From Candidatus Rokuibacteriota bacterium (GTDB taxonomy: Bacteria > Methylomirabilota > Methylomirabilia > Rokubacteriales > CSP1-6): a DNA stretch of 48,447 bases. Numbering within the stretch: position 1 is the first letter of the stretch; the number at the start of each line of letters is the position of its first letter. Shown one piece after another: positions 1 to 48,447 of this stretch. Position numbers and translations under genes: made by a program. The notes under the pieces are model-generated. The model was not told the DNA's origin, did not search any database, and saw nothing but the letters and a program-made list of their open reading frames with translations. The stretch lies in contig QHSA01000137.1 of the NCBI GenBank assembly GCA_003220315.1, positions 1 through 48,447 on the forward strand, read 5' to 3'.

Positions 1-228
1 CAGCTTCTCATCGAGGGGCACGCCGACCAGCGCGGCACGACCGAGTACAACCTCGCGCTCGGCGATCGGCGCGCGCGCGCGTCGATGAACTATCTCGTCG
101 CCCAGGGCGTCCGGTCGAACCGGATCTCGATCATCAGCTACGGCAAGGAAAGGCTCCTCTGCCGCGAGTCGAGCGAGGACTGCTTCGGCCAGAACCGCCG
201 CGCGCACTTCCTGGTGAAGGCGCGGTAA
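1..228 (+). CDS. pal: Peptidoglycan-associated lipoprotein (Pal/OmpA C-terminal domain), 3' part
   Basis: The reading frame is open from base 1 and ends at TAA 226-228, so only the last 75 residues are present. They form the second half of an OmpA-like peptidoglycan-binding domain. The signature runs from EGHADQRGT through YN.ALGDRRA to a YGKE segment and a terminal QNRRAHFLVK, which matches the Pal family closely. The Asp and Arg of the HADxRG and NRR segments are the usual diaminopimelate-contacting residues. Pal anchors the outer membrane to peptidoglycan as part of the Tol-Pal system. The N-terminal lipobox and any tol genes lie outside the window. A cysteine pair (RLLCRESSEDCFG) near the end is often seen in Pal. 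A long hairpin follows the stop. Confidence 0.9.
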   Translation, partial: QLLIEGHADQRGTTEYNLALGDRRARASMNYLVAQGVRSNRISIISYGKERLLCRESSEDCFGQNRRAHFLVKAR

Positions 229-239
229 GTCCGCCGTCC

Positions 240-267
240 GGAGGAGGAGGAGCGTTCCTCCTCCTCC
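240..267. terminator. Hairpin terminator between convergent genes
   Basis: A perfect 12-bp stem (240-251 with 256-267, GGAGGAGGAGGA against its complement) with a GCGT loop sits 11 bases after the pal stop and 21 bases before the stop of the convergent gene. There is no long T run on either side, so efficiency as an intrinsic terminator is uncertain. Position and symmetry suggest it serves both strands. Confidence 0.6.
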
Positions 268-288
268 TCGTTCCGCCCGGCGTTTCGG

Positions 289-606
289 TTATCGCTTGAC
301 CCAGTATCCGCGGGCAGCCGGGAAGACGGTCTTGCAGCGCGTCGCCTCGGTCGGCCCGTCGAGCGTCTCGGCAGCTCCACGCCAGACAGCGTAGTGCGGC
401 ATGGTGCGGTGTGCGTCGAGCGCAGCCTGGTCTGTGTAGACCTCGAAGAAATAGTAGACGTTCTCGTCCTTCTCGTCCTGAAGGACGTGGAAGCGCAGGC
501 AGCCAGGCTCGTCCCGCTCAGAACCGAGCGCGTCCGCCTCGATCGCTTCGAGAAAACGCTTTCGGAGTCCCGGCTTGATCCGCACCTTCACCCACATCGC
601 GAGCAT
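289..606 (-). CDS. Antibiotic biosynthesis monooxygenase (ABM) domain protein
   Basis: A 105-residue protein beginning MLAMWVKVRIKPG. It fits a single ABM / quinol-monooxygenase-like ferredoxin fold: an opening beta strand with KPG, then EPGCLRFHVLQDEKDENVYYFFEVYTDQAALDAH, then a closing strand. The E-x-G-C-L-R-F and YTDQAALDAH segments are typical of the family. Members act as small monooxygenases or as dimeric stress proteins; the substrate cannot be told. The start at 606 is preferred because a GAGGGGGG Shine-Dalgarno run sits 4-5 bases upstream, whereas an upstream extension in the same frame has low-complexity composition and overlaps the neighbouring gene. It is probably cotranscribed with the gene at 668-961. 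Confidence 0.82.
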   Translation of the reverse strand: MLAMWVKVRIKPGLRKRFLEAIEADALGSERDEPGCLRFHVLQDEKDENVYYFFEVYTDQAALDAHRTMPHYAVWRGAAETLDGPTEATRCKTVFPAARGYWVKR

Positions 607-667
607 GGCGCCCCCCTCGTCTGACACAGGATAGCCCAGCCGAGGCTGGGCCGGGGGGAGGCCTTCC

Positions 668-961
668 TCACCTCCGTTCGGTCCACCTCTCGCGGCAGCC
701 GGTGTAACCGAGGCCGGCGATCGTCCGCACGAACTCGGCCTGGGTGCCCCGTTCGACGAGCCTGCCGCCACGATCGATTCGCCACGTCACGGGCAGCCCG
801 TCCAGATTGAAGATGCGGAACTCGTTCCGCTCGTCATCGAGCAGCGCGAAGCCGACCTCCCACTTCGGCATCGCCTGAATCGTGTGACAGAGCGGGAGGA
901 CGGTGACGGCGAGCAGCAGCGTAAGGAGCCATCGTGAAGCGCGGTTGGGGCGGTGCGTCAT
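668..961 (-). CDS. Small secreted protein of unknown function
   Basis: A 97-residue protein. Residues about 8-30 form a signal peptide (RASRWLLTLLLAVTVLPLC...IQA). The mature part is short and mixed, containing ERNEFRIFNLDGLPVTWRIDRGG and a Cys near the C-terminus. I do not recognise a family. An AGGGGAG Shine-Dalgarno sits about 7 bases before the ATG (complement of 959-961), which supports the start. It lies 61 bases upstream of the ABM gene on the same strand and diverges from the Rieske gene. The codon pattern and signal peptide make it more credible than a chance ORF. Confidence 0.65.
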   Translation of the reverse strand: MTHRPNRASRWLLTLLLAVTVLPLCHTIQAMPKWEVGFALLDDERNEFRIFNLDGLPVTWRIDRGGRLVERGTQAEFVRTIAGLGYTGCRERWTERR

Positions 962-1082
962 GAGCCGCTCCCCTGGGGCGCGTGAAGGCCGGGCCGGGGA
1001 GGCCCGATGGTCACTCGTAGAAATATTTTCACTTAAAGTTCTCGCAGCGCGAAATTTCTCGGACGCGCACGCCGAGACCCAT

Positions 1083-1115
1083 CCAGCCCTCGTCGTTCAC
1101 CAGCCCTCGTCGTTC
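1083..1115. repeat. Tandem 16-bp direct repeat abutting the Rieske promoter
   Basis: CCAGCCCTCGTCGTTC occurs at 1083-1098 and again, without mismatch, at 1100-1115. The second copy ends exactly one base before a candidate -35 hexamer (TTGACC, 1116-1121). The 17-bp period puts the two copies about 1.6 helical turns apart. This is a plausible regulator-binding site for the Rieske-PQQ dehydrogenase operon. The binding protein is unknown. Confidence 0.55.
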
Positions 1116-1144
1116 TTGACCCTGCGTGACGCTGGAGCTACCTT
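1116..1144 (+). promoter_or_regulatory. Candidate sigma-70-type promoter for the Rieske-PQQ operon
   Basis: TTGACC at 1116-1121, a 17-bp spacer, then TACCTT at 1139-1144. The predicted start is about 45 bases upstream of the Rieske ATG at 1190. An A+T-rich patch with GAAATATTTTC and the palindrome GAAATTTC lies further upstream (1013-1060). It may hold the promoter of the divergent gene ending its 5' side at 961. Confidence 0.5.
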
Positions 1145-1189
1145 CGGCGCGCCGCCTCGACCTTGACCGCGCGGCGCTGGAGGCTCGGC

Positions 1190-1810
1190 ATGAAGCGCTC
1201 CCGATGCGTGCAGGACGACCCGGCCGACGAGCGGTTCTGCGTCGGCTGCCGATCGCCCGCGCGTCGGACTGTCCTGAAGGTCGGGCTGGGCTTGGGGGTG
1301 GGGCTCTGGTGGTCCGGCTCAGCCAGCACCCAGGAGGTCGATCCGAGAGCCGCCAGGCCACGGGAAGACGACCGCTTCGTGTTGGCGGGCAGAGGCCGCA
1401 GCGGCGGGGCCGTCGGCGTGGCGGACGTCCCGCTCGGAGATCCGCCGGTGACGGCTTACCCGATGGATCCGGCGACGGGGATGGTTCGAGACCAGTCGCG
1501 TCTGAACCAGGTCCTGCTGATTCATCTCGATCCGACGGAGCTCGGTGCCGAGACGCGTACCCATGCCGCCGAGGGGATCGTGGCCTACTCTGCGATCTGC
1601 ACGCATACGGGATGCGACAGCTGGGAGTGGCAGGCGCAGACCCGAACGATCAAGTGTCCGTGCCACTTCTCCACATTCGACGTCAGGGACGGGGCCCGCG
1701 TCCTCGATGGGCCGGCGCCCCGACGGCTTCCCGCCCTACCGCTCAAGGTCATCGATGGCGTCCTGGCGGCCGCCGGGGGGTTCTCGAGTCGTCCGGGGTT
1801 CCAGCAATAG
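1190..1810 (+). CDS. Tat-exported Rieske [2Fe-2S] protein
   Basis: A 206-residue protein. The N-terminus carries a twin-arginine motif (ARRTVLKVG, residues about 24-32) followed by a hydrophobic stretch, so export of the folded protein by Tat is expected. The Rieske signature is complete: C137-T-H139-x-G-C142 and C156-P-C158-H159. That gives Cys137/His139 and Cys156/His159 as cluster ligands and Cys142-Cys158 as the usual disulfide. The ATG at 1190 is chosen over 1163 because GGAGG stands 6 bases before it. The stop is 11 bases before the PQQ dehydrogenase start, so the two are one operon. I infer that this protein could receive electrons from the dehydrogenase; Rieske partners are unusual for PQQ alcohol dehydrogenases. 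Arsenite-oxidase-type small subunits are a remote alternative. Confidence 0.88.
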   Translation: MKRSRCVQDDPADERFCVGCRSPARRTVLKVGLGLGVGLWWSGSASTQEVDPRAARPREDDRFVLAGRGRSGGAVGVADVPLGDPPVTAYPMDPATGMVRDQSRLNQVLLIHLDPTELGAETRTHAAEGIVAYSAICTHTGCDSWEWQAQTRTIKCPCHFSTFDVRDGARVLDGPAPRRLPALPLKVIDGVLAAAGGFSSRPGFQQ

Positions 1811-1821
1811 GGAGGATCACG

Positions 1822-3546
1822 ATGAGGCCGATCAGAAGGCTCGCGATCTCGTGTGCGGCGCTGCTCCTCGGCCTGTTGCCGGCAGTCCTGGCCGCGCAGA
1901 GCCCGGTCAGCTACAACCCGGTGACGGACCGCCGGCTCCTCAACCCAGAGCCGCACAACTGGCTGATGTACCGCGGGAACTACCACGGGTGGGGCTACAG
2001 CCCCCTCGATCAGATCGCGCCGCACAACGTCAAGAAGCTCGCTCCCGTGTGGGCCTTTTCTTCAGGGGTGACCGAGGGGCACCAGTCGCCCCCGATCGTG
2101 AACAACGGCGTCATGTTCATCACGACCCCGCAGCAGCAGGTGATCGCGTTGAACGCCAAGAGCGGCGATCCGCTCTGGCGGTACAAGAAGGAGCTGCCCG
2201 AGGATCTCCTGCAATTGCACCCCACGAATCGCGGCGTCGGTCTCTACGAGGACAAGGTGTACATCGCCACCGTCGATGCCCACCTGGTGGCGCTCGACGC
2301 CGCGACGGGGAAGGTCATCTGGGACACGACCGTCGACGACTACAAGAAGGGCTACTACTCGACGTTGGCGCCGCTCGTCGCGAAGGGAAGGGTCATCATC
2401 GGGATGTCCGGCGGTGAGCTCGGGATCCGCAGTTACGTCGCCGCTTTCGATGCGCGCTCCGGGCAGGAAGTCTGGAGGACCTACACCATCCCCGGACCCG
2501 GCGAGCCGGGCCACGACACCTGGACGGGGGACACCTGGAAGACCGGTGGAGCGTCGGTCTGGCTCACGGGACACTACGATCCCGACCTCAACCTGACGTA
2601 CTGGGGGACCGGCAATGCGGCGCCCTGGCCGGGCGACATGCACCCCGGCGACAATCTCTACACGAGCTCCGTCGTCGCCCTTGACGCGGATACCGGCAAG
2701 ATCAAGGGACACCACCAGTACCACTGGAACGATTCGTGGGACTGGGACGAGGTCTCGACGCCACTCCTGATCGACGTCCGGCGCGACGGACGGACGATCA
2801 GGAGCCTGGTCCATCCCGGGCGGAACGGGTACCTGTGGCTCCTCGAGCGCCGAGCGGACGGCATCGGGTTCGTCGACGCCAAGCCCTATGTCAGGCAGGA
2901 GGTGTTCACGAGCATCGATCCGAAGACGGGCCGGCCGAGCTACGACCCCGAGCGGAAGCCACAGCTCGGCAGGGCGACGACCTTCTGTCCCGGTCTCTGG
3001 GGCGGGAAGGACTGGCCACCCGCGGCCTACAACCCCAAGACGGGCTACCTCTACATCCCCGCCAACGAAAATCTGTGCAGCACGCTCGTAGGCAAAGAGC
3101 AGCCGTACGAGCCCGGCAAGCTGTATCTCGGCATCGACCGGCCCAAGACCACCATGAGCATGCGTCAGGGCGCGACGCACATCGGCGAGCTCCAGGCCTG
3201 GGACATGAGCCGCGGTCAGAGGGTCTGGACCCACACATTCAGATACATGAACTGGGGTCCGGTGCTCACGACCGGGGGCGGCCTCGTCTTCCTCGGCGGA
3301 ACGAACGACCGGCACTTCCGGGCCTTCGACGCCAAGACCGGGTCGCTTCTCTGGGAGTTCAAGACCAATTCGGGCGTGACGGGCGTGCCCAGCTCGTTTG
3401 CGGTCGACGGCGTTCAGTACATCGCGGTCCAGTCCGGCTGGGGTGTGGATGCGCAGCGGATGCAGGGGAGACTGGACACGTTCCTCGGTACCAAGACCGA
3501 TGTCCCACAGGGGGGAGTCCTCTGGGTCTTCGCGATCAGGGACTAA
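1822..3546 (+). CDS. PQQ-dependent alcohol dehydrogenase, lanthanide type (paralogue 1)
   Basis: A 574-residue eight-bladed quinoprotein with a Sec signal peptide (about residues 1-25). Metal ligands of the XoxF/ExaA family are visible: Glu199 (GGELG), Asn265 (GTGNAAPW) and Asp307. Asp309 two residues later (WDWD) is the extra acidic ligand that marks lanthanide-dependent enzymes. The vicinal Cys-Cys pair of MxaF/XoxF, which precedes the NRG motif, is replaced by Gln-Leu (131-132). There is no CxxCH, so it is not a quinohemoprotein. Repeated W-motif tags such as NAKSGDPLW and DAATGKVIW are evident. It would oxidise a primary alcohol in the periplasm; the substrate is unknown. The start has GGGAGG about 6 bases upstream. 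It follows the Rieske gene and shares architecture with the gene at 4234. Confidence 0.9.
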   Translation: MRPIRRLAISCAALLLGLLPAVLAAQSPVSYNPVTDRRLLNPEPHNWLMYRGNYHGWGYSPLDQIAPHNVKKLAPVWAFSSGVTEGHQSPPIVNNGVMFITTPQQQVIALNAKSGDPLWRYKKELPEDLLQLHPTNRGVGLYEDKVYIATVDAHLVALDAATGKVIWDTTVDDYKKGYYSTLAPLVAKGRVIIGMSGGELGIRSYVAAFDARSGQEVWRTYTIPGPGEPGHDTWTGDTWKTGGASVWLTGHYDPDLNLTYWGTGNAAPWPGDMHPGDNLYTSSVVALDADTGKIKGHHQYHWNDSWDWDEVSTPLLIDVRRDGRTIRSLVHPGRNGYLWLLERRADGIGFVDAKPYVRQEVFTSIDPKTGRPSYDPERKPQLGRATTFCPGLWGGKDWPPAAYNPKTGYLYIPANENLCSTLVGKEQPYEPGKLYLGIDRPKTTMSMRQGATHIGELQAWDMSRGQRVWTHTFRYMNWGPVLTTGGGLVFLGGTNDRHFRAFDAKTGSLLWEFKTNSGVTGVPSSFAVDGVQYIAVQSGWGVDAQRMQGRLDTFLGTKTDVPQGGVLWVFAIRD

Positions 3547-3555
3547 ACAAGAGTG

Positions 3556-3622
3556 CAGCCCACTGACCTTTGGTCCCATCGGGACGGGGCCGCCATCGGC
3601 GGCCGGTAAGGTGAGTGGGCTG
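3556..3622. other. Three-way-junction inverted-repeat element (structured RNA or DNA)
   Basis: A nested palindrome lies 10 bases after the dehydrogenase stop. The outer stem pairs 3556-3564 with 3614-3622 (CAGCCCACT, 9 bp). After one mismatch it continues as 3566-3570 with 3608-3612 (5 bp). Inside are two separate hairpins, 3573-3577/3581-3585 (GTCCC) and 3588-3594/3598-3604 (GGCCGCC), each closed by an ATC triloop. All pairings except the one G-G mismatch are Watson-Crick. It could be a composite terminator, an intercistronic RNA stabiliser, a regulatory RNA or a REP-like mobile repeat. I recognise no named family. Confidence 0.7.
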
Positions 3623-3695
3623 AGGCTTGTATTCCTATACCGCATCGGGAACGTAGTCAAGGGGCCTTTGGGGGCCCGTGAAAGGAGAGTCTGTC

Positions 3696-4103
3696 ATGAG
3701 GAGATCGTGGGGAGTCGTCGTCCTCGTCGGCGCGTGCTCGCTCGCTGCGGGCTTTGGGCTGGGTGCGGCCCTGGGACAACAGAGTCCGCCCACCGAGAAC
3801 AAGGGACTCGACGCCAGGGTCGAGAGCACGATCGATCTCGGCCCGGATTTCTCCGGCTACCAGCTTCGCCTGCGGACGATCACCTTCGAGCCCGGGGGGG
3901 TGGCGGGGTTTCATAGCCATAAGGAGCGTCCTGCGTTCGCCTATATTCTGAGTGGCCATCTCACCGAGCTCCGGCAGGGCGGCTACGCCAAGACGCTCGG
4001 ACCTGGTGGCTTCATCACGGAGTCGCGCGACGTCGACCATTGGGCGGAGAACCGTGGCGCTGCGAAGGTCGTCCTCGTCGGGGTTGACGTGATCAAGCCG
4101 TAG
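3696..4103 (+). CDS. Secreted single-domain cupin
   Basis: A 135-residue protein. The N-terminus (about residues 1-27) is a signal peptide or membrane anchor rich in Val, Leu, Ala and Gly. The rest is one cupin barrel. Motif 1 is GVAGFHSHKERPAFAYILSG with two metal-type histidines; motif 2 ends in DHWAENRG with the H-x3-N signature. Cupins of this size often bind one metal and act as sensors, isomerases or protective proteins; no activity can be assigned. ATG 3696 is chosen because AAAGGAGAG stands 7 bases upstream, whereas an in-frame ATG at 3678 has no such site. It sits between two PQQ dehydrogenase genes, so a role in alcohol oxidation in the periplasm is a reasonable but untested inference. 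Confidence 0.82.
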   Translation: MRRSWGVVVLVGACSLAAGFGLGAALGQQSPPTENKGLDARVESTIDLGPDFSGYQLRLRTITFEPGGVAGFHSHKERPAFAYILSGHLTELRQGGYAKTLGPGGFITESRDVDHWAENRGAAKVVLVGVDVIKP

Positions 4104-4108
4104 GGTCG

Positions 4109-4138
4109 TTGACAGAGTCGCCGAAAGCGCACTAGCAT
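4109..4138 (+). promoter_or_regulatory. Sigma-70-type promoter for the PQQ dehydrogenase 2 operon
   Basis: A perfect -35 (TTGACA, 4109-4114), an 18-bp spacer and TAGCAT (4133-4138). The predicted start leaves a leader of about 90 bases before the ATG at 4234. It begins 5 bases after the cupin stop, so the second dehydrogenase can be expressed independently of the first. Confidence 0.6.
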
Positions 4139-4233
4139 CGCGTCCACTCGGACCGCAGAGGGGGTGACCGACCCGACCCGCCCTGTGTGCTGTTGCGTGC
4201 GAACGAACAGTCCCGTAGACATCGGAGAACGGT

Positions 4234-5955
4234 ATGGGCACATTCTCGAGACTCGTCCTCGTCCTGCTCGCACTCCTGTCATTCAGTCTGACGCCGCCGC
4301 CCGCGCCGGCCGCCGAGTGGCGGGACGTCACCGACGATCGCCTGGCGAACGCCGGGAGCGACCCCGCCAACTGGCTCATGTACAGCCGGACGTACAACGG
4401 CTGGCGCTACAGCCCGCTCGACCAGATCAACACCGGCAACATCAAGAAGCTCGTGCCGAAGTGGATCTTTGCGGGCGGCGTCCTCGGCGAGCAGCAGATG
4501 ACCCCCGTCGTCAACAGCGGCGCGATGTTCACGACGTCGACCGCCCTGGGCGTCAACCGGGTGCACGCGCTGAACGCCGTCACCGGCGAGCTCCTGTGGA
4601 AACACGACCGGAAGATCCCGGAGGACGTCGGCGCCCTCGTCCGTGTCATTCCCCACAACCGCGGCGTGGCCCTCCACAAGGACAAGGTGATCTTCGGCAC
4701 GCTCGACGCCCATCTCGTCGCCCTCGACGCCAAGACGGGCAAGCCGGCATGGGAGACGAAGATCGCGGATTACGCCGATGGGTACTTCGTGTCCCAGGCG
4801 CCGCTGGTCATCAAGAGCAAGGTGATCGTGGGCATCGCTGGACCCGGTGAGATGGGGCCCCGCGGATTCGTGGAAGCCTTCGATGCGGAGACTGGCAAGA
4901 GCCTGTGGCGCTGGTATTCCGTCCCCGCCGCCGGCGAGCCCGGCAGCGAGACCTGGCAAGCCGATACGTGGAAGATCGGTGGCGGCGCCGTCTGGCACAC
5001 GGGCACGTACGATCCCGCGACGAACCTCCTCTACGTCGGGACCGGCAACCCGGCTCCTTGGATCGCCGACATGCGCCGGGGCGAGAACCTGTACACCATG
5101 TCGGCGGTTGCCCTCGACGTCGACTCCGGGAAGATGAAGTGGTACCACCAGTATCTGGCGAACGAGCCCTGGGATTTCGACACGATGGCCGAGCACCACG
5201 TCATCGACGTCGTGCGCGGCGGACAGACCCACAAGGCGGTCGTCCAGGCCAACAAGCTCGGGTACGTGTACACGCTCGACCGGATCACTGGGAAGTTCCT
5301 CTCGGCGGTTCCGTTCGCGAAGTCGGTCACCTGGGGCGGTCCAGATCCCGTCACCGGCAAGGGCGTGGAGAATCCCGGGCTGCGGCCGACGATGGGCGGG
5401 CCTCCGGTGGAGGTCTGTCCGTCGCTGCTGGGCGCGACCGGCTGGCAACCGAAGGTCTACAATCCGAAGACCGGCTACCTCTACATTCCGTCCAACGAGT
5501 TCTGCATGCGCTACGCGTACGTGGCCGATCTGACGTACAGGCGGGGTCAGCTCTACACCGGCGTCACCGTCGAGCACTTCAGCAAAGCCGAGCAGGCGGG
5601 CGTCCTCCGCGCGTTCGACGTGAACCAGAACAAGGTGGCGTGGGAGTGGTCGAACCGGACGCCGCTCATCAGCCACACCCTGTCCACCGGCGGCGACCTG
5701 GTCTTCCAGGGCACCGCCGAGGGCATGGTCGTCGCGCTCGACGCGAAGAGCGGTCGCGAGCTCTGGTCCTTCAGCCTCGGGACGCCGCAGTCGGGCGGGA
5801 TCATGAGCTACGCGGTCGACGGCAAGCAGTACGTCGCGGTCGCGGCCGGCGGCACGCTGCGGTCCCAGGTCTGGTTCGGCAAGGAGCCCAAATGGTCCCA
5901 CGCCCTGAAGATGAACTGGAGCGACCTCGTGGTGGTGTTCGGGCTCAGCGAGTGA
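4234..5955 (+). CDS. PQQ-dependent alcohol dehydrogenase, lanthanide type (paralogue 2)
   Basis: A 573-residue periplasmic quinoprotein with a clear signal peptide ending near AAEWRD. Ligands are Glu206 (GPGEMG), Asn272 (GTGNPAPW), catalytic Asp314 and the lanthanide-associated Asp316 (WDFD). As in paralogue 1 there is no vicinal Cys-Cys before NRG (Arg137-Val138 stand there) and no heme motif. The two enzymes are clearly homologous along their length but well diverged, so this is an old duplication or separate acquisition. GGAGA lies about 7 bases before the ATG. The stop codon overlaps the GTG of the XoxJ-cytochrome fusion by four bases, so a dedicated electron-acceptor partner is likely. 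The alcohol substrate (methanol or another) cannot be read from sequence. Confidence 0.9.
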   Translation: MGTFSRLVLVLLALLSFSLTPPPAPAAEWRDVTDDRLANAGSDPANWLMYSRTYNGWRYSPLDQINTGNIKKLVPKWIFAGGVLGEQQMTPVVNSGAMFTTSTALGVNRVHALNAVTGELLWKHDRKIPEDVGALVRVIPHNRGVALHKDKVIFGTLDAHLVALDAKTGKPAWETKIADYADGYFVSQAPLVIKSKVIVGIAGPGEMGPRGFVEAFDAETGKSLWRWYSVPAAGEPGSETWQADTWKIGGGAVWHTGTYDPATNLLYVGTGNPAPWIADMRRGENLYTMSAVALDVDSGKMKWYHQYLANEPWDFDTMAEHHVIDVVRGGQTHKAVVQANKLGYVYTLDRITGKFLSAVPFAKSVTWGGPDPVTGKGVENPGLRPTMGGPPVEVCPSLLGATGWQPKVYNPKTGYLYIPSNEFCMRYAYVADLTYRRGQLYTGVTVEHFSKAEQAGVLRAFDVNQNKVAWEWSNRTPLISHTLSTGGDLVFQGTAEGMVVALDAKSGRELWSFSLGTPQSGGIMSYAVDGKQYVAVAAGGTLRSQVWFGKEPKWSHALKMNWSDLVVVFGLSE

Positions 5956-6968
5956 GAATCCTCGGCCTCGCGGCCGCCATCCTCCTGACGGCGACGGCGG
6001 GCGGGCGCGGCGAGGTTCGACGGATCCGGCTGTGCGCGGATCCGTCGAACCTGCCGTTCTCCAGTCAAGACACGCAAGAGCCCGGCTTCGAGGTCGAGAT
6101 CGCGCGCGCGATCGCCGAGGCGCTGGGCGCCGAGCTCAGCGTGCACTGGTTCCCGACGGCCCGGGAGATCCTTGCGTTTGGCCAGCTGTACGAGGGCCGG
6201 TGCGATCTCTTCATGGGGCTGCCGCTCACCGAGCGGTTCGCGGGCGACAAACCCCGCTTGATCTTCTCCATCCCGTACTACGTGATGCGTCAGGTCGTCG
6301 TCTCCTCGAGCCTCGGCGCCTTCCGCTCGCTCGACGAACTGAAGTCGAGGCTCGTTGGCGTCCAGGCGATGACCATCGGCGACCACATGGTCTACGAGCG
6401 GGGGTACAACCGGAAGGTCTACCTGAGCCCCGAGGCGACGTTCGACGCGCTCGGCCGAGGCGAGGTCGATGCGGTGGTCCTGGAATCACCGCTCGCGGGC
6501 TGGTTCGTCAAGAAGAACCCCGGCTTTCGTGCGACGGAAATCAACGATCCCGCGCGCGACCTTAAGATCGGCGCGGGCGTTCGCCGGGACGACCGCGAGC
6601 TCAAGGAGGCGGTCGACCGCGCGATCCGGCAGCTCCAGTCCGCGAAGCTCCCCGAGATTCTCGGGCGCCACGGCATGACGCTCGCCCAGGCTGCGCCCGA
6701 GACCGCGCCCTTGAGCTCGGAGCTGCGGGCGGCCCGGTCGACCTACCTCACCCAGTGCTCGCAGTGCCACGGCACCGACGCCAAGGGGACCGCCGCCGCC
6801 GCGAATCTTCGGGCGTTCAAGGGGACCGAGGCGGACTTTGTGCGGACCGTCGAGAACGGTCGGCCCGGAACCGGCATGACCCCATGGAAGGGGCTCATGA
6901 GCGACGAGGAGATCCGCGCCATCGCGCGCTACATCAAACAGCTCTCGACAGACTCGGACCGCCAGTAG
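5952..6968 (+). CDS. XoxJ-like periplasmic binding protein fused to cytochrome c
   Basis: A 338-residue protein starting at GTG 5952, inside the stop of the dehydrogenase gene. Residues about 1-20 form a signal peptide. Residues about 24-245 are a type-3 solute-binding fold (RLCADPSNLPFS, GFEVEIARAIAEALGAEL, VGVQAMTIGDHMVYERGYN), the fold of MoxJ/XoxJ. Residues about 258-332 are a monoheme cytochrome c: C269-S-Q-C272-H273, with Met309 (PGTGM) as likely sixth ligand. In methylotrophs XoxJ and the cytochrome XoxG are usually separate; a fused cytochrome cGJ is known from the verrucomicrobial methanotroph Methylacidiphilum. Here the binding domain comes first. I infer that it accepts electrons from PQQ dehydrogenase 2. 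Confidence 0.88.
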   Translation: MRILGLAAAILLTATAGGRGEVRRIRLCADPSNLPFSSQDTQEPGFEVEIARAIAEALGAELSVHWFPTAREILAFGQLYEGRCDLFMGLPLTERFAGDKPRLIFSIPYYVMRQVVVSSSLGAFRSLDELKSRLVGVQAMTIGDHMVYERGYNRKVYLSPEATFDALGRGEVDAVVLESPLAGWFVKKNPGFRATEINDPARDLKIGAGVRRDDRELKEAVDRAIRQLQSAKLPEILGRHGMTLAQAAPETAPLSSELRAARSTYLTQCSQCHGTDAKGTAAAANLRAFKGTEADFVRTVENGRPGTGMTPWKGLMSDEEIRAIARYIKQLSTDSDRQ

Positions 6969-6996
6969 GACGCTCCCCGGTCGCTCCGGCTCCGGG

Positions 6997-7755
6997 TTAC
7001 CCGCGTCCGACGAAGGGCATCTTCGTCGCCATGACCGTCAGGAACTGCACGTTGGCGTCCAGGGGGAGGCTCGCCATGTAGACGACCGCGCCCGCCACGT
7101 GCTGGACGTCCATCGTCGGCTCGACGGCGACGGCCCCGTGCGCCTGGGGGACGCCGTTCCTCATTCTGGCCGTCATGTCCGTCGCGGCGTTCCCGATGTC
7201 GATCTGACCGCACGCGATGTCGTACTTGCGGCCGTCGAGAGATGTCGACTTGGTGAGGCCCGTGATCGCGTGCTTCGTGGCGGTGTACGGCGCCGAGTTC
7301 GGCCGCGGCGCGTGCGCCGAGATGGAGCCGTTGTTGATGATCCGTCCGCCGCGTGGCTCCTGGGCCTTCATGAGCTTGAAGGCCTCCTGTGTGCAGAGGA
7401 ACACGCCGGTCAGGTTGATCTCGACGACCGTCTTCCATTGCTCGTAGGTCAAGTCTTCGAGCGGCAGCGGAGGCGCTCCGGTCCCCGCGTTGTTGAACAA
7501 CAGATCGAGCCGACCGAACTCCGCCTTCGCCCGCGCGAACAGGGCGCTGACCGACGCGGGATTGCTCACGTCGGTTGGAACGACCAGCGCCCGCGACCCC
7601 GACGACGTCCCCTCCCGAGCCGTCGCTTCCAGGAGCTCTTTGCGGCGGCCTGCGAGGACGACCGAGTAGCCCTCCCGCAACAGGGCAAGCGCGACGGCCT
7701 TGCCGATTCCGGTTCCGGCGCCCGTGACGATCGCGATCTTCTCAGATGAGGCCAT
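6997..7755 (-). CDS. Short-chain dehydrogenase/reductase (SDR)
   Basis: A 252-residue classical SDR. The Rossmann motif TGAGTGIG is at residues about 11-18, NNAG at about 89-92, and the catalytic motif has Ser (NNGSISAH) followed by YTATK. The length is normal for the family. The family oxidises or reduces alcohols and ketones with NAD(P)(H); the substrate is not evident. The C-terminus ([29 protein letters not shown]) resembles SDRs found in actinobacterial and soil lineages. It converges on the XoxJ-cytochrome gene, with only 28 bases between stops, so it is not in that operon. Confidence 0.9.
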
Positions 7756-7845
7756 GGTGGAGATCTCCGCCTTTCCAGACCGGGTGTCTGCCTCGGCGGC
7801 CTGCCGCAGAGGCGCCGACAGGGTACTGCCTCGCCAGGGCCCTGA

Positions 7846-8553
7846 TCAAGGGGTCGGTTGCGCGCTCAGACGATTGATGAGGCGCGTCAGGCGCTCGAGC
7901 TGCGGTCCGGTCAGGTTGGTGAAGTAGAACGCGTAACCGTCGAGGTCGACCCGGATCAGCACGGAGACGATCTCGAGCCGCTCGCCGTCATCGGGCAGCG
8001 TGACCGAGAGCCGCACCGCCGACTCTGGCGCCGCCCAGAGCGGCCGGACCTTCATGCCCGACGGGCTCAAGTCGACGCTCGTCGTCAGCCAGTCGACGCT
8101 GCCGTACTCGCTCACCTGGACGGGCAGCTGGACCCGCACGCGAGGCGCGCGACGCCGCTCGGCCGGTCGCCCCGCGACCGCCACGGTCTGCGTGAGCGCG
8201 AGCGGCTCGAAGACCTCGAGAATCTGTCGAAGACGATCGAACGGGATGGGCTTCGGCAGGAAGTCGAGGGCCCCGAGCCGCAGACATTCCTGTGCGTCCC
8301 CCTCGGTCGCGATTCCCGAGATCACCACGATCGGGACGCGGGAGTCGCGCACCGGACGGAGCTGGAGGAAGTCGAGGCCGCTCATGCCCGGGAGCCTGAG
8401 ATCGAGCAGGACCAGATCCGGGCGCTCGGCCCGAAGTCGCGTCAGCGCGGCTTCCGCAGACGGCGCGAGGTCCGCCGCGTGGCCGAGCTCGCGGGCGAAG
8501 TCCACCAGGAGCCCGCCGATATCCGCGTTGTCTTCCACGATCAGGACCCGCAC
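7846..8553 (-). CDS. Response regulator with REC and PilZ domains (paralogue 1)
   Basis: A 235-residue protein. Residues about 1-118 are a receiver domain: acidic pocket VEDN, phospho-acceptor Asp in VLLDLRLPGMSG, and the conserved Lys in LPKPIPF. Residues about 135-232 are a PilZ domain with the c-di-GMP signature RRAPR followed by DLSPSG. There is no DNA-binding output. This suggests a phosphorelay effector that reads c-di-GMP and acts by protein contact. The GTG at 8551-8553 is chosen because it begins VRVLIVED, the usual REC start, and GGGAGG is about 11 bases upstream; an in-frame extension to 8745 looks non-coding. A close paralogue with the same layout is at 20907-21620. No histidine kinase is nearby. 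Confidence 0.85.
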   Translation of the reverse strand: MRVLIVEDNADIGGLLVDFARELGHAADLAPSAEAALTRLRAERPDLVLLDLRLPGMSGLDFLQLRPVRDSRVPIVVISGIATEGDAQECLRLGALDFLPKPIPFDRLRQILEVFEPLALTQTVAVAGRPAERRRAPRVRVQLPVQVSEYGSVDWLTTSVDLSPSGMKVRPLWAAPESAVRLSVTLPDDGERLEIVSVLIRVDLDGYAFYFTNLTGPQLERLTRLINRLSAQPTP

Positions 8554-8901
8554 GGCGCTCGTCGCCTCCCTGCGCGATCTCCGGCGTGATGCTGAGCCTC
8601 GGATGAGCAAATCGAATGCCAGCGGCGGCGACGGAGTCCGGAAAGCCGAGCGAAGATTCAGGGAGAACTGGAAGCGCGAAGATCCCGCACTTTTAAGAGC
8701 GCGTGCTGTGCTCGGCAGTGGGTCGCGGCGGATCCCGCATGCCAAGGTGGCGCGAGCTGCCGTCCAGCGTCAGGGCCCTGGCAGGCGGCAAGCCGGCGCC
8801 CGTACTTTGCCAGGCCAGGGGTGCGTGTGCTAGGCTTCGCCCGCCACACGCGCGCTGAAGAGCGGCGCGCATCAAGACATCGCCAATCGGGAGGAACCCG
8901 C
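8554..8901. other. Intergenic region between divergent genes
   Basis: This 348-base gap separates the minus-strand REC-PilZ gene from the plus-strand hydrolase. Apart from the promoter candidate at 8807-8836 I see no convincing gene, tRNA or repeat. Open frames crossing it have composition typical of chance frames in G+C-rich DNA. Confidence 0.5.
8807..8836 (+). promoter_or_regulatory. Candidate promoter for the hydrolase-CMD operon
   Basis: TTGCCA at 8807-8812, an 18-bp spacer and TAGGCT at 8831-8836. The leader to the ATG at 8902 would be about 60 bases. The hexamers are weaker than those at 4109 and 47788 but follow the same TTGnCA / TAGnnT pattern. Confidence 0.4.
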
Positions 8902-9759
8902 ATGCTCGGGTCCAACATGAGTCGTCTGACGCGGCGCCACGTGCTCAAGACGGGCGGCGCCGTCACCTTCGCTGGCTACGCGGTCGGAGTCGACAAGGTG
9001 CTCGCCCAGGTCATCAAGACCGACACCCAGGGGATCGTCGCCGGAGACGTCCAGGTCAAGATCGGGGAGTACGCCATGCCGATCTACGAGGCGCATCCTG
9101 CGACGGGCAGTGGCGCGCCGATTCTGCTGGTGATCTCGGAGATCTGGGGTGTTCATGAGTGGATCAAGGACGTCACCCGGCGCTTCGCCAAGGAGGGCTA
9201 CTATGCCGTGGCGCCCGAGCTCTTCCAGCGTGAGGGCGGCGTTGGACACATCCCGAATATCCAGGACATCCTCAAGATCGTGCTCGCCGTGCCGCGCAGA
9301 CAGGTGCTCGGCGACTGCGCGGCCGCGGTGGACTGGGCGAAGAAGCGGCCGGGCGTTCGGTCGGATCGCGTGGGCGTGACCGGCTGGTGCTGGGGCGGGT
9401 CCACGGTCTATCAGGTGGCGGCGACCAACCCAGACATCAAGGCCGCGGTGGCCTGGTACGGGCCGCCGGCGCGACCGTATCCCGACTCGCCCAACCCCGT
9501 GACGGGCTTCGACGTGGCCAAGGACATCAGGGCGCCCTTCCTGGGCCTCTACGGCGAGACCGACACGAGCCCCACGCCGGACGACGCGCGGAAGTTCGGC
9601 GACCTGCTCAAGCGGCACAACCGCGATGTCGAGATCGTGATCTACCCGGGCGCAGGGCACGGGTTCTTCGCCGACTACCGGCCGAGCTACAACGAGGCGG
9701 CGGCGACCGACGCCTGGAAGCGCTGTCTGGCCTTCTTCGCGAAACGTCTCAAGGCCTGA
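8902..9759 (+). CDS. Tat-exported dienelactone hydrolase family protein
   Basis: A 285-residue alpha/beta hydrolase. The N-terminus has a Tat motif (TRRHVLKTG) and hydrophobic segment, so it is likely periplasmic. The catalytic triad of dienelactone hydrolase is visible: Cys in GVTGWCWGGS, Asp in GETDTSPTPDD and His in GAGHGFF. The supporting acidic residue is in SEIWGVHEW. This fits the DLH family (EC 3.1.1.45-like), which hydrolyses lactones and thioesters; the natural substrate is unknown. ATG 8902 has GGGAGGA 7 bases upstream. A CMD-family gene follows after 32 bases with its own strong ribosome binding site, so the pair is probably one operon handling ring-cleavage lactones or detoxification. 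Confidence 0.9.
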   Translation: MLGSNMSRLTRRHVLKTGGAVTFAGYAVGVDKVLAQVIKTDTQGIVAGDVQVKIGEYAMPIYEAHPATGSGAPILLVISEIWGVHEWIKDVTRRFAKEGYYAVAPELFQREGGVGHIPNIQDILKIVLAVPRRQVLGDCAAAVDWAKKRPGVRSDRVGVTGWCWGGSTVYQVAATNPDIKAAVAWYGPPARPYPDSPNPVTGFDVAKDIRAPFLGLYGETDTSPTPDDARKFGDLLKRHNRDVEIVIYPGAGHGFFADYRPSYNEAAATDAWKRCLAFFAKRLKA

Positions 9760-9791
9760 GCCGTTCGTCGTCGGTTACCAGGAGGAGTGCG

Positions 9792-10121
9792 ATGAGCCAC
9801 TATCACGATTCGGATGACCTCAAGATCCTCGGCGAGTTCAAAAAGCTGGCCCCGGCCGAGTTCAAGGGATTCGTGGAGCTGGACGCCGTGGTGGGACGGG
9901 ACGACGGAGCGATCCCGCGGAAGTATCGCGAGCTGATCGCGCTCGCGGTCGCGTGTACGACCCAGTGTCCCTACTGCCTCGACGTCCACAGCCGGGCCGC
10001 CAAGCGGGTCGGGGCGACGCGCGAAGAGGTGGCGGAGGCGGCGCTGCTGGCCGCCGCCCTTCGCGCGGGCGCAGCCGTGACGCACGGGGCGCTGGCCGTC
10101 AAGCTCTTCGACAAGGCGTAG
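9792..10121 (+). CDS. Carboxymuconolactone decarboxylase / AhpD-like protein
   Basis: A 109-residue all-helical CMD-domain protein. The AhpD-type redox site is present: Glu47, then C59-P-Y-C62 and His66, in the segment VACTTQCPYCLDVHSRAAK. Such proteins are small thiol peroxidases/reductases or decarboxylases. The CxxC argues for the redox kind. Both positions are ordinary cysteines here, unlike the two TGA-containing redox genes of this window. GGAGGA lies 5 bases before the ATG. It follows the dienelactone hydrolase. Confidence 0.88.
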   Translation: MSHYHDSDDLKILGEFKKLAPAEFKGFVELDAVVGRDDGAIPRKYRELIALAVACTTQCPYCLDVHSRAAKRVGATREEVAEAALLAAALRAGAAVTHGALAVKLFDKA

Positions 10122-10133
10122 CCGGGCGAGCGG

Positions 10134-10394
10134 TCAGCGAGCGCCGTCGATCCGGATCCAGCCGGCCGACTGTAACACCCAGTCGCGCGCGGCCGAGCGT
10201 CGAGCCGTGCGGCGGCGCTCGAGCTCGGGCGGGCCCGTCCGGCGACGCCGGTCGGCGCGGCGGCGATCAAAGATCACCCGCACGCCGCCGTCGCCGTCGA
10301 ACGCATAGGCGAGGGACTCGTGGCGCTCGGGCAGGTCCCGGGACACGACGAACAGCACGCGGCGGCTCCGGCGCGACGGGGCTTTGACCTTCAT
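10134..10394 (-). CDS. Small basic protein of unknown function
   Basis: An 86-residue protein beginning MKVKAPSRRSRRVLFVV. The first half is ordered (SRDLPERHESLAYAFDGDGGVRVIFDRRRADRRRR). It is followed by an Arg-rich stretch and a hydrophobic end (DWVLQSAGWIRIDG). I recognise no named family. It converges on the CMD gene with 12 bases between stops and diverges from DUF1614. A run of Arg codons is common in chance frames of G+C-rich DNA, so it may not be real. The structured first half and matching codon use favour a gene. Confidence 0.55.
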   Translation of the reverse strand: MKVKAPSRRSRRVLFVVSRDLPERHESLAYAFDGDGGVRVIFDRRRADRRRRTGPPELERRRTARRSAARDWVLQSAGWIRIDGAR

Positions 10395-10478
10395 CGATCC
10401 CGAGCATAGGGGAGACCGCCGAGGAGACCAAGTTTTGGGGAGCCACAAGATCCAGCGGCGCTCGGTCGGGCCGCCCAC

Positions 10479-10484
10479 TATATT
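10479..10484 (+). promoter_or_regulatory. Candidate -10 element upstream of DUF1614 gene
   Basis: TATATT at 10479-10484 stands out from G+C-rich surroundings, 12 bases before the ATG at 10497. No good -35 is seen. A start about 7 bases downstream would give a very short leader. Confidence 0.35.
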
Positions 10485-10496
10485 GTTGATGCGGCG

Positions 10497-11165
10497 ATGA
10501 TCTACGCCCCGTTCACGCTCGTGCTGCTGTTCCTGCTGCTCGCTCTCCTGGGTGTGTTCCTCGTTCTGGTGGAGATGCGAGTCCTGGCCTACGCGTACCG
10601 CAAGGTGGGCGTCCGGCCCCGCTACGCGTTCGCCGTGATGCTGCTGTCGCTCCTGGGAAGCCACGTCAACGTCCCGCTCTACGCGGTCTCGGGGCAGCGC
10701 GTCCTCCGTCCGCACGAGCTCTCGAGGTTCGGTCGCACGTACATGGTTCCGGAGACCGTCGAACCGGGCGCGACGGTCGTGGCGCTGAACGTGGGTGGCG
10801 CGTTGATCCCGATCCTCGTATCGATCTACCTGGTCGGACGCACGCGGCTCTACGGGCGCATGGCGATCGGCGTGGCGATCGTCGCGACGGTGGTGCACAG
10901 CCTGGCGCAGATCGTTCCCGGTGTGGGCATCGCGGTGCCGATGTTCGTCCCGCCCCTCGTGGCCGCCGGGGTCGCCCTGCTCGTCGCGTTCCGCAGGGCC
11001 CCGCCCGTGGCCTATGTGGCGGGGTCGATGGGCACCCTGATCGGCGCCGACCTCCTCAATCTCGACCGGATCGCCGAGCTCGGCGCACCGGTCGTCTCGA
11101 TCGGCGGCGCGGGGACCTTCGACGGGGTGTTCCTGACCGGCATCATCGCGGGACTGCTCGCGTGA
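10497..11165 (+). CDS. DUF1614 family membrane protein
   Basis: A 222-residue integral membrane protein with about six hydrophobic segments, the first at residues 5-27 (FTLVLLFLLLALLGVFLVLVE). The order of helices and the segment LLSLLGSHVNVPLY match the DUF1614 family, which has no known biochemical role. The C-terminus contains GTLIGADLLNL and GGAGTFDGVFLTGIIAGLLA, typical of the family. The stop codon overlaps a GTG that opens the decayed SDR downstream, so the two were once translationally coupled. Confidence 0.8.
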   Translation: MIYAPFTLVLLFLLLALLGVFLVLVEMRVLAYAYRKVGVRPRYAFAVMLLSLLGSHVNVPLYAVSGQRVLRPHELSRFGRTYMVPETVEPGATVVALNVGGALIPILVSIYLVGRTRLYGRMAIGVAIVATVVHSLAQIVPGVGIAVPMFVPPLVAAGVALLVAFRRAPPVAYVAGSMGTLIGADLLNLDRIAELGAPVVSIGGAGTFDGVFLTGIIAGLLA

Positions 11166-11552
11166 CACGGCTCGAGGGCAAGATCGCCCTCGTCACCGGT
11201 ACCCCGCAGGGGATCGGGCGAGGCATCGCGGTCGCCTTGTCCCGCGCCAGCGCCGACGTCGCGCTCCCCGCCCAGGCGCTGGTCGCCGAGGTCGTGGCCG
11301 ACCCGGGACTTCGTCCTTGACGTCAACCTCAAGGGCGGGTTCTTCTGTGCCCAGGCGGCGGCGCGCGTGATGGTCGCCGGCGGACGGCGGGGCTCGATCC
11401 TCAACGTGGCGTCCCAAGCCATCCGGGGTGCGGTGCGGGGCCTCCACTACTCGGCGAGCAAGGGCGGGGTGGTCGTCTTCGTCGCCAGCGACGACGCGCG
11501 CTTCATCACCGGTCAGACGGTGCACGTGAACGGCGGCTCGTACATGCCGTGA
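11162..11552 (+). pseudogene. Decayed short-chain dehydrogenase (SDR)
   Basis: The first frame, from GTG 11162, reads as a classical SDR start (MTRLEGKIALVTGTPQGIGRG) but ends at a TGA after about 52 codons. SDR sequence resumes in another frame from about 11303 (DFVLDVNLKGGFFCAQAAARVMV, SILNVASQ, YSASKGG). It then jumps directly to a C-terminal FITGQTVHVNGGSYMP end at 11552. Compared with a normal SDR of about 250 residues, two internal blocks are missing and the frame has shifted once. At least two deletions are needed, so a single sequencing error cannot explain it. It is a remnant, probably untranslated as an enzyme. Confidence 0.85.
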
Positions 11553-11570
11553 TCAGGAGAGGGTAAGGAC

Positions 11571-12422
11571 ATGCTTCGTCTCCTCGCGACCGCGGCGCTG
11601 GTGCTGGTCCTCGGGGTTACGTGGCCGACCGTGAGCGAAGGACAGGTACGTCCGGAGGAGTCCCTGACACGCCCCGCGGACTCCGGGTTGGAAGTGTCCC
11701 TGGCGACGCGACTCGGCATACCGAGCGGGTACGTGCGCGTCGGGGAGGGGCCGCTTCGTGGCACCCGGCTGCGGCTTCACGACGACCTCGGGATCGACGT
11801 GTCGGAGGCCCTCGAGGCGAGCGTGGCCCTCCACGTGACCCCGCGGGATGCGCTTCGAGCCACGTACCTCTATTACTTCCTCGACGGAGGTGCGCGCGTC
11901 GACCCGACGGCCTCCTTCAACGGAGACGGCTTCGGTCCCGGTCACGTTCACATCAACGCCGATTTCTACCGTGTCGGCCTCGACTATGAGCGGCTCCTGA
12001 TGAGCGACTACGGAGCGTTCCTGACGGGCAGCATCGGGCTGACCTACGTCCACCTCGACCCGAAGCTCAGCTGGCAGGGGCACCGTAGTCACGAGGACTT
12101 CTACCGACAGGAGCTGCCGGTGCCGATCGTGGGCGTCCGCTTCGACATCCCGATGGGCCCGCGGTTCGCCGCAAGGGCGACGGTCGGTGGGGGCGGCCTT
12201 CCACGAGTCGACAGCGGCCGCAAGGAAGGCGGCACCGTGTATCTCCAGCAGATCCACGCCGACGCGGGGATCTCGGTGGTCTACGCGATCACCCGGGCTC
12301 TCCAGCTGGACGTCGGCTACCACCTCACGTATTTCTACCAGCACGAGAAGAGCCACGAGGACGACAACGCCTTCGAGCTTTACGACAACGGCCTCCGCGT
12401 GGGCCTGACGATTCGATTCTGA
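11571..12422 (+). CDS. Outer-membrane beta-barrel protein
   Basis: A 283-residue protein with a signal peptide (residues about 1-24, LLATAALVLVLGVTWPTVSEG). The mature part alternates polar and hydrophobic residues in strands such as LEASVALHV, LRATYLYYFLDG, FYRVGLDYERLL, GAFLTGSIGLTYVHLD and LQLDVGYHLTYFY. It ends with a terminal Phe (GLRVGLTIRF), the sorting signal of outer-membrane barrels. Length suggests 8-12 strands. No enzyme motif is seen. AGGAG stands about 12 bases before the ATG with a second weak site closer. Confidence 0.75.
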   Translation: MLRLLATAALVLVLGVTWPTVSEGQVRPEESLTRPADSGLEVSLATRLGIPSGYVRVGEGPLRGTRLRLHDDLGIDVSEALEASVALHVTPRDALRATYLYYFLDGGARVDPTASFNGDGFGPGHVHINADFYRVGLDYERLLMSDYGAFLTGSIGLTYVHLDPKLSWQGHRSHEDFYRQELPVPIVGVRFDIPMGPRFAARATVGGGGLPRVDSGRKEGGTVYLQQIHADAGISVVYAITRALQLDVGYHLTYFYQHEKSHEDDNAFELYDNGLRVGLTIRF

Positions 12423-12452
12423 GCCGGGCGCGAAGGCGCGCGAAAACCGGGC

Positions 12453-12481
12453 TTGACTTCGCCGGAGCGAGGCGTTAGTCC
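12453..12481 (+). promoter_or_regulatory. Candidate promoter for the amidohydrolase gene
   Basis: TTGACT at 12453-12458, a 17-bp spacer and TAGTCC at 12476-12481. The -35 is good and the -10 is weak. The leader to ATG 12609 would be about 120 bases. Confidence 0.4.
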
Positions 12482-12608
12482 TGCGGCCAGTTCTGCTCGC
12501 CGGGCACGGGGACGGCGCGCGTCGGGAGGGGGTGGGACGAGCGAGAGCAGGGCTCGCGACGTCGTGTCAATCGGTGGTCTGACCGTCGATTCGATCGGGA
12601 GGCAACGT

Positions 12609-13931
12609 ATGGAGTTCAATGTCTTCGAGTACTTCAAGGGATACAAGCGGACCACTCGTGGCCCGATGACTCCCGAAGAGCAGGGGACCTCGTTCTTCCT
12701 CGCGGGCCACATGGGCGAGCAGATCAGCGAGCGCGTGGACACCTGTGCCGCCAAGGCCAGGCTGTCCCGTCGCAATTTCCTCGGGACCGCCTCGGGGTTT
12801 GCGGCCGCCATGCTGGCGGTGAACGAGATCACCGGCATGAAGTTCTTCGAGGTCACCGAGGCCGAAGCCTACGATGTCGCGGCCGCGCAGGACATCAAGG
12901 TCGCGCGGAAGCCGGGGTCCGACTTCATCGTCGACGCCCACACCCACATCTGCTGGCGCAAGGACGGCTATATCCCGGGCGTGAACACGAGCGAACGGGG
13001 GATGTGGTTCGTCCAGCTCCTCGACGACCTCGGCAAGGCGATGGGGCTTCCGAACGGGACCAAGGACATGACCGTCGAGAACTTCGGCAAGCTGATTCTC
13101 GAGGGGAGCGACACGAGCGTCGCCGTCTTCAACCCCTTCGGCTTCCGGGAGGACTACGGCGGCAAGGACATGATCCCGATCGAGGAGCAGGCGGAGGTCA
13201 AGCAGCGCTGGCCCGACCGGACCGTCATGCTCGCCGGAGGCCTGACGCCCAATCAGGGACTCCGCGAGACGCTCGACCGCCTGCAGATGTTCGTGGAGAA
13301 GTACAAGATCTCGGGGCTGAAGCTCTACACCTTCGACTCGACCCCCAAGCGCGGGTGGTGGTTCGACGACCAGAAGCAGGCGTACCCCATCTGGGAGAAG
13401 GCCCGCAAGCTCGGGATCAAAAACATCGGTTGCCACAAAGGCATCCCGTTCGGCCAGTTCATGGCGCGCTACGCGCATCCCGAGGACCTCGACGCGGCCT
13501 GCGACGACTTCCTGGACCTGAACTTCATCGCGTACCACTCGGCGTGGCCGTACCAGAACGAGCTCGCCGCCCTGAAGGGATTCAAGCCGCAGCGGAAGAA
13601 CCTCTACTGCGAGGTCGGGTCGACCTTCGCCGCCACGGTGACGAACCGACCGCTCGAGTGCGCCCACGTGCTCGGGACGCTGCTGCGTGACCTCGGACCG
13701 GACTACGTGATGTGGGGTACCGACTCGGCCCTCTGGGGCAATCCCCAGTGGCAGATCGAGGCGTTTCGGAAATTCCAGATCCCCGATCAGCTCGTTGAGG
13801 GGCACGGGTACCCCAAGCTCACCGACGAGATCAAGGCGAAGGTCTTCGGGCAGAACGCCGCTCGCATCTGGAACCTCAAGACTGTCGCCAGCGCCGTGCC
13901 CGCCGACAAGCCTCGGATCGTCGCGGTGTAG
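12609..13931 (+). CDS. Amidohydrolase family protein with internal twin-arginine motif
   Basis: A 440-residue protein. Metal-site motifs of the amidohydrolase-2/ACMSD-like superfamily are visible: DAHTH (109-113), CHKG and YHSAWPY with later histidines, and the C-terminal WGTDSALWG with the catalytic Asp. The N-terminus is odd: about 50 ordered residues (MEFNVFEYFKGYKRTTRGPM...) precede a textbook Tat motif, SRRNFLGTASGF at 53-64, and a hydrophobic run. ATG 12609 is supported by GGGAGG about 6 bases upstream. Possible readings are a Tat signal with a long n-region or a membrane-tethered enzyme. The substrate is unknown. It is followed after 87 bases by an FmdB-like gene. Confidence 0.85.
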   Translation: MEFNVFEYFKGYKRTTRGPMTPEEQGTSFFLAGHMGEQISERVDTCAAKARLSRRNFLGTASGFAAAMLAVNEITGMKFFEVTEAEAYDVAAAQDIKVARKPGSDFIVDAHTHICWRKDGYIPGVNTSERGMWFVQLLDDLGKAMGLPNGTKDMTVENFGKLILEGSDTSVAVFNPFGFREDYGGKDMIPIEEQAEVKQRWPDRTVMLAGGLTPNQGLRETLDRLQMFVEKYKISGLKLYTFDSTPKRGWWFDDQKQAYPIWEKARKLGIKNIGCHKGIPFGQFMARYAHPEDLDAACDDFLDLNFIAYHSAWPYQNELAALKGFKPQRKNLYCEVGSTFAATVTNRPLECAHVLGTLLRDLGPDYVMWGTDSALWGNPQWQIEAFRKFQIPDQLVEGHGYPKLTDEIKAKVFGQNAARIWNLKTVASAVPADKPRIVAV

Positions 13932-14018
13932 CTCGAACCGTCGCGGTGTAGGCCGTAGAGGAGCGGGTGGCCGGCGCCGAGTCGGCCACCCGAGCCCTCG
14001 CGCGAGAGGAGGATCACG

Positions 14019-14300
14019 ATGCCGGTGTACGAATACGAATGCGCACACTGCCGTGTCATTTACGAGGTGCGGCAGGGGATGAGCGACCCGCCGCTCGCGG
14101 CGTGTCCACGGTGCACGGAGCCGGTGAACCGGATCATCTCGGCGCCGAATCTCAACCGGTACAACTTTTCGAGCCCCACCGAGGCGAAGTACGCGAAGGT
14201 CACTCCACGGGAGGAGATCGCAAAGGAGCGGGAGCTTCAGAAGGGGTACGAGCGAATCTGGCTCCCCCCACCCGTGAAGCACAACCCCTGGGAGGAGTAG
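14019..14300 (+). CDS. FmdB-like zinc-ribbon protein
   Basis: A 93-residue protein starting MPVYEYECAHC, the hallmark of the FmdB/CxxC_CxxC regulatory family. The four zinc ligands are C8-x2-C11 and C29-x2-C32 (CPRC). The C-terminal half is polar and probably extended (KYAKVTPREEIAKERELQKGYERIWLPPPV). FmdB proteins were named as regulators of formamidase/acetamidase genes. Here the partner is an amidohydrolase, which fits that association. GAGGAGGATCACG precedes the ATG. The stop is 14 bases from that of the convergent propeller gene. Confidence 0.85.
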   Translation: MPVYEYECAHCRVIYEVRQGMSDPPLAACPRCTEPVNRIISAPNLNRYNFSSPTEAKYAKVTPREEIAKERELQKGYERIWLPPPVKHNPWEE

Positions 14301-14314
14301 ATCCCTAGGGGTGA

Positions 14315-17300
14315 TCACAAGGCGCCCAGGGCGCTCGTCGGCGCCACCGAAATCGGCGGGAGCAGGCCGGCGCCGTCGAGGGTCACCTCGAAGGCGTCCA
14401 CGACGACGAAGGCGTCACCTGAGGACGTGTTCGCCGTTCCCGTCACCTCGATCACGAGCGTGTGGCTCCCGACTCCGAGCCGCGGGCTCGTGTACATCCC
14501 CAGGGAGGCCGCGGGGCGCGTCGCAGCGAAGGTATCCACGGTGGCGACGCGCGCATCGTCGATCCAGACATGGGCGACGCCGCAGACTTCACACGGGACG
14601 CCGATCCAGCGGACGCCCGTGCCTGTGAAGGTAAAGGTCGCCGTGGCCCCCGCGGCCGAGCCGTATACGGCTCGGTCTCCACTCAGCGCCACGCCCGAGT
14701 CGGCGCTGGTGGTCTCGTTCCAAGCGTCCCTGGGCGCCAGCGTCCCGGCGGTTTCTTCAGAGCGCGCGAGGGTCAGCGTCGGGACCGGCCCGTTGGCGAC
14801 GTTCACTGTCACGGTGGCGGATGTCGTGATGTTGCCCGTGGTGTCGCGGGCGCGCGCTGCGAGGCGGTGGGTTCCGTCAGGGACCGTCCGCGTGTCCCAC
14901 GCGACTTCGTAGGGCTCGGAGGTGTCCTCCGCGCCGAGTGGCTCGCCGTCGAGGAGGAGCTGTACTCCCGCCACGCCGACGGTGTCAGAGGCGCTCGCGG
15001 TGACTGTCACGGTTCCCGAAACCGTGGCGCCGTCGCCGGGTGAGGCGACCTCAGCAGTCGGCGGAGTCGTGTCGCGCACGGTGATGTCGGCGGTATCCGT
15101 TGCGGTCGGGCCCTGCGAGTCGCTCACCGTCAATGTCACCGTGGTGGTGCCGAGGGGAAATGTCACGGTTGCGCGGACGCCGGTCGCCGTGCCGCTCGGC
15201 CACGACCAGGCGAACGTGAGGGAATCGCCGTCGGGATCAGAGGATCGTGACCCGTCGAGGGTGACGACGGCGCCGCCAGCATCGGTGGCTTCAACGACCT
15301 GGTCAGGACCCGCGTCGGCGAGCGGGGCCCGATTCGGCTGCTGCTCCAGGACAAAGACGCCAGCGCCAGTGCCCGCGTACAGGATGGTCGGCGTCATGGG
15401 GTCGATCGCCAGGGCGTAGATGGAGAGATTGGTCAGGCCGGTATTGATGCCGGTCCAGCTCATGCCGCCGTCAGTGCTCTTGAACACGCCGCGGCCCGCA
15501 ATGCCCACATAAATGATGGCAGGGTTCAGAGGATCGATGGCCAGGGCGCGACCCAGGGGCTGGATGCCGAGCCCGTTGTTGGCGGCGCTCCAACTCGCCC
15601 CACCATCGGTGCTCTTGACGACCCCGGTGAGGTTGGGACTGTAGTCGCGCGTGCCCGCGTAGAGAGTGGTTGGAACTTTGGGGTCGACGGCCACCGCGTA
15701 GACTCCCAAGACGGTGAGCCCGGTGCGGCTAAAGCTCGCCCCGCCGTCAATACTCTTGAAGAGCGCATAGTCAGTGCCCGCATAGACCGTGGTGGGGGAT
15801 TGGAGGTCAAAGGCCACAGTCTGAGTACTGACCGGTCCCACGGAGCTCCAACTGCTCCCGCCGTCCGTGCTCCTGAAGAGATTGTCGCCGTTGGTCCCCA
15901 CATACACGGTAGTTGGAGTTTGGGGGTCGACGGCCAGAGCGAGGATACTGCGAATCCTTAGCACGTTGACGGGGCTCCAACTGCTCCCGCCGTCACTGCT
16001 CTTAAAGAGCTTCGTGTAAGTGGAGGCATAGAGCGTGCTGAGGGTCTGGGGGTCGATGGCCATTTCACGAGAAGCGTCGGGAGAAGGCCCAATGTTGACG
16101 GCGCTCCAGCTGCTTCCGCCGTCACTGCTCTTGAAGATGCGGTCACTGGTACCCGCATAGATCGTGCGGGGATCCTGAGGATAGAGGGCCACCGAGGAGA
16201 CCGCGGTTGCGATCAGCCCCGTGTTAACGGGGCTCCACCCGCCCCCGCCGTTGGTGCTCTTGAAGACGCCGCCACCGCTGATTGAAGCGTCGAAGACCCC
16301 GAGACCGCTACCGCTGGTTCCGGCGTAGAGGGTGATGGAAGCCTGAGGATCGATGGCCAGAGCGAGCACACTGGTCGCGCTCAGCCCCACGTTGGCGGCG
16401 CTCCAGCTGCCGCCACCGTCGCTGCTTTTGAAGACGCCGCCGCCGCTGGTTCCGGCGTAGAGGGTGATGGAAGCCTGAGGATCGATGGCCAGAGCGAGCA
16501 CACTGGTCGCGCTCAGCCCCACGTTGGCGGCGCTCCAACTGCCTCCGCCGTCCGTGCTCTTGAAGACGCCGCCGTAGGTGCCCGCATAGAGGGTGGTGGG
16601 GGTCTCGGGGTCGATAGCCAGGGTCTCGACAGTGAGGTTCGTCAGCCCCGTGTTGACAGCGTTCCAGTTAGACCCGCCGTCGGTGCTCTTGAAGACGCCA
16701 GCCCAAGTGCCTGCGTAGAGAGTGGTGGTGGCCTGAGAATCGATGGCCAGGGCGCGGGTATAGCCGGGCCCGGGCCTGATGGCGCTCCAGCTGCTTCCGC
16801 CGTCGGTGCTCTTGAAGACACCCTGGGTGGTGCCCGCGTAGAGGGTGGTGGGGGTCTGGGGGTTGATGGCCATGGCGGCGATTGCGCTGACCCGCACCCC
16901 ATAGGGGTCTATCAGCCCGCTGCTGATGCCGCTCCAGTTGGCCCCGCCGTCGGTGCTCTTGAAAACGCCTCCACCCCAGATCGCCGCGTAGAGGGCGGTG
17001 GGAGTCTGCGGGTCGATGGCGAGGGCGCGCACACTCGTCGCACCCAGCCCCGCGTTGACTGCTCTCCAGTGGGTGCCGCCGTCGATGCTCTTGAAGACGC
17101 CAGCGCTGGTGGTGCCCGCGTAGAGGGTGGTTGGCGTCTGTGGGTCGACGGCCAGCGCGCTGATCGACCCGCCTTCCGGCCCGTTGGTCGTCCACACGTT
17201 GACTCCCGCCTCGGCCCCGTGGAGGCTACCGAACAGTAGGAGCGCTGACAGCAGCAGGGCGGTGCGAATCCTCCGTGCGATCGTCTTCAAATGCGCCCCA

Positions 17301-17317
17301 AACGACATCCGCCTCAT
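14315..17317 (-). CDS. Large secreted Asp-box (BNR/YCF48-like) beta-propeller protein with PKD and Ig-like domains
   Basis: A 1000-residue protein with a signal peptide (residues about 15-37). Residues about 40-655 carry thirteen Asp-box motifs of the form [FV][KR]S-x-[DN]GG-x-[ST]-W/F, spaced about 44-55 residues. They alternate with LAIDPQTPTTLYAGT segments and form one or two sortilin/YCF48-like propellers. Then come a PKD domain (about 665-745, ADAGPDQVVEATDAGG to TADITV) and an Ig-like domain beginning TTPPTAEVASPGDGATV. A C-terminal jelly-roll or carbohydrate-binding-like domain contains two cysteines (CEVC). It is probably extracellular; binding or adhesion is likelier than catalysis. 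Base composition is visibly less G+C-rich than its neighbours, and the repeats are very alike, suggesting recent expansion or transfer. Confidence 0.85.
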   Translation of the reverse strand: MRRMSFGAHLKTIARRIRTALLLSALLLFGSLHGAEAGVNVWTTNGPEGGSISALAVDPQTPTTLYAGTTSAGVFKSIDGGTHWRAVNAGLGATSVRALAIDPQTPTALYAAIWGGGVFKSTDGGANWSGISSGLIDPYGVRVSAIAAMAINPQTPTTLYAGTTQGVFKSTDGGSSWSAIRPGPGYTRALAIDSQATTTLYAGTWAGVFKSTDGGSNWNAVNTGLTNLTVETLAIDPETPTTLYAGTYGGVFKSTDGGGSWSAANVGLSATSVLALAIDPQASITLYAGTSGGGVFKSSDGGGSWSAANVGLSATSVLALAIDPQASITLYAGTSGSGLGVFDASISGGGVFKSTNGGGGWSPVNTGLIATAVSSVALYPQDPRTIYAGTSDRIFKSSDGGSSWSAVNIGPSPDASREMAIDPQTLSTLYASTYTKLFKSSDGGSSWSPVNVLRIRSILALAVDPQTPTTVYVGTNGDNLFRSTDGGSSWSSVGPVSTQTVAFDLQSPTTVYAGTDYALFKSIDGGASFSRTGLTVLGVYAVAVDPKVPTTLYAGTRDYSPNLTGVVKSTDGGASWSAANNGLGIQPLGRALAIDPLNPAIIYVGIAGRGVFKSTDGGMSWTGINTGLTNLSIYALAIDPMTPTILYAGTGAGVFVLEQQPNRAPLADAGPDQVVEATDAGGAVVTLDGSRSSDPDGDSLTFAWSWPSGTATGVRATVTFPLGTTTVTLTVSDSQGPTATDTADITVRDTTPPTAEVASPGDGATVSGTVTVTASASDTVGVAGVQLLLDGEPLGAEDTSEPYEVAWDTRTVPDGTHRLAARARDTTGNITTSATVTVNVANGPVPTLTLARSEETAGTLAPRDAWNETTSADSGVALSGDRAVYGSAAGATATFTFTGTGVRWIGVPCEVCGVAHVWIDDARVATVDTFAATRPAASLGMYTSPRLGVGSHTLVIEVTGTANTSSGDAFVVVDAFEVTLDGAGLLPPISVAPTSALGAL
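16311..16537. repeat. 132-bp tandem duplication inside the propeller gene
   Basis: Bases 16311-16405 are identical to 16443-16537 over 95 bases, an offset of 132 bp, which is exactly 44 codons. Each copy encodes one propeller repeat, and similarity continues beyond with synonymous changes. This is the most recent of the repeat duplications in the gene. Confidence 0.85.
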
Positions 17318-17744
17318 ATGCCGACTCGCCTTCTTGTCATGTGTGCCGGCGCTAATGCGGACGCTTCGTTCGCACGCGCCGTCTTCGCCAACGTGGAGAG
17401 CATAGGCTCCGGAGGAGGGTGAGTAATCGTGGGAATCCCTGGATCGGCGGACCGGTGAATCCCTGACAGCGACAAGGAGGCATCGGGCGAGCCGCCCCCG
17501 ACGACCACGTGATGGCTAGATAAGGTTCAAGCGGTCAGCCCTCGACCGCTTTCGTCCTCGGCGTTACGTTTGCTGCGTCATTGGCCAGCACCTGCCAGAG
17601 GGCGCGGGGATGACGCGAGGCTCCCGGACGAGCCGTGAGGTGGCCACGCCTCGCCAGGTGAACGGAGCGCAGTGCCCGGGAATTCAGTAGGATGTGGAGG
17701 TCACGGAGGGACGCACTGCCCGTGGCGACAGGGGAGGAGCCATC
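17318..17744. other. Intergenic region between divergent genes
   Basis: This 427-base gap separates the minus-strand propeller gene and the plus-strand OsmC gene. It holds a perfect inverted repeat (17529-17551) and a possible -10 (TAGGAT, 17688-17693) for OsmC. No convincing coding frame or RNA gene is seen in it. Confidence 0.5.
17529..17551. repeat. Perfect inverted repeat in a promoter region
   Basis: AAGCGGTC at 17529-17536 pairs with GACCGCTT at 17544-17551 around a 7-base spacer. It is upstream of both flanking genes, so it is not placed as a terminator for either. An operator or an unmapped small RNA end is possible. Confidence 0.45.
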
Positions 17745-18164
17745 GTGAGCAACGCGAAGGTGGAGACGGTGCGGTCATCGAGCAGTGGCACCATCGGGCG
17801 GGCGCAGAGTATGGTGCGCGGCCAACGGCTCGTCCTGGACTCCTCAACCCGGCCTCAGCCGGACGCCCTGACCAACAGTGAGGCGTTCCTGGCCGGCATC
17901 TCCTCCTGCGGGGTCACGCTGATCGAGCAGCACGCGCAGGAGAGGGGCGTGCCGGTCAAGCGCCTGGAGGTTACGATCGAGGGAGTGCGGAGCGCCGCCG
18001 CGCCGAATCGCTTCGAGAGCATCAGCATGCACTTCACCATTGCTGGCGTCGGTCAGGCAGACGCCGAGCGGCTCGTCGAGACCTACCGGGAGCGCTGACC
18101 GCTCTATCGGACGGTCGCGGTCGCGACCACCGTCAAGGTCAACGTCGTCGCCGTCCCGGCCTAG
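17745..18164 (+). CDS. OsmC family thiol peroxidase, candidate selenoprotein (in-frame TGA at 18096)
   Basis: The frame starts at GTG 17745 (GGGGAGGAG about 5 bases upstream) and meets TGA at 18096-18098, codon 118. It then continues in the same frame for 21 codons to TAG 18162-18164. The downstream part (PLYRTVAVATTVKVNVVAV) is a normal OsmC C-terminus. The TGA falls where OsmC proteins have the second redox cysteine in a C-P-[LV] context. The first, Cys55 (GISSCGVTL), is present; spacing of 63 residues resembles E. coli OsmC (Cys59/Cys125). With selenocysteine the protein is 139 residues. A SECIS-like hairpin follows. The role would be organic or hydrogen peroxide reduction in the cytoplasm. 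The alternatives are a Cys-to-stop mutation or a sequencing error; a second such gene at 27103 makes these less likely. Confidence 0.78.
18113..18128 (+). promoter_or_regulatory. Candidate bacterial SECIS element of the OsmC gene
   Basis: GGTCGC (18113-18118) pairs perfectly with GCGACC (18123-18128) around the tetraloop GGTC (18119-18122). The loop starts 20 bases after the TGA, within the 16-37 range of the accepted bacterial SECIS model, and its first two bases are G. The E. coli fdhF minihelix has the same GGUC loop and a stem starting GGU and ending ACC. The bulged U of fdhF is not present here. Confidence 0.65.
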
Positions 18165-18186
18165 ACGCGCCGCCCCGGAGCATCCG

Positions 18187-18591
18187 ATGGAACTGGCACC
18201 CGGGCTCAAGCATTCCCAGTCGGTCAAGGTCACCGGGGACATGACGCCTCAGCATCTGCGCGGCGACCCGATTCGCGTCCTCGCCACGCCGGAGATGGTC
18301 CGGCTCATCGAGCAAACGGCGATCCAGGCGGTGCAGCCGCTCCTCAAGCCCGATCAGACGACGGTCGGCACGCGCGTCGACGTGGCTCACCTCGCCGCTA
18401 CCCCGGAGGGGATGACGGTGACGGTCACGGTCGAGCTGACGGCCGTCGATCGCCGCCGGCTCACGTTCCGCGTCGAGGTCCACGACGAGGTCGAGAAGGT
18501 GAGCGAGGGAACCCACGAGCGCTTCGTCATCGAGGGCGCACAGCGCGGGCCACGGCTCCAGGCGAAGCTCGACGCCTGGCAGAGGCGCTGA
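18187..18591 (+). CDS. FlK-like hotdog thioesterase
   Basis: A 134-residue single hotdog domain close to fluoroacetyl-CoA thioesterase FlK. The three catalytic residues of FlK (Thr42, Glu50, His76) align with Thr34 (VLATPEM), Glu42 (LIEQTA) and His68 (DVAHLAATPEGM), each offset by exactly eight. The block LTFRVEVHDEVEKVSEGTHERFVI also matches. It should hydrolyse a small acyl-CoA. Specificity for fluoroacetyl-CoA cannot be assumed, since most relatives are general detoxifying thioesterases. It begins 22 bases after the OsmC stop and is probably cotranscribed. Confidence 0.85.
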   Translation: MELAPGLKHSQSVKVTGDMTPQHLRGDPIRVLATPEMVRLIEQTAIQAVQPLLKPDQTTVGTRVDVAHLAATPEGMTVTVTVELTAVDRRRLTFRVEVHDEVEKVSEGTHERFVIEGAQRGPRLQAKLDAWQRR

Positions 18592-18802
18592 CGCCGGTCC
18601 TTCAGGCTTCTCTCAGCCCGGGCGGGCCTCACGCGCCGGAAATTAGGCCGATGGCCCGGGCGCGAATGTGTCACACTGAGCGCGTCTGGCCCGGTCGCCG
18701 GTTCCATCGTGGACCCCCTCCTTACCAGACCACGGCTCTGGCGCCCTCTTCCGCGTTCCAGGGAGTGTCACCAACTGCGGAAGATCTGTTCGGAGGTGCG
18801 CG

Positions 18803-19129
18803 ATGGCACAGAAGCTCTTCATCGGAGGCCTGTCTTTCTCGACGTCCAGCGAGCGGTTGCGCGAAGTGTTCGCCCAAGCTGGCGGGGTCGAGTCGGCGAC
18901 GGTCGTCACGGACCGTGAGACGGGCCGTTCGCGCGGGTTCGGCTTCGTCGAGATGGCGACGACCGAGGAGGCCGAGGCCGCGGTCAAGAAGTTCAACGGT
19001 CAAGAGGTGGACGGCCGGACGCTCAAGGTCGAGTTCGCCAAGCCAGCAGGCTCGGGCTCGGGCGGCGAGCGGCGCGGCGGAGGGTATCGGAGCGGCGGCG
19101 GCGGCGGGCGCAGCGGGAGCCGGTGGTAG
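18803..19129 (+). CDS. Glycine-rich RRM RNA-binding protein
   Basis: A 108-residue protein. Residues 1-80 are a single RNA recognition motif with RNP2 (LFIGGL) and RNP1 (RGFGFVEM). The C-terminal tail is Gly/Arg/Ser-rich (GGGYRSGGGGGRSGSRW). This layout is that of the cold-inducible RNA-binding proteins of cyanobacteria and many other bacteria, which bind single-stranded RNA. GGAGGTGCG stands before the ATG. A gene for ribosomal protein S21 follows two genes later, an arrangement seen for rbp genes in cyanobacteria. Confidence 0.9.
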   Translation: MAQKLFIGGLSFSTSSERLREVFAQAGGVESATVVTDRETGRSRGFGFVEMATTEEAEAAVKKFNGQEVDGRTLKVEFAKPAGSGSGGERRGGGYRSGGGGGRSGSRW

Positions 19130-19142
19130 GCGCGAGCCCGAC

Positions 19143-19358
19143 ATGCAAGTCGTCGCGTTCTCGACCCCGACGAATCCCCACTGGCGCTGGCGGATCGTCA
19201 ACTACGCAGGCGAGGTCGTGGAGGAGTCGCACGAGATCTTCCCGACAATCGCCAGCGCGGTCGCGCAGGGCACGAAGCGGCTCGTCCAGATGAACGTTGT
19301 GGACCGCTCGGAGCCGGTGCGCGGCTATCGATCGACCACGCACCTTCGGGGCCGCTGA
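19143..19358 (+). CDS. Conserved small protein of unknown function
   Basis: A 71-residue protein beginning MQVVAFSTPTNPHWRWRIVNYAGEVVEES. It looks like a compact beta-rich domain: a strand, WRWRIVNYAGEVVEES, then a helix (TIASAVAQGTKRLVQMN). I recognise no family. It lies 13 bases after the RRM gene, and its TGA is immediately followed by the GTG of the S21 gene. That tight packing, with a sensible amino-acid composition, supports it as real. Confidence 0.65.
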   Translation: MQVVAFSTPTNPHWRWRIVNYAGEVVEESHEIFPTIASAVAQGTKRLVQMNVVDRSEPVRGYRSTTHLRGR

Positions 19359-19562
19359 GTGAGGATCGAGGTCGTCGACAACCAGATCGAGGCCGCGCTG
19401 AAGGCGCTCAAGAAACAGATGCAGAAAGATGGCCTCTTCCAGGAGATGAAGCGGCGCGCCCACTACGAGAAGCCGTCGGTCAAGCGAAAGCGTAAGCAGG
19501 CGCAGGCACGGAAGAAGCGGCGGCGGGCGCTCCAGCGCGCCCGCCCCTTCGACGAGGACTGA
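19359..19562 (+). CDS. rpsU: 30S ribosomal protein S21
   Basis: A 67-residue basic protein with the S21 pattern: an N-terminal helix (VVDNQIEAALKALKKQMQKDGLFQEMKRRAHYEKPS) and a Lys/Arg-rich tail (VKRKRKQAQARKKRRRALQRARP). S21 sits near the 3' end of 16S rRNA and assists initiation. The GTG start directly abuts the preceding stop, so expression is probably coupled to the upstream gene. Length is normal. Confidence 0.92.
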   Translation: MRIEVVDNQIEAALKALKKQMQKDGLFQEMKRRAHYEKPSVKRKRKQAQARKKRRRALQRARPFDED

Positions 19563-19570
19563 TTCGCCCA

Positions 19571-20089
19571 GTGATCGATCCCCTCGCGCCGGCCGTCGTG
19601 GCCGGCCTGCTGCGGAGCGCCGTGACGACGCTACGCGCCGAGTTGACCGCGCTGCCCGAGCCGGTGCTGACCTACCACCCCGCGCCCGGCGAGTGGTGCG
19701 CTCAGGAGGTCGTCGGGCACCTGATCGAGGCCGAACGGCACGGCTTTGCCGGCCGCATCCGGATCATTCTCGCCGAGGAGACGCCGAGGCTTCAGGCCTG
19801 GGACCAGGACGAGGTCGCACGTGCCCGGCACGACTGCGCGCGAGACGTCAAGACCCTGCTGGACGAGTTGGCGGAGCTGCGGGACGACAGCGTCGCGCTC
19901 GTGACGGGCCTGCGCCGGGACGATCTCCGACGGGCCGGCGAGCATCCGAAAGTGGGGCGTCTCTGCGTGGCCGATCTCCTCCAGGAGTGGGTTCACCACG
20001 ACCGCAACCACCTGCGGCAGATTCTGGCGAACGTGCAGGCCTGGGCCTGGCCCCACATGGGTAACGCGCAGCGGTTCTCGGCCGACTGA
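19571..20089 (+). CDS. DinB-like metal-binding four-helix protein
   Basis: A 172-residue DinB/YfiT-type four-helix bundle. The three metal-type histidines are placed as usual: His in VVGHLIEAERHG and two in the C-terminal WVHHDRNHLRQI. The segment YHPAPGEWCAQEVVGHL is typical (usually PGEWS..EVLGHL). Members include thiol-dependent transferases, and many are uncharacterised. The GTG start is 8 bases after the S21 stop, so it belongs to the same transcript. Confidence 0.85.
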   Translation: MIDPLAPAVVAGLLRSAVTTLRAELTALPEPVLTYHPAPGEWCAQEVVGHLIEAERHGFAGRIRIILAEETPRLQAWDQDEVARARHDCARDVKTLLDELAELRDDSVALVTGLRRDDLRRAGEHPKVGRLCVADLLQEWVHHDRNHLRQILANVQAWAWPHMGNAQRFSAD

Positions 20090-20106
20090 GCGAGGGGCGC
20101 GCGCGC

Positions 20107-20652
20107 GTGATTCGCACCATCGGCCACGGCACGCGGCCCGTCGAGGAGTTGATCGCTCTCCTGCGCGCGCACGACATGGCGCAGCTCGTGGATGTTCGGA
20201 CCATCCCGCGCTCGCGCCGGAACCCCCAGTTCGGCCGCGAGGCGCTCGCCGCGAGCCTCGCCACCGCCGGCATCGCCTATGTCCTCATGCCCGGCCTCGG
20301 GGGCCTTCGGAAGGCGCGCCCGGGATCGGTCAACCTCGGCTGGCGAAACGCGGCCTTCCGCGGGTACGCCGACTATATGGAGACTGCCGAGTTCGCCCGG
20401 AGCCTCGAGGCGCTCGTCGAGCTCGCCCGGCGGCAGCCGACGGCGATCATGTGCGCGGAGACGGTCCCCTGGCGGTGCCACCGGTCGCTGATCGCGGACG
20501 CGCTCACCGCGCGCGGGATCGCGGTTCTCCACATCGTCACGGCCGGACGCGCCGAGCCGCACGAACTCACGCCCTTCGCGGCGCTGGAGGGGACGTGCGT
20601 CACCTACCCGGCTGCGACGCCCGCCGGCCGCGCGGAACGAAGCAATCGATGA
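20107..20652 (+). CDS. DUF488 family protein
   Basis: A 181-residue DUF488 protein. The family marks are IRTIGHGTRPVEELIALL at the N-terminus, VDVRTIPRSRRNPQF, LPGLGG-like MPGLGGLR and CAETVPWRCHRSLIADAL near the C-terminus. The last carries the conserved C-x(6-7)-CHR signature. No function is established; some members occur beside DNA repair genes. GTG is used as the start, 17 bases after the DinB-like stop, so it is the last gene of the RRM-S21-DinB group. Confidence 0.88.
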   Translation: MIRTIGHGTRPVEELIALLRAHDMAQLVDVRTIPRSRRNPQFGREALAASLATAGIAYVLMPGLGGLRKARPGSVNLGWRNAAFRGYADYMETAEFARSLEALVELARRQPTAIMCAETVPWRCHRSLIADALTARGIAVLHIVTAGRAEPHELTPFAALEGTCVTYPAATPAGRAERSNR

Positions 20653-20668
20653 CGAGGGAGGAGCGGCC

Positions 20669-20821
20669 ATGAATCGACCGAGAGGCTCGCGTGAGGAACG
20701 CTCTCGATCCTGTGCCAGCCGGGGGCCCGCGCGGCCCCTGCTGTCACGGGGTGGCCGCCCACTTTCTGGCCATCGGAAAGGAACTGGCCGGACTTCCACC
20801 CTGGTAGAGCGACCGAGCTGA
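20669..20821 (+). CDS. Possible small ORF with strong ribosome binding site
   Basis: ATG 20669 follows GGGAGGAG by 6-7 bases and opens a 50-codon frame (MNRPRGSREERSRSC...) ending at TGA 20821. The Arg/Gly/Ser-rich composition is what a chance frame would give. Only the ribosome binding site supports it. It is the sole candidate in the gap between the DUF488 and REC-PilZ genes. Confidence 0.22.
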   Translation: MNRPRGSREERSRSCASRGPARPLLSRGGRPLSGHRKGTGRTSTLVERPS

Positions 20822-20906
20822 TCGACAAGCCCTGGAAATCGTGTCGGTTTGTCCTGCCTTGCGCGTCGACGACCGCTGGTATTTCTCTTGCTGCACTGAC
20901 GACGGT

Positions 20907-21620
20907 ATGAGGGTCCTGATCGTGGAAGACGATCGGTCGGTAGGCAGCGTCCTGCAGGATTTTCTCCTCGAGCTCGGCCATGAATCAGAGCTGGTACTCT
21001 CCGCGGAAGGCGCGCTCGACCGCCTCGATCAGAACCGCCCCGACCTGATCCTGCTCGACTTCAGGCTCCCCGGTATGAACGGGCTCGACTTCCTCCAGCG
21101 CCCGCGGGTTCGGGACTCCCGCATCCCCGTGATCGTTGTGTCCGGCATCGCGAGCGAGCTCCAGGCCGAGGCGTGCCTGCGGCTCGGTGCGATCGAGTTC
21201 GTCGCCAAGCCGATCGCCTTCGAGCACCTGCAGCGCATCCTCCAGTCCCTCGAGCCGCAGGTGCTCGCCCGCGAGATCGCGACGGCGCGACGCGCCACGG
21301 ACCGGCGGCGCACACCCCGCGCGCGGATCGCGCTGCCCGTGCGAGTCCGCGACGCGCATGGCGGCGAATGGGAGACGACGAGCGTCGATCTCAGCGCTGG
21401 CGGCATCAAGATCCGTTCGGCCGGCGAGGTACATCCGGTGGCCACCGTGGAGCTCTCGTTCGCGCCGCCCGGCGCGGGCGAGCGCTTCGAAGTCGCCTCG
21501 CTCCTCGTCCGAGTCGACGTGGACGGCTACGTCTTCCACTTCGCGAACCTGACTCAGGATCAGCTGGAACGGTTGACGCTCCTCGTCCGTCGGCTCGCCG
21601 CGTCGTCCCGCCTCGAGTAA
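20907..21620 (+). CDS. Response regulator with REC and PilZ domains (paralogue 2)
   Basis: A 237-residue protein with the same layout as 7846-8553. The receiver domain has VEDD, phospho-acceptor Asp in LILLDFRLPGMNG and Lys in VAKPIAF. The PilZ domain has RRRTPR and DLSAGG, the c-di-GMP-binding pair. The C-termini match closely (LVRVDVDGYVFHFANLTQDQLERLTLLVRRL). Roughly half the residues agree by eye. ATG 20907 begins MRVLIVED; no clear Shine-Dalgarno is visible. It lacks a DNA-binding domain and a neighbouring kinase, so it is an orphan regulator, probably linking phosphorelay and c-di-GMP signals. Confidence 0.85.
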   Translation: MRVLIVEDDRSVGSVLQDFLLELGHESELVLSAEGALDRLDQNRPDLILLDFRLPGMNGLDFLQRPRVRDSRIPVIVVSGIASELQAEACLRLGAIEFVAKPIAFEHLQRILQSLEPQVLAREIATARRATDRRRTPRARIALPVRVRDAHGGEWETTSVDLSAGGIKIRSAGEVHPVATVELSFAPPGAGERFEVASLLVRVDVDGYVFHFANLTQDQLERLTLLVRRLAASSRLE

Positions 21621-21644
21621 CTCCCCAGCCAGCGCCTCGAGCCC

Positions 21645-21673
21645 TTGACCGTACGGCGCCGCGGCGATAACTT
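21645..21673 (+). promoter_or_regulatory. Promoter giving a nearly leaderless transcript
   Basis: TTGACC (21645-21650), a 17-bp spacer and TAACTT (21668-21673). The GTG start of the next gene is at 21683, so the predicted transcript begins within a few bases of the start codon. No Shine-Dalgarno is seen before that GTG, which agrees with leaderless initiation. Confidence 0.5.
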
Positions 21674-21682
21674 CGGCGCGAC

Positions 21683-22735
21683 GTGATCGCGTGGCCCGTC
21701 GCTTCCCAGAGCGGTCTCTGCTTGGTCGCGCTCGCGCTCCTCGCCCTACCGTCCGGCGCGGAGGTGATCGTGCCGTCGGGGTTCGGGGTTCACGCCTATG
21801 TGAGCGGCGACGGCTTCGAGGCAGGCGTGGGGAGCAGTGTGCGCGGCATCCCGTCGACCTCCACGCTCGCCTTCGACGAGGCCGGCACGCTCTACCTCGG
21901 ACGCACGGGGCGCCGATATACCGGGGGCGAGGTCGAGGATCTGTGGCCCCTCTATCGGATCCCGCTCGGGGGCGCGCGGCTGACCCCGGCCATGGAGGCG
22001 CAGTACTTCTACGGCCCGCCGCTTCTCAACGCTCAGGTGGCCGCGATGCGCGCGGGGCGCGAGCTCTTCATCACCACCTTCGATCGCGACCGGAAGGTCG
22101 GGGTCGTGTATCGGATGCTCGGCGGGCGGGCCGAGCTGTTCGCAGGGGGTACGCCGCCGGCCGGCGGACCGCCACTCCTCGTCCAGCCTGAGGGCGCGGC
22201 GGTGGATGCGGCGGGGAACCTCTACGTCGCCGACCGCGCTCAAGACGTGATCGTGCGGCTCGATCCCGCGGGCCGTGTCCTCGACCCGCGCTACGTCAGC
22301 GTCGCCCGGCCGCGGCTCATGGCGGCGGGCGAAAGCGGTCACCTGTGGATCGGGAGCGACGGGACGGCAGAGGCGCCGTGGCAGCGGGGCATTGGCGAGA
22401 TCGTGAAAGTCGTTGCCGGGCGCGCACCGACCGTCGTGCTCCGGGGACCCCTGATCGCCGCGATGGCGGTCAGCCCGACGGGCCATCTCTTCGTCGCCGA
22501 CCGCCAGGGGACGCGGATCTTCTTTCTCGACAGCGAGGGGAAGCCGGTCGAGTTCGCCAGCTTCACGGACGGCGACGCGCCGCGGAGCCTCGCGTTCGCG
22601 CCGATCACGCCCCAGACCCGCGCGGGCCGGATCGCCGGTGACCTGTTCGTCGTCACCGTCAATCGCGGCGCCTGGCGGGTCAACGAGGTCCTCCGCATCT
22701 CGGGACCCCTCGACGCGCCCCTCCGAGGGCGGTAG
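21683..22735 (+). CDS. Secreted NHL/SMP-30-like beta-propeller protein
   Basis: A 350-residue protein with a signal peptide (residues about 8-26). Several NHL-type repeats are visible: STLAFDEAGTLYLGRTG, GAAVDAAGNLYVADRAQDVIVRLDPAGRV, ESGHLWIGSDG and AAMAVSPTGHLFVADRQGTRIFFLDSEG. This is a six-bladed propeller similar to gluconolactonase-like or streptogramin-lyase-like proteins, but no catalytic site can be assigned. GTG is the likely start. It opens an apparent operon with the chromate transporter halves (4-base gap) and the HtrA protease. Confidence 0.78.
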   Translation: MIAWPVASQSGLCLVALALLALPSGAEVIVPSGFGVHAYVSGDGFEAGVGSSVRGIPSTSTLAFDEAGTLYLGRTGRRYTGGEVEDLWPLYRIPLGGARLTPAMEAQYFYGPPLLNAQVAAMRAGRELFITTFDRDRKVGVVYRMLGGRAELFAGGTPPAGGPPLLVQPEGAAVDAAGNLYVADRAQDVIVRLDPAGRVLDPRYVSVARPRLMAAGESGHLWIGSDGTAEAPWQRGIGEIVKVVAGRAPTVVLRGPLIAAMAVSPTGHLFVADRQGTRIFFLDSEGKPVEFASFTDGDAPRSLAFAPITPQTRAGRIAGDLFVVTVNRGAWRVNEVLRISGPLDAPLRGR

Positions 22736-22739
22736 CCGG

Positions 22740-23291
22740 ATGCGAAGGGACATGGCGCGGGTTCCCCTGCGGTCGCTCATCCGGGTGTTCGCCTGGACAG
22801 GGCTCATCGCCCTCGGCGGCGGACGCAGCGCCTACTTCTACGACGCGGTCGTCGTCCGTCGGGCATGGGTGACGACCGGCGAGTTCGTCCAGGACCTCAC
22901 ACTGAGCCAGCTCCTGCCCGGGCCGAACTTCGCGAACCTGGCGGTGGCGCTCGGCTGCCGGCTGGGCGGTTGGCGCGGCGGCGTGTGGGCGCTCCTCGCC
23001 GTGCTGGTGCCGGGCGCGCTCGCCCTGCTGGGGCTCACCGTCCTCTATTTTCGCGGCGCGTTTGCGCCGGGGACGACGCGACTCATGCACGGGATGGCCG
23101 CGGCGGTGGTCGGCCTCGTGCTGGTCACCACTGCGCAGCTCGTCACCGCTTCGCTCCGCGGCCGGGCCGCCGTGGCGGTCGCGGCCGGCACGTTCATGCT
23201 GGTCGGTCCGCTCGGCGTGAGCACGCCGGTCGCCGTCTGCCTCGCCCTGCCGGTGAGTCTCTGGTTCAATCGCCCGCCGCGCGGCCGATGA
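22740..23291 (+). CDS. chrA: Chromate transporter, N-terminal-type half (ChrA/CHR family)
   Basis: A 183-residue membrane protein of the short-chain CHR family. Marks are FAWTGLIALGGGRSAYFYD, WVTTGEFVQDLTLSQLLPGPNFANLAVALGCRLGG and a Gly/Ala/Leu-rich remainder with about five membrane segments. Two short CHR proteins together correspond to one long ChrA. They would export chromate, or sulfate-like anions, across the inner membrane. The stop overlaps the ATG of the next half by four bases (ATGA), so the two are translated together. ATG 22740 or 22752 could be the start. Confidence 0.85.
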   Translation: MRRDMARVPLRSLIRVFAWTGLIALGGGRSAYFYDAVVVRRAWVTTGEFVQDLTLSQLLPGPNFANLAVALGCRLGGWRGGVWALLAVLVPGALALLGLTVLYFRGAFAPGTTRLMHGMAAAVVGLVLVTTAQLVTASLRGRAAVAVAAGTFMLVGPLGVSTPVAVCLALPVSLWFNRPPRGR

Positions 23292-23809
23292 CCGATCTGT
23301 TCCATCTCGCGGGGACGTTTCTCTGGCTCAGCCTGATCGCCGTGGGCGGGGGCCTCGGGGTCCTCCCCGAGATGCAGCGCCAGGTGGTGACGCGCTACGG
23401 ATGGGTCACCACCCGCGAGTTCGTGGACGGCTACACCCTCGCGCAGCTCACGCCCGGCCCTAACATGCTCGTGGCGATCTTCGTCGGTTACGGAGCCCAC
23501 GGTCTCGTTGGCGCTCTGGTGGCGGGGACGGCGATGTTCGTGCCGACCTCCTCGCTCACCGGGCTCATCGCGCGACGGTGGGAGCGGCTGCGGCGCCGAC
23601 CGTGGGCGCTCGCCACCGAGCGGGCGCTCGCGCCCGTCGGTATCGGCCTCATGGCCGCCGGCGTCTACACTCTCGCGCGCTCGGCGGTGCACGACTGGGT
23701 CACCGCCGCGCTCGCCGCGGCGGCCACCGTCGTCCTCGCCGCGCGCTGGCTTCCGCCGGTCATCGTCGTGCTTGCGGGCGGGGTCGTCGGCTGGCTCGTC
23801 AGGTCGTAA
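23288..23809 (+). CDS. chrA: Chromate transporter, C-terminal-type half (ChrA/CHR family)
   Basis: A 173-residue membrane protein, homologous to its upstream neighbour. It has the same motifs: LWLSLIAVGGGLGVLPEMQRQVV, WVTTREFVDGYTLAQLTPGPNMLVAIFVGYGAHG and about five hydrophobic segments. Short CHR proteins usually function as pairs with antiparallel orientation, and the overlapping gene pair here fits that. Chromate itself need not be the natural substrate. Confidence 0.85.
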   Translation: MTDLFHLAGTFLWLSLIAVGGGLGVLPEMQRQVVTRYGWVTTREFVDGYTLAQLTPGPNMLVAIFVGYGAHGLVGALVAGTAMFVPTSSLTGLIARRWERLRRRPWALATERALAPVGIGLMAAGVYTLARSAVHDWVTAALAAAATVVLAARWLPPVIVVLAGGVVGWLVRS

Positions 23810-23832
23810 CACCGAACGTGAGGAGGAATGTG

Positions 23833-24930
23833 ATGAAGCGCGGTGATCTGCTCGGCATCGTCCTCGTGTTCGCGCTCGGGCTCCTCGCCGGTCACGGCCT
23901 GTCCCACGTGGCCACCGCAAGGCGGGCGGACGCCGTGACCGCGGCGCCCCTGCCCGAGGGGCTCACGCCGGAGGAGAAGCGGGACATCGAGGTCTTCCGC
24001 CGCGCGCAGGCGTCGGTCGTGTTCATCACGTCCGTCGCGCTCCGGCGCGACATCTTCTCCTTCGACGTCCAGCAGATCCCTCAGGGAACGGGGAGCGGTA
24101 TCGTGTGGGACCGTCAGGGCCACATCGTGACCAACTTCCACGTCATCCAGGACGGCAACGCCTTCGCCGTGACGCTCGCCGACCAGTCGGACTGGGAGGC
24201 GAAGGTCGTCGGCATCGCTCCCGAGAAGGACCTCGCGGTCCTCCGGATCAAGGCGCCACAGGAGAAGCTCGTGCCGCTCGCGCCGGGCGTGTCGCGCACG
24301 CTCCTCGTCGGCCAGCGCGTCCTCGCCGTCGGCAACCCGTTCGGGCTCGACCACTCGCTCACCGTCGGCGTCGTGAGCGCGCTCGGGCGCGAGCTCCGGT
24401 CGCCGAATGGCCGCAGGATCCGCGACGTCATCCAGACCGACGCCGCGATCAACCCCGGCAACTCGGGCGGGCCGCTCCTCGACTCGAGCGGCCGAGTGAT
24501 CGGCGTCAACGCCGCGATCTTCAGCCCGAGTGGCGCCTCGGCGGGCATCGGTTTCGCCGTCCCCGTGGACACGATCAGCCGCCTCGTCCCGCAGCTCATC
24601 GCCCGGGGACGAGCGATCCAGGCGGGGATCGGCGTGACGCTGGTCCCCGACCGGTACAACGCCCAGCTCGGCGTCGACGGCGTCGTGATCGCCGAGGTCT
24701 TCCCGGACAGCCCGGCCGCCCGGGCCGGGCTCCAGGGCGCGCAACTGACTCCGTCGCGTCGCGTGATCCTCGGCGACCGCATCGTCGCCGTCGACGGCAG
24801 GCCCGTGCGGTCGGAGGACGATCTGCGGGACGTCTTCGAGGCCGCGGGCGTGGGGGCTCAGGTCACGCTCACCGTGGTGCGCGGCAGCGCCAAGCGGCAG
24901 GTCCGTGTGCAGCTCGTCCAGGTGGACTAG
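23833..24930 (+). CDS. HtrA/DegP-type serine protease
   Basis: A 365-residue envelope protease. Residues about 6-24 form a signal anchor. The trypsin-like domain (about 60-260) has the triad His (TNFHVI), Asp (EKDLAVLRI) and Ser (NPGNSGGPLLD). A single PDZ domain follows (about 270-360: GVDGVVIAEVFPDSPAARAGLQGA and GDRIVAVDGRPVRSEDDL). With one PDZ and an N-terminal anchor it resembles DegS or the HtrA/Deg-like trypsin family. GGAGGA precedes the ATG. It lies 23 bases after the chromate transporter and ends overlapping, by 4 bases, the stop of the convergent DoxX gene. Confidence 0.9.
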   Translation: MKRGDLLGIVLVFALGLLAGHGLSHVATARRADAVTAAPLPEGLTPEEKRDIEVFRRAQASVVFITSVALRRDIFSFDVQQIPQGTGSGIVWDRQGHIVTNFHVIQDGNAFAVTLADQSDWEAKVVGIAPEKDLAVLRIKAPQEKLVPLAPGVSRTLLVGQRVLAVGNPFGLDHSLTVGVVSALGRELRSPNGRRIRDVIQTDAAINPGNSGGPLLDSSGRVIGVNAAIFSPSGASAGIGFAVPVDTISRLVPQLIARGRAIQAGIGVTLVPDRYNAQLGVDGVVIAEVFPDSPAARAGLQGAQLTPSRRVILGDRIVAVDGRPVRSEDDLRDVFEAAGVGAQVTLTVVRGSAKRQVRVQLVQVD

Positions 24931-25328
24931 GAAGGGCCGCGTCGGTTGTCGAGGGCGGCCCGGCCGGGGCCGGCGATCACGAGCAGGAGCGCGCCTGCGA
25001 GGATCATCAGCTCGAAACGCGCGTCGAGCCACCCCATGAGCCTGAACTTGACCCAGAACGCCGCGACGATGAACTCGCAGACGAAGAACAGCCCCAGGAT
25101 CCGCGTCCCGTAGCCGACGAGCAGGAGGAGCCCGCCCACCAGCTCCAGCACCGCGATGAGGGGGGCCGCGATCCAGGCGAATGGAATAGGGTACCTGGCG
25201 AAGCTCGCCGCGACAGCCGGCATGCCGATCGACATCTTGGTGTAGCCGGCGATGACCAGGATCAGCGCCATGACGACGCGCAGCGGCGTGATGCCCCAAC
25301 CCGGGTGGATCCCCAAGATTCCCCGCAT
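24927..25328 (-). CDS. DoxX family membrane protein
   Basis: A 133-residue protein with four hydrophobic helices. The DoxX pattern is seen in LRVVMALILVIAGYTKM, WIAAPLIAVLELVGGLLLLVGYGTRILGLFF and the last helix LMILAGALLLVIAGPG. DoxX-like proteins are small quinone-linked or redox-associated membrane proteins, mostly uncharacterised. The gene is the last of a minus-strand group with Gfo/Idh/MocA, SRPBCC and the peroxiredoxin-like gene; the 98-base gap to the gene upstream leaves room for its own promoter. Confidence 0.82.
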   Translation of the reverse strand: MRGILGIHPGWGITPLRVVMALILVIAGYTKMSIGMPAVAASFARYPIPFAWIAAPLIAVLELVGGLLLLVGYGTRILGLFFVCEFIVAAFWVKFRLMGWLDARFELMILAGALLLVIAGPGRAALDNRRGPS

Positions 25329-25426
25329 GGTGCCCTCCTTGGTCGAGGTGCCCCTCGAACGCTGGGCGGGAGAGTACCATTTCGGGAGCGTCAGCGCGCC
25401 AGCCCGTCAAGCGTCGTCCTTTCGGC

Positions 25427-26515
25427 TCAGCGCGCGACCTCGACCCAGGCGCCCCGCGCCGCCGCCTCGAGCGTCGCGTCGAGCACGGCCTGGGCGCGCA
25501 TCCCGTCGGCGAGCGACGGGGACGGCGTCGTCCCGGTCCTGATTCCTTCCAGCAGGTGTCCGACGAGCGGCGCGATCAGGGTCCGACCCGTGACGTCGAG
25601 CGGGTCACCGTCGGCCGCCACCGTCGGCGGGGGCGTCCGGGGCGTCACCGGCGTGAGCGCGGCGCCGGCGCCCGCGCGCAGCTCGCCTTCCCACCAGCGC
25701 GCGCGCTCACGGCTCACGCGATAGCTCACGGCCCCGCGCGTGCCGAACGCCTCCAGGGTGTGCTCGTTCACGCCGTGCGCCGCGCGGCTCGCGGTCAGCG
25801 TCACCTGGGCGCCGGACGTGAGCTCGCCGACCACGGTGCAGTAGTCCTCGGTGTCCGGCGGCCGGGTGACGCCGGGCGCCGAGCGGAACGGGTACGCGAT
25901 GCGCGCGTGCGCCGCCACGCGCGTGAACTCGCCGAACGTCCAGCGCACCATGTCGACGAGGTGGACGCCCATGTCACCCATCGCGCCGTGGCCCGCCTGG
26001 GCGCGGTCCATCCGCCACGTCGCCGGCGCCTGCTCGTCGGCCCAGCGCGAGCCGAGCCAGCGGAGCGCGAGGTGGAAGACTCGGCCCAGGGATCCCTCCG
26101 TCACGCGCGCGTGGAGCTCCTGCATCGCGGCGGTGAAGCGCCAGTTGAAGCACGTCATGGCGACGCGCCCGGTGCGACGCGCCGCATCCACCATCGCCTC
26201 GGCGTCGGTGCGCGTCATCGCGATCGGCTTCTCGCAGAGCACGTGCGCGCCGGCGCCGAAGGCGCGGACGGCGATCGCGCGGTGCAGGTGCGGCGGGGTC
26301 GCGATCACGACGATCTCGGGCTTCGCCGTCTCGAGCATGTCCTCCCAGCGACCGAAGACGTGCTCGACGCCGTAGCGGTCGGCGACCGCCTTGGCGCTCG
26401 GCTGGTCGCGCTGGCAGAGGGCGACGACACGGCAGCCGTTGACCTGGAACGCGGGGATGTGGGCGCGGCCGAAGCCGAGGCCGATGATGCCGACCGTGGG
26501 CGCGTGCTGGGTCAT
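25427..26515 (-). CDS. Gfo/Idh/MocA family oxidoreductase
   Basis: A 362-residue NAD(P)-dependent oxidoreductase. The N-terminal Rossmann fold has GIIGLGFGRAH and PEIVVIATPPHLH. The linker has the family CEKPIAM with the catalytic Lys. The C-terminal domain carries a GHGAMGDMGVHLVDMVRW helix with the expected acid and His. Members act on sugars, inositols or biliverdin-like compounds; the substrate here is not evident. Length is normal. Confidence 0.9.
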   Translation of the reverse strand: MTQHAPTVGIIGLGFGRAHIPAFQVNGCRVVALCQRDQPSAKAVADRYGVEHVFGRWEDMLETAKPEIVVIATPPHLHRAIAVRAFGAGAHVLCEKPIAMTRTDAEAMVDAARRTGRVAMTCFNWRFTAAMQELHARVTEGSLGRVFHLALRWLGSRWADEQAPATWRMDRAQAGHGAMGDMGVHLVDMVRWTFGEFTRVAAHARIAYPFRSAPGVTRPPDTEDYCTVVGELTSGAQVTLTASRAAHGVNEHTLEAFGTRGAVSYRVSRERARWWEGELRAGAGAALTPVTPRTPPPTVAADGDPLDVTGRTLIAPLVGHLLEGIRTGTTPSPSLADGMRAQAVLDATLEAAARGAWVEVAR

Positions 26516-26552
26516 GGGATCAGTCCTTGTGGGGGATGGGGAAGATCGTCAT

Positions 26553-27068
26553 TCACGGTGCCAGACTGCAGTGTCGATACGGGTAGAGCCGGCTGTTCTT
26601 CGCGCGCGCCTCGATCGTCTCCTTCAGCCTGCGAGAATGGTCGCGCATGAACCGGCTGAGCGTCGGACGAACGAGGATCTGGCCCTTGAGCCAGCCGGCA
26701 AACCCACCCTTGATGCCGATCGTGCTCTCGTAGCGAAAGAGGGTACAGCCGTCGAGGTTCTGAAGCACGAACCGGTCCTGCAGCAGGTCGACCGGGCCCT
26801 CGACGCCCTCGAACCGGATCTCCTCGGGTTCGAGGAGCGTCACCCATTCAACGGTGCGATACATCTTCTGTCCGCGCTTCTGGCCGTGCCTGAACGTGGG
26901 GATCACGGAATGGAACTCTACGAGCTTACGGTCGCCCTCGGCCTTCAGTACCATCGATGAGCTGCCATCTTCCTGTCGCACGCCGAACGCGGTCAGCACC
27001 TGGAACGCGAGTCGGCGATCGGCGTGGATATGGCGCTCAACCGGCGTCAGGCGAATCGGGAGAATCAT
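26553..27068 (-). CDS. SRPBCC / polyketide cyclase-like protein
   Basis: A 171-residue START-like domain. The pattern is an opening strand VERHIHADRRLAFQVLTAFG, a middle block with EWVTLLEPEEIRFEGVEGPVDLLQDRFVLQN and a long C-terminal helix (GWLKGQILVRPTLSRFMRDHSRRLKETIEARA). The fold binds hydrophobic ligands; no catalytic residues can be named. No strong Shine-Dalgarno is visible. It sits 37 bases upstream of the Gfo gene and 34 bases after the peroxiredoxin-like gene on the same strand, so it is probably within one transcript. Confidence 0.8.
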   Translation of the reverse strand: MILPIRLTPVERHIHADRRLAFQVLTAFGVRQEDGSSSMVLKAEGDRKLVEFHSVIPTFRHGQKRGQKMYRTVEWVTLLEPEEIRFEGVEGPVDLLQDRFVLQNLDGCTLFRYESTIGIKGGFAGWLKGQILVRPTLSRFMRDHSRRLKETIEARAKNSRLYPYRHCSLAP

Positions 27069-27102
27069 GCTCAGTGAGGCGTCCGAGCGTTCGAGCGCCG
27101 GC

Positions 27103-27597
27103 TCACTTCGGCGACTTCTTGTAGAACTGGACGAGGCCGAGGACGTCTTGCCAGATCAGGCGCCCGATCGGGCCCGAGCTATACTGTGACACCACGATCG
27201 TCCGGTCCGGACTCACGACGAAGCCGGTGGATTGCAAGATATTTCTCCGCTCCTCGTAGAAGGCCCCGAGCGCCGCCGCCGTCTCCTTCAACGGGAGCCC
27301 ATACCCGAGCGGGAACGTCAGGGAGTGTTCGCTCACCGTCTCCTTCGCCTTCTCCAAGGGATCGGTGGAGGCGGCGACCACCGCGATGCCTTCTTCCGCG
27401 AGCTTGGGCTGTGCCCGCTCGAAAGCAGCCAACTGCTGCTTGCAGTAGGGTCACCAGTGCGCGCGGTAGATCAGGAAGACTCCCCAGCCGTCGCCGAAGC
27501 GCTCGGGGACGCTGATTCGACCGTGGGAAACGGTGTCCATCGCAAGGGCCGGCAACCTCTCGCCGGCATCCAGAACCCGGGTTCCCGCTCTGGCCAT
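27103..27597 (-). CDS. Peroxiredoxin-like (AhpC/TSA) selenoprotein, in-frame TGA at 27451-27453
   Basis: The frame starts at ATG 27597 (AAAGGA about 8 bases upstream) and reads MARAGTRVLDAGERLPALAM to GVFLIYRAHW. It then meets TGA at codon 49 and continues in frame as PYCKQQLAAFERAQPKLAEEG for 115 more codons to the stop at 27103. In this Prx-like family the motif is HWCPYC, so the TGA stands exactly at the first cysteine of a CxxC, giving U49-P-Y-C52. Prx-like proteins with UxxC are an established selenoprotein group. The full product has 164 residues. It would reduce peroxides through a thioredoxin-fold active site. A hairpin immediately after the TGA fits a bacterial SECIS. Conventional calling would give two fragments split at this point. 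Confidence 0.88.
27423..27441 (-). promoter_or_regulatory. Candidate bacterial SECIS element of the Prx-like gene
   Basis: On the minus strand AAGCAGC pairs perfectly with GCTGCTT (7 bp) around the loop AGTTG (27430-27434). Sixteen bases separate the TGA from the loop, and G is the second loop base. Both satisfy the accepted bacterial SECIS rules. No bulged U is present in the stem. Confidence 0.6.
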
Positions 27598-27630
27598 GGT
27601 CAGGTCCTTTCTCGGGATGTCTGCCTCGAA

Positions 27631-27643
27631 GGTATACGATACC
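27631..27643. promoter_or_regulatory. Inverted repeat in the divergent Prx / Cys-repeat promoter
   Basis: GGTAT-ACG-ATACC is a perfect 5-bp inverted repeat with a 3-base centre. It lies in the 93-base gap between the divergent ATGs at 27597 and 27691. An operator controlling both genes is plausible, for example by a redox or metal sensor; the repressor is not in the window. Confidence 0.4.
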
Positions 27644-27690
27644 GCGGAGAGAGGAATAGTATGCGTTCGCCGAGAAGGAGGTGAGCCCGG

Positions 27691-27933
27691 ATGGTCCGAC
27701 GCGTCCTCACCGTCGCCGCGGTTGTCTGCGCGCTGACCCTCGCCGCCGGGACGGGAGCCGTGGCCCAGCAGAAGGCCAACCCGTGCGCGGCGAAGAATCC
27801 CTGCGCGGTGAAAAACCCCTGCGCCGCGAAGAATCCTGCGAAGAAGGCGCTGAAAAAGGGCGAAGCCAAGCAGAACCCCTGCGCCGTGAAGAACCCGTGC
27901 GCGGCGAAGAATCCCTGCGCGGCGAAGAAGTAG
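27691..27933 (+). CDS. Small secreted protein with NPCA[AV]K repeats
   Basis: An 80-residue protein. Residues 1-26 are a signal peptide (VLTVAAVVCALTLAAGTGAVAQ). The mature part is six copies of the hexapeptide NPC-A-[AV]-K in two blocks of three, separated by a Lys-rich linker (NPAKKALKKGEAKQ). Each repeat has one Cys and one Lys, giving six evenly spaced cysteines. Metal binding or redox buffering in the periplasm is an inference from composition. I recognise no named family with certainty. AAGGAGGTGA (27675-27684), a 10-base match to the anti-Shine-Dalgarno, suggests strong translation. It diverges from the Prx-like selenoprotein gene. Confidence 0.75.
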   Translation: MVRRVLTVAAVVCALTLAAGTGAVAQQKANPCAAKNPCAVKNPCAAKNPAKKALKKGEAKQNPCAVKNPCAAKNPCAAKK

Positions 27934-27949
27934 CATCGTGACTCCCAGG

Positions 27950-27982
27950 GCCGGGGGCTCGGCCGGCACGGCGGCCCCCGGC
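27950..27982 (+). terminator. Hairpin after the Cys-repeat gene
   Basis: A perfect 9-bp stem, GCCGGGGGC (27950-27958) with GCCCCCGGC (27974-27982), and a 15-base loop. It starts 16 bases after the stop codon. There is no T run, so it may stabilise the transcript end rather than terminate intrinsically. Confidence 0.5.
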
Positions 27983-28002
27983 ACACGTCCCCGCCGCCGT
28001 CA

Positions 28003-28032
28003 TTGACAGCGCCTTCCTCGGGGTGATAGAAG
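28003..28032 (+). promoter_or_regulatory. Promoter of the sugar-type ABC transporter operon
   Basis: TTGACA (28003-28008), an 18-bp spacer and TAGAAG (28027-28032). The leader to ATG 28128 is about 90 bases and is rich in G and C runs (GGGGGT, ACCCC, GGGGGT, CCCCC) that could form alternative hairpins. Confidence 0.5.
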
Positions 28033-28127
28033 CGGGCAACCGTCCGAGCCTGGAGGGGGTGAGACCAAACCCCGGGGGTCCCCCGACGACTTTTCCGGCA
28101 ACCCGCTGACTTCTAAGGAGTCTTTCA

Positions 28128-29423
28128 ATGCGAGCCACTTCGCGTCGTGAGTTCCTGCGCGCTGCCTCCGGCGCGACTGCCGGCGTAGCGTCCTGGCTGG
28201 CGCTCGGCAAAGCTCCCGCATTCGCCCAGAAGCGTGAGCTGACGTTCCTCAGCTGGAATCACTTCGTCCCGGTCTCCGACGACGAGCTCCGGAGGCAGGC
28301 CGAGGCCTTCGGCAAGCTGGCGAGCTGCGAGGTCCGCGTGGACACGATAGCGCACCTCCAGATGCCGGCGAAGATAGCGGCGGAGGCCCAGTCGCAGTCG
28401 GGCCACGACATGTACCGCACCGCCGGCGCAGACGCCTTCCTCTACGAGCACCTTCACGCCAACGTGGACGACGTCGTGGAGAAGCTCGGCAAGCAGTACG
28501 GCGGCTGGTACCCGTTCTCGGCCGAGATGGCCAAGACGAAATCGGGTTGGAAGGCGGTGCCCTGGTTCTGGATCTCGTTCCCGGCGACCTACAACATGGC
28601 CCACTTCAAGAAGGCGGGGCTCGAGACGCCGAAGACGTGGGATGAGCTCCTGAAGTCCGGGAGGATCCTCAAGAGGCAAGGGAACCCGGTCGGGATCGCG
28701 ATCAGCCACTGCGCGGACGCCCACTCGACCTTCTGGTCGGTCGCGTGGTCGTACGGCGCCAAGGTGATCGAGGCCGACGGTAAGACCCCCGCGATCAACT
28801 CGGACAGGACCGCGCAGGTGATCGAATGGTACAAAGAGCTGTACCGCGATGCGATGGAGCCCGAGGTGCTCTCGTGGGACGATGCCTCGAACAACCGGTG
28901 CATCCTCGCCGGCAAGTGCTCGTGGATCCACAACCCGATCAGTCCGTACAACGCGGCGCTCGCAAACAAGATGCCGATCGCGGACGAGATCAACCACCAC
29001 AACAGTCCGGCGGGGCCGGCGGGCACGCACTCGGCGCCCCCCATCCTCGGTCTTGGCGTCTGGAAGTTCTCGAAGAACGTCGAGCTGGCGAAGGAATTCA
29101 TCCAGTTCCTCTTCCGCAAGGAGAACTTCGACGCCTGGATCGTCGCCTCCAACGCCTTTAACCACCCGCCGCTCAAGAACTTGGCCGACCATCCCATCTG
29201 GGCGCGAAATCCGAAGTTCGCGATGTTGCCGAAGGAGGCGGAGTTCGCGCACCCGCGCGGCTGGCCCGCGAAGCCGAGCGACGCTGTGCAGCGCATCGAC
29301 GACAATTACATCCTCGCGGACATGGTGGCGAAGGCGGTCAACGGCATGCCGACGAAGCGCGCGATGGAGTGGGCGGAGCAGCAGGTCGCCCTGGCCCTCA
29401 AGGGGCAGCTGAAGGTCGGCTAG
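28128..29423 (+). CDS. ABC transporter substrate-binding protein (sugar type, Tat signal)
   Basis: A 431-residue type-1 solute-binding protein. The N-terminus is a Tat signal (TSRREFLRAASG then a hydrophobic run ending AFAQ). The fold marks are LTFLSWNHFVPVSDDELRRQAEAF, the hinge PWFWISFPATYNMAHFKKAGLETPKTWDELL and LGVWKFSKNVELAKEFIQFL. It resembles the binding proteins of carbohydrate uptake ABC systems. The ligand is unknown; sugars, polyols and glycerol-phosphate relatives are all possible. The permease gene starts one base after its stop. Confidence 0.88.
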   Translation: MRATSRREFLRAASGATAGVASWLALGKAPAFAQKRELTFLSWNHFVPVSDDELRRQAEAFGKLASCEVRVDTIAHLQMPAKIAAEAQSQSGHDMYRTAGADAFLYEHLHANVDDVVEKLGKQYGGWYPFSAEMAKTKSGWKAVPWFWISFPATYNMAHFKKAGLETPKTWDELLKSGRILKRQGNPVGIAISHCADAHSTFWSVAWSYGAKVIEADGKTPAINSDRTAQVIEWYKELYRDAMEPEVLSWDDASNNRCILAGKCSWIHNPISPYNAALANKMPIADEINHHNSPAGPAGTHSAPPILGLGVWKFSKNVELAKEFIQFLFRKENFDAWIVASNAFNHPPLKNLADHPIWARNPKFAMLPKEAEFAHPRGWPAKPSDAVQRIDDNYILADMVAKAVNGMPTKRAMEWAEQQVALALKGQLKVG

Positions 29424-29424
29424 C

Positions 29425-30363
29425 GTGGCCGTCGGTCCGCGCGCGCTCGAGGTGACCGGGCTCCATGTGCCCGGCCGCCTCGCGCGCGCCCGCGAGTGGT
29501 GGGAGCAGGAGCACGTCTTCGGGTACGGCCTCATCGTGCCCGCGCTTCTCCTCCTGACCTGCCTCGTCGCGTACCCGTTCGGCATGGCGATCTACTTCAG
29601 TCTCTCCGACTATTGGGTGGGATCGCCGGGCGGCTTCGTGGGTCTGGCCAACTACCGCGACATCCTCGCCAACGACGTCTTTCGCCAGACCATCCAGAAC
29701 TCGTTCGTGTTCACCGGCATCGCGCTCACGCTCAAGACGGTGCTCGGCGTGTGGCTGGCCCTCCTGCTCGCCCGCGACATGCGCTTCAAGCGGCTCATCC
29801 GGGGCGCGGTGCTGCTGCCATGGGTGATCCCGACGGCACTCTCGACCCTGGGTTGGTGGTGGATGTTCGACTCGCTCTACAGCGTCGTGAACTGGACGGC
29901 GATCCGCCTCGGGATCCTGAGCCCGCCCGGGCCCAACTGGCTCGGCCAGTCCGCCTACGCGATGGCGGCGGTCATCACCGTCAACGTCTGGCGCGGTCTT
30001 CCCTTCTTCGCGATCACGGTGCTCGCGGGGCTCGTCTCGATCCCGCGCGAGTTCCACGAGGCGGCCGAGGTGGACGGCGCTGGTCCGTGGGGACGGTTCT
30101 GGCACGTGACGTTGCCGCTCCTCAGGCCGGTCCTCGCGGTCGTCATCCTGTTCTCGACGATCTTCACCTTCAGCGACTTCAATATCGTGTACGTGCTCAC
30201 CCGTGGCGGGCCCGTCAACATGACGCACCTCTTCGCGACGCTCGCGTACCAGATCGGGCTCAACGGCGGCAACCTGGGCCAGGGCGCGGCGATCTCGCTG
30301 TTCCTCTTCCCGCTGCTGGGAGCCGTGGTGTTCCTCCAGCTGCGCTACATCCGAAAGGAGTAG
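29425..30363 (+). CDS. ABC transporter permease (MalF/UgpA type)
   Basis: A 312-residue inner-membrane permease with about six helices. The EAA loop is clear: EFHEAAEVDGAGPWGRFWHVTLPLLRP. The first helix is at about residues 32-52 (GYGLIVPALLLLTCLVAYPFG). GTG 29425 is the start, one base after the binding-protein stop. It forms the translocation channel with the next gene product. Confidence 0.9.
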   Translation: MAVGPRALEVTGLHVPGRLARAREWWEQEHVFGYGLIVPALLLLTCLVAYPFGMAIYFSLSDYWVGSPGGFVGLANYRDILANDVFRQTIQNSFVFTGIALTLKTVLGVWLALLLARDMRFKRLIRGAVLLPWVIPTALSTLGWWWMFDSLYSVVNWTAIRLGILSPPGPNWLGQSAYAMAAVITVNVWRGLPFFAITVLAGLVSIPREFHEAAEVDGAGPWGRFWHVTLPLLRPVLAVVILFSTIFTFSDFNIVYVLTRGGPVNMTHLFATLAYQIGLNGGNLGQGAAISLFLFPLLGAVVFLQLRYIRKE

Positions 30364-30365
30364 GG

Positions 30366-31223
30366 GTGGCGGGCGCTCGGGACCGCGAGGTGACGATCCG
30401 GTCGGCGACGTTCACGTACGCGAACCTCGTGCCGTTCCTCGCCTTCGCGCTGTTCCCGTTTTACTTCATGCTCATCACCTCGCTGAAGTCGAACGCCGAG
30501 CTCTATAACCTCAAGTCCATCCCGTTCCTCGTCCAGACGGGAGTGATCGCCGACCACTACCAGTACCTGTTCCAGCGCACCGAGTTCCTCACGTGGATGA
30601 AGAACAGCCTCATCATCAGTGTCGTCGCGACGTCGGCGTCGCTCGCGATCGCGATCCTGGCCGGCTACAGCCTGGCGCGCCTGCGCTACCGCGGCGTGGC
30701 CTCGTTCGGCACCGCGGTGTTCGTCACCTACCTCGTCCCGCCGACGCTCCTGTTCCTGCCACTCTCTCAGGTGGTCGTGTGGCTCGGGATCTCGGATACG
30801 ATCTGGGCGCTCATCGTCACATACCCGACCTTCCTCGTGCCCTTCTGCACGTGGCTTCTGATGGGCTACTTTCGCACGGTGCCGCGGGAGGTCGAGGAGT
30901 GCGCCCTCGTGGACGGGGCCTCCCGGATGCAAACGCTCATCCGCATCGTTTTGCCGATGGCGGTGCCCGGGATCGTCTGCGCGGCGCTCTTCAGCTTCAC
31001 CCTGTGCTGGAACGAGTTCATCTACGCGCTCACGTTCGTCTCGCAGAGCGCCAACAAGACCGCGGTCGTCGGCGTGACGGCAGACCTCATCCGCGGCGAC
31101 ATCTACTACTGGGGCTCACTGATGGCCGGCGCGGTCCTCGCCAGCGTGCCGATCGTCGCGGTCTATGTCTTCTTCCTCGACTACTACGTGTCCGGCCTCA
31201 CCGCCGGCGCCGTGAAAGGCTAG
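30366..31223 (+). CDS. ABC transporter permease (MalG/UgpE type)
   Basis: A 285-residue permease. The EAA motif is EVEECALVDGASRMQTLIRIVLPMAVPG. About six membrane helices are visible, from NLVPFLAFALFPFYFMLITSL to VPIVAVYVFFLDYYVSGLTAGAVKG, the last being the typical UgpE/MalG end. GTG 30366 is the likely start; GTG 30390 is an alternative. No ATPase gene follows: the next gene is a MoxR-type AAA protein. The system must borrow a MalK/UgpC-type ATPase encoded elsewhere. Confidence 0.9.
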   Translation: MAGARDREVTIRSATFTYANLVPFLAFALFPFYFMLITSLKSNAELYNLKSIPFLVQTGVIADHYQYLFQRTEFLTWMKNSLIISVVATSASLAIAILAGYSLARLRYRGVASFGTAVFVTYLVPPTLLFLPLSQVVVWLGISDTIWALIVTYPTFLVPFCTWLLMGYFRTVPREVEECALVDGASRMQTLIRIVLPMAVPGIVCAALFSFTLCWNEFIYALTFVSQSANKTAVVGVTADLIRGDIYYWGSLMAGAVLASVPIVAVYVFFLDYYVSGLTAGAVKG

Positions 31224-31234
31224 GCGGCGCGCGA

Positions 31235-32179
31235 GTGACGTCCGCCCCCTCGGGCCGCGACACGCTCTGGACGCTCGCCCGCTCCATCGAAACGGTCATG
31301 CGGGGGCAGTCGGCCGCGATCCGGAAGCTGCTCGCCGCGTTCGCGAGCGGCGGCCACGTGCTGCTGGAGGACTACCCGGGCACCGGCAAGACGACGCTCG
31401 CCAAGGCCCTCGCCCGGTCGATCGGCGCCACGTTCAAGCGCATCCAGTTCACGCCCGACCTCCTGCCGTCGGACATCCTGGGCGTGTCGGTCTTCGACCA
31501 GCGCGATCACGCCTTCCATTTCCACGAGGGCGCGATCTTCACGAATGTCTTGCTGGCCGACGAGATCAACCGTGCCTCGCCGCGGACCCAGTCGGCGCTC
31601 CTCGAGGCGATGGCCGAGGGCCAGGTGTCGGTCGAGGGACGCACGCTCAGGCTCGCGGAGCTCTTCTTCGTCATCGCCACGCAGAACCCGGTGGAGTTCC
31701 GCGGCACGTACCCCCTGCCCGAGGCGCAGATGGACCGGTTCGCGATGCAGTTCGCGCTCGGGTACGTCGCCCCCGAGGAGGAGGTCGCGATCCTCTCGGC
31801 CCAGGAGCAGCACCACCCGCTGGACGATGTCACGCCGTGCGTGTCGATGGACGATGCCCTTCGGCTCCGGCGAAGCGTCAGGGACGTGCGCGTGAGCGAC
31901 GAGCTCCGGCGCTACGCCGTGGACCTCGTGCGCGCGACCCGCGCGCTCGCCGGGGTGCAGCTCGGCGCGAGCCCTCGCGCCTCGCTCGCGCTGGTGAAGG
32001 CGGCCCAGGCCCTGGCGCTCCTCGACGGCGCGGCATTCGTCGTGCCCGAGCACGTCCAGGAGCTCGCCGTGCCGGTCATCGCGCACCGGCTCGTGATCGA
32101 CCCGCAGGCGCGCTTCTCGGGCGTCACCGCGCCCGGCCTCGTCGAGGAGATCGTGAAGACGGTTCCCGTCCCGGCGTGA
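31235..32179 (+). CDS. MoxR family AAA ATPase
   Basis: A 314-residue AAA+ protein. Walker A is EDYPGTGKTT, Walker B is LLADEINRA, sensor 1 is FFVIATQNPVEF and the sensor-2 region follows. MoxR proteins are chaperone-like ATPases, often encoded with DUF58 and transglutaminase proteins; exactly that trio follows here. GTG 31235 is chosen as the first start after the permease stop. Its stop overlaps the GTG of the DUF58 gene. Confidence 0.93.
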   Translation: MTSAPSGRDTLWTLARSIETVMRGQSAAIRKLLAAFASGGHVLLEDYPGTGKTTLAKALARSIGATFKRIQFTPDLLPSDILGVSVFDQRDHAFHFHEGAIFTNVLLADEINRASPRTQSALLEAMAEGQVSVEGRTLRLAELFFVIATQNPVEFRGTYPLPEAQMDRFAMQFALGYVAPEEEVAILSAQEQHHPLDDVTPCVSMDDALRLRRSVRDVRVSDELRRYAVDLVRATRALAGVQLGASPRASLALVKAAQALALLDGAAFVVPEHVQELAVPVIAHRLVIDPQARFSGVTAPGLVEEIVKTVPVPA

Positions 32180-33504
32180 AGCGGGTCGCCTACCGGCTCT
32201 TCCGGTCCACCGCGTCGTTCCAGTACCGGCTCGGCCGGCAGCTCACGCCCGCGGGCAAGCTCGTCCTCGTCGCGCTCGGCGCCGCCGGGGTCATCGGGTT
32301 CGACACCAATCGCACCGTCGGCTATCAGGCGTTCACACTCCTCGCCGCGCTCCTGGTCGTCGCCGCGGCCTGGAGCGTCGTCTTCCGGGTGCGCCTGGAC
32401 ATCCAGCGCGTCCTCCCCCGCTTCGTCACGGCCGGCGCGCCCGCCGCGTACCGCCTCGTGATCCGCAACGGAACCGTGCGCCCCCAGCGCGGTCTGGTGC
32501 TCCTCGAGGACCTCGCCGACCCGAGTCCGTCGTTCGACGAGTTCCTCCGCGCGCGCGAGCCGGGCGAGGAGCGGCGGAACTGGTTCGACCGGACGGTCGG
32601 CTACCCCCGCTGGGCCTGGCTCATCGAGCGCCGGCGCGGCGCGGGGATCGCGCCGCGTCCGCTGCCGCCGCTCCCTGCGGGGGGCGCGCGCGAGGTGGAG
32701 GTCGCGCTCCTTCCGCTCCGTCGGGGACGCCTCGCGTTCACTGGCGTCACGATCGCGCGGCCGGATCTGTTCGGCCTCGTCAACGCGCTCGTCACGATCC
32801 CGCTCCCCGGCGCCCTCGTCGTGCTGCCGAAGCGCTACGCGGTGCCGGACCTGGCCCTCCCGGGAGTGCGGAAGTACCAGCGGGGCGGCGTCGCTCTCGC
32901 CGGCGCGGTGGGAGACTCGGAGGAATTTGTCTCACTGCGCGATTACCGTCCCGGCGACCCGCTGCGCCGCGTTCACTGGAGGAGCGCAGCGCGCGTCGGC
33001 CGGCCGGTGGTGAAGGAGTACCAGGACGAGTTCTTCGTCCGCCACGCGCTCGTCCTGGACACGTTCGTGGAGCACGAGGAGAGCGACGTCTTCGAGGAGG
33101 CGGTCTCCGTCGCGGCGTCGATCGCCTGCTCGATCCAAACCAAAGACTCGCTCCTCGACCTCCTGTTCGTGGGGCCCGAGACCTATTGCTTTACCGCGGG
33201 GCGCGGCCTCGGCCACACGGACCACATGCTCGAGGTCCTGGCTGGGGTGCGCCCCTGCCGCGACAAGCCGTTCCGCGCGCTTCGCGACGCGGTCCTCGAG
33301 CGCTCCGCGTCGCTCTCGGGCGCTGTCGCGGTCCTGCTCGCGTGGGACGCGCCGCGTCGCGACTTCGTCCGGCGCCTGCGCGCCCTCGGCATCCCGACGC
33401 GGGCCTTCGTCGTCGGCGACGGGACCACACCGGCGGGCGGGCCCGGCGACCAGGTCCAGCACCTCGAGGTCGGCCGGATCGGCGAGGGGCTCGCGCGGTC
33501 ATGA
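32176..33504 (+). CDS. DUF58 domain protein
   Basis: A 442-residue protein with two membrane helices near the N-terminus (GKLVLVALGAAGVIGF and AFTLLAALLVVAAAWSVVF). The DUF58 core motif is present at about residues 257-275: SLRDYRPGDPLRRVHWRSAAR. The remainder resembles a von Willebrand A-like fold. The protein is a usual partner of MoxR. GTG 32176 overlaps the MoxR stop by four bases, and the stop overlaps the start of the transglutaminase gene by four bases. Confidence 0.9.
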   Translation: MKRVAYRLFRSTASFQYRLGRQLTPAGKLVLVALGAAGVIGFDTNRTVGYQAFTLLAALLVVAAAWSVVFRVRLDIQRVLPRFVTAGAPAAYRLVIRNGTVRPQRGLVLLEDLADPSPSFDEFLRAREPGEERRNWFDRTVGYPRWAWLIERRRGAGIAPRPLPPLPAGGAREVEVALLPLRRGRLAFTGVTIARPDLFGLVNALVTIPLPGALVVLPKRYAVPDLALPGVRKYQRGGVALAGAVGDSEEFVSLRDYRPGDPLRRVHWRSAARVGRPVVKEYQDEFFVRHALVLDTFVEHEESDVFEEAVSVAASIACSIQTKDSLLDLLFVGPETYCFTAGRGLGHTDHMLEVLAGVRPCRDKPFRALRDAVLERSASLSGAVAVLLAWDAPRRDFVRRLRALGIPTRAFVVGDGTTPAGGPGDQVQHLEVGRIGEGLARS

Positions 33505-35516
33505 CCCCGCCGGTCTTGCTCGGCGCCGCCGTGGTGTTCTGGGGCTGGGAGACCGGGCTCCTCCTCCCCGCGACTGCGCTCGCCGTCCTCCTCGAGGGGG
33601 CGCGCGCCGTCGCGTGGCGCGTCGACTTCTCGCGCCGTGACTTCCACCGCATCTCCGATCTCTGCACGGTCGTCTTCGCCGGGAGCGCTGTCTACCTCTT
33701 CACCGCGAGCGGGACGCGCGTCGCCGGCGCGCCCGGGGCGATGACCGTCCTCTTCCAGTGGCTGCCGCTCCTGGTGGCGCCCCTCGTCGTATGCCAGGCG
33801 TACAGCACGGCTGGGAAGGTGGACCTGGGGGCGTTCCTCTGGGCGTACCGAAAGAAGGCGGCGGACGAACGCGACCCCTCGACGGACGCGCTCGACGTCG
33901 CGTACCCCTACGGCGTGCTCTGCGTCCTCTCGGCCAGCGCCGCCAACGTGCGGACCCCCGTGTACTACGCGGCAGTCTGCCTGCTCACCGCCTGGGCCCT
34001 CTGGGTCGTGCGCTCGCCCCGCTTCTCCCCGCTCTGGTGGGTCGCGTCGCTCGCCGTGGCCAGCGTCGCGGGGTACGGCGGGCACGTCGCCCTCCACCGC
34101 GTCCAGCAAACCCTCGAGGAGATGGCCTTCGAATACATCTCGAGCCTCGTCCGCCGGGACACCGATCCCTTCCGCTCGGCCACGGCGATCGGCCACCTCG
34201 GGCGGCTGAAGCTCTCCGACCGGATCCTCTTGCGCGTCACACCGGCCGCCGGCCAGGCGCCGCCGTTCCTTTTGCGCGAGGCGAGCTACAACGTCTACAA
34301 CTCGCCCGCGTGGTTCGCGGTGGGGGCCGCGTTCACGTCCGTCCAGCCCGAGGCCGGGGGCGAGACCTGGAAGCTCGCGCCGGGGCCGGCGCCCGAGGCG
34401 AGCGTGGGCGTCTCCGTGTACCTGCCTCGCGGCCGAGGCGTGCTGCCGCTGCCCGCGCGCGCGATGGAGATCGACAAGCTCGCCGTCGTCCGGCTCTCGA
34501 AAAACCCGCTCGGCGCGGTGAGGGTGGACGAGGGGCTCGGGCTGGTCACCTACCGGGTCCGTGTCGGGCCCGACGCCCCGCTCGACGCCCCGCCGACGGG
34601 CTTCGACATGGCCGTCCCCGCCGCAGAAGCGGTCGCGGTGGCGCGGATCGCGGCCGACCTCGGGCTCGCCGGGAGGCCGCCGGCGGAGCGTCTCGCGGCG
34701 GTGGCCGCCTTCTTCCGGACCAGGTTCCGCTATTCGACCTACGCCGACCGGCCGCTCGGCCAGTCGCCCCTCGAAGACTTCCTCCTCCGCAGGCGCTCCG
34801 GCCATTGCGAATACTTCGCCACAGCGACCGTCCTGGTACTCCGCGCGGCGGGCGTGCCGGCGCGCTACGCGACCGGCTACTCGGTCCAGGAGTGGAGCCG
34901 CCTGGAGCAGCGCTATGTCGTCCGCGCGCGGCACGCGCACTCGTGGGCCCTCGGGTGGGTGGAGGGCGCCTGGCGAGACCTCGACACGACCCCGCCCGTG
35001 TGGGCGGACGAGGAAGCGGCGGTCGCGTCGGCGTTCGAGCCCGTGAGCGACGTCGGGTCGTGGGCGGTCTTCCTCTTTTCGCGATGGCGCTACGGCGAGG
35101 GCGAGGAGGGCGTCGCCCGATACCTCGTGTGGCTCCTCGTGCCGCTCGTGCTGGGACTCGCGTGGCGCCTCTACGGGCGGCGGCGGATCGGTCGCGTGAC
35201 GACCGAGGCCGCACGCGACGAGCCCGCACCGCGCCACGCGGGCGCCGACTCGGAGTTCTACCTGATCGCCGACCGGCTCGCGGCGGCGGGTCTCGGACGG
35301 GGTCCGGCCGAGCCCGTCTCGACGTGGATCGACCGGCTCGAGGCGGCGCACGCGCCGGTCACCGCCGACGCCCTGCGAGGGATCGCCGAGCTCCACTACC
35401 GCTATCGGTTCGACCCCGCGGGGATCGGGGTGGACGAGCGGCACGCCCTTCGGGCGCGCGTCGAGGCGTGGCTCGCCGAACGGGCGGGGGCGGCCCGAGC
35501 CCGCGCGCACGATTGA
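33501..35516 (+). CDS. Membrane transglutaminase-like protein (TgpA type)
   Basis: A 671-residue protein. The N-terminal part (about 1-200) has several membrane helices. The transglutaminase core lies at about 395-500 with Cys in RRRSGHCEYFATA, His in RARHAHSWALGWV and Asp in WRDLDTTPP, a full papain-like triad. Another membrane helix (YLVWLLVPLVLGLAWRLYG) and a C-terminal DUF4129-like domain follow. This is the TgpA-type partner of MoxR and DUF58; the three probably act together at the membrane in an envelope-related process that remains undefined. Confidence 0.9.
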   Translation: MTPPVLLGAAVVFWGWETGLLLPATALAVLLEGARAVAWRVDFSRRDFHRISDLCTVVFAGSAVYLFTASGTRVAGAPGAMTVLFQWLPLLVAPLVVCQAYSTAGKVDLGAFLWAYRKKAADERDPSTDALDVAYPYGVLCVLSASAANVRTPVYYAAVCLLTAWALWVVRSPRFSPLWWVASLAVASVAGYGGHVALHRVQQTLEEMAFEYISSLVRRDTDPFRSATAIGHLGRLKLSDRILLRVTPAAGQAPPFLLREASYNVYNSPAWFAVGAAFTSVQPEAGGETWKLAPGPAPEASVGVSVYLPRGRGVLPLPARAMEIDKLAVVRLSKNPLGAVRVDEGLGLVTYRVRVGPDAPLDAPPTGFDMAVPAAEAVAVARIAADLGLAGRPPAERLAAVAAFFRTRFRYSTYADRPLGQSPLEDFLLRRRSGHCEYFATATVLVLRAAGVPARYATGYSVQEWSRLEQRYVVRARHAHSWALGWVEGAWRDLDTTPPVWADEEAAVASAFEPVSDVGSWAVFLFSRWRYGEGEEGVARYLVWLLVPLVLGLAWRLYGRRRIGRVTTEAARDEPAPRHAGADSEFYLIADRLAAAGLGRGPAEPVSTWIDRLEAAHAPVTADALRGIAELHYRYRFDPAGIGVDERHALRARVEAWLAERAGAARARAHD

Positions 35517-35575
35517 ATTGGACGCCGCGTTGTCTTACCTTGTCTCCCTTGACGGCCTAGGTTCCGGGAGGATGC

Positions 35576-36031
35576 GTGCCCTTCGTGAGCGGATCGTTTC
35601 AGAGTCCGAAGGTCAAGCTCCGCGCGATCGGCCCGCGGGAGAGGGGTGTCTTCGCGACGCGGGCGATCCGGAGGGGTGAGATCCTGACGATCTCCGGAGG
35701 CGTCGTACTCCCGTACCGGAAGGTGAAGGCGCTTCCGCGATGGCGCCAGCGCCTCTGCTTTCACATCGAGCACGGTTTCTACCTGGTGCCGCCGCGTGGC
35801 CGGGAGGTCGCGCTCGGCTTCTACATGAATCATTCGTGCACGCCCAACGCCGGCGACCTCAACGGCGCGTCCGCGCTGACGGCGGTCGCCCTGCGTCCGA
35901 TCCGAAGGGGCGAGGAGGTCACGTGCGACTACCGGACGGTCGCCGTCCTGGACGACCGACGCTACCGGCCGCTCCTGAAGTTCCGCTGTCGCTGCGGGGC
36001 GCGGAACTGCGGGGGCGTGATCCGCGCGTGA
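35576..36031 (+). CDS. SET domain protein
   Basis: A 151-residue stand-alone SET domain. The S-adenosylmethionine and active-site motifs are visible: RGVFATRAIRRGEIL, FYMNHSCTPNAG (the NHSC knot) and RGEEVTCDY. A post-SET-like cysteine cluster follows (FRCRCGARNCGG). SET proteins methylate lysines; bacterial targets are mostly unknown. The GTG at 35576 follows GGGAGG by 5-6 bases. Its stop overlaps the GTG of the LivG-type gene by four bases, which places it in a transporter operon. Confidence 0.88.
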   Translation: MPFVSGSFQSPKVKLRAIGPRERGVFATRAIRRGEILTISGGVVLPYRKVKALPRWRQRLCFHIEHGFYLVPPRGREVALGFYMNHSCTPNAGDLNGASALTAVALRPIRRGEEVTCDYRTVAVLDDRRYRPLLKFRCRCGARNCGGVIRA

Positions 36032-36770
36032 CCGACGCCCTCCTGCGCACCGAGCAGCTCTCGCGCAGCTACGGGAGTCTCCTCGCGGTGGACCGCGTGG
36101 ACCTGACGGTCCACGCGGGCGAGCTGCGCTCGATCATCGGCCCGAACGGCGCGGGGAAGACGACGCTCTTCCGGCTGATCTCCGGCGAGGTCGCACCGAC
36201 CGCGGGCCGCATCTGGTTCCGGGGGCGGGAGGTGACGGGGCTGCCCCAGCACGTCGTCTCGCGGCTCGGGATCGCGAAGTCGTACCAGATCACCAACGTC
36301 TTCCCGCGCCTCACCGTGCGCGAGAACGTGCGGGTGGCCGCCCAGGGGCACGCGCGCTCCTTCGACTTCTGGTCGCGCGCCGACCGGCTCGCCGCCCCGC
36401 TCGACCGGGCAAGGGCGCTGCTCGCGACGGTGGGGCTCGAGCGGAAGGCTGACCTCCTGGCCGCGCACCTCTCGCACGGCGAGACGCGACGCCTCGAGCT
36501 CGCCATCACGCTCGCCGTCGACCCCCCCCTCCTCCTGCTCGACGAGCCCACCGGCGGCATGAGCCCGGAGGAAACGGACGCGACGATGGTGCTGATCCGT
36601 GAGCTCGCCGCCGGGCGGACGATCGTGCTGGTCGAGCACAAGATGAAGCTCGTGATGAAGATCTCCGACCGGATCACCGTGCTCCACCAGGGCCAGGTGA
36701 TCGCCGAGGGCACGCCCGAGGAGATCCGGGCGAACGCCCGCGTGCAGCAGACCTACCTCGGGGCGTGGCG

Positions 36771-36774
<4 letters not shown>
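36028..36774 (+). CDS. livG: Branched-chain amino acid ABC transporter ATP-binding protein (LivG type)
   Basis: A 248-residue ABC ATPase. Walker A is GPNGAGKTT, the signature is LSHGETRRLEL (a variant of LSGGQ), Walker B is LLLLDEPTGGM and the switch His is in IVLVEHKMKL. The LivG-specific stretch NVFPRLTVRENV is present. The signature reads LSHGE rather than LSGGE, which is common in LivG. It pairs with the LivF gene that overlaps it by four bases. No LivH/LivM/LivK genes are adjacent; such genes lie 7 kb away on the other strand. Confidence 0.93.
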
Positions 36775-37490
<716 letters not shown>

Positions 37491-37535
37491 GCGCGCGTCG
37501 GACTCACCGCGGTTCGAGCGCCCCCCTCCGAGGTT

Positions 37536-38726
37536 CTAAGCACCCTGGGGGCCCGAGCCGAAGCGGAACATGCCCTCCTGGATGCCGAGCGCACTCTTGC
37601 CGATCGCCTCGAGCATCCGGTCCACCGTCGGCGGCATCAGCGTCGCGGTGCGCACGTCCCGGAAGGCGCGCTCGGCCGGGTAGTCCTTGTAGGCGCCGCG
37701 CCCGCCGACGACCTGGATGACCTTCGACGTCACGTGGAGGGCCACCTCGGTCGCGAGGTATTTGGCGCGGTTCGCCAGCAGGGCGCGCTCGACCATGTCG
37801 GCCGCCACCCAGCTCACCGCGGCCTCGTCGAGGACGAGCCGGGCGGCGTGGAGCTGGGCGGTGAGCTCGCCGATGTGGCGCTGCACCGTCGGGTCCTGCG
37901 CGACGGCGACGTTCTCGGGCCGGACGACGCGCTGGCGCGCGTAGTCGATCGCAAACGCGAGCGCCGCCTCGGCCGCGCCCACGTAGATCGCCGCGTAGCC
38001 GAGTCCGAAGCTCTCCACGACGCCCACCTGCATCGCCGACCCCGGCCGGCCGAGGGTCGCGTCGCCGCCGACCCGCACGCCCTTGAACGTGACGGACGGG
38101 CTGAACGTGGCGCGCATGCCGAGCGTGTTCCATTTGCTGTCGGTGGCGATGCCGGGAGCGTCCGCGGGCACGAGCGCCTGGAGGAGGGCCTTGCCCATGT
38201 CGGCCTCGCCGTCGAGCGCGCACCAGACCATGTAGTAGGACGCGCCGAGCGCCATCGTGCAGAAGTGCTTCAGGCCGTCGATCACCCAGTCGTCGCCGGT
38301 CCGCCGGATCGCGGTCTCCATGAGGAAGGTGCGCGAGAGGCTCACCGCGGGCTCGCTGCCCCAGCTCCCGAAGAGCTTGCCGAAGCGGATGACCTCGGGG
38401 AAATAACGCCGCTTCTGCGCCTCGGTGCCCAGCGAGTCGATGAAGCGCATGACGGTCGAGTGCATATGGAGCGTCATCGCGGTGTTTGCGCAGCCCTGCG
38501 CGATCGTGCGGACGACCGCGATGTAGGTGGGCATGTCGAGGCCGAGCCCGCCGTGCACCCGGGGGATCGCGGAGGCGAGATACCCCTCGGCCCAGAGCTC
38601 GCGCCAGCTCTCGACCGGGTTCTGCCCGGCCCGGTCGTAGTCGGCGGCGCGAGGCGCGATGCGCTCGCGCGTGAGCTGCTCGACGCGCTCGACGACGTGC
38701 CGCGCCTCGGTGCTGAGCCGCGCCAT
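37536..38726 (-). CDS. Acyl-CoA dehydrogenase
   Basis: A 396-residue flavoprotein of the acyl-CoA dehydrogenase family. Marks are the N-terminal helical part with PRVHGGLGLDMPTYIAVVRTIAQGC, the middle beta domain (TGDDWVIDGLKHFCTMALGA) and the C-terminal bundle with VVGGRGAYKDYPAERAFRDVRTATLMPPT. The usual GGxGY/YxxER positions are seen there. The FAD should be bound, but acyl-chain specificity is unclear; related proteins include dibenzothiophene desulfurisation-like and short-chain enzymes. Its start follows the VOC gene stop by 2 bases, so they form an operon. Confidence 0.9.
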   Translation of the reverse strand: MARLSTEARHVVERVEQLTRERIAPRAADYDRAGQNPVESWRELWAEGYLASAIPRVHGGLGLDMPTYIAVVRTIAQGCANTAMTLHMHSTVMRFIDSLGTEAQKRRYFPEVIRFGKLFGSWGSEPAVSLSRTFLMETAIRRTGDDWVIDGLKHFCTMALGASYYMVWCALDGEADMGKALLQALVPADAPGIATDSKWNTLGMRATFSPSVTFKGVRVGGDATLGRPGSAMQVGVVESFGLGYAAIYVGAAEAALAFAIDYARQRVVRPENVAVAQDPTVQRHIGELTAQLHAARLVLDEAAVSWVAADMVERALLANRAKYLATEVALHVTSKVIQVVGGRGAYKDYPAERAFRDVRTATLMPPTVDRMLEAIGKSALGIQEGMFRFGSGPQGA

Positions 38727-38728
38727 CG

Positions 38729-39184
38729 TCAGCGCATACCGCTGACGTCGGCGCGGTCGGTGGCCTTGCACCGGCAGCTGCCGGCCTCGTGGAGCTCGAT
38801 CATGTTCCCCGCCGGGTCGTGCAGGAAGATCTGCTGCGACCGGGGCCCCACGACGCCCTCCGAGACCCAGTAGGAGGCGCCGAGCCGATCGAGCTCCTTT
38901 CGGGCCTCCTGGATGTCGGGAACGGCGAGCGCGACGTGCGGCAGCGAGGGATCCTTCCCGGGACCCTGTGCGAACTTCGACTGGCCGTTGACGCCCATGA
39001 GGTGGATCTGCGCCCTGCCGCCGACGTCCATCCAGTAGCCCGGGATCGTCGGGATGGACGGGCGCCCCGGATCGTGCGAGAGGCCGAGCACGTCCGCGTA
39101 GAACTTCATCGTCTTGTCGGCGTCCTCCTGCGTCGCGCCGACGCGGATGCCGTGATGGTGGAGCTCGAGCACCTTGATGGCCAT
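38729..39184 (-). CDS. VOC / glyoxalase family protein
   Basis: A 151-residue single-VOC protein. It begins MAIKVLELHHHGIRVG, with the first metal-type His, and has SLPHVALAVPD and the C-terminal Glu in DPAGNMIELHEAG. These are the usual glyoxalase or dioxygenase metal ligands. ATG 39184 is preferred because GGGGAGGAG stands 6 bases upstream; a longer in-frame start at 39217 would overlap the promoter at 39213-39242. It is likely expressed with the acyl-CoA dehydrogenase. Confidence 0.85.
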   Translation of the reverse strand: MAIKVLELHHHGIRVGATQEDADKTMKFYADVLGLSHDPGRPSIPTIPGYWMDVGGRAQIHLMGVNGQSKFAQGPGKDPSLPHVALAVPDIQEARKELDRLGASYWVSEGVVGPRSQQIFLHDPAGNMIELHEAGSCRCKATDRADVSGMR

Positions 39185-39212
39185 GGCATTCTCCTCCCCG
39201 ATGTAGCGCTCG

Positions 39213-39242
39213 ATCATAGGAGGCGGCTCCCTCGGGTGTCAA
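39213..39242 (-). promoter_or_regulatory. Promoter of the VOC-acyl-CoA dehydrogenase operon
   Basis: On the minus strand TTGACA (39242-39237), an 18-bp spacer and TATGAT (39218-39213). Both hexamers are close to or at consensus. The same TTGACA/TATGAT pair, with a 17-bp spacer, drives the liv operon at 47788-47760. Confidence 0.65.
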
Positions 39243-39319
39243 TCGTGGTAAAGTCCGCGCCATGATCCCGCGCGGTACTATGATCTGTCGTATTACCAGA
39301 AGGCCAGGAGGTAGGCGAC

Positions 39320-40231
39320 ATGGCGGTCAAGGCGCTGCTCCACTACGCGCTCGAGGTGCCCGACCAGGGCGCCGGCGAGAAGTTCTACTCGAATTTCGGG
39401 TTGATCGACGCGCCGGGCCGGGACGGCGCGGTGCGTCTCAGGCCGGCGCCGCTCCAGCGTGAGTCGGTCCTCCTTTACGGCGGCCCGAGGAAGCGCCTGC
39501 ATCACCTCGCGTTCGGCGCGCCGGGGGACGAGTACGCGGCGACGCGCGAGGCCGTGCGGCGCGCGGGCATGCGCGAGGTCGACCCGCCGCGCGGCGCGCC
39601 GGAGGGCGGCTTCTGGGTCCGCGACGGCGACGGCAACCTGGTCAACATCCGCGACGAGGGACGCGTGGTGCCGCCGCCCGACGCGCCGCTCTCGCTCAAC
39701 AGCCCCGGCCACATCGCGCGCGAGGTGCGGCGCGGCTGCCCCGACGCGGGCCTCGGGGCGAGGCCCCGCCGGCTCGGCCACGTGCTCCTCTTCACCGGCG
39801 ACCTCGAGCGCCAGCTCGACTTCTACACGCGCGTGCTCGGGATGAAGCTCACCGACCGGTCGCGCCAGGTAATCGTCTTCCTGCGCTGCACCACGGACCA
39901 CCACAACCTCGCGTTCCTCGTATCGAAGGGACCCGGCTTCCACCACGGGTCGTTCGAGGTCGGCAACGTGGACGAGATCGCGATGGGCGCCGCGAAGATG
40001 CAGGAGGCGGGCTGGCAGCCGGGGTGGGGTCTCGGACGTCACGTCATCGGCTCGAACTTCTTCTATTACATCCGCGACCCGTGGGGGAGCTTCGCCGAGT
40101 ACTTCCACGACCTCGACTATATTCCCGAGCACTGCGCGTGGGAGCCGCGCGACTTCCCCGAGGCGGAGGCGCTCTACCGCTGGGGGCCGCCGGTGCCCGA
40201 GGACTTCGGCCGGAACCGCGAGCTCGAATAG
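39320..40231 (+). CDS. Extradiol dioxygenase-like VOC protein (two domains)
   Basis: A 303-residue protein with two VOC modules, the layout of catechol 2,3-dioxygenase-type extradiol enzymes. In the catalytic second module the metal ligands appear to be His in RLGHVLLFT, His in FHHGSFEVG and Glu in GSFAEYFHD. This supports a ring-cleaving or related Fe(II) enzyme. GAGGTAGGCGAC precedes the ATG. It diverges from the VOC-acyl-CoA dehydrogenase pair and is followed after 12 bases by an epimerase gene. The context suggests aromatic or alicyclic compound breakdown. Confidence 0.87.
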   Translation: MAVKALLHYALEVPDQGAGEKFYSNFGLIDAPGRDGAVRLRPAPLQRESVLLYGGPRKRLHHLAFGAPGDEYAATREAVRRAGMREVDPPRGAPEGGFWVRDGDGNLVNIRDEGRVVPPPDAPLSLNSPGHIAREVRRGCPDAGLGARPRRLGHVLLFTGDLERQLDFYTRVLGMKLTDRSRQVIVFLRCTTDHHNLAFLVSKGPGFHHGSFEVGNVDEIAMGAAKMQEAGWQPGWGLGRHVIGSNFFYYIRDPWGSFAEYFHDLDYIPEHCAWEPRDFPEAEALYRWGPPVPEDFGRNRELE

Positions 40232-40243
40232 CGCCCGCCGCCG

Positions 40244-41002
40244 ATGGACCGACCGACCGTGCTCGTGACGGGAATGAGCGGGCTCATCGGCGGCGCGGTG
40301 CGGAGACAGCTCGGCGCCCGCTACGAGCTCTCCGCGCTGAACCGGCGGGCCGTCGACGGGGTTCCCTGCCACCGGGCCGACATCGCCGACCTCGCCGCGA
40401 TCGAGCCCGCGTTCAAGGGCGTGGACGCCGTGGTGCACCTGGCGGCGAGCGTCGGCTCGAGCGCGCCCTTCGACGAGCTCCTCCGCGCCAACGTGATCGG
40501 GACCTACAACGTCTTCGAGGCGTCGCGCCGCGCCGGCGTCCGACGCGTGGTCTACGCCTCGAGCGGCGCGACGGTGAGCGCGTACGAGCGCGACATGCCG
40601 TACCGCGCCCTCGCGGAGGGCCGCTACGACGAGGTGGGGGCCTGGACGCCGCTCACCCACGAGACGCCCGTGCGCCCGGCCGGTCTCTACGGCGTGAGCA
40701 AGGTGTGGGGCGAGGCGCTCGGGCGTCACTACGCCGACGCCCATGACCTCTCGGTCCTCTGCGTGCGCATCGGTCACGTCACCGCCGAGGACCGGCCGCG
40801 CGCGCCACGCGACTTCTCGGTCTGGTGCAGTCAGCGCGACATCGCCCGGATCATCGAGGCGTGTCTCCGGGCGCCCGCGACGCTTCGCTTCGACGTCTTC
40901 TTCGCCGTCTCGAACAACCGATGGAGCTACCGCGACCTCGACCACGCGCGCCGGGTCCTCGGCTTCGAGCCCCAGGACGCGGCGGAGACGTATCGGACGT
41001 AG
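40244..41002 (+). CDS. NAD-dependent epimerase/dehydratase
   Basis: A 252-residue extended SDR. The Rossmann motif is VTGMSGLIGGAV (TGxxGxxG) and the catalytic pair is Tyr-Lys in LYGVSKVWGEAL, with Ser in VVYASSGATV. The length and pattern resemble uronate dehydrogenases and related NAD-dependent epimerases. The substrate is not known. It forms an operon with the dioxygenase-like gene. Confidence 0.87.
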   Translation: MDRPTVLVTGMSGLIGGAVRRQLGARYELSALNRRAVDGVPCHRADIADLAAIEPAFKGVDAVVHLAASVGSSAPFDELLRANVIGTYNVFEASRRAGVRRVVYASSGATVSAYERDMPYRALAEGRYDEVGAWTPLTHETPVRPAGLYGVSKVWGEALGRHYADAHDLSVLCVRIGHVTAEDRPRAPRDFSVWCSQRDIARIIEACLRAPATLRFDVFFAVSNNRWSYRDLDHARRVLGFEPQDAAETYRT

Positions 41003-41141
41003 GCGCGCGGCGGCCACGAACGCTTCCGGGTCGGCTGTCACGGGGATGGCCGGGTGTTCCGCCCGGGTCCGTGAGCCGTTGATCGCGGCCTGAATCAGCG
41101 CGACTCCGTCGCCTCGGTCTTGCGCCGTGTGCCTGCCTGCG

Positions 41142-41153
41142 GAACGGCCGTTC
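41142..41153. repeat. 12-bp perfect palindrome between convergent genes
   Basis: GAACGGCCGTTC at 41142-41153 is self-complementary. It lies 15 bases beyond the stop of the minus-strand binding protein. No loop is available, so it is more likely a protein site or chance than a hairpin terminator. The 165-base gap also holds a weak CCGGG/CCCGG hairpin. Confidence 0.35.
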
Positions 41154-41167
41154 TCAACCCGCGCTCC

Positions 41168-42730
41168 TCACTTTCCGGCGAGCAGCTCGTCGACGTTGAG
41201 CTCGTACATGATGGCGCCCGGGTTCCACCTGGGGACCCGCTTCGAGGTCGCGTACGGCGTGTGGTAGTAGACGAGCGGCAGCCCCAGGTGCTCGGAGCGG
41301 AGGCGGTTGAAGATCGAGCGCATCAGCGCGTACGTCTTCTCGCGGTCGGCCTGGTGGATGACCGCGTCCATCAGGCTGTCGAGCTCGGGGTCGCGGATGG
41401 ACGCCGACTTCGCGCTCGGCGCCGCGTACTTGTCGATCAGCGCGTAGGTGCCGATCCAGTCTCGGTTCGCGATGTTGTAGTAGCCGAGGGCGCCGGGCGC
41501 CGTGCGATCGAACCACTGCTTGCGGAACGCGGGGTAGTCCACCGGGATGAGCCGCGGCTTGAGCCCCACGTGCTGCCAGTAGCCGGCGATCGCCTCGGCC
41601 ATCGCCCGCCCCTCGGGGAAGCCGGGGAGCTGGAAGGCGAAGATGTCGATCGGAAAGCCGTTCGCGTAGCCCGCGTCGGCGAGGAGCCTCTTCGCGCGCC
41701 CCGGATCGTGGGCGTAGACCATCTCCGGCGTGATCTTGAACTTGATCTCGGGGAACGACCACGACAGGCCGAACGGGACCGCCGCGGGCGAGGCCTGGCC
41801 GCCGAAGACGGTCTCGGCGAGCTCCTTCCTGTCGATCGCAAGGTTCAGCGCCTCGCGGACGCGCTTGTCCCGGATCGGCGTCTGCGCCCAGGGCTGCACG
41901 AACCAGCCCTCGATCTGTCCGTCCTCCCGGCGGAGGTGGACGGGGTAGCCGGCGCCCGCGACCTCCTTCATGCGCTCGCGGCTGATCTCGACGACGTCGG
42001 CCTCGCCGCGCCGGAGCATCGCGATCCGCGTCGTCTCCTCGGGCACGGCCTTGAACACGACCGTCTTGTACTTCGGCGTGCCCAGACGCCAGTGGGACGG
42101 CACGGCCTCGAGCCTGACGTGGGAGCCCGAGACCTGCTCGACGAACCGGTAGGGCCCCGACCCGACGGGCGCGCGCGCGAAGCCGTCGTCGCCCTTGGCC
42201 TCGACGTACTGCTTCGGGAGGATCATCCCCTCGGTCGAGAGGAGCCGCGACAGGAGCGTCGGGATCATCGCGGTCGTGTCCTTCGTGACGATGACGACGC
42301 GGTCCGGCGCCGGCGTCTCGATCTCCTTGACGAGCTGGCGGAGCCCCTGGGCGTAGCCCGTCGTCGAGCGCGGCCCCAGCGCGCGCAGGATGCTGAACTT
42401 CACGTCCTCGGCGGTCAGCTCGTCGCCGGTGTGGAACCTGACGCCGCGCCGCAGGTGGAAGGTCCAGCGCTTGCCGTCGGCCGACGCCTCCCAGCGGGTG
42501 GCGACGCCGCCGTCCCGAGAGAGCTGGCCGTCGGGCGTGGCGCCGACGAGGTAGTCGAACATCAGCGACAGGTAGAACTTGACGATGTGACCGGCCAGGA
42601 TCGGGTCGAGCGCCTCCGTCGAGAGGCTCGAGAGGACCACGGTCAGCTCGCCCGGCGACGGCTGGGCCCAGGCCGGCGCGGCGGTCACCAGGCACAGCAC
42701 GAGCAGGGAGGTCAGGGTCGAACGTCGCAT
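41168..42730 (-). CDS. ABC transporter substrate-binding protein, family 5 (peptide/nickel type)
   Basis: A 520-residue protein with a signal peptide (about 1-22, ending AWAQ). The family-5 signature is seen at about residues 80-125: WEASADGKRWTFHLRRGVRFHTGDELTAEDVKFSILRAL. Later segments are REALNLAIDRKELAETVFGGQASPA and RAKRLLADAGYANGFPIDIFA. Ligands in this family include peptides, opines, nickel and sugars. It is the last gene of the minus-strand transporter group, separated from the permeases by a 75-base gap with a hairpin. Confidence 0.9.
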   Translation of the reverse strand: MRRSTLTSLLVLCLVTAAPAWAQPSPGELTVVLSSLSTEALDPILAGHIVKFYLSLMFDYLVGATPDGQLSRDGGVATRWEASADGKRWTFHLRRGVRFHTGDELTAEDVKFSILRALGPRSTTGYAQGLRQLVKEIETPAPDRVVIVTKDTTAMIPTLLSRLLSTEGMILPKQYVEAKGDDGFARAPVGSGPYRFVEQVSGSHVRLEAVPSHWRLGTPKYKTVVFKAVPEETTRIAMLRRGEADVVEISRERMKEVAGAGYPVHLRREDGQIEGWFVQPWAQTPIRDKRVREALNLAIDRKELAETVFGGQASPAAVPFGLSWSFPEIKFKITPEMVYAHDPGRAKRLLADAGYANGFPIDIFAFQLPGFPEGRAMAEAIAGYWQHVGLKPRLIPVDYPAFRKQWFDRTAPGALGYYNIANRDWIGTYALIDKYAAPSAKSASIRDPELDSLMDAVIHQADREKTYALMRSIFNRLRSEHLGLPLVYYHTPYATSKRVPRWNPGAIMYELNVDELLAGK

Positions 42731-42762
42731 TCCTGTCTCCTTTCATAGGCTCGCCTCGCACG

Positions 42763-42780
42763 GTGGGGCCCCAGCCCCAC
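42763..42780 (-). other. Intercistronic hairpin between permease and binding-protein genes
   Basis: GTGGGGC and GCCCCAC form a perfect 7-bp stem with a 4-base loop (CCCA on the plus strand). It lies in the 75-base gap between the DppC-type stop and the binding-protein start. Such hairpins often set different transcript levels for permease and binding protein. Confidence 0.5.
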
Positions 42781-42805
42781 GACGTGCTGCGGCTCGCACT
42801 CCTAT

Positions 42806-43648
42806 TCAGAACTGGCCGAGCCTCGGGTCGAGCACGTCCCGGAGCCAGTCCCCCATCAGGTTGAAGGCCAGGACGACCAGCAGGATCGCGAGGCCCGGGA
42901 ACAGCGACACCCACCACGCGCTCGTGATGTAGTCCCGCCCCTCGGCGATCATGGACCCCCACGCCGGGGTCGGCGGCGGGATCCCGGCGCCGAGGAACGA
43001 GAGCGCGGCCTCCACGACGATGACATAGCCGACCTGGAGACTCACGAGGACGACGAGCGTGTTGGCCGTGTTGGGGAAGAGGTGGAACGCGATGATCCGC
43101 ACCGGCGAGGCGCCGAGGGCGCGGGCCTGCGCGATGAAGTCGCGCTCCATGAGCGCCACGACCTCGCCGTAGATCACGCGCGCGTACCGCGCCCAGAGGA
43201 TGACCGCGATGGCGACGACGACGTTCGCGAAGCTCGGGCCCAGCGTCACGGCGAGCACGAGCGCCAGGAGGATGATCGGAAACGCGAGCGTCGCGTCGGT
43301 GACGCGCATCAGGAGGGCGCCGGTGCGTCCGCGGAGGTAGCCGGCGACCAGGCCGACCCCGCCGCCGACCGCCCCGGCCAGGGCGACCGTCACCACGCCG
43401 GCGGCCAGCGACACGCGGGCGCCGTAGAAGAGCCGGGAGAGGAGGTCGCGCCCGAGGCGGTCGGTGCCGAGGGGATGCTGCCACGAGCCGCCCGCGCTCC
43501 AGATCGGCGGGGCGAGGCGCGACCGGAGGTGTTGCGCGTAAGGGTCGGCCGGGCTCGCGACGCCTGCGAGGACGGCGACGGCGACGAAGGCGACGATGAT
43601 CGCCAGGGGAAGGAGCGGCGGGCGGCGCGCCCGCCGGCGCTCAGCCAT
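42806..43648 (-). CDS. dppC: Peptide-type ABC transporter permease (DppC type)
   Basis: A 280-residue permease with an N-terminal helix (LLPLAIIVAFVAVAVLAGVASP) and the DppC domain marks HPLGTDRLGRDLLSRLFYGARVSL. The EAA-type loop is DFIAQARALGASPVRIIAFHLFPNTANTLVV. About six helices are predicted. The start overlaps the end of the DppB-type gene by eight bases. Confidence 0.92.
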   Translation of the reverse strand: MAERRRARRPPLLPLAIIVAFVAVAVLAGVASPADPYAQHLRSRLAPPIWSAGGSWQHPLGTDRLGRDLLSRLFYGARVSLAAGVVTVALAGAVGGGVGLVAGYLRGRTGALLMRVTDATLAFPIILLALVLAVTLGPSFANVVVAIAVILWARYARVIYGEVVALMERDFIAQARALGASPVRIIAFHLFPNTANTLVVLVSLQVGYVIVVEAALSFLGAGIPPPTPAWGSMIAEGRDYITSAWWVSLFPGLAILLVVLAFNLMGDWLRDVLDPRLGQF

Positions 43649-44558
43649 AGCGGATCCGCGGGTCGATCCACACGTAGAGCAGGTCGACGGCGAGGTTCAC
43701 CGCCGCGACGACCGCGCCCGTGACGAGCACGACCGCCTGGATGACCGGGAAGTCGCGTCCGGAGATCGCCTCGTACGCGAGGCGGCCCATGCCCGGCCAC
43801 GCGAAGACCGTCTCGACGACGACCGCCGTCGTCACGAGGATCGCGAACGACACGCCGGCGAAGGTGACGACGGGGATCAGCGCGTTCCGGAGCGCGTGGC
43901 GCCAGACCACCGCCCGCTCGGTGGCACCCTTCGCGCGCGCGGTCCGCACGTAGTCCGCGTCGAGGACCTCCAGCACCGACGAGCGGAGGAGGCGCATCAG
44001 GCCGGCCAGGACGAACCAGCCCAGCGTGACGCCGGGCAGGACGTAGTGCGCGAGGCCGCCCGTCCCGCCCGCGGGGAGCCACTGCAGGCGCCCGGCCACG
44101 ACCTCGATGAGCACGATGCCCACAAAGAACGTCGGCAGCGCCTGGCCGAGCGCCGCGACGGTCTTCGCCGCCGTGTCCACCAGCGTGCCCTTGCGGGCGG
44201 CGGCCGCCACACCGAGCGGGAACGCGACGAGGAGGCTCAGGGCCATCGCGAAGCCGGCGAGCTTGAGCGAGTTCGGGAAGCGCTCGCGAAGGAGCTCGTT
44301 CACCGGTCGCCGCGCGCGCAGGGAGGTGCCGAAGTCGCCACGCGCTGCCCTCACGAGGAAGCTCACGTACTGCTCGGGCAGGGGCCGGTCGAGCCCGAGG
44401 TAGCGCCGGGCGTTCGCGTAGTCCTCCTCGGTCGCCGCCATCGGCAGGATGAGGCTCAACGGGTCGCCGGTGGCGCGCGCCAGGATGAAGACCGCGAGCG
44501 AGAGGAGCAGCAGCGTCGCGAGCGACTGGACGAGCCGCACGGCGAGGAAGCGGCGCAT
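43641..44558 (-). CDS. dppB: Peptide-type ABC transporter permease (DppB type)
   Basis: A 305-residue permease. It begins with a typical DppB start (MRRFLAVRLVQSLATLLLLSLAVFILA), followed by GDPLSLILP and the ARRYLGLDRPLPEQYVSFL segment. The EAA loop is DYVRTARAKGATERAVVWRHALRNALIPVV. Only 7 bases separate its start from the stop of the LivM-type gene, so peptide-type and branched-chain-type subunits are in one transcript. Confidence 0.92.
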   Translation of the reverse strand: MRRFLAVRLVQSLATLLLLSLAVFILARATGDPLSLILPMAATEEDYANARRYLGLDRPLPEQYVSFLVRAARGDFGTSLRARRPVNELLRERFPNSLKLAGFAMALSLLVAFPLGVAAAARKGTLVDTAAKTVAALGQALPTFFVGIVLIEVVAGRLQWLPAGGTGGLAHYVLPGVTLGWFVLAGLMRLLRSSVLEVLDADYVRTARAKGATERAVVWRHALRNALIPVVTFAGVSFAILVTTAVVVETVFAWPGMGRLAYEAISGRDFPVIQAVVLVTGAVVAAVNLAVDLLYVWIDPRIRYG

Positions 44559-44565
44559 CGACCGC

Positions 44566-45504
44566 TCAGGGTCCGAGCCGCGCGAGCAGCGTGCCCCAGA
44601 TGCCTTTCGGAAGGAAGAGGACGAAGGCCATGAAGATCGCCCCGACCACGAGCGGCCAGGACTCGGTGAAGACCGCGAGGCGGTCCTCGAGGACGAGGAA
44701 CGTCGCGGCGCCGACGAAGGGGCCGAAGAAGGTGCCGGCGCCGCCGAGCAATGTCATGATGACGACCTGCCCCGAGGTCGTCCAGTAGAGCGACTCGATC
44801 GGGACGACGTTGAGCCGGAGGGCGTCGAGGGAGCCGGCGAGCCCCGCGAAGAGGGCGGAGAAGACGAACGACAGGAGCTTGACGCGACTCGTGTCATAGC
44901 CGCACGCGGAGGCGCGCTCGCTGTTCTCGCGGATCGCCTGGAGCACGGCGCCGAAGGGCGAGTCGAGGATGCGCTTGAGGGCGGCGACCGCCGTGGCAAC
45001 GAGCGCCAGGGCGAAGTAGTAGAAGGCGAGCGACGTGTCGAGCGGGATCGTGACGCCGGGGAGCGCCAGCGGCGGCAGGGTGATCCCGCGGAGGCCGTCG
45101 TCGCCGCCGGTCCAGTCGGCGAGGTGGAATCCGACGAAGTAGAGGAGCTGGGCGAACGCGAGTGTCAGCATCGCGAAGTAGATGCCACGCCGGCGCAGGC
45201 AGAAGAAGCCGATCACCGCGCCGCCCGCCGCCGCGAGGCCGAGCCCCGCCGCGAGCCCGAGCCACAGCGAGCCGACCTTGAGCTTCGCGAGCGCGATACC
45301 GGTGCCATAGGCGCCGAGCCCCCAGTAGGCGGCGTGGCCGAAGGAGAGCAGCCCCGTGTAGCCGTAGAGGAGGTTGAAGCCGAGGGCGAAGAGGCCGTAG
45401 ATCAGGACCTGCGTGGCGAGCGCCTTGTACGGCACGAGGTACGGGAAGATCGCGAAGACGACGAGGAACGCGACGACGGGGTGGGTCGCGATCCAGCTTC
45501 TCAT
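44566..45504 (-). CDS. livM: Branched-chain amino acid ABC transporter permease (LivM type)
   Basis: A 312-residue permease with about nine hydrophobic segments. LivM marks are LIYGLFALGFNLLYGYTGLLSFGHAAYWGLGAY and AIRENSERASACGYDTSRVKLLSFVFSALFAGLAGSL. The C-terminus reads GAGTFFGPFVGAATFLVLED. It would form a heterodimeric channel with LivH. It starts after a 120-base gap containing direct repeats. Confidence 0.92.
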   Translation of the reverse strand: MRSWIATHPVVAFLVVFAIFPYLVPYKALATQVLIYGLFALGFNLLYGYTGLLSFGHAAYWGLGAYGTGIALAKLKVGSLWLGLAAGLGLAAAGGAVIGFFCLRRRGIYFAMLTLAFAQLLYFVGFHLADWTGGDDGLRGITLPPLALPGVTIPLDTSLAFYYFALALVATAVAALKRILDSPFGAVLQAIRENSERASACGYDTSRVKLLSFVFSALFAGLAGSLDALRLNVVPIESLYWTTSGQVVIMTLLGGAGTFFGPFVGAATFLVLEDRLAVFTESWPLVVGAIFMAFVLFLPKGIWGTLLARLGP

Positions 45505-45556
45505 TGTAGCGGGGTCCGCGAGGCCGGAGCCGTCGGTGGGTGGCCTGCCACGAGGT

Positions 45557-45632
45557 GCGACCCGGCTGCGTTCCCCAAGTCGCGTTTCATTCCAGCGACC
45601 CGGCTCCGTTCCTCGTGTCGCTTCTCATTCCA
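45557..45632. repeat. Imperfect tandem 38-bp repeat overlapping the end of livH
   Basis: Bases 45557-45594 and 45595-45632 are similar units beginning GCGACCCGGCT and ending CATTCCA. They differ at several positions in the middle. The second unit includes the stop and last codons of livH, so the first looks like a duplicated copy of the gene end. The start of each unit, read on the minus strand, matches the AACGCAGCCGGGT motif found again at 47788-47822. Confidence 0.65.
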
Positions 45633-46509
45633 TGAGGCCAGACTCGCCGAAGAGGCCGCTCGGCCGGACGAGCAGGACGAGCGCCATCACGATGAACACC
45701 ATGATCTCGGCGAACTTCGGCGCGAAGAGGGTCGTGAGGCTCACGACCTCGCCGATCGCGATGCCGGCGACGATCGCGCCCACGAGGCTCCCCATCCCGC
45801 CGACTACGACGACGACGAACGATTCGATGATGATCGTCACCCCCATCTCGGCGTAGACGCCGCGCATGGGCCCGGCGAGGATGCCGGCGAGGCCCGCGAG
45901 GGCCGTGCCGATGCCGAAGACGAGGAGCCACACGCGTCCGAGGTCGAAGCCGAGCGCCTTCACCATGAGGGGGTCGCGCGAGCCCGCGCGGATGATGAGG
46001 CCGACGTTGGTCTTCTCGAGAAAGACGAAGAGCGCCACGAGCACGACGACGGTCACGCCGATGACGAAGAGGCGGTAGAGGGGGAAGTACGTGAACCCGA
46101 GGTTGACGGCGCCCGCGAGCTCGCGCGGTGGGTCGAGGGTGAGGCCGATCTTGCCCCAGATGAGCCGCACCGTCTCGACCATCACCAGCGAGAGCCCGAA
46201 CGTGAGCAGCAGTGGATCGTCGATGGAGCGCCCGTAGAGCGGGCGGACGAGGAAGCGCTCGATCCCGAATCCGAGGGCGCCGACGAGCAACGGCGCCACG
46301 ACGAGCGCCAGCCAGAAGCTCTTCGTGTAGCCGATGAGGAAGAACCCGAGGTAGGCGCCCAGCATGTAGAGCGAGCCGTGGGCGAAGTTCACCACGGTCA
46401 TCAGCCCGAAGATGAGGCTCAAGCCGATCGCCAGCAAGACTAAAATCATCCCGAGCACGAGCCCCGTGAAGGCTTGGGCGGCCAGCGTCGCCAGCGTCAG
46501 CTCGGCCAT
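45625..46509 (-). CDS. livH: Branched-chain amino acid ABC transporter permease (LivH type)
   Basis: A 294-residue permease with about eight helices. LivH marks are GLVLGMILVLLAIGLSLIFGLMTVVNFAHGSLYMLGAYLG, the EEK-type loop GLIIRAGSRDPLMVKALGFDLGRVWLLVFGIGTALAGLAGILAGP and GGMGSLVGAIVAGIAIGEV. Its start is 3 bases after the stop of the binding-protein gene. Confidence 0.92.
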   Translation of the reverse strand: MAELTLATLAAQAFTGLVLGMILVLLAIGLSLIFGLMTVVNFAHGSLYMLGAYLGFFLIGYTKSFWLALVVAPLLVGALGFGIERFLVRPLYGRSIDDPLLLTFGLSLVMVETVRLIWGKIGLTLDPPRELAGAVNLGFTYFPLYRLFVIGVTVVVLVALFVFLEKTNVGLIIRAGSRDPLMVKALGFDLGRVWLLVFGIGTALAGLAGILAGPMRGVYAEMGVTIIIESFVVVVVGGMGSLVGAIVAGIAIGEVVSLTTLFAPKFAEIMVFIVMALVLLVRPSGLFGESGLME

Positions 46510-46512
46510 GGG

Positions 46513-47730
46513 CTAGACGAAGCCCTTCTCCTTGCAGGACCGGTCCAGCTCCTCGCTGGCCGCGACCTTCTGCACGATGTCGACGAAGTCCCACTCCCCC
46601 TTCATCTTCGATCGCTCCCGCCCCTTCACGATCCAGAGATCCTGGAACGCCTTGTGATCGCACGCGCGCCACCACTGCTTGCCCTTGTAGTGGTTGTAGA
46701 CGGGGTTCGCGATCAGCGCGGAGGCCACGGCGTCGGAGTTGACGACCTTCGCCAGCGTGATGCCGCGGGCGACCTCGTGGATGGCGCTGTAGGCGTAGGC
46801 GCTGTAGTCGCCGGGCGGCTCGTTGTGCTTCTTGCGGTAGAGGGCGACGTAATTCTTCGCCTCGGGGATCGCGTCCTCGAGCTGCCACGAGAAGTTGATC
46901 CCGGCGTAGATGTCGGCGTAGAGATCCGGGCCCCCCTCCTTGAGCTGGGGCAGCCAGTGGAGCGGCTGGGCGATCTTCATCTCCTTCTTCATGCCGAAGC
47001 TGATGGCCTGCTTGAGGAAGGCGATGTTGTCGGCGCCGGGCGTCATCGTGACCAGGACCTCGGGCTTCGCGGCCAGGATCTTCGGCAGGTGCGCGGAGAA
47101 CTCCGGGTTGCCGAGTGGATACGGCGTCGAGCCGAGCAGGACGCCCCCCTGCCGCTTGAGCACCTCGGTGAGGACGGCGTTGTTCTGCTTCCCCCACGCG
47201 TAGTCGGCGTAGAGGATCCACCACTTCTTGCCGAGGTTCTGGGCCAGCCAGTTGCCGACCGCGCGACTGGTGATGGTCGGGTTGAGCGCCTCGTGGAACG
47301 TGAGCGGGCCCCAGTCGGGCCGGGCCGTGATCTCGTCGGACTGGCTCACCGAGATGAAGAGCTTTCCGGCCTTCTTGGTCTGCTCGTTGATCGCCATCTG
47401 CACGTGCGCGGCCAGGCCGCCCACGATGAACTCGCACCTCTCGTTCTCGATCAGCTCCTTGGTCCGCTGGGCGCCGACGGCGGGCTTGAGCTGGTCGTCG
47501 CGGAACAGGATCTCGAGCCTGCGCCCCAGGATCCCGCCCTTGGCATTGATCTCTTCCATCGCCACGCTCGCGCCCTGCTGCTGGTCCTTGGCGAGGGCGC
47601 CGAAGGGACCGGTCGTCGGCCCGGGGAAGCCGACCTTGATCGTGTCGCCGCCCTGCGCCTTGAGGATCGCCGGGAAGGCCGCGACGGCGGCGCCGGCTGC
47701 GGTGGTGGCGAGGAACGCGCGTCGATTCAT
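46513..47730 (-). CDS. livK: Branched-chain amino acid ABC transporter binding protein (LivK type)
   Basis: A 405-residue periplasmic binding protein. The N-terminus resembles a Tat signal (MNRRAFLATTAAGAAVAAFPAIL). The Peripla_BP_6 fold marks are IKVGFPGPTTGPFGALAKDQQQGASVAMEEINAKGGILGRRLEI and LFISVSQSDEIT. Relatives bind amino acids, amides, urea or aromatic acids, so the ligand is uncertain. It has a strong promoter directly upstream and is the first gene of the six-gene run. Confidence 0.92.
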   Translation of the reverse strand: MNRRAFLATTAAGAAVAAFPAILKAQGGDTIKVGFPGPTTGPFGALAKDQQQGASVAMEEINAKGGILGRRLEILFRDDQLKPAVGAQRTKELIENERCEFIVGGLAAHVQMAINEQTKKAGKLFISVSQSDEITARPDWGPLTFHEALNPTITSRAVGNWLAQNLGKKWWILYADYAWGKQNNAVLTEVLKRQGGVLLGSTPYPLGNPEFSAHLPKILAAKPEVLVTMTPGADNIAFLKQAISFGMKKEMKIAQPLHWLPQLKEGGPDLYADIYAGINFSWQLEDAIPEAKNYVALYRKKHNEPPGDYSAYAYSAIHEVARGITLAKVVNSDAVASALIANPVYNHYKGKQWWRACDHKAFQDLWIVKGRERSKMKGEWDFVDIVQKVAASEELDRSCKEKGFV

Positions 47731-47759
47731 AGGGCGCCTCCTTGGTGAGAGTGGCGCCG

Positions 47760-47788
47760 ATCATAGGGGGGGTCCGCTCGCGTGTCAA
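47760..47788 (-). promoter_or_regulatory. Strong sigma-70 promoter of the liv-dpp operon
   Basis: On the minus strand TTGACA (47788-47783), a 17-bp spacer and TATGAT (47765-47760), almost the ideal consensus. The leader to ATG 47730 is about 23 bases. It is the best promoter in the window. Confidence 0.75.
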
Positions 47789-47822
47789 ACGCAGCCGGGT
47801 TGCGTTACGCAGCCGGGTTGCG
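47789..47822. repeat. 18-bp-period tandem repeat upstream of the liv promoter
   Basis: ACGCAGCCGGGTTGCG occurs at 47789-47804 and 47807-47822, identical over 16 bases with period 18. The first copy begins directly upstream of the -35 element. Each unit is itself a near-palindrome (CGCA...TGCG). A regulator site is plausible, as is a small repetitive element shared with 45557-45632. Confidence 0.6.
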
Positions 47823-47904
47823 CCGGACGGAGCCACTTCGCGCCTACAGCAGGCCACCCACGGAGTGCTCCGGCCCCGCGGGCCCAGCTTCAAATCAGCC
47901 GTGC

Positions 47905-47910
47905 TAGACT
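47905..47910 (+). promoter_or_regulatory. Candidate -10 element of the CoxL-like gene
   Basis: TAGACT at 47905-47910 lies 7 bases before the GTG start. No clear -35 or Shine-Dalgarno is seen. A nearly leaderless transcript like that at 21683 is possible. Confidence 0.35.
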
Positions 47911-47917
47911 CCCGCGC

Positions 47918-48447
47918 GTGCGGCACGTCGGCTCGCGCGCGAAGCGTCCGGACGATCCCCGCATCCTCACCGGGCGCGGGCGCTACGTCGACGACCTGAT
48001 CCTGCCGCGTATGGTCCACGTCGCCTTCGTCCGGAGCGTTCACGCCCACGCGCGCCTCGGGCGCGTCGGCGTCGGCGCGGCTCGTCGCGCGCCGGACGTC
48101 GTCGGCGTGCTCACCGGTGCGGAGGCGGCGCGCCTCTGCAAACCCTATCGCGGCGTGCTCGCCCACTACCGGGGCATGAAGACCGGCGCGATGCAGCCGC
48201 TCGCCGTGGAGCGCGTCCGCTACGTCGGCGAGCCGATCGTCGCCGTGGCCGCGACGTCCCGGGCGGCCGCCGAGGACGCCGCGCGCCGCGTCGCCGTCGA
48301 GTACGAGCCGCTCCCGGCCGTCCTCGACCCCGGGACGGCGCTCGCCCCGGGCGCGCCCCTGATCCACGAGGCGCTCGGCGACCACCTGATCTACGAGACG
48401 CGCCTCACCGCGGGCGACGTGGCCGGCGCGCTCGCGGCGGCCCACCG
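47918..48447 (+). CDS. Molybdenum hydroxylase large subunit (CoxL / xanthine dehydrogenase family), 5' part
   Basis: GTG 47918 opens a frame that runs off the window end, giving 176 codons. It begins VRHVGSRAKRPDDPRILTGRGRYVDDL, the standard start of aerobic CO dehydrogenase/xanthine oxidase large subunits (usually ...RxEDPRLLTGRGRYVDD). Further marks are VHVAFVRSVHAHARLGRV, VGVLTGAEAA, VRYVGEPIVAVAA and VEYEPLPAVLDP. These form the first (a/b hammerhead) domain. The catalytic motif that would separate CO dehydrogenase (AYxCSFR) from other hydroxylases lies beyond the window. It diverges from the liv-dpp operon. Confidence 0.85.
   Translation, partial: MRHVGSRAKRPDDPRILTGRGRYVDDLILPRMVHVAFVRSVHAHARLGRVGVGAARRAPDVVGVLTGAEAARLCKPYRGVLAHYRGMKTGAMQPLAVERVRYVGEPIVAVAATSRAAAEDAARRVAVEYEPLPAVLDPGTALAPGAPLIHEALGDHLIYETRLTAGDVAGALAAAH

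What the first reader, a model, noticed from the sequence alone, without database searches (positions are those of the whole stretch)
27103..27597. Peroxiredoxin-like gene split by TGA inside its CxxC: a U-P-Y-C selenoprotein
On the minus strand the frame ...VFLIYRAHW-TGA-PYCKQQLAAF... is continuous across the TGA at 27451-27453, with 48 codons before and 115 after. The family motif is HWCPYC, so the TGA is the first Cys of the CxxC. A 7-bp perfect hairpin (27423-27441) with loop AGTTG begins 9 bases after the TGA, placing its loop 16 bases away, inside the bacterial SECIS window. Standard gene calling yields two unrelated fragments here. Together with the OsmC case this implies that the organism decodes UGA as Sec and that several redox proteins may be mis-annotated.
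Basis: partly seen in the sequence, partly recalled or inferred. Interest (0 to 1): 0.9.

Follow-up and report, generated by a model that had tools for sequence, protein, structure and literature searches.

The report
Selenocysteine-containing peroxiredoxin-like redox protein
A bacterium of the Rokubacteria group carries a small antioxidant-type gene whose internal "stop" codon is almost certainly read as selenocysteine; it is a real but unsurprising new member of a selenoprotein family that was already predicted, and ordinary gene calling cuts it in two.

Summary
The minus-strand frame 27103-27597 encodes a 164-residue AhpC/TSA-fold protein (Pfam 67 bits) with an in-frame TGA (27451-27453) at the first position of a UPYC motif. 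The same genome (98% complete) has selA, selB, tRNA-Sec and selD; selD itself carries an in-frame TGA. The TGA is in register in 14 of 14 closer family members (window plus 13, 66-82% identity) and in five at about 40%. dN/dS is about as low after the TGA as before it, so this is no pseudogene. Cys homologues on plasmids have CPYC/CPFC at that place. A hairpin after the TGA fits the published bacterial SECIS model, and its rare codons (TTG, GCT) are fixed in 14 of 14 sequences. Only a 5-bp core of the reported 7-bp stem is conserved. The predicted fold is peroxiredoxin, but the peroxidase motif Pro and Thr are replaced by Arg and Sec, so a selenol/thiol-disulfide oxidoreductase is likelier than a classical peroxidase. 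A 2026 review (PMC13188914) already lists "Prx-like thiol:disulfide oxidoreductase, PF00578, UxxC/UxxU". New member of a known kind. Side finding: Nitrospinota/Tectomicrobia genomes carry tandem pairs, the second copy UPYU or UPYC.

The parts
27103..27597 (-). Prx-like selenoprotein gene, 164 residues, ATG start, TGA stop
   Evidence: Pfam AhpC-TSA 67 bits; relatives
27451..27453 (-). in-frame TGA read as selenocysteine (U49)
   Evidence: TGA in register in 14 of 14 closer family members and in the ~40% identical group; TGC in plasmid homologues
27442..27444 (-). TGC for Cys52, partner of Sec49 in the UPYC motif; aligned with the peroxidatic Cys of peroxiredoxins
   Evidence: alignment to LsfA 7kuu
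27423..27441 (-). SECIS-like hairpin (7 bp here; conserved core 27425-27439, loop AGUUG 27430-27434)
   Evidence: model constraints quoted from PMC13188914
27605..27611 (-). ribosome-binding site GAAAGGA, 7 nt before the ATG
   Evidence: sequence read directly; inference

Best explanation
A selenoprotein gene. The ribosome reads UGA 27451-27453 as selenocysteine with SelB and tRNA-Sec, directed by the hairpin right behind it. The product is a soluble peroxiredoxin-fold protein (no signal peptide apparent) with a UPYC redox motif. Sec49 is the nucleophile that attacks a disulfide or oxidised substrate and Cys52 resolves the selenenyl-sulfide, as in Sec-thioredoxins. Shown here: frame, homology, in-register TGA, machinery genes, fold prediction, conserved hairpin. 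Inferred: actual Sec insertion, the redox roles of Sec49 and Cys52, and the preference for disulfide exchange over peroxide reduction.
For: Machinery in the same genome: selB 364.9 bits, tRNA-Sec 69.8 bits, selA 499 bits, selD 337.5 bits with its own in-frame TGA. TGA in register: 14 of 14 closer family members and 5 of 5 at ~40%. dN/dS 0.06-0.24 after the TGA and 0.14-0.43 before it, against the window. Cys homologues CPYC/CPFC. Synonymous constraint: CAG CAG TTG GCT in 14 of 14, while TTG is 6.9% of Leu and GCT 3.8% of Ala codons elsewhere in these genes. The stem keeps pairing through G-C to U-A and A-U to U-A changes. Loop AGUUG, 16 nt spacing, 5-7 bp: within the bacterial SECIS model. Fold: pLDDT 93.7, peroxiredoxins as top PDB matches, TM 0.8. 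Motif aligned to Prx: Pro to Arg45, Thr to Sec49, peroxidatic Cys to Cys52.
Against: No expression or mass-spectrometry data. The assembly is a draft metagenome-like genome in 301 contigs. tRNA-Sec is near-universal in the relatives (51 of 60), so co-occurrence adds little; 13 of the 14 genomes with the gene show it, G011 does not. The Tectomicrobia/Nitrospinota copies L036 and L037 lack this hairpin. The peroxidase-versus-oxidoreductase call rests on motif alignment only.
Confidence: 0.95

Rival explanations
1. Pseudogene or sequencing error: a Cys codon (TGC/TGT) turned into TGA and the gene is dead or misread.
For: A single base change separates TGC from TGA; the assembly is a draft.
Against: The same TGA in many independently assembled genomes down to ~40% identity; purifying selection on the part after the TGA as strong as before; full Sec machinery.
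Confidence: 0.01
2. UGA is read as another amino acid genome-wide (code change) or by near-cognate read-through, not as Sec.
For: The frame is open under any sense reading of TGA.
Against: TGA is used as stop by this gene itself and by the neighbouring GFO/IDH oxidoreductase gene; the recoded TGA falls exactly on a catalytic Cys position; selABCD all present.
Confidence: 0.01
3. A true selenoprotein, but one that works mainly as a peroxidase: Cys52, which aligns with the peroxidatic Cys, or Sec49 attacks peroxides, and the other resolves.
For: Peroxiredoxin fold with Prx6/AhpC-type structures as best matches; Cys52 in register with the peroxidatic Cys.
Against: The PxxxTxxC peroxidase motif is RxxxUxxC here, invariant in 23 aligned sequences; in the profile alignment the Prx active-site Arg before the F-I-I-D strand has no Arg counterpart in the family (read by eye; inference).
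Confidence: 0.3

Closest known systems
Prx-like thiol:disulfide oxidoreductase selenoproteins (PF00578, UxxC/UxxU; Prx-like 1 of the GOS survey)
   Same: Same Pfam family, same motif type, Sec in the first position of UxxC, UxxU variants exist (PMC13188914, PMC2398784, PMC1088965)
   Different: I could not align it with the listed type sequence WP_010940744.1, so the subfamily match is by family and motif only; the papers read here do not describe it for Rokubacteria
SelL and SelL-related redox proteins (NCBIfam NF040769)
   Same: Trx/Prx fold; UxxU variants occur in the tandem paralogues of Tectomicrobia/Nitrospinota
   Different: 26.4 bits against a cut-off of 120; the window protein is UPYC, not UxxU
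Classical Sec-peroxiredoxin (TxxU)
   Same: AhpC/TSA fold, Sec-containing family members known
   Different: Sec sits three residues earlier, on the Thr position of PxxxTxxC; Cys is kept at the peroxidatic position
Cys homologues annotated 'peroxiredoxin family protein' (Deinococcus aetherius, Mycobacterium kansasii, Agrobacterium vitis plasmids)
   Same: 38-42% identity over the full length
   Different: CPYC or CPFC instead of UPYC

Membership tests
Bacterial selenoprotein | Sec machinery selA, selB, selC, selD in the genome | tested here: met
Bacterial selenoprotein | In-frame UGA conserved in relatives and aligned with Cys in homologues | tested here: met
Bacterial selenoprotein | SECIS behind the UGA: stem 4-16 bp, loop 3-9 nt, G in first two loop positions, spacing 16-37 nt, energy <= -7.5 kcal/mol (PMC13188914) | tested here: met
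   7 bp, AGUUG, 16 nt, -9.2 kcal/mol in the window; 5-bp core in the relatives
Bacterial selenoprotein | Sec actually incorporated | not testable with these tools
   needs protein
Prx-like thiol:disulfide oxidoreductase (PF00578, UxxC) | AhpC/TSA domain over cut-off with UxxC | tested here: met
   67 bits against 26; UPYC
Prx-like thiol:disulfide oxidoreductase (PF00578, UxxC) | Sequence grouping with the listed type member | not tested
   the sequence of WP_010940744.1 was not at hand
Classical peroxiredoxin | PxxxTxxC active-site motif | tested here: not met
   RxxxUxxC, invariant in A1
SelL-related redox protein (NF040769) | score over the curated cut-off of 120 bits | tested here: not met
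   26.4 bits

The most novel reading that the evidence does not exclude
The UPYC gene and its tandem UPYU/UPYC sister in Nitrospinota and Tectomicrobia form a redox relay in which a Sec-Sec or Sec-Cys pair, placed on the former Thr and peroxidatic Cys positions of a peroxiredoxin, does chemistry distinct from both peroxiredoxin and thioredoxin; Rokubacteria kept only the UPYC half.
Probability: 0.12. Interest if true: 0.5.

Novelty: new member of a known kind. Interest (0 to 1): 0.3.

Why it matters
The gene is invisible to standard annotation, and so are at least four others met here (selD and three OsmC genes) in one genome, so redox inventories of Rokubacteria are incomplete. A 2026 review reports a Methylomirabilota genome with 63 predicted selenoprotein genes (PMC13188914), so this fits a selenium-rich phylum. 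It does not change the picture of how selenoproteins are made.

Tried and rejected
Pseudogene or sequencing error: rejected by conserved TGA and dN/dS. Code change: rejected because TGA ends this gene and a neighbouring gene. Operon clue: neighbours of the window gene do not recur around the relatives at E <= 1e-4, so no function from context; one of the four neighbour queries (the region upstream) was translated in a wrong frame and is void. A hairpin-energy test per sequence was weak and uneven, and that script stopped with an error before the ~40% group. Co-occurrence with tRNA-Sec is uninformative, because nearly all relatives have it. A first tree was spoilt by mis-oriented rows; the second still holds one bad row (L118_UPYC), and only its broad grouping is used. 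Haft and Tolstoy 2025 is not held.

Full report
What is there. On the minus strand, window 27597-27106 encodes MARAGTRVLDAGERLPALAMDTVSHGRISVPERFGDGWGVFLIYRAHW-U-PYCKQQLAAF...QFYKKSPK, 164 residues with one internal TGA (27451-27453) and a TGA stop at 27103-27105. A conventional ORF list shows two fragments. The read-through protein matches AhpC-TSA at 67 bits against a cut-off of 26, and Redoxin at 38.6.

Machinery. The window is contig C190 of a 4.26 Mb, 301-contig genome, 98% complete. It holds selB over its curated cut-off (364.9 bits) and tRNA-Sec (69.8 bits, gathering 47) on contig C281, with selA between them (PF03841, 499 bits), and selD on C231 (337.5 bits) with one in-frame TGA, which lies in a ...CAGUASK... 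stretch at the expected SelD active site (position judged from my own knowledge of SelD). Named hits to the protein in another collection are Candidatus Rokuibacteriota, Tectomicrobia and Nitrospinae records. That the window itself is a Rokubacteria-type genome is an inference: L022 and L024 of its family give the same residue sequences as the named Rokuibacteriota loci L034 and L035.

Conservation. Of 95 genomes in the phylum, 20 hold a match at 1e-12. In the window and 13 relatives at 66-82% identity, and in five at about 40%, the codon at position 49 is TGA. One locus, L027, has a second TGA in place of Trp48. Against the window gene, dN/dS is 0.06-0.24 after the TGA and 0.14-0.43 before it: the part behind the 'stop' is under purifying selection. 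Plasmid homologues from Deinococcus, Mycobacterium, Agrobacterium and Lichenihabitans, 38-42% identical, have TGC there (CPYC, CPFC). In the tree all closer-family Sec forms group together (100/99), next to the Tectomicrobia/Nitrospinota forms (99/97) (one misread row, L118_UPYC, is to be ignored).

The hairpin. Behind the TGA the bases CAGCAGTTNGCTG are identical in all 17 distinct sequences, including the ~40% group. In the 14 closer sequences 56 degenerate codons code for an invariant residue, and only eight of them are codon-identical; four of those eight are consecutive and lie in the hairpin (CAG CAG TTG GCT). TTG makes up 6.9% of Leu codons and GCT 3.8% of Ala codons elsewhere in the same genes. 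This points to selection on the RNA. Two stem pairs change on both sides and still pair (G-C to U-A in five sequences, one event in a related group and tied to amino-acid changes; A-U to U-A in one), and slid controls give none. The 7-bp stem is not general: pair 14-30 fails in 12 of 17, leaving a 5-bp core. Loop AGUUG (G at position 2), 16 nt spacing and -9.2 kcal/mol for the 7-bp hairpin meet the bacterial SECIS model as stated in PMC13188914. Against codon redraws the window hairpin alone is only mildly unusual. Copies in L036 and L037 do not form it, so their SECIS must differ.

Fold and mechanism. AlphaFold2 on 23 aligned sequences gives pLDDT 93.7; the best PDB matches are Prx6- and AhpC-type peroxiredoxins, TM about 0.8. 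Aligned with LsfA and the Sulfolobus Prx, Cys52 falls on the peroxidatic Cys, Sec49 on the Thr of PxxxTxxC and Arg45 on its Pro. Sec49 is therefore in the place of the N-terminal nucleophilic Cys of thioredoxin-type CxxC proteins (established knowledge of the fold). I infer Sec49 attacks and Cys52 resolves, as a selenol/thiol-disulfide oxidoreductase; a peroxidase role stays open at about 0.3.

What is known. The Sargasso Sea survey described a Prx-like selenoprotein family with UXXC in place of TXXU (PMC1088965); the GOS survey lists Prx-like 1, pfam00578, UxxC (PMC2398784); the 2026 review lists Prx-like thiol:disulfide oxidoreductase, PF00578, UxxC/UxxU, and notes a Methylomirabilota genome with 63 selenoprotein genes (PMC13188914). 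The finding is a new member of that kind.

Beyond the window. In the phylum around L037, 17 of 18 genomes match, most of them with two neighbouring copies. In the pairs read, the first is UPYC and the second UPYU or UPYC. Two Sec in one motif might form a diselenide; that is not tested.

Noticed in passing
window 17862-18140 (+), TGA 18096-18098: OsmC-family gene with an in-frame TGA at ...ERUPLYRT..., which looks like the second conserved Cys of OsmC.
   Followed up: partly
L082 and L083 (own genome, contigs C111 and C92): Two further OsmC genes with an in-frame TGA (VAAVAGUMTGTL and VAAVAGUMYGTL); 3 of the 4 OsmC genes of the genome carry a TGA.
   Followed up: partly
L076 (own genome, contig C231:16606-17541): selD is itself interrupted by one TGA (...CAGUASK...), with a strong hairpin behind it.
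   Followed up: partly
L027 (G036), at the motif: Two TGA codons side by side (GH-TGA-TGA-PYC): Trp48 codon also reads TGA. Sequencing error, decay or a second Sec.
   Followed up: no
L036, L037, L114-L125: Tandem pairs of Prx-like selenoprotein genes in Tectomicrobia/Nitrospinota; the second copy is UPYU or UPYC.
   Followed up: partly
G001-G003 (same genus as the window): No match to the gene at 1e-15 although two of the three have tRNA-Sec: patchy distribution inside the genus.
   Followed up: no
window 27690-27900 (+): Divergent small ORF region that reads as a cysteine-rich repeat (NPCAAKNPCAVKNPC-like), by eye.
   Followed up: no
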